A stretch of 41,385 nt of DNA. Origin: Chloroflexota bacterium (GTDB lineage Bacteria > Chloroflexota > Anaerolineae > Anaerolineales > Villigracilaceae). The DNA lies in contig JAJYLQ010000029.1 in assembly GCA_021787595.1 (NCBI GenBank), positions 1-41,385 of the forward strand, written 5' to 3'. The notes beneath the pieces were generated by a model. That model was not told the origin of the DNA and did no database searches. It was given only the letters and a program-made list of their open reading frames with translations. This document shows, piece by piece, positions 1 through 41,385 of the stretch. The position numbers were made by a program, and so were the translations under genes. Numbering within the stretch: the stretch's first letter is position 1; each line of letters starts with the position of its first letter.

Positions 1-96
1 CGCATCTCTGGAATAAACCAGATTCCACCGATGGCTACTCTGGTAACCCAACGCGCCCGTGAACTTAACCTCGGCGGGTCGTGGGTTGCTGCTTAG
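1..96 (+). other. Possible 3' end of a truncated reading frame
   Basis: Frame 1 is open from the first base to a TAG at 94-96, giving about 31 residues that end in GGSWVAA. The opposite strand is also open over most of this stretch, so openness alone proves little. No family is recognised. From 97 to 239 there is no convincing gene on either strand; the region holds an A-rich tract near 170-180 and then the end of the membrane protein gene that lies on the minus strand. Confidence 0.15.
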
Positions 97-239
97 CCTT
101 CGTCCCCCCAATTATTGAGATGATACCAAACTAGCCTGAAAGAGGTTTGAAGGTCGTCATATACATCTTAAAAAAACAAGGTAGCAACTTGGGTTAAATA
201 AGAAATTGGAGGCGCTTCGCGACACGCATCCGAGTCTCT

Positions 240-836
240 TTATGCGCCATGCGGTTTGACGCGCCGCCACAAGCCCGCGGCATAAATGATCACCGCACCA
301 ACTTCGAGGACGCGTCCAATTAGTATTACAGCGCAAGGTCGAGCAATCGTTCCCTGCCAATTCTCCCTCACCCTTTCCCTCTCCCAAAGGGAGAGGAGAC
401 TCCCTTCCCCATTCGGGGGAAGGGTTGGGGATGAGGGCGAAAACGGTAGAAAAGCCATGAGCAGAACCCTCAAAGCTCTAACTTTGCGCTGTAATATTAG
501 AAAAGCAACTGAAATCCAAAGCTCCAACGCAACAATCCAGATACCCGCGTTCAAAAGCATGAACGAAACCCAAATCAACTTTTCGTTTCCTCGCGAGCGC
601 GGCAAGCCCAATCCAAAACGCGGAAAGATCCAGAAGGCCACACTCATCGCCAACTGGACCAGCCAGCCGACCCGCAAGAACTCCATGTGGATTGGAAGGA
701 GGGTCATGATCGCAGGATCATACGAGATTCTGTCCCGGGCCAGCGCCAGCGCGCCGAGCGTAAAGCCGGCCAGCAGATAAACCATCGAAGCGCGCACAAG
801 CGGAGTGTGCCGTTCCGCAAGCAGTTCATTCAGCAT
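240..836 (-). CDS. Small multi-pass membrane protein carrying an in-frame palindromic insertion
   Basis: The frame encodes 198 residues with about four hydrophobic segments. Residues around 50-75 (PIHMEFLRVGWLVQ, then an FPR end) recall the His-containing helix of small heme-copper-oxidase-subunit-I-like proteins, but this is a weak resemblance and the function is unknown. The start ATG is preceded by GGGAG seven bases upstream. Residues from about 117 to 175 are not native: they are encoded by a palindromic element at 324-496 plus a 4-bp duplication, 177 bp or exactly 59 codons without a stop. Removing them joins VAFL to IGRV and restores a continuous hydrophobic helix, giving a 139-residue protein. 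The gene is divergent from the aldehyde:ferredoxin oxidoreductase gene downstream. Whether the interrupted protein still folds is not known. Confidence 0.6.
   Translation of the reverse strand: MLNELLAERHTPLVRASMVYLLAGFTLGALALARDRISYDPAIMTLLPIHMEFLRVGWLVQLAMSVAFWIFPRFGLGLPRSRGNEKLIWVSFMLLNAGIWIVALELWISVAFLILQRKVRALRVLLMAFLPFSPSSPTLPPNGEGSLLSLWERERVRENWQGTIARPCAVILIGRVLEVGAVIIYAAGLWRRVKPHGA
324..496. mobile_element. MITE-like palindromic element, copy 1 (173 bp, TTAG target duplication)
   Basis: The left end ATTACAGCGCAAGGT and the right end ACTTTGCGCTGTAAT are inverted repeats with one mismatch. TTAG occurs directly outside both ends (320-323 and 497-500), as expected for a 4-bp target duplication. 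The interior holds two nested palindromes rich in CCCTC/GAGGG (about 364-395 and 400-437). The element has no coding capacity for a transposase, so it would need one supplied from elsewhere. A second copy with the same ends but a different core lies at 5889-6001. Confidence 0.75.
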
Positions 837-931
837 GGTTCAGCTCCCATTTGCTCGCATTCCTTTCCCCTGATGCAACAATGCTTCTCATAGCAACATT
901 TTCCGTGATGCAATTCGGATATTGACTTCCG

Positions 932-960
932 TTTTTCAAAATGCTACAATGATCCAAGCA
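932..960 (+). promoter_or_regulatory. Sigma-70-type promoter of the AOR gene
   Basis: TTGACT at 932-937 and TACAAT at 955-960 are separated by 17 bp, and the -10 carries the extended TGN motif (TGCTACAAT). Transcription would start near 967, about 40 bases before the chosen ATG at 1009. This excludes the longer upstream start at 922. Confidence 0.7.
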
Positions 961-1008
961 GTCCAGACAGGTGGTTTATTTCGTCTTATCAAGGAAAGGA
1001 GTTGCGCA

Positions 1009-2835
<1,827 letters not shown>

Positions 2836-2855
2836 ACTCGGCGGACCGTGATCAG

Positions 2856-2895
2856 AAAACGACGCGTCCCTGCAGATGCGTCGTTTTTTATTTTT
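2856..2895 (+). terminator. Rho-independent terminator after the AOR gene
   Basis: AAAACGACGC and GCGTCGTTTT form a 10-bp stem with a 12-base loop, followed by TTATTTTT. It starts 20 bases after the stop codon. Confidence 0.85.
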
Positions 2896-2981
2896 CGCCT
2901 CTTCTTCGACCTCAAACCTGCTCTCGGTAAATTGATTTTTCCCTCCCCGCCAGCTTTCCTTTTTCATCCTTCATCCTTTAG

Positions 2982-3239
2982 TTACGCCCCTGCCCTGAGT
3001 ATTTTCATACCAAAGTGTTCGAGGAAATCTTTGGCGATAGGGTCATCGAGTTCCATGGTCAGACGAGTTTGACCGACTTCAAGCGAACCAAGCCGATAAG
3101 GTTCCATGTGCTCAAGAGTTACGATCCAACCCTCGCCGCGGACAATGTTCTCTCCTGTGAGAACACCCCCAAGTTCCTGCAAATATTCCTCGAGCAGAAA
3201 ACAAGGAATGCCCCGCAATTCACGGACAAGGGTTTGCAT
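2982..3239 (-). CDS. Small conserved protein of the AOR-maturation operon
   Basis: This 85-residue acidic protein has no signal peptide, membrane segment or cysteine cluster. Its start codon overlaps the stop of the MoaD-like gene as TAATG, so the two are probably translationally coupled and used together. The length and its place beside a MoaD-like protein recall the small DUF1952-type proteins, but I am not sure of that. Its C-terminal half (TMELDDPIAKDF) looks like a ligand- or partner-binding alpha/beta domain. A role with the sulfur carrier or with the pterin cofactor of AOR is inferred only from context. Confidence 0.65.
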   Translation of the reverse strand: MQTLVRELRGIPCFLLEEYLQELGGVLTGENIVRGEGWIVTLEHMEPYRLGSLEVGQTRLTMELDDPIAKDFLEHFGMKILRAGA

Positions 3240-3517
3240 TAACCGCCGCCAACGGGCGGGAAGATATCCACTTTGTCATCGAGATGGACAAGGGTATTCA
3301 TCTTATCTTCCAGATAAATCGCTTCGCGGCCATTGATAAAAAATTTCATGTGATCCTGAAAATGATTATTCTCATCCAATAATTCAGGGCGTAAGGCCGG
3401 ATACGCCGCAACCACTTTCTCGATGACTTGCTGGGCCGTCATGCCGGGGAGCGGCTCGATCTCAATCGTCTTTTGTCCAACGATGGCGCGCAGGGTGGCG
3501 TAGAAGTTTACCTTCAT
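3239..3517 (-). CDS. MoaD/ThiS-family sulfur carrier
   Basis: The 92-residue protein has the ubiquitin-like fold signature of MoaD: MKVNFYATLRAIVG at the N terminus, the LDDKVDIFPPVGGG end, and the terminal Gly-Gly that is adenylated and thiocarboxylated. MoaD supplies sulfur to molybdopterin synthase, making the dithiolene that binds Mo or W. The ATG at 3517 is chosen because GGAG lies nine bases upstream; an in-frame extension to 3553 has no ribosome-binding site. It lies 75 bp downstream of the radical SAM gene and overlaps the next gene. Its presence in an AOR locus suggests a carrier dedicated to tungstopterin. The extra C-terminal Gly (GGG) is slightly unusual. Confidence 0.85.
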   Translation of the reverse strand: MKVNFYATLRAIVGQKTIEIEPLPGMTAQQVIEKVVAAYPALRPELLDENNHFQDHMKFFINGREAIYLEDKMNTLVHLDDKVDIFPPVGGG

Positions 3518-3591
3518 GAATGGCTCTCCTTCTCTCCCACAGAAGTATATCATTGGAGCAGGAGTGATGCTTCACCGCCCCTGTTGGATTT

Positions 3592-4854
3592 TTACGGACA
3601 TTGGATAATGCCCTGCGCCCACAGACATCCGCCGCAGACCGGGAAGGTTGTATTGCCGATGCAGTCTTCTTCGTTGGTCTCGGAAAGGTCGCAGCCGCCG
3701 CAGAAACTGCACGGCGCAAAGACGAAATTATGCAGTCGTTCGCGATAAGCCACGTAATCGGGATCCAGCCACAGGTCCGCGAGAGAACGCCCGGCTATGT
3801 TCCCGATGACGTGTTTTTTCGAAAGGCGCGGTTTGCCGTGCAGATAACTGGTGTGCGTGTGCATCAGGGGCCAGCACGGACTGACGTCCCCATTCCATGC
3901 GATGGACATGGTCCCGCTTTCCACGAAATTGCAGGTGTCATTGGCGCCGCCCCAGTTGTTGCCTGCAAAGCTGATGTTCAACTGGCTGTTGAAGGTTTGA
4001 ACAAGGGCTTCGGTGGTGATCTCGTTGAAATCCATTTTGGGCAGACTCAGGCGCGGCAAATGCGGCGCCTGAAGATAGGCAATGTTGTGCATGGTCTGCA
4101 GATATAAACGGTCGGCCTGCATATCTTCCGTGGCCGGCTGGACATTGCTGACAGAAAAGTACTGAGCCTTGACCGACTTCCCCAATTGAATGACCTTTGG
4201 CAGGTCGGCAATGTTGCGCTTCATGGCCACGAAGGCCATGCCGATCTCAGGTTTCGGATAATGACTGGCTTTGCGCATTTTTGCAAAACGATCCAGGTTT
4301 TTCAAAATGTTGGGCAGCTCTGCGCCCATGCGCACATCGGCATAAGTTTCGGGGGAGGCCCCGTCAATGGAGACCCACAGCACATCCAGTCCGGAATCGA
4401 TCAATTGACGGGCGATTTTTTCGTTGAGGATGGTGCCATTGGTGATGAGCTCGACCTTCACGCCCAGCTGCTTGACGCGTGCGATCCACTCGATGGTCCT
4501 GGGATGAAATAACGGCTCCCCGATTCCGCCGAAGTAAACACTCGGTAACGGAGACAGTTCCTTCAATCCCGCGATGAAGCGCTCGAAAGTTTTTTCAGTC
4601 ATGCGCCCAATGGGCTGGTCCCAGGAATTACGAAAACAGGTGATGCAATCCAGATTGCAGGCGACGGTTGGCTCGATGTAAACTTTGGTGAGTTGGGTGA
4701 CCGGGCGGTGCATACGAACCAAATTATGGCCTTCGTCCAGACGTACCTTTGCGCCCGGATGAAGGCCATATTGTTCCGCCACTTCCGGGGGCAGAACCAG
4801 CCGCCCATTCTCATCCACTTCCGCCCAGGCTGTCGTAGATTTTGTGGATATCAT
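3592..4854 (-). CDS. Radical SAM maturase of tungsten oxidoreductase, with N-terminal AbrB-like domain
   Basis: The protein has 420 residues. Residues 9-50 (AEVDENGRLVLPPEV and following) look like a SpoVT/AbrB swapped-hairpin domain. Next comes a radical SAM core with C66-x3-C70-x2-C73 binding the SAM-cleaving [4Fe-4S] cluster, and GGIGEP as the SAM-binding GGE-type motif. The C-terminal part is SPASM-like, with clustered cysteines (CSFCGGC, then CGGC close to the end) for auxiliary Fe-S clusters. This architecture fits the family named tungsten cofactor oxidoreductase radical SAM maturase, encoded next to AOR genes. The exact reaction is not established. AGGAG precedes the ATG. It is the first gene of a three-gene minus-strand operon convergent with the AOR gene. 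Confidence 0.85.
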   Translation of the reverse strand: MISTKSTTAWAEVDENGRLVLPPEVAEQYGLHPGAKVRLDEGHNLVRMHRPVTQLTKVYIEPTVACNLDCITCFRNSWDQPIGRMTEKTFERFIAGLKELSPLPSVYFGGIGEPLFHPRTIEWIARVKQLGVKVELITNGTILNEKIARQLIDSGLDVLWVSIDGASPETYADVRMGAELPNILKNLDRFAKMRKASHYPKPEIGMAFVAMKRNIADLPKVIQLGKSVKAQYFSVSNVQPATEDMQADRLYLQTMHNIAYLQAPHLPRLSLPKMDFNEITTEALVQTFNSQLNISFAGNNWGGANDTCNFVESGTMSIAWNGDVSPCWPLMHTHTSYLHGKPRLSKKHVIGNIAGRSLADLWLDPDYVAYRERLHNFVFAPCSFCGGCDLSETNEEDCIGNTTFPVCGGCLWAQGIIQCP

Positions 4855-5104
4855 CGTCTGCTCCTAATCAATAGCGGACTTTCAATTCATACTAATATTA
4901 TCAAATTTCGACCAAAAACACAGTGACAAAAGTTATGGAATCCTGAATGACAAGAGCCATGCGGACGAATAATATATCCCGGCATACTGCTTCCTGTCCT
5001 CTGCGAAACCCATGACTCTCAGAAGTAATCATGGGCATGTATAATTTCCGCGCAGGGATATTCAAACTTATCTTATGGAGAAGTTAGATAAAAACTGCAC
5101 AAAG
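4855..5104. other. Intergenic region with a hairpin and an orphan TATAAT
   Basis: This stretch upstream of the maturase has no convincing gene. CCCATGA (about 5009) and TCATGGG (about 5028) form a hairpin, closely followed by TATAAT near 5039-5045 on the plus strand. No plausible protein starts downstream of it before the repeats. The promoter of the maturase operon should lie at 4870-4920 on the minus strand, where the sequence is AT-rich without a clear -35/-10 pair. Confidence 0.35.
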
Positions 5105-5218
5105 TGTCACTGCGAGGATCGCGAAGCACGCCTTTGGCGAGGCCGCAGACCGGCGTGGCAGTCTCCCCGTTTCCGGGAGATTGCTTCGGTCGCTGGAGAA
5201 CGCTCCCTCGCAACGACA
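5105..5218. repeat. Dispersed palindromic repeat, TGTCATTGCGAG type
   Basis: It begins TGTCACTGCGAGG and ends CCTCGCAACGACA, with the internal GGAGATTGCTTCGG segment. The same outer ends recur at 27668-27812 and 30031-30187. Translations of this repeat give spurious peptides starting CHCE. Confidence 0.7.
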
Positions 5219-5260
5219 TATCCGATTGTATGAAGTTTGAGTACTTTGTCTATTCAGTGA

Positions 5261-5392
5261 TGTCACTCTGAGGGAGCGCACTTCTCTGCACTTGCATGCA
5301 GGGCAAGTGTGCGACCGGAGAGTCTCGTATTTCGGACTAGAGACCCTTCGCTCGCCCCTTCACTCCGTTCAGGGCTTCGGCTCAGGGTGACA
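5261..5392. repeat. Dispersed palindromic repeat, TGTCACTCTGAG type
   Basis: TGTCACTCTGAG at the left and CTCAGGGTGACA at the right form an imperfect inverted repeat. The interior has smaller palindromes, including CTTGCATGCAGG. The ends differ from the neighbouring repeat, so it is a separate family. From 5393 to 5506 nothing else is apparent. Confidence 0.55.
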
Positions 5393-5506
5393 TACACCAA
5401 TTTATAGGAATGCCAATAACTGATCCAGAGTCAGTCATCCTGCCATCAGGCAAGCCCCAAAAATTCAAGCGGGCGGTATCCCGCCACGCGCCGCGGCGCG
5501 GGAAAC

Positions 5507-5842
5507 CTATTTTCTGGCTGCGCGCCGAAGATTATCTTCGACTTCGAGGAAAATCAAAAGTCCATGCGATGCAGCTTGAAGTCCAATGAAGTAAAAGAGT
5601 CCCGGCAAAGGCTGTGTCAAATATGGGACGAACATATTGAATATGTTCAGCCAGGTCGCCCCTTTGTCGAAAAACATTCCGGTGGCGAACTGGACTACAA
5701 ATTGCACGGATGATCCCAGCCACGTCAACAGGTACACGCCAAGCACGATCCACGAAATTATTTCAGACCAGCGCGCAACCCGCAGCACGACATCGCGGTC
5801 GAAATACGTTCCCAGAAAACCAGCCTGTTTTTCTTCTTCCAT
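5507..5842 (-). CDS. Hypothetical small membrane protein
   Basis: This 111-residue protein has three probable membrane segments: about 28-48 (IISWIVLGVYLLTWLG), a weaker one near 66-76, and about 80-98. The N terminus (MEEEKQAGFLGTYF) and the C terminus (DNLRRAARK) are charged and probably cytoplasmic. The ATG follows GGAGGG at a good distance. No family is recognised. Its promoter region on the minus strand includes the palindromic element at 5889-6001, so the element may affect its expression. Confidence 0.55.
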   Translation of the reverse strand: MEEEKQAGFLGTYFDRDVVLRVARWSEIISWIVLGVYLLTWLGSSVQFVVQFATGMFFDKGATWLNIFNMFVPYLTQPLPGLFYFIGLQAASHGLLIFLEVEDNLRRAARK

Positions 5843-5888
5843 CGTCCCTCCGAATTGATCTTTTGGTTACGACAGTCGCATTGATTAT

Positions 5889-6001
5889 CATTACAGCGCA
5901 AGGTCAGGCTCAAGCCGCCTTCTCGAAGATCCCGCGCAGCGAGACTGGCGGCGTTCAGGCTGCGCCGAGGACGGCGCAGCGAGCAACTTTGCGCTGTAAT
6001 A
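5889..6001. mobile_element. MITE-like palindromic element, copy 2 (113 bp, TTAT target duplication)
   Basis: The ends ATTACAGCGCAAGGT and ACTTTGCGCTGTAAT are identical to those of the copy at 324-496, and TTAT flanks both sides (5885-5888 and 6002-6005). The core is shorter and unrelated to the first copy, being a GC-rich palindrome around GCGCAGCGAG. It lies between the divergent small membrane protein gene and glnS, 20 bp upstream of the glnS -10 box. Confidence 0.75.
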
Positions 6002-6020
6002 TTATAAATCATCGCACCTT

Positions 6021-6029
6021 TGTTATAAT
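6021..6029 (+). promoter_or_regulatory. Extended -10 promoter of glnS
   Basis: TGTTATAAT is an extended -10 box. No good -35 is visible, since the expected position falls on the end of the palindromic element. A start near 6036 leaves a leader of about 53 bases before the ATG at 6089. Confidence 0.5.
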
Positions 6030-6088
6030 GTACCCGATGACTTCAAACAAGACGCACGATTTTTGTGAAAAGCTCCCGAGGACCTTTC

Positions 6089-7777
6089 ATGACCGACGAA
6101 TCGACCATCATGCCCACTGACTTCATCCGCGAAGCGGTTGCGGAAGATTTGAAAAGCGGACGCTTCAACTATGTCCGCACGCGCCTCCCCCCTGAACCGA
6201 ACGGTTATTTGCACATCGGTCACGTCAAAGCGTTTATGATTGATTATCTCATCGCCAAGGAAAACAACGGCGAATTGATTCTGCGCTTCGACGACACGAA
6301 TCCTGTAAAGGAAGATGTCGAGTATGTGGACGCCATCATGGAGGATGCCCGCTGGCTCGGCATCCAATGGGTCAAAGTAACGTACGCATCGGACTATTTT
6401 GGTCTGCTCTATGAGTGGGCAGTCAAACTTGTCAAACTGGGCAAGGCTTACGTGGACGATCAAAGCCCGGAGGAAGTCAGCGCCAACCGCGGCACATTTA
6501 CGGAGCCGGGAAAAGAATCGCCTTATCGGAATCGCCCGGTCGAAGAGAATCTCGATCTGCTCGAACGCATGAAGAACGGCGAATTTCCCGACGGCTCACG
6601 CGTCCTGCGCGCCAAGATTGACATGGCGCATCCCAATCTCAACATGCGCGACCCCGTGATGTATCGCATCATTCACGAGCCGCCACATCACCGTACAGGC
6701 TCGAAATGGAAAATCTATCCAATGTACGATTGGGCGCACGGACAGAACGACTCGATGGAAGGCGTCACCCATTCATTATGTTCATTGGAATATCGCGACC
6801 ATCGTCCGTTGTATGAATGGTTCCCGGAACAGTTGGGAGTTTTCAAGCCGCGCCAGATCGAGTTTGCGCGTCTCAACCTGAATTACACCGTGATGAGCAA
6901 ACGCAAACTGCGCCGCCTCGTGGAAGAGAAACGCGTCAGCGGCTGGGACGATCCGCGCATGCCGACCCTGCGCGCGATGCGCCGCCGGGGTTATCCGGCA
7001 GAGGCCATCGTCGAATTTGTGCGGCGAATGGGAATCTCCACGGTAGCCACATCCAATTCCGGTGTGATCGCAGATGTGGCTTTCCTGGAAGAGTGCGTGC
7101 GCGATGATCTCAACAAACGTTCGCTGCGGCGCATGGCGGTGATCAAACCGCTCAAAGTCGTGATTGATAATTATCCAGAAAATCAAATCGAGGAAATGGA
7201 TGCAGTCAATAACCCCGAAGATCCAAATGCGGGCACGCGTAAGGTTCCATTTTCCAAAGTTCTTTACATCGAGCAGGATGATTTCCGCGAAACGCCTCCG
7301 CCGAAATATTATCGTCTCTTCCCTGGCAACGAAGTTCGACTGCGCTATGCGTATTTCATCAAATGCGCAAGCGTTGTGAAAAACGATAAGGGCGAAATCG
7401 CTGAAGTGCATTGCACATACGATCCCGCCACGCGTGGCGGTGACGCGCCCGATGGACGAAAGGTCAAGTCAACGATTCATTGGGTCTCTGCCGCGCACGC
7501 CAGGCCTGCGGAGTTCAGATTATATGATCATCTCTTCACCAAAGAGGACCCCGAGGAAGGCGAGGACGATTTCCTGAACTGTTTGAATCCGAACTCACTG
7601 CAAATCGCGCATGGATATGTGGAGCCGCTTCTTGCCTCGACGGAAGCGGGCGACCGTTTCCAATTCGAACGCCAGGGATATTTTTGCGCTGACCCCGATT
7701 CCGTTCCAGGCAGGCCTGTTTTCAATCTGACGGTTTCACTCAAAGACACCTGGGCAAAGATAGAAAAGAAAAGATAA
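6089..7777 (+). CDS. glnS: Glutaminyl-tRNA synthetase
   Basis: The 562-residue class I synthetase charges tRNA-Gln with glutamine directly. The Rossmann domain shows [12 protein letters not shown] (35-45, with the HIGH motif) and FDDTNP typical of GlnRS rather than GluRS, and the second ATP-binding motif appears as VMSKRKL. The C-terminal half carries the two beta-barrel domains that read the anticodon. Length is normal for bacterial GlnRS. The ATG at 6089 is preceded by GAGGA at about nine bases; an ATG at 6065 is possible but lacks a ribosome-binding site. The window also holds gltX, so a discriminating GluRS is expected. Confidence 0.95.
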
Positions 7778-7836
7778 CGTCATTGCTTTGTGTCGCGGCC
7801 AAACAATCCATGCGTCGCCGCGAGGGACGGCGGTTC

Positions 7837-8772
7837 ATGAAAAATAAAACCACGTTTGTGTTGTTTTGCATGATGATTTTCCTGCTTGGATGTGCGCCTG
7901 CGCCCACCGCCGATGTTCTTGCATCTGAAACTCCCGCCCCGCCGGCAACCCAGGAGCCCGCCACCGCCGTACCGACGGCTACCGTAGCCCCTTCCCCGAC
8001 GCCGACAGAGAATCCTTTGGCTGGCGCACCGGATGGGACAACTGGTAAGGATTTGGCAACAGGAGAGTGGATTAAAACAGTTTCCGAAAATGGCAAAGAC
8101 GTGACGTATTTTTGGAAAGATATGCCCAATACGGAAATTAAAGGATGGTATTGGAATAGCGGAAGTTCGAACTTAATAGATGTGCCAGAATTTAACACAC
8201 ATGGAATGTTGATGAATCTGTGGTGTGAAGAGGGCGCTAAATGTTATGAAATAACCCATTCTCCAGCAACCCCAGGTGATCCTCAATCAGCAGCTGCTGG
8301 CGATACATCATTTGGCAGGCAATTACTTAATGAACTTGCTGCGCGGGGAAGACCCGGACATCGACCTAACTCAGAAGAATTGACAACTTTTATGAATCAA
8401 TTCCAAAATAATCAGATGGTTCTTTCGGGAACAACTGCCAAGGGAGAATCCATTAATTATAAACAAAGCGCGAGTATAAATCTCTTTATCAAAAAAGATA
8501 AATTGGCGGACCCAGATTATACCGGAAAATCTGTCCAAGCTTCTATTTCCGGCAATGATTCTGGAGACGTAAACGTCGTGGAGTATGCGACGAATCCCGT
8601 ACAATCGCCTAACGATTTTGCTAATACTTATTTTTCCTATCTTTTTGTATTTTTTAATACCCCCGATATGTCTCAAGGCTCGGTTGGGAACATAATTCTA
8701 TCGCCGAATATTGCAAACCTAACATATATACTTGCAAACGGAAAATATCCATATTTTACCTGGTCTCCTTGA
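7837..8772 (+). CDS. Hypothetical lipoprotein with Thr/Pro-rich linker
   Basis: The 311-residue protein begins with a lipoprotein signal peptide whose lipobox LLGC places the lipid-modified cysteine at residue 19. A linker rich in Pro, Thr and Ala follows to about residue 65, then a globular domain with no recognised family. The domain contains two cysteines close together (LWCEEGAKCYE) that could form a disulfide. Base composition changes sharply near 8040: the signal and linker are GC-rich like the neighbours, while the rest is AT-rich with many AAT, TTT and ATA codons. The start at 7837 is chosen because the lipoprotein signal begins there. It leads a same-strand set with the two genes downstream. 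Confidence 0.65.
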   Translation: MKNKTTFVLFCMMIFLLGCAPAPTADVLASETPAPPATQEPATAVPTATVAPSPTPTENPLAGAPDGTTGKDLATGEWIKTVSENGKDVTYFWKDMPNTEIKGWYWNSGSSNLIDVPEFNTHGMLMNLWCEEGAKCYEITHSPATPGDPQSAAAGDTSFGRQLLNELAARGRPGHRPNSEELTTFMNQFQNNQMVLSGTTAKGESINYKQSASINLFIKKDKLADPDYTGKSVQASISGNDSGDVNVVEYATNPVQSPNDFANTYFSYLFVFFNTPDMSQGSVGNIILSPNIANLTYILANGKYPYFTWSP

Positions 8773-8842
8773 TATCTGTTCGTCTAACATGTTCCTCTTG
8801 TAATTTTTTCGTACATCTCCTACTCTAGATAGAGGTGTACAT

Positions 8843-9493
8843 ATGCGCGGGTTACAGAGAGTTGTTGTGGTGATTATTGGGATCATCTTCTTGTTGTTTC
8901 CTCTCGTATTGTTATTGTTGCGAAATCCGAAGATTAAAACATTGCTGACAGTTGGTAAAACTAAAATATCGAACAAATATAGTGTTGAAAGCGATTTGAG
9001 CGAATACACCGTTTCAATGATGGATACTTCGTATCTTGATTACATGGCTGCAAAGTTCAATTTATTTTCTCCAAACGCAGTTATTGGCTCGGATTTTTAT
9101 ATTAAGAAATTAGTTGATACAAAGCGTCAGCAGATTAATCACATCAAATTTGTATTGGTTGATCATGTGGATGCACCAATTAGTATGGTGCAGCTTTATA
9201 GCGGAAAGACGGCAACGGTTGATTGTCAGGGTGATTATGTGTTGAATGGGAGTACATTGGTTGACCGGGTATCTGTTAATTTTACATCTCTTGGGAAGCA
9301 GGTGTTGCTGGATAAGTTTGCGTGGGAAAATTCGTTTTTGCGATGCGCGTTAACCACATTATATTATGCAAAGGGGGTAACAAATCTTTCCGAGAGTTAC
9401 CATGAGCTTGTCGATATTAAGAAAGACATAGATAATAATATATATTCGGGAATTTTTACGTGGCCATTTCGTATCACCAGCTCGTCAATATGA
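8843..9493 (+). CDS. Hypothetical membrane-anchored protein of the AT-rich module
   Basis: The 216-residue protein has one strong N-terminal membrane helix (about 5-27) after the basic MRGLQR, then an exported domain of some 185 residues without a recognised family. Codon use is strongly AT-rich compared with glnS and gltX. GAGGTG precedes the ATG. The stop codon overlaps the start of the next gene as ATGA, so the two are translationally coupled and likely act together at the cell surface. No function can be assigned. Confidence 0.6.
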   Translation: MRGLQRVVVVIIGIIFLLFPLVLLLLRNPKIKTLLTVGKTKISNKYSVESDLSEYTVSMMDTSYLDYMAAKFNLFSPNAVIGSDFYIKKLVDTKRQQINHIKFVLVDHVDAPISMVQLYSGKTATVDCQGDYVLNGSTLVDRVSVNFTSLGKQVLLDKFAWENSFLRCALTTLYYAKGVTNLSESYHELVDIKKDIDNNIYSGIFTWPFRITSSSI

Positions 9494-11037
9494 TTCGTCG
9501 TTATTTCTTAGTTCTATTAGCTGTATTTGGAATCGTTTTTTATTTTGTTGTTCCTACGCGTGTACGGGCGCAGCAATGTGGCAATACCACTAATTGCACT
9601 GGGACGTTAGTGAATTGTACTTGTACAACATATAGTACTTGTTGGAATGGAACAGTTTATTATACATGCTCTTCGCCATCTCAAGGACTTTGTTGTCAGG
9701 TCTCTACAAATCTTGGAAACTGCGTGTACTGTGACAATACCGGCACCTGCTATTACAACGGCTGTCCGGTTAGTGGTGGTGGAGGTGGGGGTGGTGGCGG
9801 CGCGACGAATACGCCTACGCCGACCAATACGACGCCGGCGACGTTGACTGCCGTAGCGGTAAAAGTGAACCCAAGTGACACTTCATGTACGGCTATTGCT
9901 TCGCAGGTTGCTGCAGGAGACACGAGCCTTTCCGGGACGGTATTCGGATTCACCGTAAATCCGCCCGCGCCGCAAACGCAAAGCGGCGCAACACCCGTTT
10001 CCTGGTCCGTAAGCCCCGGCACATACACACTTACGGCTTTACCGCCGAGCGCGAACTATGTCGTGCAGAATGAGTGTGAGTATCAAAACGGAACGCTTGT
10101 CGGTTTGGGGTGGGGAGCGTATGTATACGGAGGAGAAAATGTTTCCTGGCAAATCGGCTATACCTACGGCACCGCGTGGGCGCAGACCGAGGGCGGGGAT
10201 GCGTATGCCTCCGGCATAATGCGTAGCTACATTCCCCTGGTAACACCCCGCGTGTTTAACCTCAATGGATCCGGCGGATACCCGGGAGCGGTTATTTACG
10301 GTACGGATTATGATTTTGATCCGGCATCGAGTTCTAAAGGTCCCACTCTTGTTTCCTCTACCAACTGGCTGGTGAATGCTACACTGACGACGACGGATTA
10401 TTACCAGGTGTTTTATAACCGGTTTGGGGCGCCAACGACCGCAACCACGGCTGCGCCGTTTAACAATCTTGCCGGGGTGACGATGCCGGCTTCAAACTGT
10501 TCGTCTACTTCCTGTACCCCCTACTACGTGGTCGGCGATATGACAACAAGCGGCACCTGGTCGGTCGGAAACGGCGAAAGCATTGTTATCCTTGTGGATG
10601 GTAACCTTAGGATAGACGGACCGATTCAAACCGCTGAGCCAACAACAACGCAGCCGGGCGGGTTTATCGCGTTTATTGTCCACGGCAACATTACGGTGGC
10701 AAATACGGTAGGAACTGCGTATAACTCAACCGCCGATCAGGTGGACGGCGTGTATATCGCTACTACCGCGACCCAAACCGGCACGTTTGATAGCGGCTAT
10801 TCAACCGCGGCGGGAACGGCCAGGTTTGTGGGGAAAGGCATGCTCAATGCTGGCAAATCGCAGGCGAACGCGATTTACGTCTTCTCCAAAACCTCAATCG
10901 CCTTCTTCAATCGTTCCAGTGATTTTTCTTTTCCAAGCCCCACCCTTCCCTCCCCAAATACGACAATGAAAATTATGAATCCGCATCCAAAGATTGGATT
11001 GTCGTATTTGGGGAGGGTGTCACGTAGTGACGGGTAG
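9490..11037 (+). CDS. Exported Cys-rich protein with Gly and Thr/Pro linker; C terminus chimeric and probably truncated
   Basis: The frame encodes 515 residues. A signal peptide (1-27, ending VRA) precedes a Cys-rich segment with twelve cysteines between 30 and 92, a run of nine glycines (96-104), a short Thr/Pro linker and a large beta-rich domain with segments such as VLVDGNLRIDG and GGFIAFIVHGNI. I recall similar domains in surface proteins of CPR bacteria and Anaerolineae, where a longer C-terminal region follows. Here the native sequence seems to stop near residue 460: bases 10875-10935 are the antisense of a gltX 3' end, and the last 34 or so residues are encoded by a dispersed repeat. 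The final stop is therefore accidental and the protein is probably non-native at its end. It overlaps the preceding gene by ATGA. Confidence 0.55.
   Translation: MIRRYFLVLLAVFGIVFYFVVPTRVRAQQCGNTTNCTGTLVNCTCTTYSTCWNGTVYYTCSSPSQGLCCQVSTNLGNCVYCDNTGTCYYNGCPVSGGGGGGGGGATNTPTPTNTTPATLTAVAVKVNPSDTSCTAIASQVAAGDTSLSGTVFGFTVNPPAPQTQSGATPVSWSVSPGTYTLTALPPSANYVVQNECEYQNGTLVGLGWGAYVYGGENVSWQIGYTYGTAWAQTEGGDAYASGIMRSYIPLVTPRVFNLNGSGGYPGAVIYGTDYDFDPASSSKGPTLVSSTNWLVNATLTTTDYYQVFYNRFGAPTTATTAAPFNNLAGVTMPASNCSSTSCTPYYVVGDMTTSGTWSVGNGESIVILVDGNLRIDGPIQTAEPTTTQPGGFIAFIVHGNITVANTVGTAYNSTADQVDGVYIATTATQTGTFDSGYSTAAGTARFVGKGMLNAGKSQANAIYVFSKTSIAFFNRSSDFSFPSPTLPSPNTTMKIMNPHPKIGLSYLGRVSRSDG
10875..10935 (-). pseudogene. 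Relic of the 3' end of a second gltX allele
   Basis: On the minus strand this stretch encodes GKEKSLERLKKAIEVLEKT followed by a TAA stop (10877-10875). The present GltX ends GKEKSLERLKKAIEILEGM. Over 10885-10934 against 11058-11107 the DNA matches at 45 of 50 bases; four of the five differences are synonymous and the fifth is Val/Ile. That pattern shows divergence while still a working gene, not decay after local duplication. The relic is cut at its 5' side by the repeat starting at 10936. Confidence 0.8.
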
Positions 11038-11041
11038 GGCT
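10936..11041. repeat. 106-bp palindromic repeat, copy A (3' side of gltX)
   Basis: AGCCCCACCCTTCCCTCCCC at the left and GGGTAGGGCT at the right are imperfect inverted ends, and CAAATACGACAAT pairs with ATTGTCGTATTTG inside. A closely similar 105-bp copy lies at 12580-12684, on the other side of gltX. The repeat supplies the stop codon of the Cys-rich protein frame. Confidence 0.75.
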
Positions 11042-11047
11042 GAGGGT

Positions 11048-12535
11048 TTACATTCCCTCCAAAATCTCAATCGCCTTCTTCAATCGCTCCAACGATTTTT
11101 CTTTCCCGATGATTTCCACGCTTTCGAATAATGGTGGGCTGACCTTTTGTCCCGTAGTGGCTACGCGCAAGATACCAAAAACTTGATTCGCACTCAAACC
11201 CGATTGTTCCACGTAAGCGCGCATCGGCGGCTCGGTAGTTTGATGAGTCAAATCAGGCAACGCTGAAAGGATTTCATACGTCTTGCGAGCGATGGCCGCG
11301 GATCGTTTTGCGTCCAAGCCTTTTGCGATCAATTCATCCGGATTTGGCTCGACAACATCCTTGAAGAAAAATCCTGCAAACGGAATACAATCGTCCAAGG
11401 TGACGAGGCGCTCGCGAATCAACGGGACGATCTTTATCAGCACGTCATCTTTAACGGAATAACCCGCCTCAACGAAGAAAGGCTTGATGCGCGCGGCCAG
11501 CTCCGGGTCCGGCAAGAGGCGGATGTGAGTCCCGTTGAAATGATCCAGCTTCTGGAAGTTGATCGCGGCGGGAGATGCGGTCAATTTGTCCAGCTCAAAG
11601 CGTTCGACCATTTGATCCAGAGTCATGACGTCATCCTCTGGCACGCCCCACCCCATCAACGCGATCCAATTCAATATGCCTTCAGGGATATAACCCAGTT
11701 CCTTCAAATCCTTGATGAAAATCGAGTGATCTCCCTTGGCTGCTTCAGACGTGTCGCGCTTGCTCATCTTGCCTTTTCCCTCAGGCTTGCGGAATACGGA
11801 AAGATGCACCCATACCGGTTCTTCCCAACCAAACGCTCTGATAATCATGACATGCAGCGGAAAAGTTGATTGCCATTCCAGGCCGCGAATGACATGCGTG
11901 ATCTGCATCAAGTGGTCATCCACCATTGCCGCCAGATGATATGTGGGCAGGCCATCGGATTTCAAAATGACATAATCATCAACGTTCCGGTTCTCAATGA
12001 CGATGTCACCGCGCAAAAGATCATGAGCGGTCGTCGAGCCATCCTTTGGCACCTTGAAGCGAATGACATATTTCTCGCCATTTGCCGCGCGCCGCGCAGC
12101 CTCATCAGGACCGAGTTTTCGGCACGTTCCATCATAATGAGGGTTCTCTTTTTTTCTTTGCTGTTCTTCGCGCACGCGTGCGAGTCTCTCCGGCGTGCAG
12201 AAACATGGAAAGGCATAACCTTTATCCACCAGCAGTTGGGCATGTTCACGATAGGCCTCGCGGCGTTCGGTTTGCCGATAAGGTCCATAATCACCGCCGA
12301 CGCCCGGACCTTCATCCAATTCCAACCCCAGCCAATTTAAGCCATCTAGGATCTCCTGTTCGGCTTCGGGGACATACCGTTTCTGGTCCGTATCTTCTAT
12401 TCGCAAGATAAACTTTCCACCGGTGCGACGGGCAAAAAGATAGTTATATAACGCCGTCCGGGCACCGCCCAGGTGCATATGGCCGGTCGGCGATGGCGCA
12501 AAGCGCACACGCGCGGGTTTGTTGTAATCAGTCAT
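11048..12535 (-). CDS. gltX: Glutamyl-tRNA synthetase
   Basis: The 495-residue class I synthetase attaches glutamate to tRNA-Glu, feeding translation and tetrapyrrole synthesis. Visible motifs are RFAPSPTGHMHLGG (10-24, the HIGH-type motif as HLGG), ILRIEDTDQKR, and GKMSKRDTSEAAKGD (the KMSKS loop). The C-terminal helical domain reads the anticodon. Length is normal. The ATG at 12535 is chosen because GGAGAAAGG precedes it; an upstream in-frame TTG at 12550 lies over that ribosome-binding site. The gene is bracketed by two copies of a dispersed repeat, and a relic of a different gltX allele sits just beyond one of them, so it may have been exchanged by recombination. Confidence 0.96.
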   Translation of the reverse strand: MTDYNKPARVRFAPSPTGHMHLGGARTALYNYLFARRTGGKFILRIEDTDQKRYVPEAEQEILDGLNWLGLELDEGPGVGGDYGPYRQTERREAYREHAQLLVDKGYAFPCFCTPERLARVREEQQRKKENPHYDGTCRKLGPDEAARRAANGEKYVIRFKVPKDGSTTAHDLLRGDIVIENRNVDDYVILKSDGLPTYHLAAMVDDHLMQITHVIRGLEWQSTFPLHVMIIRAFGWEEPVWVHLSVFRKPEGKGKMSKRDTSEAAKGDHSIFIKDLKELGYIPEGILNWIALMGWGVPEDDVMTLDQMVERFELDKLTASPAAINFQKLDHFNGTHIRLLPDPELAARIKPFFVEAGYSVKDDVLIKIVPLIRERLVTLDDCIPFAGFFFKDVVEPNPDELIAKGLDAKRSAAIARKTYEILSALPDLTHQTTEPPMRAYVEQSGLSANQVFGILRVATTGQKVSPPLFESVEIIGKEKSLERLKKAIEILEGM

Positions 12536-12579
12536 GAAACCTTTCTCCAAAGATATTCAATGTAATCTTAGTTGCAACC

Positions 12580-12684
12580 GCCCCTCCCTTCCCTCCCCAA
12601 ATACGACGAAGAAAATTTTGAATCCGCATTCGATGATTAAATCGTCGGATTTGGGGAGAGTGTCCCGAAGGGACGGGTGGGGCT
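12580..12684. repeat. 105-bp palindromic repeat, copy B (5' side of gltX)
   Basis: It has the same structure as the copy at 10936-11041: CCTTCCCTCCCCAAATACGA at the left, TCGGATTTGGGGAGAGTG and GGGTGGGGCT at the right, with several compensating changes. Its end overlaps the rodA stop codon by two bases. It could act as a terminator for the rodA transcript and carries the start of the gltX leader. Confidence 0.7.
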
Positions 12685-13780
12685 AGAATTCCAACTCTTT
12701 GTGGCGCATCACGACGCTTTCCACAAGTCCCACGCCGATCATCAACGACATCAAGCCCGAACCGCCGTAACTGATGAACGGCAGCGGCAATCCCGATACC
12801 GGGATCAGATTCAAATTCACCGCGATGTTCGCCGCGCCCTGGAAGAACAACAGGATCGTCACGCCCATCGCGATCATCGCGCCCGAAACGTCCCGCGCTT
12901 TCTGCGCGGCGCGAATGCAGCGCCAGATGATGAACGCCTCGATCAGGATGATGATGATCGCGCCGATAATTCCGAACTCTTCGGCAGTCGCCGAAAAGAT
13001 GAAGTCCGTCTGGCGGACCTTCAAAAAACGCAATTGAGTCTGCGTCCCGTGACCGTAGCCTTCGCCGAACAATCCGCCGGAGCCGATCGCGATCAACGCC
13101 TGCTGGACATTGTAGACCGCGCCCTGCCGGGCAGTTTGGTCGGGCTGGACAAAGTTGAGAACGCGCGCCTGCTGATACGGCTGCAGGAAGCGAAAGCCAA
13201 CGACAGCCACGACCAGAAAAACCAGACCCAGCACAACGATCTGCCTGATCCGCACGCCGCTCATCCAAACCAGGCCCGCCCAGATCACCATGGACACGAT
13301 CACGTTGGACAGGTTCGGCTGGAGCAAAATCCAAATCACCAGCCCCCACACCCATAACAGGCTTTTTATCAACCACTTTAGATCGCGCGGATCGTTCTGA
13401 CTCTTTTCGAAATACCGCGCCAGCACCAGAATGATCACGATCTTCGCAAATTCAGTCGGCTGCACATACAGCGTGCCGACCTGGAACCAGCGCTGCGCGC
13501 CAAATGCTGCCTGTCCAAGTCCGGACAACGCCATGAGAAAAACCATGACGCCGATGTAAATCGGCCAATGGATGGAAAGCCAATAACGATAATCAATGCT
13601 GGCAAGAAGCAAAATGACGGCGGACCCAGCCAAGGCAAAATAGGTCTGACGCGTGTCGTAACCGGCCAGCGTCTCATTCCCGGCAATGGCTGAACGGATC
13701 ATCATCGCCCCGAACGCGCTGGCCAGTATCACCGCGCCAAAGAGCAGGAAATCGAAATTACGCCACGAAAGACCGCGCAT
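12683..13780 (-). CDS. rodA: Rod-shape SEDS peptidoglycan polymerase RodA
   Basis: The 365-residue integral membrane protein belongs to the SEDS family (FtsW, RodA, SpoVE) and has about ten membrane helices. RodA polymerises lipid II into glycan strands for side-wall growth, paired with the transpeptidase PBP2. Visible family features are the loop with TQLRFLKVRQTDFIFSA followed by EEFG, and the conserved C-terminal LPFISYGGSG. Its place with mreBCD, mrdA and min genes argues for RodA rather than FtsW. It follows minE by seven bases with no clear ribosome-binding site, so it is probably coupled to minE. Its stop codon overlaps a dispersed repeat. Confidence 0.93.
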   Translation of the reverse strand: MRGLSWRNFDFLLFGAVILASAFGAMMIRSAIAGNETLAGYDTRQTYFALAGSAVILLLASIDYRYWLSIHWPIYIGVMVFLMALSGLGQAAFGAQRWFQVGTLYVQPTEFAKIVIILVLARYFEKSQNDPRDLKWLIKSLLWVWGLVIWILLQPNLSNVIVSMVIWAGLVWMSGVRIRQIVVLGLVFLVVAVVGFRFLQPYQQARVLNFVQPDQTARQGAVYNVQQALIAIGSGGLFGEGYGHGTQTQLRFLKVRQTDFIFSATAEEFGIIGAIIIILIEAFIIWRCIRAAQKARDVSGAMIAMGVTILLFFQGAANIAVNLNLIPVSGLPLPFISYGGSGLMSLMIGVGLVESVVMRHKELEF

Positions 13781-13787
13781 ACTTACT

Positions 13788-14042
13788 CTATCCCGCGCGA
13801 CGGCGTGACACGCTCCTCAATGGGATATCCGCCAGCAGCCGCTGCGTGCGGCCGTCGTGTTCCAACTGGATCTGCACGGCATCCGGATCAATTTCGACGT
13901 GGCGCGAAATGACAGCCAGGAGTTCATCTTTGAGCGCGGTCATCTCCGCCGGAGTCAAAGCCGTGCGGTCATGGATCAGCACCAACTGCAAACGTTCCTT
14001 CGCGCTTTCCGCGCTGGGCTTGCGTCCAAACCACTTCATCAT
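13788..14042 (-). CDS. minE: Cell division topological specificity factor MinE
   Basis: The 84-residue protein has the MinE layout: an N-terminal amphipathic membrane-binding start (MMKWFGRK), the MinD-binding segment ERLQLVLIHDR, and a C-terminal dimerisation domain containing EIDPDAVQIQLEHDG. MinE stimulates the MinD ATPase and drives pole-to-pole oscillation that keeps the division ring at mid-cell. The ATG at 14042 overlaps the minD stop codon (ATGATGA) and is preceded by GGAGG, so it is chosen over an in-frame extension to 14081. It lies between minD and rodA in one transcription unit. Confidence 0.92.
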   Translation of the reverse strand: MMKWFGRKPSAESAKERLQLVLIHDRTALTPAEMTALKDELLAVISRHVEIDPDAVQIQLEHDGRTQRLLADIPLRSVSRRRAG

Positions 14043-14842
14043 GCTTTCCTCCCTCCAGCCATCTTTTGGATGCGGTCCCACAGGCCGTCCTGTCTGCCAA
14101 ATTCCATGAGCGGAATATCCTCGCCCCTGATGCGTTTGGCGATATTGCGAAAGGCCTGCCCGGCGCGGCTCTTCGGGTCCTGGGCAACCGGAGCGCCCCG
14201 ATTCGAGCTGACAATGACGCCCTCGTCTTCGGGCACAATTCCCACCAACTGAATGCCAAGCAAATCCAGCACGTCATTTGCGGAAAGCATGTCATGCTGT
14301 TTTACCAGAACGGGATTCAAGCGGTTGATGATCAAACCCGTCTGACGTTTTTCCTCCGCTTCAAGGATGCCCACCACGCGGTCCGCGTCGCGCACCGCGG
14401 AGACTTCGGGATTGGTCACCACCAGGACGCGGTCAGCGGGTGCGATGGCGTTGCGGAAGCCGCGTTCGATGCCCGCCGGGGAATCGATCAGGATGAAATC
14501 AACTTCGGGACGAAGCTCGTTGCACAGGCGCGTCATGTCGGACGGCGAGACCGCATTCTTGTCCCGCGTTTGGGCCGCCGGGATCAGGTATAACTCAGTC
14601 AAATGTTTATCGCGGATCATGGCCTGCCGCAGTTTGCAGCGTCCTTCGATCACATCCACAATATCGTAGACGATGCGGTTCTCCAATCCCATGACGACAT
14701 CCAGATTACGCAGGCCGATGTCGCCGTCAATGCAGACAACTTTTGCGCCGTCCGCCGCCAGGGCCACAGCAAGATTTGCAACGGTCGTCGTCTTGCCAAC
14801 GCCGCCTTTTCCGGATGAGATCGTAATCACATGAGCTGTCAT
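14039..14842 (-). CDS. minD: Septum site-determining ATPase MinD
   Basis: The 267-residue protein is a ParA/MinD-type P-loop ATPase that dimerises on the membrane, recruits MinC and is released by MinE. The deviant Walker A motif KGGVGKT is at 12-18, the second switch includes DFILIDSPAGIE, and the C terminus (FGRQDGLWDRIQKM) can form the amphipathic membrane-targeting helix typical of MinD. Length matches the family. It lies three bases after minC and overlaps minE. Confidence 0.96.
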   Translation of the reverse strand: MTAHVITISSGKGGVGKTTTVANLAVALAADGAKVVCIDGDIGLRNLDVVMGLENRIVYDIVDVIEGRCKLRQAMIRDKHLTELYLIPAAQTRDKNAVSPSDMTRLCNELRPEVDFILIDSPAGIERGFRNAIAPADRVLVVTNPEVSAVRDADRVVGILEAEEKRQTGLIINRLNPVLVKQHDMLSANDVLDLLGIQLVGIVPEDEGVIVSSNRGAPVAQDPKSRAGQAFRNIAKRIRGEDIPLMEFGRQDGLWDRIQKMAGGRKA

Positions 14843-14845
14843 GGG

Positions 14846-15535
14846 TTATCCTGTGTTTCCCGGCTGCCAGGGTTCGATGATGACTCTCTGGTCTTGAATA
14901 AAAGCCATTTCGGGCGTACCGGTCTCTTTCCGACCTGCGACATTCATCGCATCTCCCGCGATCTGCAAACGCATTGGCAGCAAATCGAGCGCACACACGA
15001 CCGCACGTTCGTTCCCTTTCGATCCGGCATGGACAGCGCCGCGCAATCGGCCCCACACAATGATATTTCCTTCAGCAACAATTTCCGCGCCGGGATTTAC
15101 GTCTCCCAAAACCACAACATGACTCTCGAATTCGATCCGCGTACCGGAACGAAGAGTCCGGTTCACAAAAAGCGCGGTTTCCTCGCCGAGGTCCTGAACC
15201 GCGAATTGACGCGTATCTTCGGGCCGCGGTTTGGAGATTCGAGTTGCCAAACCGAGAAGCTGAGCCGTATTTTCCGTTGTCGGCGATTCGCTGATCACGG
15301 CCCATAACGAAACATTCCGTTCGGAAAGGCGGTCGCGCAGCTCAACCAATTCATTGACTTTGACGATCTGCGTGCCGACATCCAGCGCGAGGCGCGCACC
15401 CTGGAAGAAGGCCTGGCGCGCATCGATCTGTGACAATAGTGCGGCGCGCTGTTCCTCCCACGGCGCCTCGGCAATGGAAACCAGCAGGCTGTCCCGCAAT
15501 CCTTTGATCTGAATCAGGGTATCTATTTCGTCCAT
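14846..15535 (-). CDS. minC: Septum site-determining protein MinC
   Basis: The 229-residue protein inhibits FtsZ ring assembly away from mid-cell. The N-terminal domain (about 1-110) is divergent, as usual for MinC. The C-terminal domain is the clear signature, a beta-helix with repeats such as VVVLGDVNPGAEIVAEGNI and IIVWGRLRGAVHAG, which binds MinD. The ATG at 15535 (MDEIDTL) is chosen because an in-frame ATG at 15568 lies upstream of a TATAAT box that should promote this gene. No strong ribosome-binding site precedes it, and the leader would be only about eight bases. It heads the minCDE-rodA unit. Confidence 0.9.
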   Translation of the reverse strand: MDEIDTLIQIKGLRDSLLVSIAEAPWEEQRAALLSQIDARQAFFQGARLALDVGTQIVKVNELVELRDRLSERNVSLWAVISESPTTENTAQLLGLATRISKPRPEDTRQFAVQDLGEETALFVNRTLRSGTRIEFESHVVVLGDVNPGAEIVAEGNIIVWGRLRGAVHAGSKGNERAVVCALDLLPMRLQIAGDAMNVAGRKETGTPEMAFIQDQRVIIEPWQPGNTG

Positions 15536-15550
15536 CGGCAATTGCGACAG

Positions 15551-15559
15551 ATTATAGCA
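15551..15559 (-). promoter_or_regulatory. Extended -10 promoter before minC
   Basis: On the minus strand the sequence reads TGCTATAAT, an ideal extended -10. The 15 bases from its end to the ATG at 15535 imply a near-leaderless transcript. No good -35 is visible. Confidence 0.5.
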
Positions 15560-15620
15560 TGTGCTCACCTGCTCCCGCCATAAAAAATCTGGTAATGCTC
15601 AAATTAAAGTAATGTTGTTC

Positions 15621-15647
15621 GTAGCGCAAGATGGCATCTTGCGCTAC
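15621..15647. repeat. Perfect 27-base hairpin with GTAG...CTAC ends
   Basis: GTAGCGCAAGAT and ATCTTGCGCTAC are perfect 12-base arms around a GGC loop. It sits between mrdA and minC. It lacks a following T-run, so it may be an mRNA hairpin or a dispersed palindrome rather than a classical terminator. Hairpins with the same ends lie at 22114-22142 and 38754-38780. Confidence 0.7.
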
Positions 15648-15690
15648 GTCACTTATCACAATACCACTGCCAAAAATCCGTTATGAGTCT

Positions 15691-17961
15691 TTATCCGCCG
15701 CCGGCGTTTGCTTGATCAATGGATTTCAATTCAAAATAGGCCTGCATGACGCGGGCGACAACCGGCGCGGCCACAATCGCGCCCTCGCCGCCGTTATACA
15801 TGAATGCCGCGACAACGATCTCGGGATTCTCGTAAGGAGCATACGCCAAGGTCCATCCGTGCGAGGGCCATTGTCCATACTGGCAGCGATTGGCCGCGAG
15901 CGCCACATCATCGCAGTATTCAGCAGTTCCGGTCTTTCCGGCCACGGCAATGGGCAGCGGGTAGTCCGTTACGAAAGCAGCGTGCAGAGTCCCGCGCGGA
16001 TCAGTAACCGCCATCCGCATTCCCGCCTGCACTTCTTTCACAACGTTGGGAGCGACGGTCTTATATTGGCCGGTCGGGATACAGTTCCCCGCCTCACAGG
16101 TAAAAGTGCCAATTCGCGGATCTTTGGTGATGTCCCATTTCACGTTTGGAACGAATGGCGAGATTTGATAACTCCCGGCAGGCATCTGATTTGCAATCTT
16201 GCCGCTGCCCAGCTCGATCCAATCCTGATGGACATTGCCCTGTGCGTCAACGCTTTGATGAGGCATCCACTGCGTTGAATCGCTCGGGCTGTACCACACC
16301 GTCTGAACGTTGCCTGAGCTATCCGTGACCTGGCGGACAATGGTGGGCTGCATCAACTTGCCGCTATTCGCCATCGTCTCGCCGGACATCAGCACCTGCA
16401 GCGGGGTCGCCAGCACATATCCCTGACCGACTGTTGCAATATAGGTGTCGCCGGTTGACCAGTTCTCGCCCTGCGTAATGCGCTTCCATTTCGGGTCCGG
16501 GATCAGACCGCTGGCCTCACCGGGCAACTCGATCCCGGAAGGCACGCCGTAGCCAAGCGCCCGCGCATATTCTCCGAGCCGGAAAATGCCCAGGCCGCCA
16601 TTGGGAATTTCGGTTCCAAATCCGCCGCCCACTTTATAGAAGCAAACATCGCTGGAATAAGCAATGCAATGATAGAAATCAATCTGTCCGAAGCCTGCCG
16701 GATCCGTATCGTAAATCCAATCCACAAATGGGTGCATGTTGTTCGGCCCGCACGGCTCATTCGGTGTGTATACATTGCACAACTCGATCTGGCCAGGCGC
16801 ATTAATAATCTGATTCGGGCTCGAGATGACTCCTTCGTTCAACACGCCATTGGCAGCGGCGAGCTTGAACGTCGAGCCGGGCGGATATTCACTTTGAATG
16901 GTATTGTTCAGAAGCGGGTGGCGCGGATCCTGACTTAATTGCTGATAGTAGGTATAGGGAATGAAACGCGCCATACGATTGTTTTGATACGTTGGATATG
17001 AAACCATCGCGAGGATCTCGCCGGTTTTTGGATTCATTGCCATGACCACGCCGCTGGAAATGCGAATTTGTCCGGTGTTCCCATAGAAGTAAGTATTCCA
17101 ATAATTGATCTCACGCAGCAGCGATGCTTCCGCGGCTTGCTGAAGGCGCGTATCAATCGTCAGCGTGACATTGTAGCCGGGCTGGGCGGCGACCGGCGGC
17201 TGTAAATTTCGGATTTCCTGACCAGCCACATCAACCTGAACAACGCGCTTGCCATTTTGCCCGGCAAGGACATCTTGAAGCGATAATTCGATTCCGGCAT
17301 AACCGTATTTATCGCGGTTGGCGACAAAGCCTCTCGCAGTCAACTGCGGCTCGAGGATAGCCGGAATTGGGCCAAGATATCCGATCACGTCCGCAGTCAA
17401 AGAGCCGGTCGGATAATCCCGGATTGGATTCACTTCGACGCTCACACCGGGCCAATCCGATTCGTGCTCCTGAACGAGCCGCGCAACATCCTGACTGACA
17501 TCGCATTTGATTTCGACAGGGCTGTACGGAGCCAGCGAATCGCCAAGGTCAACCAATTGGCTGATGCCCGGTCCCCCCACGCACGGCGCATACAATTTGG
17601 CCTGCTCAACTGTTCCGCTGTTCACAGGAATTCCGGTAAGGGTCGAAATGTCGCGATAGATGCGTTGAATATCAGCATTGTCATTCGGAAGGTTAGCCGG
17701 GGTGATCGTGATGTTGTAAGAGGCAATATTGCGAACCAGCACATAACCGTTGCGGTCATAGATGATGCCCCGCGCCGCCGGAATGCTGATCTCCTTTGTG
17801 TAATTGGCAACGGCCGCATCGATCCAATTTCGGCCGCCGAAGACCTGCAGAGACAGAAGTTTTCCAAGCAGGACGACCAGCACAATAAAGATCACGGCAT
17901 AGATCACAAACAACCGCCACGTCTCGAACCGGGACGAACGCGGTACTGCGGGTGAGGTCAT
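15691..17961 (-). CDS. mrdA: Penicillin-binding protein 2, elongasome transpeptidase
   Basis: The 756-residue class B PBP crosslinks side-wall peptidoglycan together with RodA. It has an N-terminal membrane anchor (about 16-40), a dimerisation/pedestal domain beginning ISIPAARGIIYDRNG, and a C-terminal transpeptidase domain with the catalytic S363-T-F-K366 motif, S436-S-D438 and K676-T-G-T679. The ATG at 17961 overlaps the mreD stop codon (ATGA), and the membrane anchor begins just after it; the reading frame stays open upstream but those residues come from antisense mreD. Length is slightly above the usual 600-700 residues, owing to loops with Cys residues in the transpeptidase domain. The gene ends the mreBCD-mrdA operon. 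Confidence 0.94.
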   Translation of the reverse strand: MTSPAVPRSSRFETWRLFVIYAVIFIVLVVLLGKLLSLQVFGGRNWIDAAVANYTKEISIPAARGIIYDRNGYVLVRNIASYNITITPANLPNDNADIQRIYRDISTLTGIPVNSGTVEQAKLYAPCVGGPGISQLVDLGDSLAPYSPVEIKCDVSQDVARLVQEHESDWPGVSVEVNPIRDYPTGSLTADVIGYLGPIPAILEPQLTARGFVANRDKYGYAGIELSLQDVLAGQNGKRVVQVDVAGQEIRNLQPPVAAQPGYNVTLTIDTRLQQAAEASLLREINYWNTYFYGNTGQIRISSGVVMAMNPKTGEILAMVSYPTYQNNRMARFIPYTYYQQLSQDPRHPLLNNTIQSEYPPGSTFKLAAANGVLNEGVISSPNQIINAPGQIELCNVYTPNEPCGPNNMHPFVDWIYDTDPAGFGQIDFYHCIAYSSDVCFYKVGGGFGTEIPNGGLGIFRLGEYARALGYGVPSGIELPGEASGLIPDPKWKRITQGENWSTGDTYIATVGQGYVLATPLQVLMSGETMANSGKLMQPTIVRQVTDSSGNVQTVWYSPSDSTQWMPHQSVDAQGNVHQDWIELGSGKIANQMPAGSYQISPFVPNVKWDITKDPRIGTFTCEAGNCIPTGQYKTVAPNVVKEVQAGMRMAVTDPRGTLHAAFVTDYPLPIAVAGKTGTAEYCDDVALAANRCQYGQWPSHGWTLAYAPYENPEIVVAAFMYNGGEGAIVAAPVVARVMQAYFELKSIDQANAGGG

Positions 17962-18458
17962 GGTTCCTCCATGGACGGAAATACCCAATGCGCCAGATCG
18001 CGCATCATTCCAAAAACCGGAATGGCCAGCAGCAGGTTCAGCAAAATGCTGGGCAGCGTAATCAGGCCCATCGAGTCGCTGAACGGTAAATTGTCCCCGG
18101 AGAGGCGCAAATAAGCGAACGACAAAAGGTGCATGAACAAAGTTCCCAAAAAGGTCACGCTGAACATCGCCAGCAGCGGCGCCTGCCATATTCTGCGTTG
18201 AAGCGTCAGGGCCAGGAACACCACGCCGCAATATCCCAGCAAATAGATGAACCACGGAAGGTGCGATGCAAAACTGACCATGATGCTCGCCAGGAATGCC
18301 CAATGGAACGCGGTGGTAACACCATCCTGCAGCGCCCAGGCCGCGAGGATCACAAGCAAAAGATCGGCGTAACCAGCCAGAAGCGGGAATTGGCTGACGA
18401 TGGCCGACTGCAAAATCACAGCCAGGCCAAGCAGTGGAAGCGCAATCGCATTACGCAT
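17958..18458 (-). CDS. mreD: Rod shape-determining membrane protein MreD
   Basis: The 166-residue protein has five or six hydrophobic helices and fits MreD by size and position between mreC and mrdA. MreD belongs to the elongasome that links MreB filaments to the wall synthases. The ATG at 18458 lies one base after the mreC stop (TGATATG), suggesting translational re-initiation. A longer start at TTG 18497 would overlap mreC by 38 bases and has no better ribosome-binding site. Sequence conservation in MreD is low, so the call depends partly on gene order. Confidence 0.85.
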   Translation of the reverse strand: MRNAIALPLLGLAVILQSAIVSQFPLLAGYADLLLVILAAWALQDGVTTAFHWAFLASIMVSFASHLPWFIYLLGYCGVVFLALTLQRRIWQAPLLAMFSVTFLGTLFMHLLSFAYLRLSGDNLPFSDSMGLITLPSILLNLLLAIPVFGMMRDLAHWVFPSMEEP

Positions 18459-18459
18459 A

Positions 18460-19305
18460 TCAGGGAGCAGGAGTTGGAACCAACGGTGTAATATCAACCG
18501 ACTGAAAATTGGTAATGATTAAGACAATTTGAAGACGGCTGAAATCAACCGAGGGCTGGACCGTTGCCTGTTGGAATAATTCAGCGGGCAATTTATGGAT
18601 GTTGACGACCTGCCCGATGATCAAATCGGGCGGAAAGCCGCCGCCCAATCCCGAAGTCAGAATCAGGTCACCCGGTTCGACCGCGGCGTCCTGGGAAATC
18701 AGATCCAGCGAAAGATCGCCGGTGATGGAGCCTTGCAGCATGGCATCCGTATTCGCGTTCTTGAGATGGATATTTACAGACGAGGCCGGATCGGTTATCA
18801 ACTGAACGCGCGCCGCATCCGCGATCACCGCGTCCACGCGGCCCACCAGGCCGTCGCTCGTCACGACAGGCATGCCGCGCCGGATGCCTCCATTCGAACC
18901 CTGATTGATGATTACGTAATGAAGGAATGGACTTGGATCGCGGCCAATGACCGAGGCGGCCACATAACTGTTTTCGGGATTCGTGCGCGAAAAATTGACC
19001 AGCGCCGAAAGAATCTGAGTCTGGTTCACGGCCTGCTGCAGGTTGATCACCTGCGCCTGCAGCTGCGCGACCTGCGCTTCGAGTTCGGTGTTGCGCGTTC
19101 GCAAAGTGACAATATCGCGCGGCGCCGCCAGAAATTCCTGAATGGCCTGATAGCGGGTCGCAAACCAGGTTTGAGCCGAAACGAAACCGCCTGTAAGTTG
19201 ATTCGATGCCGAACTGAAAAAACCGCCAAACGCCAGCACCAGGATTCCCCCAACGATCAAAAAGATGATGCTGGTTTGCAAGGTGCGAGATAACAGATCT
19301 TTCAT
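18460..19305 (-). CDS. mreC: Rod shape-determining protein MreC
   Basis: The 281-residue protein has a single N-terminal membrane helix (about 11-30), a coiled coil (about 66-97, LEAQVAQLQAQVINLQQAV) and a periplasm-side double beta-barrel domain with the typical VIGRDPSPFLHYVIINQGS stretch. MreC dimerises and activates the PBP2-RodA pair. The C terminus is short and Pro-rich. It follows mreB by 39 bases. Confidence 0.92.
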   Translation of the reverse strand: MKDLLSRTLQTSIIFLIVGGILVLAFGGFFSSASNQLTGGFVSAQTWFATRYQAIQEFLAAPRDIVTLRTRNTELEAQVAQLQAQVINLQQAVNQTQILSALVNFSRTNPENSYVAASVIGRDPSPFLHYVIINQGSNGGIRRGMPVVTSDGLVGRVDAVIADAARVQLITDPASSVNIHLKNANTDAMLQGSITGDLSLDLISQDAAVEPGDLILTSGLGGGFPPDLIIGQVVNIHKLPAELFQQATVQPSVDFSRLQIVLIITNFQSVDITPLVPTPAP

Positions 19306-19344
19306 TCTTTGAACGTACTTATAACAAACGAAAATGAGCGCGCG

Positions 19345-20415
19345 TTAAGCGCCGTGACGCGTGCTGCCGCGCTCCAAGCCGACCAGATAACGGCTGAGGT
19401 GATCGAGGTCTTCGTAGACAGCCGCTGCGCCGCGCGCCACGCAGGTCAGCGGGTCTTCCGCAACCCAGACGCGCAGTTTCAATTCATCCGTTAAACGGTC
19501 CGCCAATCCCTGCAGCAGCGCGCCGCCGCCGGCCAGGCAGATTCCGATGTCCATCAAATCCGCGACGATCTCCGGCGGGATTTCATCCAGCGCATCCCGG
19601 ACCGTATCCAGGATCACCTGCACCGAACCTGCCAACGCCTCGCGGATTTCAACAGATGAGACCTCGATCGTCTCCGGCAAACCGGTAACCAAATTGCGCC
19701 CGCGGACTTCCATCGTCTTCTCCGGCTGGAGCGGATACGCCGAACCGATCTTCCACTTCACCTGTTCGGCCACGCCTTCGCCGATCAACAGGTTATATTT
19801 ATTCCGCAAATACTGGACGATGTCCTGATCCATTTCATCGCCCGCGACGCGCAGCGAACGCGACGCCACCACGCCGCCGATGGACATCACCGCGACTTCG
19901 GTCGTCCCGCCGCCGATGTCCACCACCATCGAGCCGCGAATCTCGCCAATCGGCAGACCCGCTCCGAGCGCGGCCGCGATCGGCTCCTCGATCAACATGG
20001 CCTGGCGCGCGCCCGACGCCATCACCGCGTCATACACCGCGCGCTTCTCCACTTCCGTCACGCCGGTCGGAATTCCGCAGACGACGCGCGGGCGCGGCAA
20101 TGGGACCACGCTCTGTTCGTGAACTTTGCCGATAAAATATTCGAGCATAACCTGCGTCACATCAAACTCGGAAATAACGCCATCCCGCACCGGGCGCACA
20201 ACCATGACGTTGCCCGGTGTTCGGCCAACCATTTCCTTTGCCTCCAAACCTATTGCCAGAGGCAGACGTGATCTTTTGTCAATGGTCACCCAGGATGGTT
20301 CATTAATAACGATGCCTTTGCCGCGCACGTGAACAAGGGTGTTCGCAGTGCCCAGGTCAATGGCAATGTCCAATGAGAACAGGCCTAACAGCCAGTTTAT
20401 TGGGTTGAAGGCCAA
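19345..20415 (-). CDS. mreB: Actin-like cell-shape protein MreB
   Basis: The 356-residue protein forms membrane-bound filaments that guide wall synthesis. The phosphate-1 loop IDLGTANTLVHVRGKG (20-35) and the second phosphate and adenosine motifs (VVDIGGGTTEVAV, LAGGGALLQGL) are intact. It begins with an amphipathic stretch MAFNPINWLLGLF suited for membrane binding. The start appears to be TTG at 20415, with GGAGT seven bases upstream; no ATG lies close by in frame. It is the first gene of the mre operon. Confidence 0.95.
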   Translation of the reverse strand: MAFNPINWLLGLFSLDIAIDLGTANTLVHVRGKGIVINEPSWVTIDKRSRLPLAIGLEAKEMVGRTPGNVMVVRPVRDGVISEFDVTQVMLEYFIGKVHEQSVVPLPRPRVVCGIPTGVTEVEKRAVYDAVMASGARQAMLIEEPIAAALGAGLPIGEIRGSMVVDIGGGTTEVAVMSIGGVVASRSLRVAGDEMDQDIVQYLRNKYNLLIGEGVAEQVKWKIGSAYPLQPEKTMEVRGRNLVTGLPETIEVSSVEIREALAGSVQVILDTVRDALDEIPPEIVADLMDIGICLAGGGALLQGLADRLTDELKLRVWVAEDPLTCVARGAAAVYEDLDHLSRYLVGLERGSTRHGA

Positions 20416-20480
20416 CGGAAGACTCCTCGATGAAAATCTACGCTATCCTGCCGCTTGCTGCTTTGATGACTGCTGGAATG

Positions 20481-20489
20481 ATTATATCA
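20481..20489 (-). promoter_or_regulatory. Extended -10 promoter of the mre operon
   Basis: The minus strand reads TGATATAAT about 65 bases upstream of the mreB start. No strong -35 is visible at 17 bp. The position fits a leader of about 60 bases. Confidence 0.5.
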
Positions 20490-20574
20490 TACCGGAAAAA
20501 CCTGCATCCTGTGCAACCCGCCATCAGCAGCGGGGTTAAAATGTCAAAACCATTCTCGTTTTCCGGGAGGGCTT

Positions 20575-21429
20575 ATGGCCAAAATTGCGTTCGTAACAGA
20601 CAGCACGGCTTATATTCCTGCTGAGCTTGTAAAACAATACAACATCACCGTAACGCCGCAGATCCTTGTCTGGGGGGAACAGACGTATCGCGATGGCATT
20701 GACATCCAACCCGATGAATTCTACGCAAGGCTCAAGACCAGCAAGACCATGCCGACCACATCGCAGGTTTCGGTCGTAACCATGCAGCATACCTTTCAGG
20801 AGTTGATTGACAGGGGCTGCGATGTTTTGGGAGTCTTCATTTCAGGCAAACTTTCGGGGACCCTGCAATCCGCTCTTCAAGGGCGCGAAGCGCTGGGTTC
20901 CGCTGCCGAAAAAGTCGTGCTCGTTGACAGCAACACCACCGCGATGGCAATGGGATTCCTCGTCCTGACCGCGGCGCGCGCCGCGGAGCAGGGCGCGAAC
21001 GCGGCCGAATGCAAAGCCCTGGTCGAGAAGGGACGCGGGCAAAGCGGAGTCTATTTCGCGGTGGACACGCTCGAATTCCTGCATCGAGGCGGGCGCATCG
21101 GCGGCGGCGCGCGGTTCATTGGCTCGGCGCTAAACCTGAAACCGATCCTCGCCATCCGGGATGGCCGCGTCGAAGCCGAGGACCGCGTCCGCACAAAACC
21201 CAAAGCGCTGGATCGTGTACTTGAATTAGCAGCGGAGCGTTTGAAAGGAAAGAGCAATATTCGAATCGCAACGCTTCACGCCAACGCAGAACAGGAAGCC
21301 CGCGCCCTGCTGGACAAAGCCACCAAAGAGTTCAATGCAGTGGAAAGCGTGCTTTCATCCGTGAGTCCTGTGGTCGGCGTACATGCCGGGCCTGGCACGG
21401 TCGGCCTTGTGTTTTTAGCAGGCCTGTAA
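20575..21429 (+). CDS. DegV-family fatty acid-binding protein
   Basis: The 284-residue protein has the DegV signature: IAFVTDSTAYIPAEL at the N terminus, a PTTSQVS segment at about 63-69 that contacts the lipid headgroup, and HRGGRIGG near the middle. DegV proteins (FakB in Firmicutes) bind a fatty acid and present it for phosphorylation by FakA; no fakA is visible here, so the local role is uncertain. GGGAGG precedes the ATG. It is divergent from the mre operon and ends in its own terminator. Confidence 0.9.
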   Translation: MAKIAFVTDSTAYIPAELVKQYNITVTPQILVWGEQTYRDGIDIQPDEFYARLKTSKTMPTTSQVSVVTMQHTFQELIDRGCDVLGVFISGKLSGTLQSALQGREALGSAAEKVVLVDSNTTAMAMGFLVLTAARAAEQGANAAECKALVEKGRGQSGVYFAVDTLEFLHRGGRIGGGARFIGSALNLKPILAIRDGRVEAEDRVRTKPKALDRVLELAAERLKGKSNIRIATLHANAEQEARALLDKATKEFNAVESVLSSVSPVVGVHAGPGTVGLVFLAGL

Positions 21430-21433
21430 GCAG

Positions 21434-21465
21434 AAAATTCCTCTCCGGTCGGGGAGGAATTTTTT
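21434..21465 (+). terminator. Rho-independent terminator after the degV-type gene
   Basis: AAATTCCTC and GAGGAATTT form a 9-bp stem around a 10-base GC-rich loop, followed by a short T-run. Confidence 0.8.
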
Positions 21466-21471
21466 CACAGG

Positions 21472-21477
21472 TATAAT
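21472..21477 (+). promoter_or_regulatory. TATAAT box just upstream of udk
   Basis: TATAAT ends only eight bases before the udk ATG at 21486. If used, the transcript would start at or next to the start codon, giving a leaderless mRNA. No ribosome-binding site is visible before the ATG, which fits. Confidence 0.5.
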
Positions 21478-21485
21478 TCGATATT

Positions 21486-22109
21486 ATGAAGCATCCCGAT
21501 CCACTGGTCATCGGCATCGCAGGCGGATCCGGTTCGGGCAAAACCACCGTGGCCCAGACGATTCTAAATCGCGTCGGCGCAGACCGCATTGCATTTCTCC
21601 AACATGATTCGTATTACAAAGATCTAAGCGGACTGCCTCCGGCGCAGCACGCGGCGGTAAATTTCGACCATCCTGATTCGCTCGAAACGGAACTGCTGAT
21701 CCAACATATCATTTCGCTTCGAGAAGGCAAGCCGGTCGAAGTTCCAATCTATGATTTTTCGACGGACAGCCGCACCGGAAAGACCTTTGCCATTTCACCG
21801 CATCGCGTGATTTTGGTCGAAGGTATTTTGATTTTCATGGAAGCGGCTTTGCGCGACCTCTTCGATGTCAAGATTTTTGTGGATACAGATGCCGATCTGC
21901 GTTTCATCCGCCGCCTGCAGCGCGACATCACCGAACGGGGCCGTTCAACCGAATCCGTCATCAAGCAATATCTGGCCACGGTGCGGCCAATGCACCTGGA
22001 ATTCGTCGAACCCTCCAAGCGCTACGCGGACGTCATCATTCCCGAGGGTGGGTTCAACGCCGCCGCAATGGATATGGTGGTGGCTCGCATCGAAGCGTTA
22101 TTGAAATAA
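21486..22109 (+). CDS. udk: Uridine kinase
   Basis: The 207-residue P-loop kinase phosphorylates uridine and cytidine with ATP or GTP in pyrimidine salvage. Walker A is GGSGSGKT at 13-20; [12 protein letters not shown] carries the substrate-binding residues, and VEGILIF and RFIRRLQRD are typical of uridine kinase. Length and motifs are normal. It sits between a terminator and a 29-base hairpin and may be transcribed alone as a leaderless message. Confidence 0.95.
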
Positions 22110-22113
22110 TCCT

Positions 22114-22142
22114 GTAGGGGCACAGCGACGCTGTGCCCCTAC
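22114..22142. repeat. Perfect 29-base hairpin with GTAG...CTAC ends
   Basis: GTAGGGGCACAGCG and CGCTGTGCCCCTAC are perfect 14-base arms around a single A. It is followed by AATAAAATT rather than a T-run. It lies between udk and the cyclophilin gene and may separate their transcripts. Confidence 0.7.
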
Positions 22143-22164
22143 AATAAAATTCCTAGGAGAACAA

Positions 22165-22677
22165 ATGTCGAAACAATGGAACACCCCGCCTGCCATGGTC
22201 ATAGACCCGAAGAAGAAATACAAAGCCCGCATGGAAACCGACAAAGGCACGATGGTCCTCGAGCTCTTTGCCGATAAAGCGCCGAAGACGGTCAATAACT
22301 TTGTGTTTCTATCGCGCGAAGGATTCTACGAAGGCATCATCTTCCACCGCGTGATCGCGGATTTCATGGCGCAGGGCGGCGACCCGACCGGCAAAGGCAG
22401 CGGCGGGCCCGGTTACAAATTCGGTGACGAATTTCATCCAGGTCTGAAACACGATAAAGCCGGAAGACTTTCCATGGCGAACGCGGGTCCCGGCACGAAC
22501 GGTTCGCAGTTCTTCATCACCCACGTTCCCACGCCGTGGCTGGATAACAAACACACGATCTTCGGACAGGTTATCGAAGGCATGGATGTTCTGATGTCCA
22601 TCCCGCCGCGCGACCCGAATCGCCCGGAATCTCCCGGCGTCAAAATCCTGAAAGTGACCATTGAAGAGTCCGCCTGA
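22165..22677 (+). CDS. Cyclophilin-type peptidyl-prolyl cis-trans isomerase
   Basis: The 170-residue cytoplasmic protein catalyses proline isomerisation. Catalytic and substrate residues of cyclophilins are present: FHRVI (with the catalytic Arg), [12 protein letters not shown], and NGSQFFIT. There is no signal peptide. AGGAG precedes the ATG at a good distance. It is followed on the same strand by the membrane protein and the dipeptidase. Confidence 0.95.
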
Positions 22678-22741
22678 TTCGCCGGCAGTTCGCGTCGAGA
22701 AAGCCGCGGGCGTTTCACCCTCCAAGCCTTCAAATCCTGGG

Positions 22742-23272
22742 ATGAACATCCTGCGGATTCTGATTCTGCTGGCAGTCATTGCCATCAGCGTTTATATTTT
22801 CATGATACGCGATCAGGCCCAGAAATTTGCGGCGTATGGCTATCCTGGCATCTTCTTAATATCAATTCTTGCCAATGCCACTCTCTTACTTCCTGCACCG
22901 GGCGTGGCAATCGTCTTTGCAATGGGCGGAGTATTCAATCCGTTCATGGTTGGAATTGTGGCCGGCGCAGGTTCAACAATTGGAGAACTTTCGGGTTATA
23001 TGGCCGGTTTCAGCGGACAGGTTCTCGCCGAACGCACAAAAATCTACGAACGCATCGAACATTGGATGGAACATTATGGGATGCTGACCATCTTTATTCT
23101 TGCGGCGGTCCCCAACCCATTCTTCGATTTGGGCGGCATGGCGGCAGGCGCGCTCAAGATGCCGATCCACAAATTTTTGCTTGCATGCCTGCTGGGCAAG
23201 ATCATCAAGATGTGGATCTTTGCCTACGCAGGCGCGTATTCGATCAACTGGCTTTTCAATTTGATGAAATGA
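22742..23272 (+). CDS. DedA/VTT-type small membrane protein
   Basis: The 176-residue protein has an N-terminal membrane helix (about 3-22) and further hydrophobic segments. The GAGSTIGELSGYMAG stretch and PNPFFDLGGMAAG recall the re-entrant loops of VTT/DedA (SNARE-associated Golgi-type) proteins, which move lipids between leaflets. The ATG at 22742 is chosen because the membrane helix begins there; the frame extends upstream over the end of the cyclophilin gene without a start signal. The specific substrate is unknown. Confidence 0.7.
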   Translation: MNILRILILLAVIAISVYIFMIRDQAQKFAAYGYPGIFLISILANATLLLPAPGVAIVFAMGGVFNPFMVGIVAGAGSTIGELSGYMAGFSGQVLAERTKIYERIEHWMEHYGMLTIFILAAVPNPFFDLGGMAAGALKMPIHKFLLACLLGKIIKMWIFAYAGAYSINWLFNLMK

Positions 23273-23292
23273 TCTTACCGTTGGAGGCATGA

Positions 23293-24651
23293 ATGACAGA
23301 CTACGAAAAGATCGACACGTATCTCGAAACAAATCTAAACAAGAGCATCGCCGAATTATCAAAGCTCGTCGCGCAGCCCAGCGTCGGCGCACAGAATCTT
23401 GGGATGAAAGAATGCGCGGCTTTGGTCGCGGATATGCTCAAGGCACGCGGCTTCAAAGTCGAGATCCTGCAAACACCTGGTGCGCCTGTGGTCTTTGGCG
23501 AGCGCAAAGGAAAATCAGACAAAACATTACTCATCTACAACCACTACGATGTCCAGCCGCCGGAGCCGCTCGAATTGTGGGAGACGCCGCCGTTCGAGCC
23601 GAGCCTGCGAAATGGCAAACTCTACGGCCGCGGCGTCGGCGACGACAAGGGTCATATTGCCGCGCGTCTCTTCGCGATCGATTCGCTGCTCGATGCAGAT
23701 GGGGATTTGCCGTGCAGCATCAAATTCATCATCGAAGGCGAAGAAGAAACCAGCAGCGTCCATCTTTATGATTTCATCGCCGGGAACAAAGACAGGTTGA
23801 GGGCCGATGCCTGCATCTGGGAATTTGGCAGCGTGGATCACCGCGATGTACCCATGGAATATCTCGGACTGCGCGGCATTTGCTACGTCGAACTCAGCGT
23901 GGAGACTGCCGCAACTGACGTTCATTCAGGACTGGGCGGCTCGATTTTCCCAAACGCGGCGTGGCGCCTGGTTTGGGCGTTGAACACGCTCAAGGGGCCG
24001 GACGAAAGGATTCTGGTCCCCGGCTTCTATGACGGGATCCGCCCCCCGTCCAGGAGGGATCGTGAACTGATGTCCGCGCTGCCGGATATCGCGGATGAAT
24101 ACAAATCGCGCTTCGGCGTCAAAAAATTCATCAAAGGATTGACGGGCGGACTCGACCTCCGCATCGAAGAAGTGTTCACACCGACCTGCACGATTTGCGG
24201 ACTCACATCCGGATATCAAGGCCCCGGCTCGAAGACTGTCCTGCCCGCGCGGGCTTCCGCCAAAGTTGACTTTCGCCTCGTCCCCGACCAGAAGCCGGAC
24301 GACATCCTGAAGAAATTGCGCGCCCACCTCGATACACAAGGATTCAGCGATGTGCAAATCACAGACCTCGGCGGAGACGCGCCGGCCCGCACCGACCCGG
24401 ATGACCCGTTCATTCAGTTGGTTGCAAAGACTTCGGAAGAGGTCTACGAGATGCCGATGCAATTGGTGCCGCTGACGGGCGGCTCCGGCCCAAGCCACCC
24501 GTTCGTTCACGATCTTGGTTTACCCGTTGCCACCGCCGGGCTTGGACATCCCGATGGCCGCGCCCACGCCCCGAACGAAAACATCCGCATTGATTTGTAT
24601 CTCAAGCACGCGCGTCACATGGCGCGTATTATCAGCGAGTTCGCAAAATAG
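23293..24651 (+). CDS. M20-family metallopeptidase (dipeptidase)
   Basis: The 452-residue protein belongs to the M20 zinc peptidases, closest to the CNDP/dipeptidase branch. Metal and catalytic residues are visible: H84-x-D86 (NHYDVQPPEP), the bridging Asp in GVGDDKG (114-120), the catalytic EGEEE (148-152), and a late HPFVHDLG-type His ligand. The central inserted dimerisation domain is present. No signal peptide is seen, so it probably acts on peptides in the cytoplasm. GGAGG precedes the ATG. Confidence 0.92.
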   Translation: MTDYEKIDTYLETNLNKSIAELSKLVAQPSVGAQNLGMKECAALVADMLKARGFKVEILQTPGAPVVFGERKGKSDKTLLIYNHYDVQPPEPLELWETPPFEPSLRNGKLYGRGVGDDKGHIAARLFAIDSLLDADGDLPCSIKFIIEGEEETSSVHLYDFIAGNKDRLRADACIWEFGSVDHRDVPMEYLGLRGICYVELSVETAATDVHSGLGGSIFPNAAWRLVWALNTLKGPDERILVPGFYDGIRPPSRRDRELMSALPDIADEYKSRFGVKKFIKGLTGGLDLRIEEVFTPTCTICGLTSGYQGPGSKTVLPARASAKVDFRLVPDQKPDDILKKLRAHLDTQGFSDVQITDLGGDAPARTDPDDPFIQLVAKTSEEVYEMPMQLVPLTGGSGPSHPFVHDLGLPVATAGLGHPDGRAHAPNENIRIDLYLKHARHMARIISEFAK

Positions 24652-24737
24652 GCCGCACTGTCCTCCTATTTCTGAATATAATTTGAGCACAGTGTCTTTC
24701 ACAGTACAGGCAATCAAATTACCTAAAGGAGAATCTT

Positions 24738-25373
24738 ATGTTAGTCGGTGAAAGAATGTCGCGCCCGGTCATATCGGTCACCGCGGAGACCCCAATCCAT
24801 GACGCGTTGGCGCTTTTCAAGAAGGAACATATTCGAAGGGCGCCGGTCATCAAAGATGACAAACTGGTCGGTATCATCTCGCAAACAGACTTACTGAATG
24901 CGTCGCCATCGCCGGTCTCGAGCTTGAGCATTTGGGAAATGAACTACCTGCTTTCGAAGGTCACGGTCAAACAGGTGATGACGCGGAAAGTCTTGACGAT
25001 TACCGAAGATACGCCCATCGAGGAAGCTGCGCGCCTCATGGCCGACAACAAAATCGGCGGACTGCCCGTGGTTCGGGAAGGAAAAGTCATCGGGATGATC
25101 ACGGAGACAGATCTATTCAAAGTCTTCCTCGAGCTGATGGGCGCACGCGAGAAGGGCGTCCGCGTCACGGCTCAATTAAAGAATCGTCCCGGCGAACTTG
25201 CCAGGATCACCCGGGCCATTGCCGATCTCGGCGGCAACTTCATCGCCTTTGGGCAATTCGCAGGCGAAGACCCGACTACAAAGCTGGTTACTTTCAAAGT
25301 GGCCGGCTTGAAAAAGCCGGAAGTCAAGAACGCCGTTTTGAAAATTACACGGGAGCTTTGGGATATTCGGTAA
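24738..25373 (+). CDS. CBS-domain pair with C-terminal ACT domain
   Basis: The 211-residue cytoplasmic protein contains two CBS domains (about 1-60 and 75-130), which together bind adenine nucleotides, followed by an ACT domain (about 140-211, starting VRVTAQLKNRPGELARIT), which binds amino acids. The two motifs MSRPVISVTAETPI and MTRKVLTITEDTPI show the internal CBS duplication. Such proteins are thought to be regulators, and AcuB in Firmicutes has a similar layout, but the partner is unknown. AAAGGAGA precedes the ATG, and TATAAT near 24676 may be its promoter. Confidence 0.88.
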   Translation: MLVGERMSRPVISVTAETPIHDALALFKKEHIRRAPVIKDDKLVGIISQTDLLNASPSPVSSLSIWEMNYLLSKVTVKQVMTRKVLTITEDTPIEEAARLMADNKIGGLPVVREGKVIGMITETDLFKVFLELMGAREKGVRVTAQLKNRPGELARITRAIADLGGNFIAFGQFAGEDPTTKLVTFKVAGLKKPEVKNAVLKITRELWDIR

Positions 25374-25431
25374 AAGAAAGAGAATAGTGAGGAGAGAACA
25401 GAAAACAGTGAGCAGGAAGTAGAAAAAAGAA

Positions 25432-25456
25432 AGAGACTCGCCATGAGTCTCTTTTT
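25432..25456. terminator. Bidirectional terminator between the CBS-ACT gene and rluB
   Basis: AGAGACTC and GAGTCTCT form an 8-bp stem followed by TTTTTT, with an A-rich run before it, so it can work for both convergent genes. Confidence 0.85.
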
Positions 25457-25467
25457 TGGTTGCGAGA

Positions 25468-26292
25468 TCATTTCTTGGATGAGGATGGGCGCGAAGCCTT
25501 TTTGTCCAAAGCCGCTTTACGTTTGAAGCGATTCTCGCGATGCGGTTTGCGCGCAGGGTTTGGGGTTTCCTTGCCAACAGATTTCTCGCCTTTCAGTTCT
25601 GCGATTTCGTTTGCCGTCAGATAACGCCAGTCACCAGGTTTGAGAGTTCCCAAGCGCAGCGTCCCAATGCGGACGCGCACGATGCGGACGACAGGCAATC
25701 CCAGGGCTTTGCCGATCTCGCGGATCTGGCGTTTGCGCCCCTCTCCCATCGTGATTCTCAACCACGCGCCTTTGCCCGCGCCCGATTCGACGAAAACATT
25801 GGCGGGCGCAGTTTTGTATCCTTCTTCAAGCACAACGCCGCGCCGCCAGGTTTCGATCTGTTCCGCTTCGGGACGCCGCGCAACCAGGACCTTGTATTCT
25901 TTTTGATGTCCATAACGCGGATGCGTGAGTTTGTTCGTCAAATTGCCATCGTTGGTCATCAGGACCAGGCCTTCGCTGTCCCAATCCAAACGGCCAACGG
26001 GATAAAGATGCCCGGTTTCGGGAATCAAATCGCGGACGGTCTTGCGCCCGACTTCATCCTCCACAGACGAAATCACATTGCGCGGCTTATACAGCGCGAT
26101 GTAGGTTAATTTTTCAGGCGCGGATAAAGACCTGCCATCCAACGTGACTTTGTCAACAGATGGATCAGCCTTTTGACCAAGAATGGCAACCTGTCCATTG
26201 ACGCGCACGCGTCCAGCAGTGATGAATTCCTCGCAGGCGCGTCGTGAGCCATAACCAGCTTGCGCTAAAAGTTTCTGGAGACGTTCAGGCAT
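25468..26292 (-). CDS. rluB: rRNA large-subunit pseudouridine synthase, RluB type
   Basis: The 274-residue protein has an N-terminal S4 RNA-binding domain (MPERLQKLLAQAGYGSRRAC onward) and a pseudouridine synthase domain with the catalytic Asp at 103 in GRLDWDSEGLV. This family modifies the 23S rRNA helix 89 region (RluB) or related uridines in other members (RluE, RluF, RsuA); RluB is the best fit by length and S4 domain. A basic tail of about 40 residues follows the domain, as often seen in RluB. The gene is convergent with the CBS-ACT gene. Confidence 0.88.
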   Translation of the reverse strand: MPERLQKLLAQAGYGSRRACEEFITAGRVRVNGQVAILGQKADPSVDKVTLDGRSLSAPEKLTYIALYKPRNVISSVEDEVGRKTVRDLIPETGHLYPVGRLDWDSEGLVLMTNDGNLTNKLTHPRYGHQKEYKVLVARRPEAEQIETWRRGVVLEEGYKTAPANVFVESGAGKGAWLRITMGEGRKRQIREIGKALGLPVVRIVRVRIGTLRLGTLKPGDWRYLTANEIAELKGEKSVGKETPNPARKPHRENRFKRKAALDKKASRPSSSKK

Positions 26293-26303
26293 TTGATACC
26301 CTA

Positions 26304-26312
26304 TGCTATAAT
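26304..26312 (+). promoter_or_regulatory. Extended -10 promoter of the zinc-ribbon membrane protein gene
   Basis: TGCTATAAT is an ideal extended -10 box. The start codon is at 26415, so the leader would be about 95 bases. It lies between divergent rluB and the downstream gene. Confidence 0.5.
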
Positions 26313-26414
26313 TTTCTTATCCAATTCTAACTCAACCCCGCCATAAATTGAGATTGAGGTTCTGTATTGACCCTCGAGCGCGTTCATGGGACTTTTTGCA
26401 GAACGGAGGCAAAT

Positions 26415-27035
26415 ATGATCGTCTGTCCATGGTGCGGCACAAACTATGTTACGTTTCAATCCAACTGTGGAAATTGCGGCGGGCCCTTGATGGCGTCGGA
26501 TGAGAATGCCACTGCCACCTTGACCAATAAAGATATTCCCACCCCGCCCTCTGCTCCGCGGCCGATTTCCCCCAAATATGTCTGGCGGCTCTTATTTACA
26601 GACGGTTGGTCAATCACTGCTTTTGTTTTTTGTTTGCTCGGCATCATCTTCGGCCCGTTAGGGGGAATCCTTACCCTGGCCGCCGTTACAGTTTTTGTGG
26701 GGATACCTTTTCTGTTACTTGGGCTTGTGTTCCTTGCCGCAGGCGGAGGCATGTTGATATGGCGATATCGGCAATCACAGAAAATCGTCAGCGTCCTTCG
26801 TGAAGGTGAGGCAACGCGCGGAAAAATTACTGAAGTACAAGAAAACTATGCTGTCAGCATCAATGGACGGCATCCGTGGATCATTCGATATCAATTTCAG
26901 GTCAATGGGCAAGAACATGAAGGAAAGGCCACCACCTTGAATCCACCCGGAGGGCAGCTGCAGGTCGGGAACGCCGCATGCATCTTGTACTTACCTGCGG
27001 CTCCACAATGGAATTCCATTTACCCGCACCCATAG
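26415..27035 (+). CDS. Zinc-ribbon membrane protein with DUF3592-like domain
   Basis: The 206-residue protein starts with a zinc ribbon (C4, C7, C18, C21), continues with a short Pro-rich linker, two membrane helices between about 62 and 116, and a soluble C-terminal domain resembling DUF3592 (GEATRGKITEVQENY, then RYQFQVNGQEHEG). The ATG at 26415 is chosen over an upstream frame extension because GGAGG lies at the right distance and the zinc ribbon begins at once. The function of DUF3592 proteins is unknown. Confidence 0.65.
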   Translation: MIVCPWCGTNYVTFQSNCGNCGGPLMASDENATATLTNKDIPTPPSAPRPISPKYVWRLLFTDGWSITAFVFCLLGIIFGPLGGILTLAAVTVFVGIPFLLLGLVFLAAGGGMLIWRYRQSQKIVSVLREGEATRGKITEVQENYAVSINGRHPWIIRYQFQVNGQEHEGKATTLNPPGGQLQVGNAACILYLPAAPQWNSIYPHP

Positions 27036-27038
27036 CAG

Positions 27039-27081
27039 GACTTCCGAAATCAAGTCTGTATGACTTCGGAAGTCTTGTTTT
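27039..27081. terminator. Terminator between the zinc-ribbon gene and scpB
   Basis: GACTTCCGAA and TTCGGAAGTC are perfect 10-bp arms followed by TTGTTTTTTT. It starts four bases after the stop of the upstream gene and serves a convergent pair. Confidence 0.85.
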
Positions 27082-27082
27082 T

Positions 27083-27640
27083 TTACCCCTTCAACATCTC
27101 GTCGTGATTACTGCCTGCTTCCGCAAGTTCAAGTGGAGGCAATTCCATAATCGAATTGATTCCAAAGTGCTGCAAAAATTCAGGCGAGGTCGAATAAAGG
27201 ATGGGCCTGCCGGGTCCTTCGGTTCGACCGGATTCAAAGATCAAACCTTTGTTCAAGAGACTCTTCAACATACTGTCAGAATTCACGCCGCGGATCGAAT
27301 CGATCTGCGGGCGCGTCACCGGCTGCTGATAGGCAATGATCGCCAGCGTCTCGAGCGCGGCGCGGCTGAGGTGAGTCGTCGCTTCGAGGCCGAGGAAGCG
27401 CTCGATCATCGCCGCGAGCTGCGGCGCGGTGGTCAATTGCACGCGCCCGGCATATCGCTGGAGTCGCAGGCCGCGGGTCTGGAGGGAGGCGTCCAATTCG
27501 ATCAGCGCGGCTTCGATCATCGAAGGCGCCACGTCCAGCGCTTCGGCCAAATGTGCAGGCGTTACAGGTTCCGCCGCGACGAAAAGCAATCCCTCGATTT
27601 GCACCGCAAGCGGCAGGTCGTTTGTTTCGTTTTCGCTCAT
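27083..27640 (-). CDS. scpB: Segregation and condensation protein B
   Basis: The 185-residue protein has the two winged-helix domains of ScpB. Characteristic stretches are LPLAVQIEGLLFVAAEPVT at the N terminus, ALETLAIIAYQQPVTRPQI in the middle, and RTEGPGRPILYSTSPEFL near the end. ScpB dimers join ScpA (kleisin) and SMC in chromosome condensation. The ATG at 27640 is preceded by GGAG; the frame extends further upstream but over a dispersed repeat. scpA is not in this window. Confidence 0.92.
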   Translation of the reverse strand: MSENETNDLPLAVQIEGLLFVAAEPVTPAHLAEALDVAPSMIEAALIELDASLQTRGLRLQRYAGRVQLTTAPQLAAMIERFLGLEATTHLSRAALETLAIIAYQQPVTRPQIDSIRGVNSDSMLKSLLNKGLIFESGRTEGPGRPILYSTSPEFLQHFGINSIMELPPLELAEAGSNHDEMLKG

Positions 27641-27648
27641 GCTATAAT
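27640..27648 (+). promoter_or_regulatory. Extended -10 promoter facing the lipoprotein genes
   Basis: TGCTATAAT overlaps the scpB start region and points toward the lipoprotein gene at 27829. A transcript would carry the whole repeat 27668-27812 in its leader. Confidence 0.4.
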
Positions 27649-27667
27649 AACTCCTTGAAATTTCCAA

Positions 27668-27812
27668 TGTCATTGCGAGCGCTGGTCGAGTAGTGGCGCC
27701 TTTGGCGCTGCGTATCGAGACCGAGCGAAGCAATCTCCTCTGACTTTCAAACAATCAGTTGCGTGAGAACACGAGATTGCCACATGGCGCCAAGGCGCCA
27801 TTTGCAATGACA
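27668..27812. repeat. Dispersed palindromic repeat, TGTCATTGCGAG type
   Basis: TGTCATTGCGAGCG at the left pairs with TTTGCAATGACA at the right. Inside are GGCGCC palindromes, including TGGCGCCAAGGCGCCA near 27785-27800, and CGAAGCAATCTCCTC. CRISPR spacer 6 resembles this GGCGCC segment. Confidence 0.75.
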
Positions 27813-27828
27813 TGATGCGAGATAATCA

Positions 27829-28389
27829 ATGAAGAAGAAAATTTTTATTGCCACAATTGCACTGGCGCTTTCGACGCTGGCTTGTTCGATTTTTGTTGGC
27901 GGGCCATCATACCCGTCAACGCCGATCCCGGTTTCGACGGACGCCGCGCAGAGTTTGCACGATCAAGTCCGGCAGGCCGCGACCGCAGGCGCACAAAGCG
28001 GAACCATCACCTTGCAAATCACGGAAAGCCAGCTCACGTCTTATCTTGCCAATTATTTGAGCTCACAGCCCAATCCGCTCATCACCAACCCGCAGGTTCT
28101 TTTGCAAAATGGGCAGATGCAAATCTTTGGGCGGGCCCAGCAGGGAATGTTCACCGCCAACGTCAGCATCACGATGCAAGTGAGCGTGGATGCCAACGGC
28201 CAGCCGCAAATCAACATTACGCAAACGGACTTTGGACCGCTGCCGGCTCCGCAGGGACTCAACGAAGCGATCAGTTCGCTGATCCAACAAGCGTACACCG
28301 GTTCGCTCGGACCCGCCGCGACCGGATTCCGTTTAGAGAGCATTACCATCGCGGACGGCGTGATGACCGTCAGCGGCCGCGTCAAGTAG
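27829..28389 (+). CDS. Hypothetical lipoprotein
   Basis: The 186-residue protein has a lipoprotein signal with lipobox STLACS (Cys at 19). The mature domain has the arrangement ITLQITESQLTSYL, then MQIFGRAQQG, and ends ITIADGVMTVSGRVK, which resembles LmeA/DUF2993 or YpmS-like lipid-binding barrels; this is a weak structural guess. A second lipoprotein gene follows 14 bases later, so they may be one operon. The ribosome-binding site is poor. Confidence 0.65.
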   Translation: MKKKIFIATIALALSTLACSIFVGGPSYPSTPIPVSTDAAQSLHDQVRQAATAGAQSGTITLQITESQLTSYLANYLSSQPNPLITNPQVLLQNGQMQIFGRAQQGMFTANVSITMQVSVDANGQPQINITQTDFGPLPAPQGLNEAISSLIQQAYTGSLGPAATGFRLESITIADGVMTVSGRVK

Positions 28390-28403
28390 CCCGGATTATA
28401 CCA

Positions 28404-30026
28404 GTGGTAAAGAATTCATTCTTTTTCGGGGATGACGCACGGAGAATTCAAAGCCATCTTATCCACGTATTTTTTGTAATTCTTTCAGTCACATTTCTTT
28501 CAGGCTGCCAGCTTTCGCAGGCCGGGCGGACACAAGTTTCCATCACGATCACCGCGGACGGAAAGACCCAGCAATACGATGTCGCATCCGGCAGCACCGT
28601 ATTGCAGGCTTTGCAGCAGGCCGGGATTACACCGGGCGATCTCGATAAATCGGACCCGCCGTTTTACACCGTGTTGAGCAGCGGCGATTCGATCAAGCTG
28701 ACGCGCGTCAAAGACGAATTCACCACCGAAACGCAGACCATTCCATTCGACCAGCAGGTTGTGCGGAATGAGTCATTGCCCGAGGGCCAGCAGCGACTCG
28801 TGCAGGCGGGCGTCAACGGACAGGAAGAAATCACGTATCAACGCGTGCTCGAAGACGGCGTCGAAACCAGCAAGACGGTGGTAAAAACAGTCATCCTGCA
28901 AAATCCGGTCCCGGAAATCGTCATGGTCGGCGCGCAATCGTCGTTCGCGCCGCTTCCCATTCCGGGAAAGATCGCATATCTCGCCGGCGGCAACGCGTGG
29001 ATCATGGACACATCCACCGCGAACCGGACCCTGCTGGTCAACACCGGCGATCTCGATGGACGCATCTTTGCGTTGTCGCCGGATGAAAATTATCTGCTTT
29101 TCACACGCAAGTCCAAAAAACCTGCGAACCAGCAGATCAACACGTTATGGGTCGTAAGCACAAAATCGTCCACGCCGAATCCCATCTGGCTGAACGCGGC
29201 AAACGTGGTACACTTTGCCGCTTGGTCGCCGACCTCGCCGAGGACGGTTTTCTTTTCGACGGTCGAGCCGCGTAATACGGCTCCCGGCTGGCAAGCCAAC
29301 AACGATCTTTACAAAGTCAACATCGGCGGACAACCGCAAAAGATCATGGACGCCAACAGCGGCGGCGTGTACGGCTGGTGGGGCATGTCGTTTGCCATGT
29401 CGCCTGACGGACGCATCGCCTACGCGCGTCCGGATGGCATCGGAATCGTCATCCAGAACGGTGGTTTTCTCGCGCCGTTATTGGATGTGACTCCGCTCGA
29501 GACGCACAGCGATTGGGCCTGGGTTCCTTCCATCGTTTGGGGCGGCGACGGGAAGACAATTTACTTCGTCAATCACGCATCCGCACCCGCGCCGGTGACG
29601 CCCGAAGAATCGCCTTACTTCGATCTCGAAGCGACTTCGATGGTCAGCAATTTTACAGTTGACATGTCTCAAAACGTCGGCATGTTCGCTTATCCTTCCG
29701 CTTCGCCGGTGCGCATGAACGGACAGGAAAAAGCCTATCAGGTCGCGTATCTGCAGGCGATCTTCCCGGATCAAAGCCAGACCAGCCGCTACCGCGTCGT
29801 GGTGATGGACCGCGATGGGTCGAACCGGCGCGTGATCTTCCCCTCCGCCGACTCGACCGGCGTCGAGCCGCAGACCCCGGTCTGGGCGCCGGAGCCGATC
29901 CAGGGTCAAAGTGGAGATTTTCTTGCGCTGGTTTATCAGGGCAATCTTTGGCTGGTGGATAGCGGCAGCGGTCAGGCATATCAAATCACCGGCGACGGCT
30001 TGATCATAACCATTGATTGGAAATAA
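28404..30026 (+). CDS. Lipoprotein with G5/DUF348-type domains and a beta-propeller
   Basis: From a GTG at 28404 the protein has 540 residues, with a hydrophobic segment and lipobox FLSGC (Cys at 35). The next part looks like DUF348 (ITADGKTQQYDVASGSTVLQ) followed by a G5 domain (RVLEDGVETSKTVVKTVIL), as in YabE/Rpf-like wall proteins. Residues from about 190 form a TolB-like propeller with repeats such as LSPDENYLLFTRKS and MSPDGRIAYARPDG. The start is uncertain: the frame is open far upstream, but that part overlaps the preceding lipoprotein gene in another frame. The protein probably acts at the cell surface, perhaps binding glycan; this is an inference. Confidence 0.7.
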   Translation: MVKNSFFFGDDARRIQSHLIHVFFVILSVTFLSGCQLSQAGRTQVSITITADGKTQQYDVASGSTVLQALQQAGITPGDLDKSDPPFYTVLSSGDSIKLTRVKDEFTTETQTIPFDQQVVRNESLPEGQQRLVQAGVNGQEEITYQRVLEDGVETSKTVVKTVILQNPVPEIVMVGAQSSFAPLPIPGKIAYLAGGNAWIMDTSTANRTLLVNTGDLDGRIFALSPDENYLLFTRKSKKPANQQINTLWVVSTKSSTPNPIWLNAANVVHFAAWSPTSPRTVFFSTVEPRNTAPGWQANNDLYKVNIGGQPQKIMDANSGGVYGWWGMSFAMSPDGRIAYARPDGIGIVIQNGGFLAPLLDVTPLETHSDWAWVPSIVWGGDGKTIYFVNHASAPAPVTPEESPYFDLEATSMVSNFTVDMSQNVGMFAYPSASPVRMNGQEKAYQVAYLQAIFPDQSQTSRYRVVVMDRDGSNRRVIFPSADSTGVEPQTPVWAPEPIQGQSGDFLALVYQGNLWLVDSGSGQAYQITGDGLIITIDWK

Positions 30027-30030
30027 CCTT

Positions 30031-30187
30031 ATGTCGCTGCGAGGAAGTGTTCGCTTGCGCTGTGCTCTTCAGTGTCCCGACGACTGCGAAGCTCACGCAG
30101 TACGCCGCAGGCGATGCCTTTGGCAAGCAATCTCCTCGCAAATAAGGAGATTGCTTCGTGGCGCCAAGGCGCCACTCGCAATGACAT
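30031..30187. repeat. Dispersed palindromic repeat, TGTCATTGCGAG type
   Basis: It starts ATGTCGCTGCGAGGAAG and ends CACTCGCAATGACAT. It includes GGAGATTGCTTCGTGGCGCC and the GGCGCCAAGGCGCC palindrome (about 30160-30174). It shares ends and internal blocks with 27668-27812. Confidence 0.75.
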
Positions 30188-30209
30188 TATCAAACAACAC
30201 GAGGTACTC

Positions 30210-31169
30210 ATGCGAATTCTCATTACGGGCGCGGCGGGTTTTCTCGGCTCGCATCTCACCGACCGGCTATTAGCCGACGGGCATGAAGTGATCGGCCTGG
30301 ACAATTTCATCACCGGCAGCCGCGACAACATCGCTCATTTGATGGGCAGCGAAAAGTTTACGTTCTACAAGCATGACGTTTCGAACTACATATTCGTGCA
30401 GAAAAAAGTGGACGCGGTTCTTCACTTTGCGTCGCCTGCCAGCCCAAATCCAAAATCGCCGCTGGCTTATTTCAATCTGCCGATCCAAACCATGAAGGCC
30501 GGCGCGCTTGGAACCCACAATTCGCTTGGCGTCGCGAAGGCGCATAAGGCCCGCTTTCTGCTCGCCTCGACCAGTGAAATCTACGGCGATCCGCTCGTTC
30601 ATCCGCAGACGGAAAACTATCCCGGCAACGTTGATCCGGTCGGGACGCGCGCCGTTTACGATGAGGCCAAACGCTTTGCCGAGTCGCTGACCATGGCCTA
30701 TCACCGCCAGCACGGCGTGGACACCCGCATCGTCCGCATCTTCAACACGTACGGCCCGCGCATGGACCTCGAAGACGGGCGCGCCCTCCCCAACCTGCTC
30801 AAGCAGGCGTTGCTCAACCAGCCCCTGACCGTCTACGGCGACGGCCGGCAGACGCGCTCATTTTGTTACGTTGACGACTTGATTGATGGCATCGTGCGGC
30901 TGTTGATGTCGAACGAGCATTGGCCGGTCAACATCGGCAACCCAATCGAAATGTCCCTGTTCCAATTCGCCCAGACGATCAACAAGGTCGTCGGCAACAA
31001 AGCCGGGATCACGTTCATCCCGAACGCGCGCAGCGACCGCGACCCGCAGCGGCGGCAGCCCGATATTTCGCGCGCCCGCGCCATTCTCAACTGGGAGCCG
31101 AAGGTGAGCCTCGAAGAAGGACTCCGCAAGACCATTCCATATTTCAAACAAAAACTGGGTATCGCATGA
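30210..31169 (+). CDS. UDP-glucuronate decarboxylase-like NAD-dependent epimerase/dehydratase
   Basis: The 319-residue extended SDR enzyme has the NAD-binding GAAGFLGSH (8-15), the catalytic Y150-x3-K154 (YDEAK) and the upstream STSEIYGDP (120-128) with the Thr/Glu pair typical of UDP-xylose synthase. The [16 protein letters not shown] and FNTYGPRM stretches also fit that family, which converts UDP-glucuronate to UDP-xylose. Related dTDP-glucose dehydratases are less likely. The start at 30210 begins directly with the Rossmann strand. The stop overlaps the next gene (ATGA). Confidence 0.87.
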
Positions 31170-31624
31170 CCGTTATTATCACCGATCCAACTGAGCGCAC
31201 GCGCTTCTTAAAATTCATGGTCGTCGGCGTGTTCGGAGCCGTCATTGATTTCGGCGTGGCGAACCTGCTCTCGCACTTTCTGGACATGCCGCTCGTCTAT
31301 GCCGGGACCATCTCCTTTACCTGCGCGGTGATCAGCAACTTCATCTGGAACCGCTACTGGACGTATCCAGACTCGCGGTCACGGCAACTGCATCATCAGC
31401 TTGGCATGTTCTTCATCGTCAACGTGGTCGGCGTGGCCATTCGCATTCCGATCCTGCACTTTGCCGAGCCGCCGCTCATCACCTTCTTCACGCGCGCCCG
31501 GCTTTTACCATCCTTCTCGCCCGAATTTCTCGCACGGAATCTAACGCTTGCCATCGCGGTCGGGATTGTCATGCTTTGGAATTTCTTCGTCAACCGCTAT
31601 TGGACGTATAATGACGTTGCCTGA
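31166..31624 (+). CDS. GtrA-family membrane protein
   Basis: The 152-residue protein has four membrane helices and the GtrA signature: [19 protein letters not shown] near the N terminus, [12 protein letters not shown] in the middle and [12 protein letters not shown] at the end. GtrA proteins are thought to flip lipid-linked sugars used for cell-surface glycosylation. It overlaps the UDP-sugar enzyme gene by four bases, which suggests that its lipid-linked sugar may derive from that pathway. Confidence 0.88.
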
Positions 31625-31639
31625 ACGCGGAGGCAGGAT

Positions 31640-32005
31640 ATGGCGATCATTCCAATCTACAATTCAAGAGGCGACGCCGACGCATTCCTCGAATACCCGT
31701 ATTTATTCAACCGAAGCGGAGACTGGATCGGCTGGGTGACGCCGAAGCGCGAAGTGTATTCCGTGCTCGGATATTACGTTGGATACCTGACCAACGATCC
31801 GCGCATCCTTCGCAAGCGCGCAACGTCCACGCTCAAACCTCGACTTCAACCGCCTCCCGCCCCGAAGAGGATCTACGCGCCTGCAACCATTCCCCTCGCC
31901 CCGCTCATGAGCGAATTGCCTCACAGCCAGATTGACGTTCTGCTCGAGGAGCCGGAGCGATTGCATCCGCTCGACATCGGCGAACTCCGCGAAGACCTCG
32001 ATTGA
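31640..32005 (+). CDS. Small protein with possible 4-fold beta flower domain
   Basis: The 121-residue protein starts with IPIYNSRGDADAFL, then SGDWIGWVTPKREVYSVLGYYVGYL, a pattern I associate with the 4-fold beta flower domain family, whose function is unknown. A Pro-rich stretch (about 70-95) and an acidic tail follow. GGAGG lies at a good distance from the ATG. It follows the GtrA gene by 15 bases and may be in the same operon. Confidence 0.6.
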   Translation: MAIIPIYNSRGDADAFLEYPYLFNRSGDWIGWVTPKREVYSVLGYYVGYLTNDPRILRKRATSTLKPRLQPPPAPKRIYAPATIPLAPLMSELPHSQIDVLLEEPERLHPLDIGELREDLD

Positions 32006-32073
32006 TAACCGCCAATTACCAATTACCAAGCACCAATCACAATTACGCCACATATATCGCTTATCGTACACCC

Positions 32074-32550
32074 ATGACAGGTCCTCTTCCCCCCAAACCC
32101 ATGCGCGCCTCGCGCATCAGCATTTCACAACTCATGCACCCCGAACACGCCAACCTGCTCGGCAATGTTCACGGCGGCTGGATCATGAAACTGGTGGACG
32201 AAGCCGGAGCATTGGCTTGTATGCGCCATTCGCAGCGGCGCGTCGTCACCGTCGCCATCGACTCGATGGTCTTTCGCAACCCCATCAAGATTGGCGACCT
32301 CGTCATCCTGAACGCCGAAGTCACGTACACGGGCCGCACGTCGCTGGAAGCGCAGGTGGAAGTCCAAGCCGAGAATCCGATCACCGGCGAACGGACTCAT
32401 ACCAACACCGCGTATCTCGTCTACGTCGCGCTCGATGACAACGGCAAACCGACTTCCGTCCCGCCGCTCCAAGCCGAGACGGAAGAAGAGAAACGCAAAA
32501 TGCAGCAGGCGGAAGAACGCCAAGCGCGGCGGCTCACGCAAAGAAAATGA
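32074..32550 (+). CDS. Acyl-CoA thioesterase, hotdog fold
   Basis: The 158-residue protein matches the BACH/YciA-type acyl-CoA thioesterases: HPEHANLLGNVHGGWIMKLV (about 22-41) followed by DEAGALAC carries the catalytic Asp and the hotdog helix, and VVTVAIDSMVFRNPIKIGD is the following strand. The C terminus is a charged helix rich in Glu, Arg and Lys. The start at 32074 is uncertain since no ribosome-binding site is visible; a later ATG at 32101 is also possible. The 68 bases before it hold tandem ACCAATTACC-like copies. It overlaps the next gene by ATGA. Confidence 0.85.
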   Translation: MTGPLPPKPMRASRISISQLMHPEHANLLGNVHGGWIMKLVDEAGALACMRHSQRRVVTVAIDSMVFRNPIKIGDLVILNAEVTYTGRTSLEAQVEVQAENPITGERTHTNTAYLVYVALDDNGKPTSVPPLQAETEEEKRKMQQAEERQARRLTQRK

Positions 32551-34172
32551 AATTAGGCTTCCAGCAAAAGTCAATGAATCGCCCGGCTCGAGACGGCGGG
32601 AGCATGTATGCAAGGGGACCATCCATAAACGGTCTTTTGAAAAGACCGATCTTCATTCTTTTTATCGTCGCGTTCACTGCCGGCCTGTTCATCTTTCGCG
32701 ATTATGGCTTTACGTGGGACGAACCGCTTTTCTACAAATATGCCGACGCGCTCGGCTACGCCTACAATCCCATCAACTGGTTCAGCGGACATTTCGATCT
32801 CAATAACTCTTATGGCCCCAGCGCGAGCGACCACAAAAACCGCGGCCCGGCTTATTTGCTGTTGGCGCGCGAGCCGGTCTATTTCATCGAAAATTTTCAC
32901 GTCCATACAGACGACGCCTGGCACCTGGTCAACTTCCTGACCTTTCTGCTCGGCGTTTATTTTCTCTACAAAACCTGCGAACGCTTCATGCGTCCGTGGG
33001 CGGCGTTCGCGGCCTCCGCGCTGTTTGCATTCCAGCCGCTTCTATGGGGACACGCCTTCATCAATCCGAAGGATTCGCCTTTTTTGGTTTTTCTCACCGG
33101 CGCGGTTTATCTCGGCTTCCGCATGGTGGACCAATTAGTCGAGACTGAAAGCCGATCCACATTCAAAACATTTTTGCTGATTTTGCTTCCCGCATTCTTT
33201 ATCGGCATCGCCACCTCCATCCGCGTGCTTGGGCCGATGGCTGGACTGTTCGTTGTTATTTATTTCCTGACCCGGCATCCCACGCGCCGGACGATATTAT
33301 GGATGCTTCTTTATACATTGCTCTCCATCGTGGTCATGATCGCCACGTGGCCTTATCTGTGGGAAAGCCCGCTTCGATTTATCCAGGTCTTCCAGTTCAT
33401 GTCGGATAACCCCACCACCCTGCAAGTGCTTTTTGCGGGTCAAAGTTATCGCGCTTACGATCTTCCGCTTCGCTACCTGCCTTTCTATTTGGTCTTTACT
33501 TTGACAGAACCCGTCTGGCCGCTGTTTTTTCTTGGCCTGGCCGCCGCTTATTTAAAGCTAAAGAATGATTTTCGGAAATTGGCGCAGGCATTGCTGATCC
33601 TCGCCTGGTTTGTCATTCCTCTTGCTTATGATCTCTGGCGCCGCCCGCCCAACTTCGACGGAATGCGGCATTTCCTCTTCATGCTTCCACCGCTCTTTAT
33701 CTTCGCAGGATTCGCATTCGACTTCCTCTTCGAGAAAATCAACAAGACATGGGTCCGTGCCGCGCTGATACTTATCATGCTTGCGCCGGGAGTGTACGGA
33801 ATCATTCAACTCCATCCCTACGAATATGCGTATTACAATTCGTTCGTCGGCGGGACGCGCGGCGTCTTCCGCTCCTACGAAACCGATTATTGGCTCACCT
33901 GCTACAAACAGGCGGTCGAAGAGTTCGATCAAATTGCGCCGCGTCCGGCGACTTTATACGTTCACCGCGAGGCCGAGGTCGCCGCGCCGTATGCCGCAAA
34001 CGGCATCAACATCATAGATGAGCGAACCAGCTTCAACCAGATCCATTCCGGCGATTATATTCTGGTCAATTCCCGCACCAACGAAGACCGCAGCACCTTC
34101 CGCGACGCGCCGGTCATTTTGACGGTCGGCCGCGTGGGAGTTCCATTTTGTGTGATCAAAAAAATCCCATGA
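32547..34172 (+). CDS. GT39/ArnT-type membrane glycosyltransferase
   Basis: The 541-residue protein has about ten membrane helices and the GT-C layout. The first extracytoplasmic loop carries the D58-E59 pair in FTWDEP, as in dolichyl/polyprenyl-phosphate mannosyltransferases and related Anaerolineae proteins, and the short PKDSPFLVFL stretch fits the second loop. It would move a sugar from a polyprenyl-phosphate donor to a surface acceptor, but the sugar and acceptor are unknown. The start overlaps the thioesterase stop; an internal ATG at residue 20 is an alternative. Confidence 0.75.
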   Translation: MKLGFQQKSMNRPARDGGSMYARGPSINGLLKRPIFILFIVAFTAGLFIFRDYGFTWDEPLFYKYADALGYAYNPINWFSGHFDLNNSYGPSASDHKNRGPAYLLLAREPVYFIENFHVHTDDAWHLVNFLTFLLGVYFLYKTCERFMRPWAAFAASALFAFQPLLWGHAFINPKDSPFLVFLTGAVYLGFRMVDQLVETESRSTFKTFLLILLPAFFIGIATSIRVLGPMAGLFVVIYFLTRHPTRRTILWMLLYTLLSIVVMIATWPYLWESPLRFIQVFQFMSDNPTTLQVLFAGQSYRAYDLPLRYLPFYLVFTLTEPVWPLFFLGLAAAYLKLKNDFRKLAQALLILAWFVIPLAYDLWRRPPNFDGMRHFLFMLPPLFIFAGFAFDFLFEKINKTWVRAALILIMLAPGVYGIIQLHPYEYAYYNSFVGGTRGVFRSYETDYWLTCYKQAVEEFDQIAPRPATLYVHREAEVAAPYAANGINIIDERTSFNQIHSGDYILVNSRTNEDRSTFRDAPVILTVGRVGVPFCVIKKIP

Positions 34173-35179
34173 TGAATCATCGCCAACGAATCCAATCCTG
34201 CCTTTCCGGCGAACTGCCGGACCAGACGCCGGTCGCCTTATGGCGGCATTTTCCCGTGGACGATCAGACTCCGTCCGCGCTGGCCGCCGCGCAACTGGCC
34301 TTCCAGCGTGCCTATGATTTTGACCTCGTCAAGGTCACGCCGTCGTCTTCATTCTGTCTGAAGGATTGGGGCGCGGATGATGTTTGGGAGGGCAGCACCG
34401 AAGGAACGCGGCGGTACACAAAACATGTCATCACGGACCCGCGTGACTGGGGACGCCTGCCCGTGCTGGATCCAACCGCGCCGCACCTCGCGGGACAACT
34501 GGCCTGCCTCCGTCAAATCCGCGCCGGCCTCGGCCCGGACACGCCGATGCTCCAAACGATTTTCAATCCACTGGCTCAGGCGAAAAACCTGGCCAGTGGT
34601 GAAACGCTCCTGATTCATTTGCGGAAATATCCGGAGGCCGTGATGAAAGGACTGCAAACCATCGCGGCCGCAACGCAGCGTTTTGTGGAAGCCGCGCTTT
34701 CCACCGGCATTGACGGAATCTTCTACGCCGTCCAGCACGCGCAGGCAAGCCTGTTGAACGAAGACGAATTCATCCGCTTCAGCCGCGGGATGGATTTGCA
34801 AATTCTCGGCGCCGCGGAAAATCTATGGTGCAACATGCTGCATCTTCACGGCGAAGACGTTTACTTCGATGTCACAAAAGAGTATCCAATCCACATCATC
34901 AACTGGCACGACCGCGAGACGCCGCCTTCGCTGGCCGAGGCGCAGAAAACTTTCAAGGGCGTCCTGTGTGGAGGTATCAGCCGCGATACATTGGTTTATA
35001 AAAGTGCTGATGATATTCAACGCGAAGCACAAGATGCCATCCGGCAAACCGGCGGACGCCGATTGATTCTAAGCACCGGCTGCGTCGTTCCGATCATCGC
35101 ACCGCTTGGAAATATCCAGGCTGCAGCCCCCCAGCGTCTCCCCCCATTTTCTCCAAAGAAAGAGGGGGGCGAGGAGTGA
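34169..35179 (+). CDS. Uroporphyrinogen decarboxylase-family protein
   Basis: The 336-residue protein has the UroD fold: VALWRHFPVDDQTP near the N terminus, FDLVKVTPSSSFCLKDWG, a central IFYAVQHAQ, and LILSTGCVVPIIAPLGNI near the end. True HemE has an N-terminal RQAGR motif, which is absent, so this more likely belongs to the UroD-like branch that includes corrinoid methyltransferases. The start ATG ATG at 34169 overlaps the stop of the preceding gene. The last 13 or so residues (QRLPPFSPKKEGGEE) are encoded by a CCCCCC/GGGGGG palindrome and seem to be an acquired tail. Confidence 0.8.
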   Translation: MMNHRQRIQSCLSGELPDQTPVALWRHFPVDDQTPSALAAAQLAFQRAYDFDLVKVTPSSSFCLKDWGADDVWEGSTEGTRRYTKHVITDPRDWGRLPVLDPTAPHLAGQLACLRQIRAGLGPDTPMLQTIFNPLAQAKNLASGETLLIHLRKYPEAVMKGLQTIAAATQRFVEAALSTGIDGIFYAVQHAQASLLNEDEFIRFSRGMDLQILGAAENLWCNMLHLHGEDVYFDVTKEYPIHIINWHDRETPPSLAEAQKTFKGVLCGGISRDTLVYKSADDIQREAQDAIRQTGGRRLILSTGCVVPIIAPLGNIQAAAPQRLPPFSPKKEGGEE

Positions 35180-35742
35180 GCCTGCGCGTCATTTCCGGCA
35201 GCGCCAAAGGCCGGCGGCTTAAATCCGTTCCCGGCGACACGACGCGCCCGATCACAGACCGCGTCAAGGAGGCGCTCTTCAATATTTTAGGCGCGGATGT
35301 CATTGATTCAGTTTGGTGGGATATGTTCGGGGGGACCGGCGCGGTGGGCATCGAAGCGCTCAGCCGCGGCGCAGCCTTCGTCCGCTTCACGGATTTGAAC
35401 CGCGCGCCGATAGGCACGATCAAGGAAAATTTAGCGGCGGCCCGCCTCATGTCCCGCGCCGAAGCGAAACGCGCGGATGCCTTTGGCTCATTGTCCGCGC
35501 GTCCAGATAAAAAATTCCATTACCTCTATATCGCCCCGCCGCAATATCAGGAATTATGGTCGAGGGCCTTGACCTTGCTCGACGAGAATCCAAGCTGGCT
35601 GTTTGATGACGGGTGGGCAATCATCCAAATTGATCCAAAAGAATATCAGCCAATGGAATTGAAAAATCTCGAAGAGTTCGAGCAGAGAAAATACGGAAGT
35701 ACGCTTCTGGTTTTTTACGAAAGAATTGCAGGTCACGTGTAA
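35176..35742 (+). CDS. rsmD: 16S rRNA (guanine966-N2)-methyltransferase RsmD-like
   Basis: The 188-residue protein matches RsmD: LRVISGSAKGRRLKSVPG at the N terminus, TRPITDRVKEALFNIL, and the SAM-binding DMFGGTGAVGIEALSRGA. The enzyme methylates N2 of G966 in 16S rRNA. The catalytic motif, normally D/N-PP-Y/F, reads APPQ here (YIAPPQYQE), so the first catalytic residue is Ala. Either this clade uses another residue or the activity differs. The GTG start at 35176 overlaps the preceding stop codon with GAGGA directly before it. Confidence 0.85.
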   Translation: MSLRVISGSAKGRRLKSVPGDTTRPITDRVKEALFNILGADVIDSVWWDMFGGTGAVGIEALSRGAAFVRFTDLNRAPIGTIKENLAAARLMSRAEAKRADAFGSLSARPDKKFHYLYIAPPQYQELWSRALTLLDENPSWLFDDGWAIIQIDPKEYQPMELKNLEEFEQRKYGSTLLVFYERIAGHV

Positions 35743-35764
35743 AACGCGACCTGCGTGTTTTATT
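35728..35764. terminator. Terminator between rsmD and the phosphoesterase gene
   Basis: GCAGGTC and GACCTGC form a 7-bp stem, followed by GTGTTTTATTT. It includes the last codons of rsmD and lies between convergent genes. Confidence 0.55.
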
Positions 35765-36752
35765 TCCACGGCGCGGTAATCAGCGTTGTCTGTTCGTCGC
35801 CGGCATGGCGGAGCAATTTTAGATTCCAGGCTGTTTCAATCGTTTTTAGAATCGAATAATGACTGTAAGGCGTGTCGTCCTGGAAGCCGCTCTTCGCCTG
35901 CGGCGAAATCAGGATCGTGGCGATTCGCCCGCCTGCCAGCTTTGGAAGTCCGCAGCACGAATGATTCCCCTGCCCCTCGTCCCAGGTCAGGATAATGAGG
36001 TAGGGCTTGCCCGTTGAATCCAGCGCGGGCTTTAGCTGGTTCATCAATTTCTGGAGCCAGGCATCCGCGACGGACACATCGCAGTCATGCGCGTCGTTGC
36101 ATATGTTCGGAGTGATGAATAAGAAATTCGGAAGCGCGCCCGCCGCAATGTCCGAGGAAAGCTGAGTGAACGGCACGATGCTCCGGCTGCAGCGCGCCGC
36201 GTTCAAACGGATCGGCTGGAAATAGATGAACGGGTTGTGCTTGATGGCATAACCGTTGTAATCGGTCCCCGGAAAACACGACGACGGCATGTCCTCCTGG
36301 TACGTTTTCCACGTGCGCCCGCTGGCTTCGATTTGATCCGGCAGGGACGGCTCGTTGACATTGCACTTCGTGCAATCAAAATTGATTTCGAATGTATCGC
36401 CGCCGATCATGGCAAGATAATTTGGCAGGCTCGGATGCGTAACAGCGTAAAGCTGTGTGAGCAGCGTATACGTCTGCGCCAATTGGTTGAAGTAAGGCAT
36501 TTTGGGATTCCCGATTACCGTGCCAAACTCCTTGTTCTCAAACACAACGATCACGACATGCGCAAAGCCGGGGACGAGCGGAACAGGTGTCGGCGTGAAG
36601 GTCGGAGTGGCCGTTGGAACAGATGTCGGCGTGGAAGGTGGGATGAGGGTTGCGGGCGGCGGAGTTGGACTCTGTACAACAGGCGCGGCGCTGCAAGCAG
36701 CCAGGATCAGCATCGGCAGGAAAATCGCGGGAAGCAAACGGCGGAAAGCCAC
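35760..36752 (-). CDS. Secreted phosphoesterase (acid phosphatase/phospholipase C family) lipoprotein
   Basis: The 330-residue protein has a lipoprotein signal with lipobox ILAAC (Cys at 20) and a Pro/Thr linker up to about residue 58. The catalytic domain matches the phosphoesterase family PF04185: HVVIVVFENKEFGTVIG (metal and nucleophile region), THPSLPNYLAMIGGD, and LTWDEGQGN near the end. It would hydrolyse phosphate esters at the cell surface. Six Cys residues in the mature domain suggest disulfides. The start is a GTG with GGAG eleven bases upstream. Confidence 0.85.
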   Translation of the reverse strand: MAFRRLLPAIFLPMLILAACSAAPVVQSPTPPPATLIPPSTPTSVPTATPTFTPTPVPLVPGFAHVVIVVFENKEFGTVIGNPKMPYFNQLAQTYTLLTQLYAVTHPSLPNYLAMIGGDTFEINFDCTKCNVNEPSLPDQIEASGRTWKTYQEDMPSSCFPGTDYNGYAIKHNPFIYFQPIRLNAARCSRSIVPFTQLSSDIAAGALPNFLFITPNICNDAHDCDVSVADAWLQKLMNQLKPALDSTGKPYLIILTWDEGQGNHSCCGLPKLAGGRIATILISPQAKSGFQDDTPYSHYSILKTIETAWNLKLLRHAGDEQTTLITAPWK

Positions 36753-36825
36753 GGAAGAAATCTCCTTTCAGTTCATCGCAATCGAACATCGCAATTATAC
36801 AATCATGGTGACGAGGCAAAAATCT

Positions 36826-36834
36826 TGCTACAAT
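36826..36834 (+). promoter_or_regulatory. Extended -10 promoter of the adenosine-specific kinase gene
   Basis: TGCTACAAT matches the -10 of the AOR promoter exactly. TGGTGA is at the expected -35 position but is a poor match. The gene starts 22 bases after it. Confidence 0.5.
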
Positions 36835-36856
36835 CGTATCGAAGGAGGACGCCCGC

Positions 36857-37342
36857 ATGGAAATCAAAGTCGTGAAGATCGAGAAACCCGGGCCGGTCAA
36901 TTTCATTCTCGGCCAATCGCACTTCATCAAAACCGTGGAAGACATTCACGAAGCGCTGGTGACCGCTGTGCCGGGAATTAAATTTGGCCTGGCATTTTGC
37001 GAGGCTTCGGGAAAATGTCTCGTGCGCTGGACGGGGACGGACGATGCCATGATCGAATTGGCAAGGAAGAATGCGATGAACATCGGCGCGGGGCATTCGT
37101 TCATCCTTTTTCTGGCGGACGGTTTTTTCCCGGTCAATGTGCTGAATACGATCAAATCCGTGCCGGAAGTGGCGCGCGTTTTTTGCGCCACCGCCAACCC
37201 GGCGGAAGTGCTGGTCGCAGAAACGGAACAGGGCCGCGGCATTCTCGGAGTCGTGGACGGCTTCCCCCCGAAAGGCATCGAAGACGCGGACGGCATCGCC
37301 TGGCGAAAAGATTTCCTGCGGAGGATTGGATACAAGCTTTAG
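36857..37342 (+). CDS. Adenosine-specific kinase-like protein (DUF355)
   Basis: The 161-residue protein matches the small COG1839/DUF355 family, with [20 protein letters not shown] at the start, [19 protein letters not shown], and [19 protein letters not shown]. Members have been annotated as adenosine-specific kinases on the basis of archaeal structural work; the biological role remains poorly supported. No membrane segment is present. GGAGG lies at a good distance from the ATG. It is divergent from the phosphoesterase gene. Confidence 0.85.
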
Positions 37343-37430
37343 AGCGGGACGTTAGCCTTGCTCTGGGGCAAGTCCAGGGGGGAGAACGTCCCGCTGCACG
37401 CCATGTGTGTAGAATGCGCTAAAGCGCATT
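37343..37430. repeat. Two inverted repeats after the adenosine-specific kinase gene
   Basis: AGCGGGACGTT (37343-37353) pairs with AACGTCCCGCT (37385-37395) around an inner CTTGC/GCAAG hairpin. AATGCGCT and AGCGCATT (37413-37430) form a second perfect stem. Neither is followed by a T-run. They may end the upstream transcript or mark a dispersed repeat. Confidence 0.55.
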
Positions 37431-37465
37431 AGTCCAAATGGGTGAAGTCCGCTTTTTGCATCAGA

Positions 37466-37474
37466 TGCTAGAAT
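37466..37474 (+). promoter_or_regulatory. Extended -10 box at the sensor kinase start
   Basis: TGCTAGAAT ends one base before the ATG at 37476. If used, the start codon would be the in-frame ATG at 37494, about 13 bases after the transcription start. Confidence 0.4.
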
Positions 37475-37475
37475 A

Positions 37476-38660
37476 ATGCCAATCCGAGTTGAAATGACAA
37501 ACACCCGCGCTCCCAGCCGAATCATCCCGCGCGCATTTCCGGGCATCAGCCCCGCCGAAGTCGAGGAGTTGATCTCGAACAGCAGGATCAATTCCTATCC
37601 GGTTGATGCGGTCTTATGCCGCGAGAACAACATCGAGCATACGTTTTACATGATCCTCGATGGCGAAGCGGAAGTCAGCAAGATGGTCAACAACAACGAA
37701 ACGCGCCTGCTCAAAATGTTGAAGGCCGGGGATTTCTTTGGCGAGATGGCGCTGATCCACAATGCGCCGCGCGCCGCAAACGTCACCGCCAGGACGCCGC
37801 TGGTTGTGCTGGAACTGGAAAAGGAGGGCTTTGACCGCGTCCTGCAGCATTCCAGCAGCATCGCCATGGCGATGGTCAAAGAGATCAGCAACCGCCTGCG
37901 CCAGAACGACGAACTGGCCATCGAGGATTTGCGAATGCGCGCCGGGGAATTAGCCGAGGCGTATCAAAAACTTGCCGAACAGGATTTGGCGCGCCGCGAA
38001 TTCCTGACCAACGTCGCGCACGAACTCCGCACGCCCCTCATGGTGGCCAGCGGTTATTTGCAGATCCTTCAAAAAGAGATGCTGACTGGCAAGAAGCTCG
38101 ATGAAGCCCTGGAGACCGTGTCGCGCAACGTCGGGCAAATCGTTTCGCTCGTCAATGACATTCTTTTTCTCCAGGAAATCGAGATGGTCCTGCCCGACTT
38201 TCAAGCGGTGGATATGAGCGACATCGCTCATCGCATCACAGGCAAATACATTCAAAAAGCAGAGCAGCATCATGTCCGCCTGAGAATCAAAGGTGAGCGG
38301 GATATTCCGCGCGTGACAGGCGATCCCAAATCGCTCGAACGCGCGCTGACCGCCCTGGTTGATAACGCCATCAAATTCAGCCCGCGCGGCGGTGACGTCG
38401 AGATTCGTTTTAACACAGGCAATGATTATCTGATGATCGCCGTCGAAGATCACGGCATCGGCATGACTCCGGAAGTCCGCTCCCGAATCTTCGACCGTTT
38501 TTATCACCTCGACAGAAGCGACGATGAACTCTTCGGCGGGCTTGGCATCGGATTGGCAATTGCGCGCCAGGTGATCGAACAGCATCATGGAAAATTGGAG
38601 GTCGAGAGCCGGCCCGGACATGGCAGCACGTTCAAAATATTTCTGCCCGTTTGGCGCTAG
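37476..38660 (+). CDS. Cyclic-nucleotide-binding domain fused to a histidine kinase
   Basis: The 394-residue cytoplasmic protein starts with a CRP-like cNMP-binding domain (about 25-140), with FGEMALIHNAPRAANVTA (88-105) as its phosphate-binding cassette. A helical linker follows, then a HisKA domain with H182 in HELRTP, and a HATPase domain with N297 (DNAIKFSP), DHGIGM (325-330) and GLGIGLAIA (355-363). It would autophosphorylate on H182 under control of cNMP or a similar ligand. No response regulator is adjacent and no membrane segment is seen. The start may be ATG 37494 (residue 7), since the extended -10 box lies against the first ATG. Confidence 0.88.
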   Translation: MPIRVEMTNTRAPSRIIPRAFPGISPAEVEELISNSRINSYPVDAVLCRENNIEHTFYMILDGEAEVSKMVNNNETRLLKMLKAGDFFGEMALIHNAPRAANVTARTPLVVLELEKEGFDRVLQHSSSIAMAMVKEISNRLRQNDELAIEDLRMRAGELAEAYQKLAEQDLARREFLTNVAHELRTPLMVASGYLQILQKEMLTGKKLDEALETVSRNVGQIVSLVNDILFLQEIEMVLPDFQAVDMSDIAHRITGKYIQKAEQHHVRLRIKGERDIPRVTGDPKSLERALTALVDNAIKFSPRGGDVEIRFNTGNDYLMIAVEDHGIGMTPEVRSRIFDRFYHLDRSDDELFGGLGIGLAIARQVIEQHHGKLEVESRPGHGSTFKIFLPVWR

Positions 38661-38753
38661 TCTCGCACGCACATACGCGCCGCACTTTGCGCGCAATAAA
38701 ATATCGGTTCATTGGGAATTGCCGTGATGGACCAGCATATTTGGCGGCATGAT

Positions 38754-38780
38754 GTAGGTCAAATTGGCAATTTGACCTAC
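38754..38780. repeat. Perfect 27-base hairpin with GTAG...CTAC ends
   Basis: GTAGGTCAAATT and AATTTGACCTAC are perfect 12-base arms around a GGC loop, the same architecture as the hairpin at 15621-15647 with a different stem. It sits 59 bases upstream of the lipoprotein gene. The rest of 38661-38838 shows no gene. Confidence 0.7.
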
Positions 38781-38838
38781 GGCTGGCAGCGCACCACGGC
38801 AAGTCCCAGAGAGCCAAAATATCTTTATGAGGTAGAAA

Positions 38839-39636
38839 ATGAACAGAAAAACTTTACTGGTCGTTCTTTTGATTTGCGCCAGCATGCTGGCCTGCAGTCT
38901 GGTCAACAGCCTCGCGCCCGCCTCGAACAATTCGAGTCGGGGGACACCGGCCTCGAATTCGTCCCCGTCCTCACCGTCACAACCTTCATCGCAAACTGGA
39001 TGCTCCAATCCCTACTATCCGGTCAAAAAAGGCGCCACCTGGACTTACCAGACCAGCGGCCTGCCGACCGGCACTTCGACCTACGTGGATACCATCACCG
39101 ATGTGCGCCCGGATGGATTCACCGATACCGCCGTGTTTGACAATAAATTGACGCGCGCCTCGCAGTGGTCCTGCGCGCCCGACGGCCTGCTGGAACTCTC
39201 GCTGGGCAACTCGGCTGCCATCAGCGCCACCAGCACACAGGTACAATTTACGGTCACAAAATCCAGCGGCGTAACCCTGCCGTCCAAAATCACCACCGGT
39301 CAGAGCTGGTCGTATAAGCTGGATATACAAGGCACGATGAGGCTGCAAAACAACGCGGCGCAAACCCAGGGAACAACCAGCTATCAAATAACGGCTCTGG
39401 GAAATGAAAGCGTGACCGTGCCCGCTGGAACCTTTAATGCCATGAAACTCCAAATCAACGGGACGTTCAATATGCAAGTTTCGATCCAGGGAAATGCCAT
39501 GCCTTTCAATATTCCAATCACTGATACAGCCTGGTATGCGCCAAACGTTGGCATGGTAAAGCAGGTCGAAAACGCCAACATGATGGGCAATGCTATCAAC
39601 GCCACAACAGAGCTTCGAAGTTATAACATCCCGTAA
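38839..39636 (+). CDS. Hypothetical lipoprotein
   Basis: The 265-residue protein has a lipoprotein signal with lipobox SMLACS (Cys at 19), a Ser/Asn/Pro-rich linker (about 27-52) and a beta-rich domain starting NPYYPVKKGATWTYQTSG. The arrangement, with VTVPAGTFNAMKLQINGTF and DTAWYAPNVGMVKQV, recalls DUF3108-type surface proteins, whose function is unknown. GAGG precedes the ATG. It ends at a strong terminator shared with the convergent NUDIX gene. Confidence 0.7.
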   Translation: MNRKTLLVVLLICASMLACSLVNSLAPASNNSSRGTPASNSSPSSPSQPSSQTGCSNPYYPVKKGATWTYQTSGLPTGTSTYVDTITDVRPDGFTDTAVFDNKLTRASQWSCAPDGLLELSLGNSAAISATSTQVQFTVTKSSGVTLPSKITTGQSWSYKLDIQGTMRLQNNAAQTQGTTSYQITALGNESVTVPAGTFNAMKLQINGTFNMQVSIQGNAMPFNIPITDTAWYAPNVGMVKQVENANMMGNAINATTELRSYNIP

Positions 39637-39650
39637 AAAGATCAAGCGCA

Positions 39651-39681
39651 AAAATCCCGACCGCACCGGATCGGGATTTTT
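39651..39681. terminator. Bidirectional terminator before the NUDIX gene
   Basis: AAAATCCCGA and TCGGGATTTT are perfect 10-bp arms with A- and T-runs on the two sides, between convergent genes. Confidence 0.9.
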
Positions 39682-39683
39682 CA

Positions 39684-40184
39684 TTAATTCTCAAATTCGA
39701 CTTTCAACTTTTCTTCTTTATCGTAATATGACCGCGCCGAAAAAGGCGGATGGCCGCGCTTCATGCTGTGGACTTTGGACAACAGGATCGGCAAATCTTC
39801 GACGACAGGAAACCCTTCGCCCACCGCTTCATACCGGACCCATTCAACGGCTCCCTCGTTGGACGGCTTTGGCTCGCCCCCAAAGCTTTCCCCGCTAAAG
39901 ATATACAGGCAAATGCCGATCTCGCCCGCATCAACGATGACCGTTCCGCACAGCCAGAGATCAGCTTCCAAGCCAGCCTCTTCCACCAGCTCGCGCTTCG
40001 CCGCGGACAAGACACCCTCGCCGCGTTCCACGTGACCGCCGATGCCGTTGTACTTTCCCGCCCACAGACGTTTGTTCGGCGCGCCTTTAATCAACAGATA
40101 TGAATCTTTGCGCCGCAAAAAGACAAGAGTGCGCGGGATGAGCATGTAGCGGTCGCGGGTAGTGCCCTGATCAGATCGAGGCAT
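39684..40184 (-). CDS. NUDIX hydrolase
   Basis: The 166-residue protein contains a complete Nudix box: G50 to L72 reads as GHVERGEGVLSAAKRE followed by LVEEAGL, matching G-x5-E-x7-RE-U-x-EE-x-G-U. The family hydrolyses nucleoside diphosphates linked to another group; the MutT-like layout and LIPRTLVFLRRKDSYLLI suggest an 8-oxo-dGTP-type substrate, but this cannot be told from sequence. The start at 40184 is uncertain: no ribosome-binding site is visible, and the frame extends upstream to 40292. A later ATG at 40145 begins closer to the domain. Confidence 0.85.
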   Translation of the reverse strand: MPRSDQGTTRDRYMLIPRTLVFLRRKDSYLLIKGAPNKRLWAGKYNGIGGHVERGEGVLSAAKRELVEEAGLEADLWLCGTVIVDAGEIGICLYIFSGESFGGEPKPSNEGAVEWVRYEAVGEGFPVVEDLPILLSKVHSMKRGHPPFSARSYYDKEEKLKVEFEN

Positions 40185-40421
40185 GGGAATATATTTTACC
40201 TTTTCGTTTATGCCATAATTTTCAAATCGTATTTTAACCCAACCCCACATAGCATCCGGAACACTTTTAGGCGATACGCATACATAACGCAAATTGCCAC
40301 CTGCATTCCTTGAAGCGTTTTGACCGGGACTTCTTAACGCAACACTGGAAGAACGCAGTGGTTAGGCGCCAATTTCCATGATCGCCGTTTGCGCCAATGA
40401 CACACCGAACCCATTCACCAC

Positions 40422-41259
40422 ACTCAAATCCACGCTCCCAATGAAGGGAGCGACCATTTGCGAATTCAATCCGTTCCATGCACCGGCCAGTTTCAATCCA
40501 CGCTCCCAATGAAGGGAGCGACTGCAAGAACCTGCATCCGTGCCCTGGTCGGATAAGTTTCAATCCACGCTCCCAATGAAGGGAGCGACAACGGAATGGA
40601 CATCATGAGCTACCGCCAGGGTACGTTTCAATCCACGCTCCCAATGAAGGGAGCGACTTTTTAAAGCTGCTTATCTCCCACCGAATAGCCGTTTCAATCC
40701 ACGCTCCCAATGAAGGGAGCGACACCATGGCGTAAAATGATTGCCGGCCTGCTGGTGTTTCAATCCACGCTCCCAATGAAGGGAGCGACCTAATGGCGCC
40801 AAAGCGCCGCTGCCAATTGATTGGTTTCAATCCACGCTCCCAATGAAGGGAGCGACCCGCATTTTACGTAGTCTGTGCCACGCTCATGTTGTTTCAATCC
40901 ACGCTCCCAATGAAGGGAGCGACTAATGCTTCCCGCATTTCATGGTATCTAGCATTGTTTCAATCCACGCTCCCAATGAAGGGAGCGACAACCGTCCACA
41001 TGCCTTTCTCCACAACTGCCAAGTTTCAATCCACGCTCCCAATGAAGGGAGCGACGGATTCGCAGTGGTCATCTTCAAGCCTCCTGAAAGTTTCAATCCA
41101 CGCTCCCAATGAAGGGAGCGACTTGTATAAGCGATATGGAAAGGCAGAGGAAGATGTCGTTTCAATCCACGCTCCCAATGAAGGGAGCGACTGCCGGTCG
41201 GTGTGGGTGAGCATCGCCTTGCGACAGTTTCAATCCACGCTCCCAATGAAGGGAGCGAC
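40422..41259 (-). CRISPR. CRISPR array, type I-C-like repeat, 13 repeats and 12 spacers
   Basis: The 33-base repeat reads on the minus strand GTCGCTCCCTTC, then ATTGGGAGCG, then TGGATTGAAAC. CGCTCCC/GGGAGCG form the crRNA hairpin and the TGGATTGAAAC end is characteristic of type I-C arrays. Repeats start at 40422, 40490, 40557, 40625, 40691, 40757, 40824, 40891, 40957, 41023, 41090, 41159 and 41227; spacers are 33-36 bases. The repeat at 40422 is degenerate at its 3' end on the minus strand, as expected for the leader-distal end, so the leader and newest spacers lie to the right. No cas gene is present in the window; the type is inferred from the repeat only. From 40185 to 40421 no gene is seen. 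Confidence 0.93.
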
Positions 41260-41262
41260 CAC

Positions 41263-41385
41263 TAGTACTGTGTCAAGCATGCTTTGATAAGTGCGATTCG
41301 GATTATCCTGTCTCCATACAAAGGAGACAGGCATGGTGAAGAAATATATGGTGGACTTGAGTGAAGAGGAACAGACATTGCTGAA
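41263..41385 (+). mobile_element. IS630-type element, left end, truncated by the window
   Basis: The array stops at 41259 and is followed by CACTAGTACTGTGTCAAGC. The transposase reading frame starts at 41333, so the IS end lies between about 41262 and 41270; IS630 elements insert at TA, and a TA is present at about 41265. The right end is outside the window. A hairpin formed by GTCTCC and GGAGAC (about 41310-41328) lies in front of the transposase start. Confidence 0.6.
41333..41385 (+). CDS. IS630-family transposase, N-terminal fragment
   Basis: Only 17 residues are visible (MVKKYMVDLSEEEQTLL), cut by the window end. The start VDLSEEE is typical of the N-terminal helix-turn-helix region of IS630-type DDE transposases. 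GGAGAC precedes the ATG. The call depends on this short stretch and on the flanking arrangement. Confidence 0.65.
   Translation, partial: MVKKYMVDLSEEEQTLL

Follow-up and report, generated by a model that had tools for sequence, protein, structure and literature searches.

An IS701-type MITE inserted in frame into a predicted membrane-protein gene of a Chloroflexota bacterium

Insertion sequences of the IS701 family encode a transposase (NF033540, DDE_5), generate 4-bp target duplications, as given in the accessible part of PMC2266710, and carry YAC at positions 4–6 of their ends. The same part of that source gives the end consensus ---YACT-Y--YR, with the statement that it does not represent the whole family. 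The available sections of PMC10017437 describe duplications of the form nTAG and an overlap between one end and the transposase ORF, and those of PMC8024623 report duplications of 4–9 bp for Geobacillus IS701 elements, so that duplication length alone is not decisive. Bacterial MITEs such as RUP, Correia, ERIC and QMITE1/2 are described, in the portions of the sources available, as moved in trans, mostly intergenic and at times involved in in-frame fusions. Such fusions are known or not unusual according to the accessible parts of PMC10969869, PMC5896051 and PMC2229807, and are especially frequent for Rickettsia palindromic elements (RPE). The literature searched, which covered part of the field, contained no paper on an IS701-type MITE and none on a MITE in Anaerolineae.

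The element described here lies in a window of 41,385 nucleotides (the whole stretch of DNA analysed) from a Chloroflexota bacterium and is an IS701-type MITE, a newly found copy family of a known kind of element. This type I MITE occupies 324–496 (173 bp, unstranded; delimited by repeat search and end pairing) between TTAG target-site duplications at 320–323 and 497–500 (both unstranded). Its terminal inverted repeats are TATTACAGCGCAAGGT at 324–339 on the plus strand, common to full-length IS701-family elements, and TATTACAGCGCAAAGT at 481–496 on the minus strand; the two ends (TATTACAGCGCAAGGT / ACTTTGCGCTGTAATA) pair over 16 bp with one mismatch, and the element is, like other MITEs, short and free of a transposase gene. 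The original prediction, which had placed a palindromic element with near-perfect inverted ends and TTAG flanks at 324–496, proved exact to the base, and the claimed gain of 59 codons without a stop also held, since the element plus one TTAG measures 177 bp and the ORF at 240–836 on the minus strand reads through it. Folding yielded −87.7 kcal/mol (z −7.9). This hairpin, together with at least 40 near-identical copies and 65 paired copies, rules out a chance repeat, and the interpretation as a mobile element inserted in frame is borne out by repeat copies, duplications and orthologs without the insert. Rfam at gathering thresholds gave no match anywhere in the window, and plasmid records gave none either.

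A repeat search of the bacterium's own genome returned at least 40 copies at 97–100% identity among those scored of 169 candidates. Exact 13-base ends occurred at 72 places (control 0) and the 15-base end, allowing one mismatch, at 151 (control 2). From the stretches around the places listed, and from the window, at least 65 distinct two-ended copies were taken, leaving out ten one-ended copies, several of them cut by contig ends. Core length was 171 bp in 54 of these 65, with single copies of 170 and 172 bp, four of 111 bp, two of 110 bp and one each of 64, 192 and 352 bp; in the 352-bp copy (L064, 748–1099) another inserted sequence apparently lies near the end. An exact 4-bp duplication flanked 58 of the 65 copies and was missing or inexact in seven. 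All 58 have TA in the middle (TTAG 17, CTAA 12, TTAA 9, CTAT 6, ATAG 5, ATAA 4, TTAT 3, GTAA 1, CTAG 1), so the family combines many copies with target-site duplications, as MITEs do. The 54 full-length copies differ from their consensus at a mean of only 3.8 of 173 positions, which suggests a recent burst of 173-bp copies. The window copy differs at two, and its 171-bp core recurs at 53 other places in the genome, most with duplications of their own. The window also holds a type II MITE of 113 bp at 5889–6001 (unstranded), between two predicted genes, which has the same ends and a different interior and is flanked by TTAT at 5885–5888 and 6002–6005. A search of the window for the end with up to three mismatches (2.16 places expected by chance) found four places, all without mismatch, which are the ends of these two copies.

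The interior of the type I MITE contains a GC-rich palindromic core of 79 bp at 363–441 (unstranded; element positions ~40–118), with the arrangement CCCTCACCC..CCCTCTCCC..GGGAGAGG..GGGGATGAGGG, which is a separate repeat widespread in relatives. When the MITE was used as query, 53 of 101 genomes matched, the own genome included; outside it, the matches listed lie on or overlap the core and none of those listed reaches the MITE ends. Because the core occurs on its own in related genomes, with sharp boundaries, the type I MITE is, on sequence comparison, a composite carrying a widespread palindromic repeat. Apart from the core, it has at most ~23 bp in common with the sequences compared, at the ends, and so does not derive from a known copy by internal deletion alone. 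The type II interior has arms of 30–41 bp in common with MITEs of G183, a genome of another genus, where four same-ended MITEs (L195, L197, L198, L199; cores of 159–290 bp) vary in the number of short repeats in their interior. In the same genome a copy of the core (L193, ~208–294) lies in frame within an ORF matching flavin amine oxidase, so the core can be read through in genes.

The interrupted ORF (240–836, minus strand) encodes a predicted membrane protein of 198 aa that includes the 59 extra codons; Pfam assigned it to no convincing family, the matches to COX1 and TMEM_230 being weak and below the cut-off. Using the 111-aa part upstream of the insert as query against 101 genomes (the own genome and 100 relatives), the gene was found in 24, the own genome included. 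The alignment comprised 28 rows besides our own, five of which were the same gene twice, leaving 23 genes from 22 related genomes; the cut of 1e-14 placed one genome's L156 (E 2.9e-14) just outside. None of the 23 carries the 59 residues that, on a native origin, all of them should have possessed. The nearest ortholog, from a genome of the same genus (L134), reads FLIGRILE at the site where VAFLIGRVLE had been predicted, which agrees in substance. DNA identity to this ortholog is 79–80% on either side of the insertion site, across which 192 window bases stand against 15, a difference of exactly 177; one further length difference in the gene amounts to six bases. The MAG Chloroflexi bacterium WY4.bin62 (L243) has the same sequence as L134 over the 800 bases compared. 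Two orthologs from different genera, L146 (G005) and L147 (G033), encode proteins that are identical in the alignment, though the surrounding DNA differs within the 800 bases compared.

The element entered the gene where hydrophobic segments 3 and 4 meet, a point at which orthologs vary in length by a few residues. Removal of the insert leaves one long hydrophobic run (residues 86–131): the donor-free protein deduced in the original prediction is supported by the insert-free orthologs, while the 'unbroken helix' ascribed to it corresponds to a hydropathy reading. A structure model of the interrupted protein was set aside (mean pLDDT 55.9). An intact aldehyde ferredoxin oxidoreductase gene (922–2835) is divergent from the interrupted gene and was not found in the short stretches fetched for the ortholog loci.

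Compatible with the MITE reading, and in our estimate only a little short of an even chance, is the possibility that the interrupted ORF is a dead gene, inactivated by the insert or by an earlier rearrangement, whose frame is open by accident. The N-terminal ~12 residues of the ORF fail to align with the orthologs, and a search with the 111-aa query gave a single match in the own genome, without the adjacent second gene copy; the 23 other matching genomes have at least two matches each, with an adjacent pair in every one among the matches listed. From these two features, the host locus has probably been rearranged. The insert also separates hydrophobic segments 3 and 4 by a long peptide that is polar for the most part. 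Set against inactivation are the conserved parts, which show neither stop nor frameshift and retain 76% protein identity to the nearest ortholog, although decay might not yet be visible, given a copy as young as this one (2/173 from the consensus).

Preservation of the reading frame accords with chance. On either strand, a YTAR target puts TAA or TAG into one reading frame, which leaves a host gene only two frames per strand in which to pass through the site. Among 56 copies, two frames of the element are open in 43 and 49, respectively, and the other four in 0–2; the element is therefore open in two of the four host-compatible combinations of strand and frame, and an insertion into a gene should be open about half the time. 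At 324–496 the frame was kept because 173 + 4 is a multiple of three and each strand offers a host-compatible open frame. Six copies were found to interrupt genes, all at YTAR sites. Three leave the frame open, in identical orientation and frame: the window copy, L081 (RmlD/epimerase) and L087 (23S_rRNA_IVP). The frame is closed in L042 (23S_rRNA_IVP), L067 (TetR, near the C-terminus) and L091, the last counted as a gene on a lipoprotein-like ORF alone, with no Pfam match. L042 and L087 are insertions at about the same position of paralogous 23S_rRNA_IVP-family genes, the former closed and the latter open. Three in frame out of six is what chance alone predicts, albeit on a small sample.

The 58 copies with exact duplications comprise 41 intergenic copies, eight on stop codons and nine called in genes; the nine compare with 26.4 expected from site numbers in the fetched stretches (window excluded) under the same gene model, and insertions inside genes thus appear to be purged, as usual. 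The nine consist of the six interrupting copies, three of which were missed by the codon model and placed by hand, together with L046, L054 and L097, each no more than 8 codons away from a predicted start and left out of the six. Since the codon model missed L081 and L087, both in Pfam-supported genes, more than six copies may interrupt genes. Long ORFs at L053, L059, L071, L084 and L103 were initially taken as genes and then judged, from reading of the ORFs and the codon model, to be probably antisense.

The stop codons of predicted genes are exactly the sites of nine copies in all (L040, L043, L045, L048, L060, L064, L083, L085 and L093), the duplication of L064 being inexact. A stop codon is restored next to the element, as placed for eight copies and deduced for L083, and Pfam domains are present in eight of the nine genes, L083 having none. 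The eight with exact duplications exceed the 2.4 expected, from the same stretches and gene model, over all sites (Poisson 0.003), a baseline that includes gene interiors, where insertions are purged; relative to non-gene sites the expectation is 4.2 (Poisson 0.06), an excess we did not find convincing, and stop-codon targeting was rejected.

An alternative that we regard as improbable is a selfish coding element of the RPE type, whose frame is kept open by selection and which adds a tolerated peptide to protein genes. Consistent with it are the three in-frame copies in recognisable genes, with their common orientation and frame, the presence of one open frame on each strand of the element, and the divisibility by three of both the type I and the type II unit with duplication (177 and 117 bp). 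The closed copies L042, L067 and L091 speak against it, as does the location of most copies outside genes. Among ten MITE lengths from other genomes, only three (81, 159 and 438) are divisible by three when the duplication and two end bases are included, one MITE with Ns and one weak pair having been left out. Of the 38 distinct changes that the 54 full-length copies show in the open frame, 12 are synonymous (31% expected), and purifying selection on the insert peptide was rejected accordingly; counting every copy gives 69 of 185 (29% expected), a mild excess whose cells are not independent. The resemblance to RPE 'in principle' claimed in the original prediction is thus weakly supported: it fits this copy and does not extend to the family, which is mostly extragenic, closed in three of six genes and devoid of a synonymous excess. 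An equally doubtful extension would make the family a counterpart of RPE outside Rickettsia, an IS701-moved palindrome that is unusually tolerated and regularly extends working proteins; if true, the tolerance at gene interiors and stop codons would follow from the two-strand open frame, the multiple-of-three unit and the stop-containing target.

The IS701 assignment of the MITE stems from its ends. Of 152 family genomes, 94 contain matches to the 15-base end, but in many of them the one or two matches do not exceed those of the reversed control (up to 4, one direction). High counts over both strands occurred in the own genome (151), G183 (50), G114 (37), G111 (27), G104 (26) and G003 (24). 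End pairs ~1.6 kb apart in G183 (L193) and ~1.55 kb apart in G167 (L194) delimit complete elements, the former with the duplication CTAA and a 505-aa transposase, the latter with TTAA and a 481-aa transposase. Both proteins match PF13546 and the IS701-family model NF033540 (331 bits, E 7.9e-99 and 265 bits, E 9.4e-79; cut-off 150 bits), while the other loci were matched to the L193 protein only. With that protein as query, 27 of the 152 genomes matched, and the same ends with exact 4-bp duplications (CTAA, TTAT, TTAA, TTAG and CTAG) were recovered in five genomes (L213, which is L193 again; L214; L217, which is L194 again and has one end base different from the MITE ends; L218; L219). Three further IS701 loci have such ends with inexact duplications (L215, L216 and L220). 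The MITE thus has its ends in common with autonomous elements of relatives, which themselves carry an IS701-model transposase (L193, L194) and 4-bp direct repeats (five genomes) and in which the transposase stop codon lies inside the terminal repeat, the end overlapping the ORF. The transposases of L194/L217 and L219 lack about the same near-C-terminal stretch (query residues ~399–422 and 392–427) and may for that reason be inactive; the ends and duplications of these elements are intact.

The shared end YATTACAGCGCAA agrees with the published consensus in YAC (4–6), Y (9) and R (13) and departs from it at T (7) and Y (12). Searches of the own genome with the L193 protein and the profiles gave no IS701 match; no transposase of that family bordered by these ends was found, and DDE_5 matches were limited to two fragments lacking such ends. 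It is for this reason from relatives that we infer full-length IS701-family elements as the likely movers of the MITE. In G004, a genome of the same genus, four contig ends carry the last ~35–40 transposase residues plus the terminal repeat, so a transposase source probably exists in the genus. Both G004 and G003 also have an IS701-like element with other ends, ATTACAACGAGATTTC.

IS5-type transposases can also duplicate YTAR. An IS5-type mover, suggested by the target sequence alone, was dropped as very improbable: the PF01609 profile has no match in the own genome, and the transposases in the elements found to bear these ends are of the IS701 family. That the 59 residues are native and the repeat coincidental can practically be dismissed: the open frame speaks for it, but 23 of 23 orthologs are free of the insert and the 171-bp core lies at 53 other places in the genome.

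We therefore favour, with a probability of about 0.92, an IS701-family MITE that was moved in trans, multiplied with a captured palindrome and landed in a membrane-protein gene. On this model an IS701-type DDE transposase would act in trans, recognising the 16-bp ends (YATTACAGCGCAARGT) and, on inserting the element, duplicating a 4-bp target of the form NTAN, in most cases YTAR. A 173-bp version would have gained the widespread GC-rich palindromic repeat and, alongside shorter and longer versions, given rise to at least 54 copies of its own length, of which the one at 324–496 would have inserted into the coding region of a small membrane protein; the transposase source would later have been lost, or is missing from the assembly. 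The case connects a high-copy MITE with IS701, which nothing in the literature searched had done, and documents a MITE carrying along an unrelated, widespread palindrome. It also illustrates why keeping the host frame does not by itself mark an inserted MITE as a protein-modifying element: the target restricts the host frame, so that about half of insertions are open by chance.

Relative to IS701 insertion sequences, the window element is small (173 bp), lacks a transposase and matches the end consensus in the accessible part of PMC2266710 in part. Bacterial MITEs such as RUP, Correia, ERIC and QMITE1/2, as far as the available portions of their descriptions extend, resemble it in size (100–400 bp), inverted ends, duplication and hairpin. 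Their ends are other than those found here, and so is the mover, where known. The inner palindrome of the MITE core is the motif of the CCCTCTCCCXX(X)GGGAGAGGG repeats of Enterobacter sp. 638, described as CCCTCTCCC..GGGAGAGGG in the accessible part of PMC2869309; those repeats are often at gene 3′ ends, whereas here the motif lies inside a MITE. RPE, in the material available on them, are likewise small palindromes that have an open frame and occur in frame within genes. The present family has the open frame, but in-frame insertion into genes is not its rule: most copies are intergenic, and three of the six insertions into genes preserve the frame, whereas RPE do so nearly always. It further differs in having a clear 4-bp duplication and a candidate transposase family, the duplication of RPE being listed as unknown in the part of the source available.
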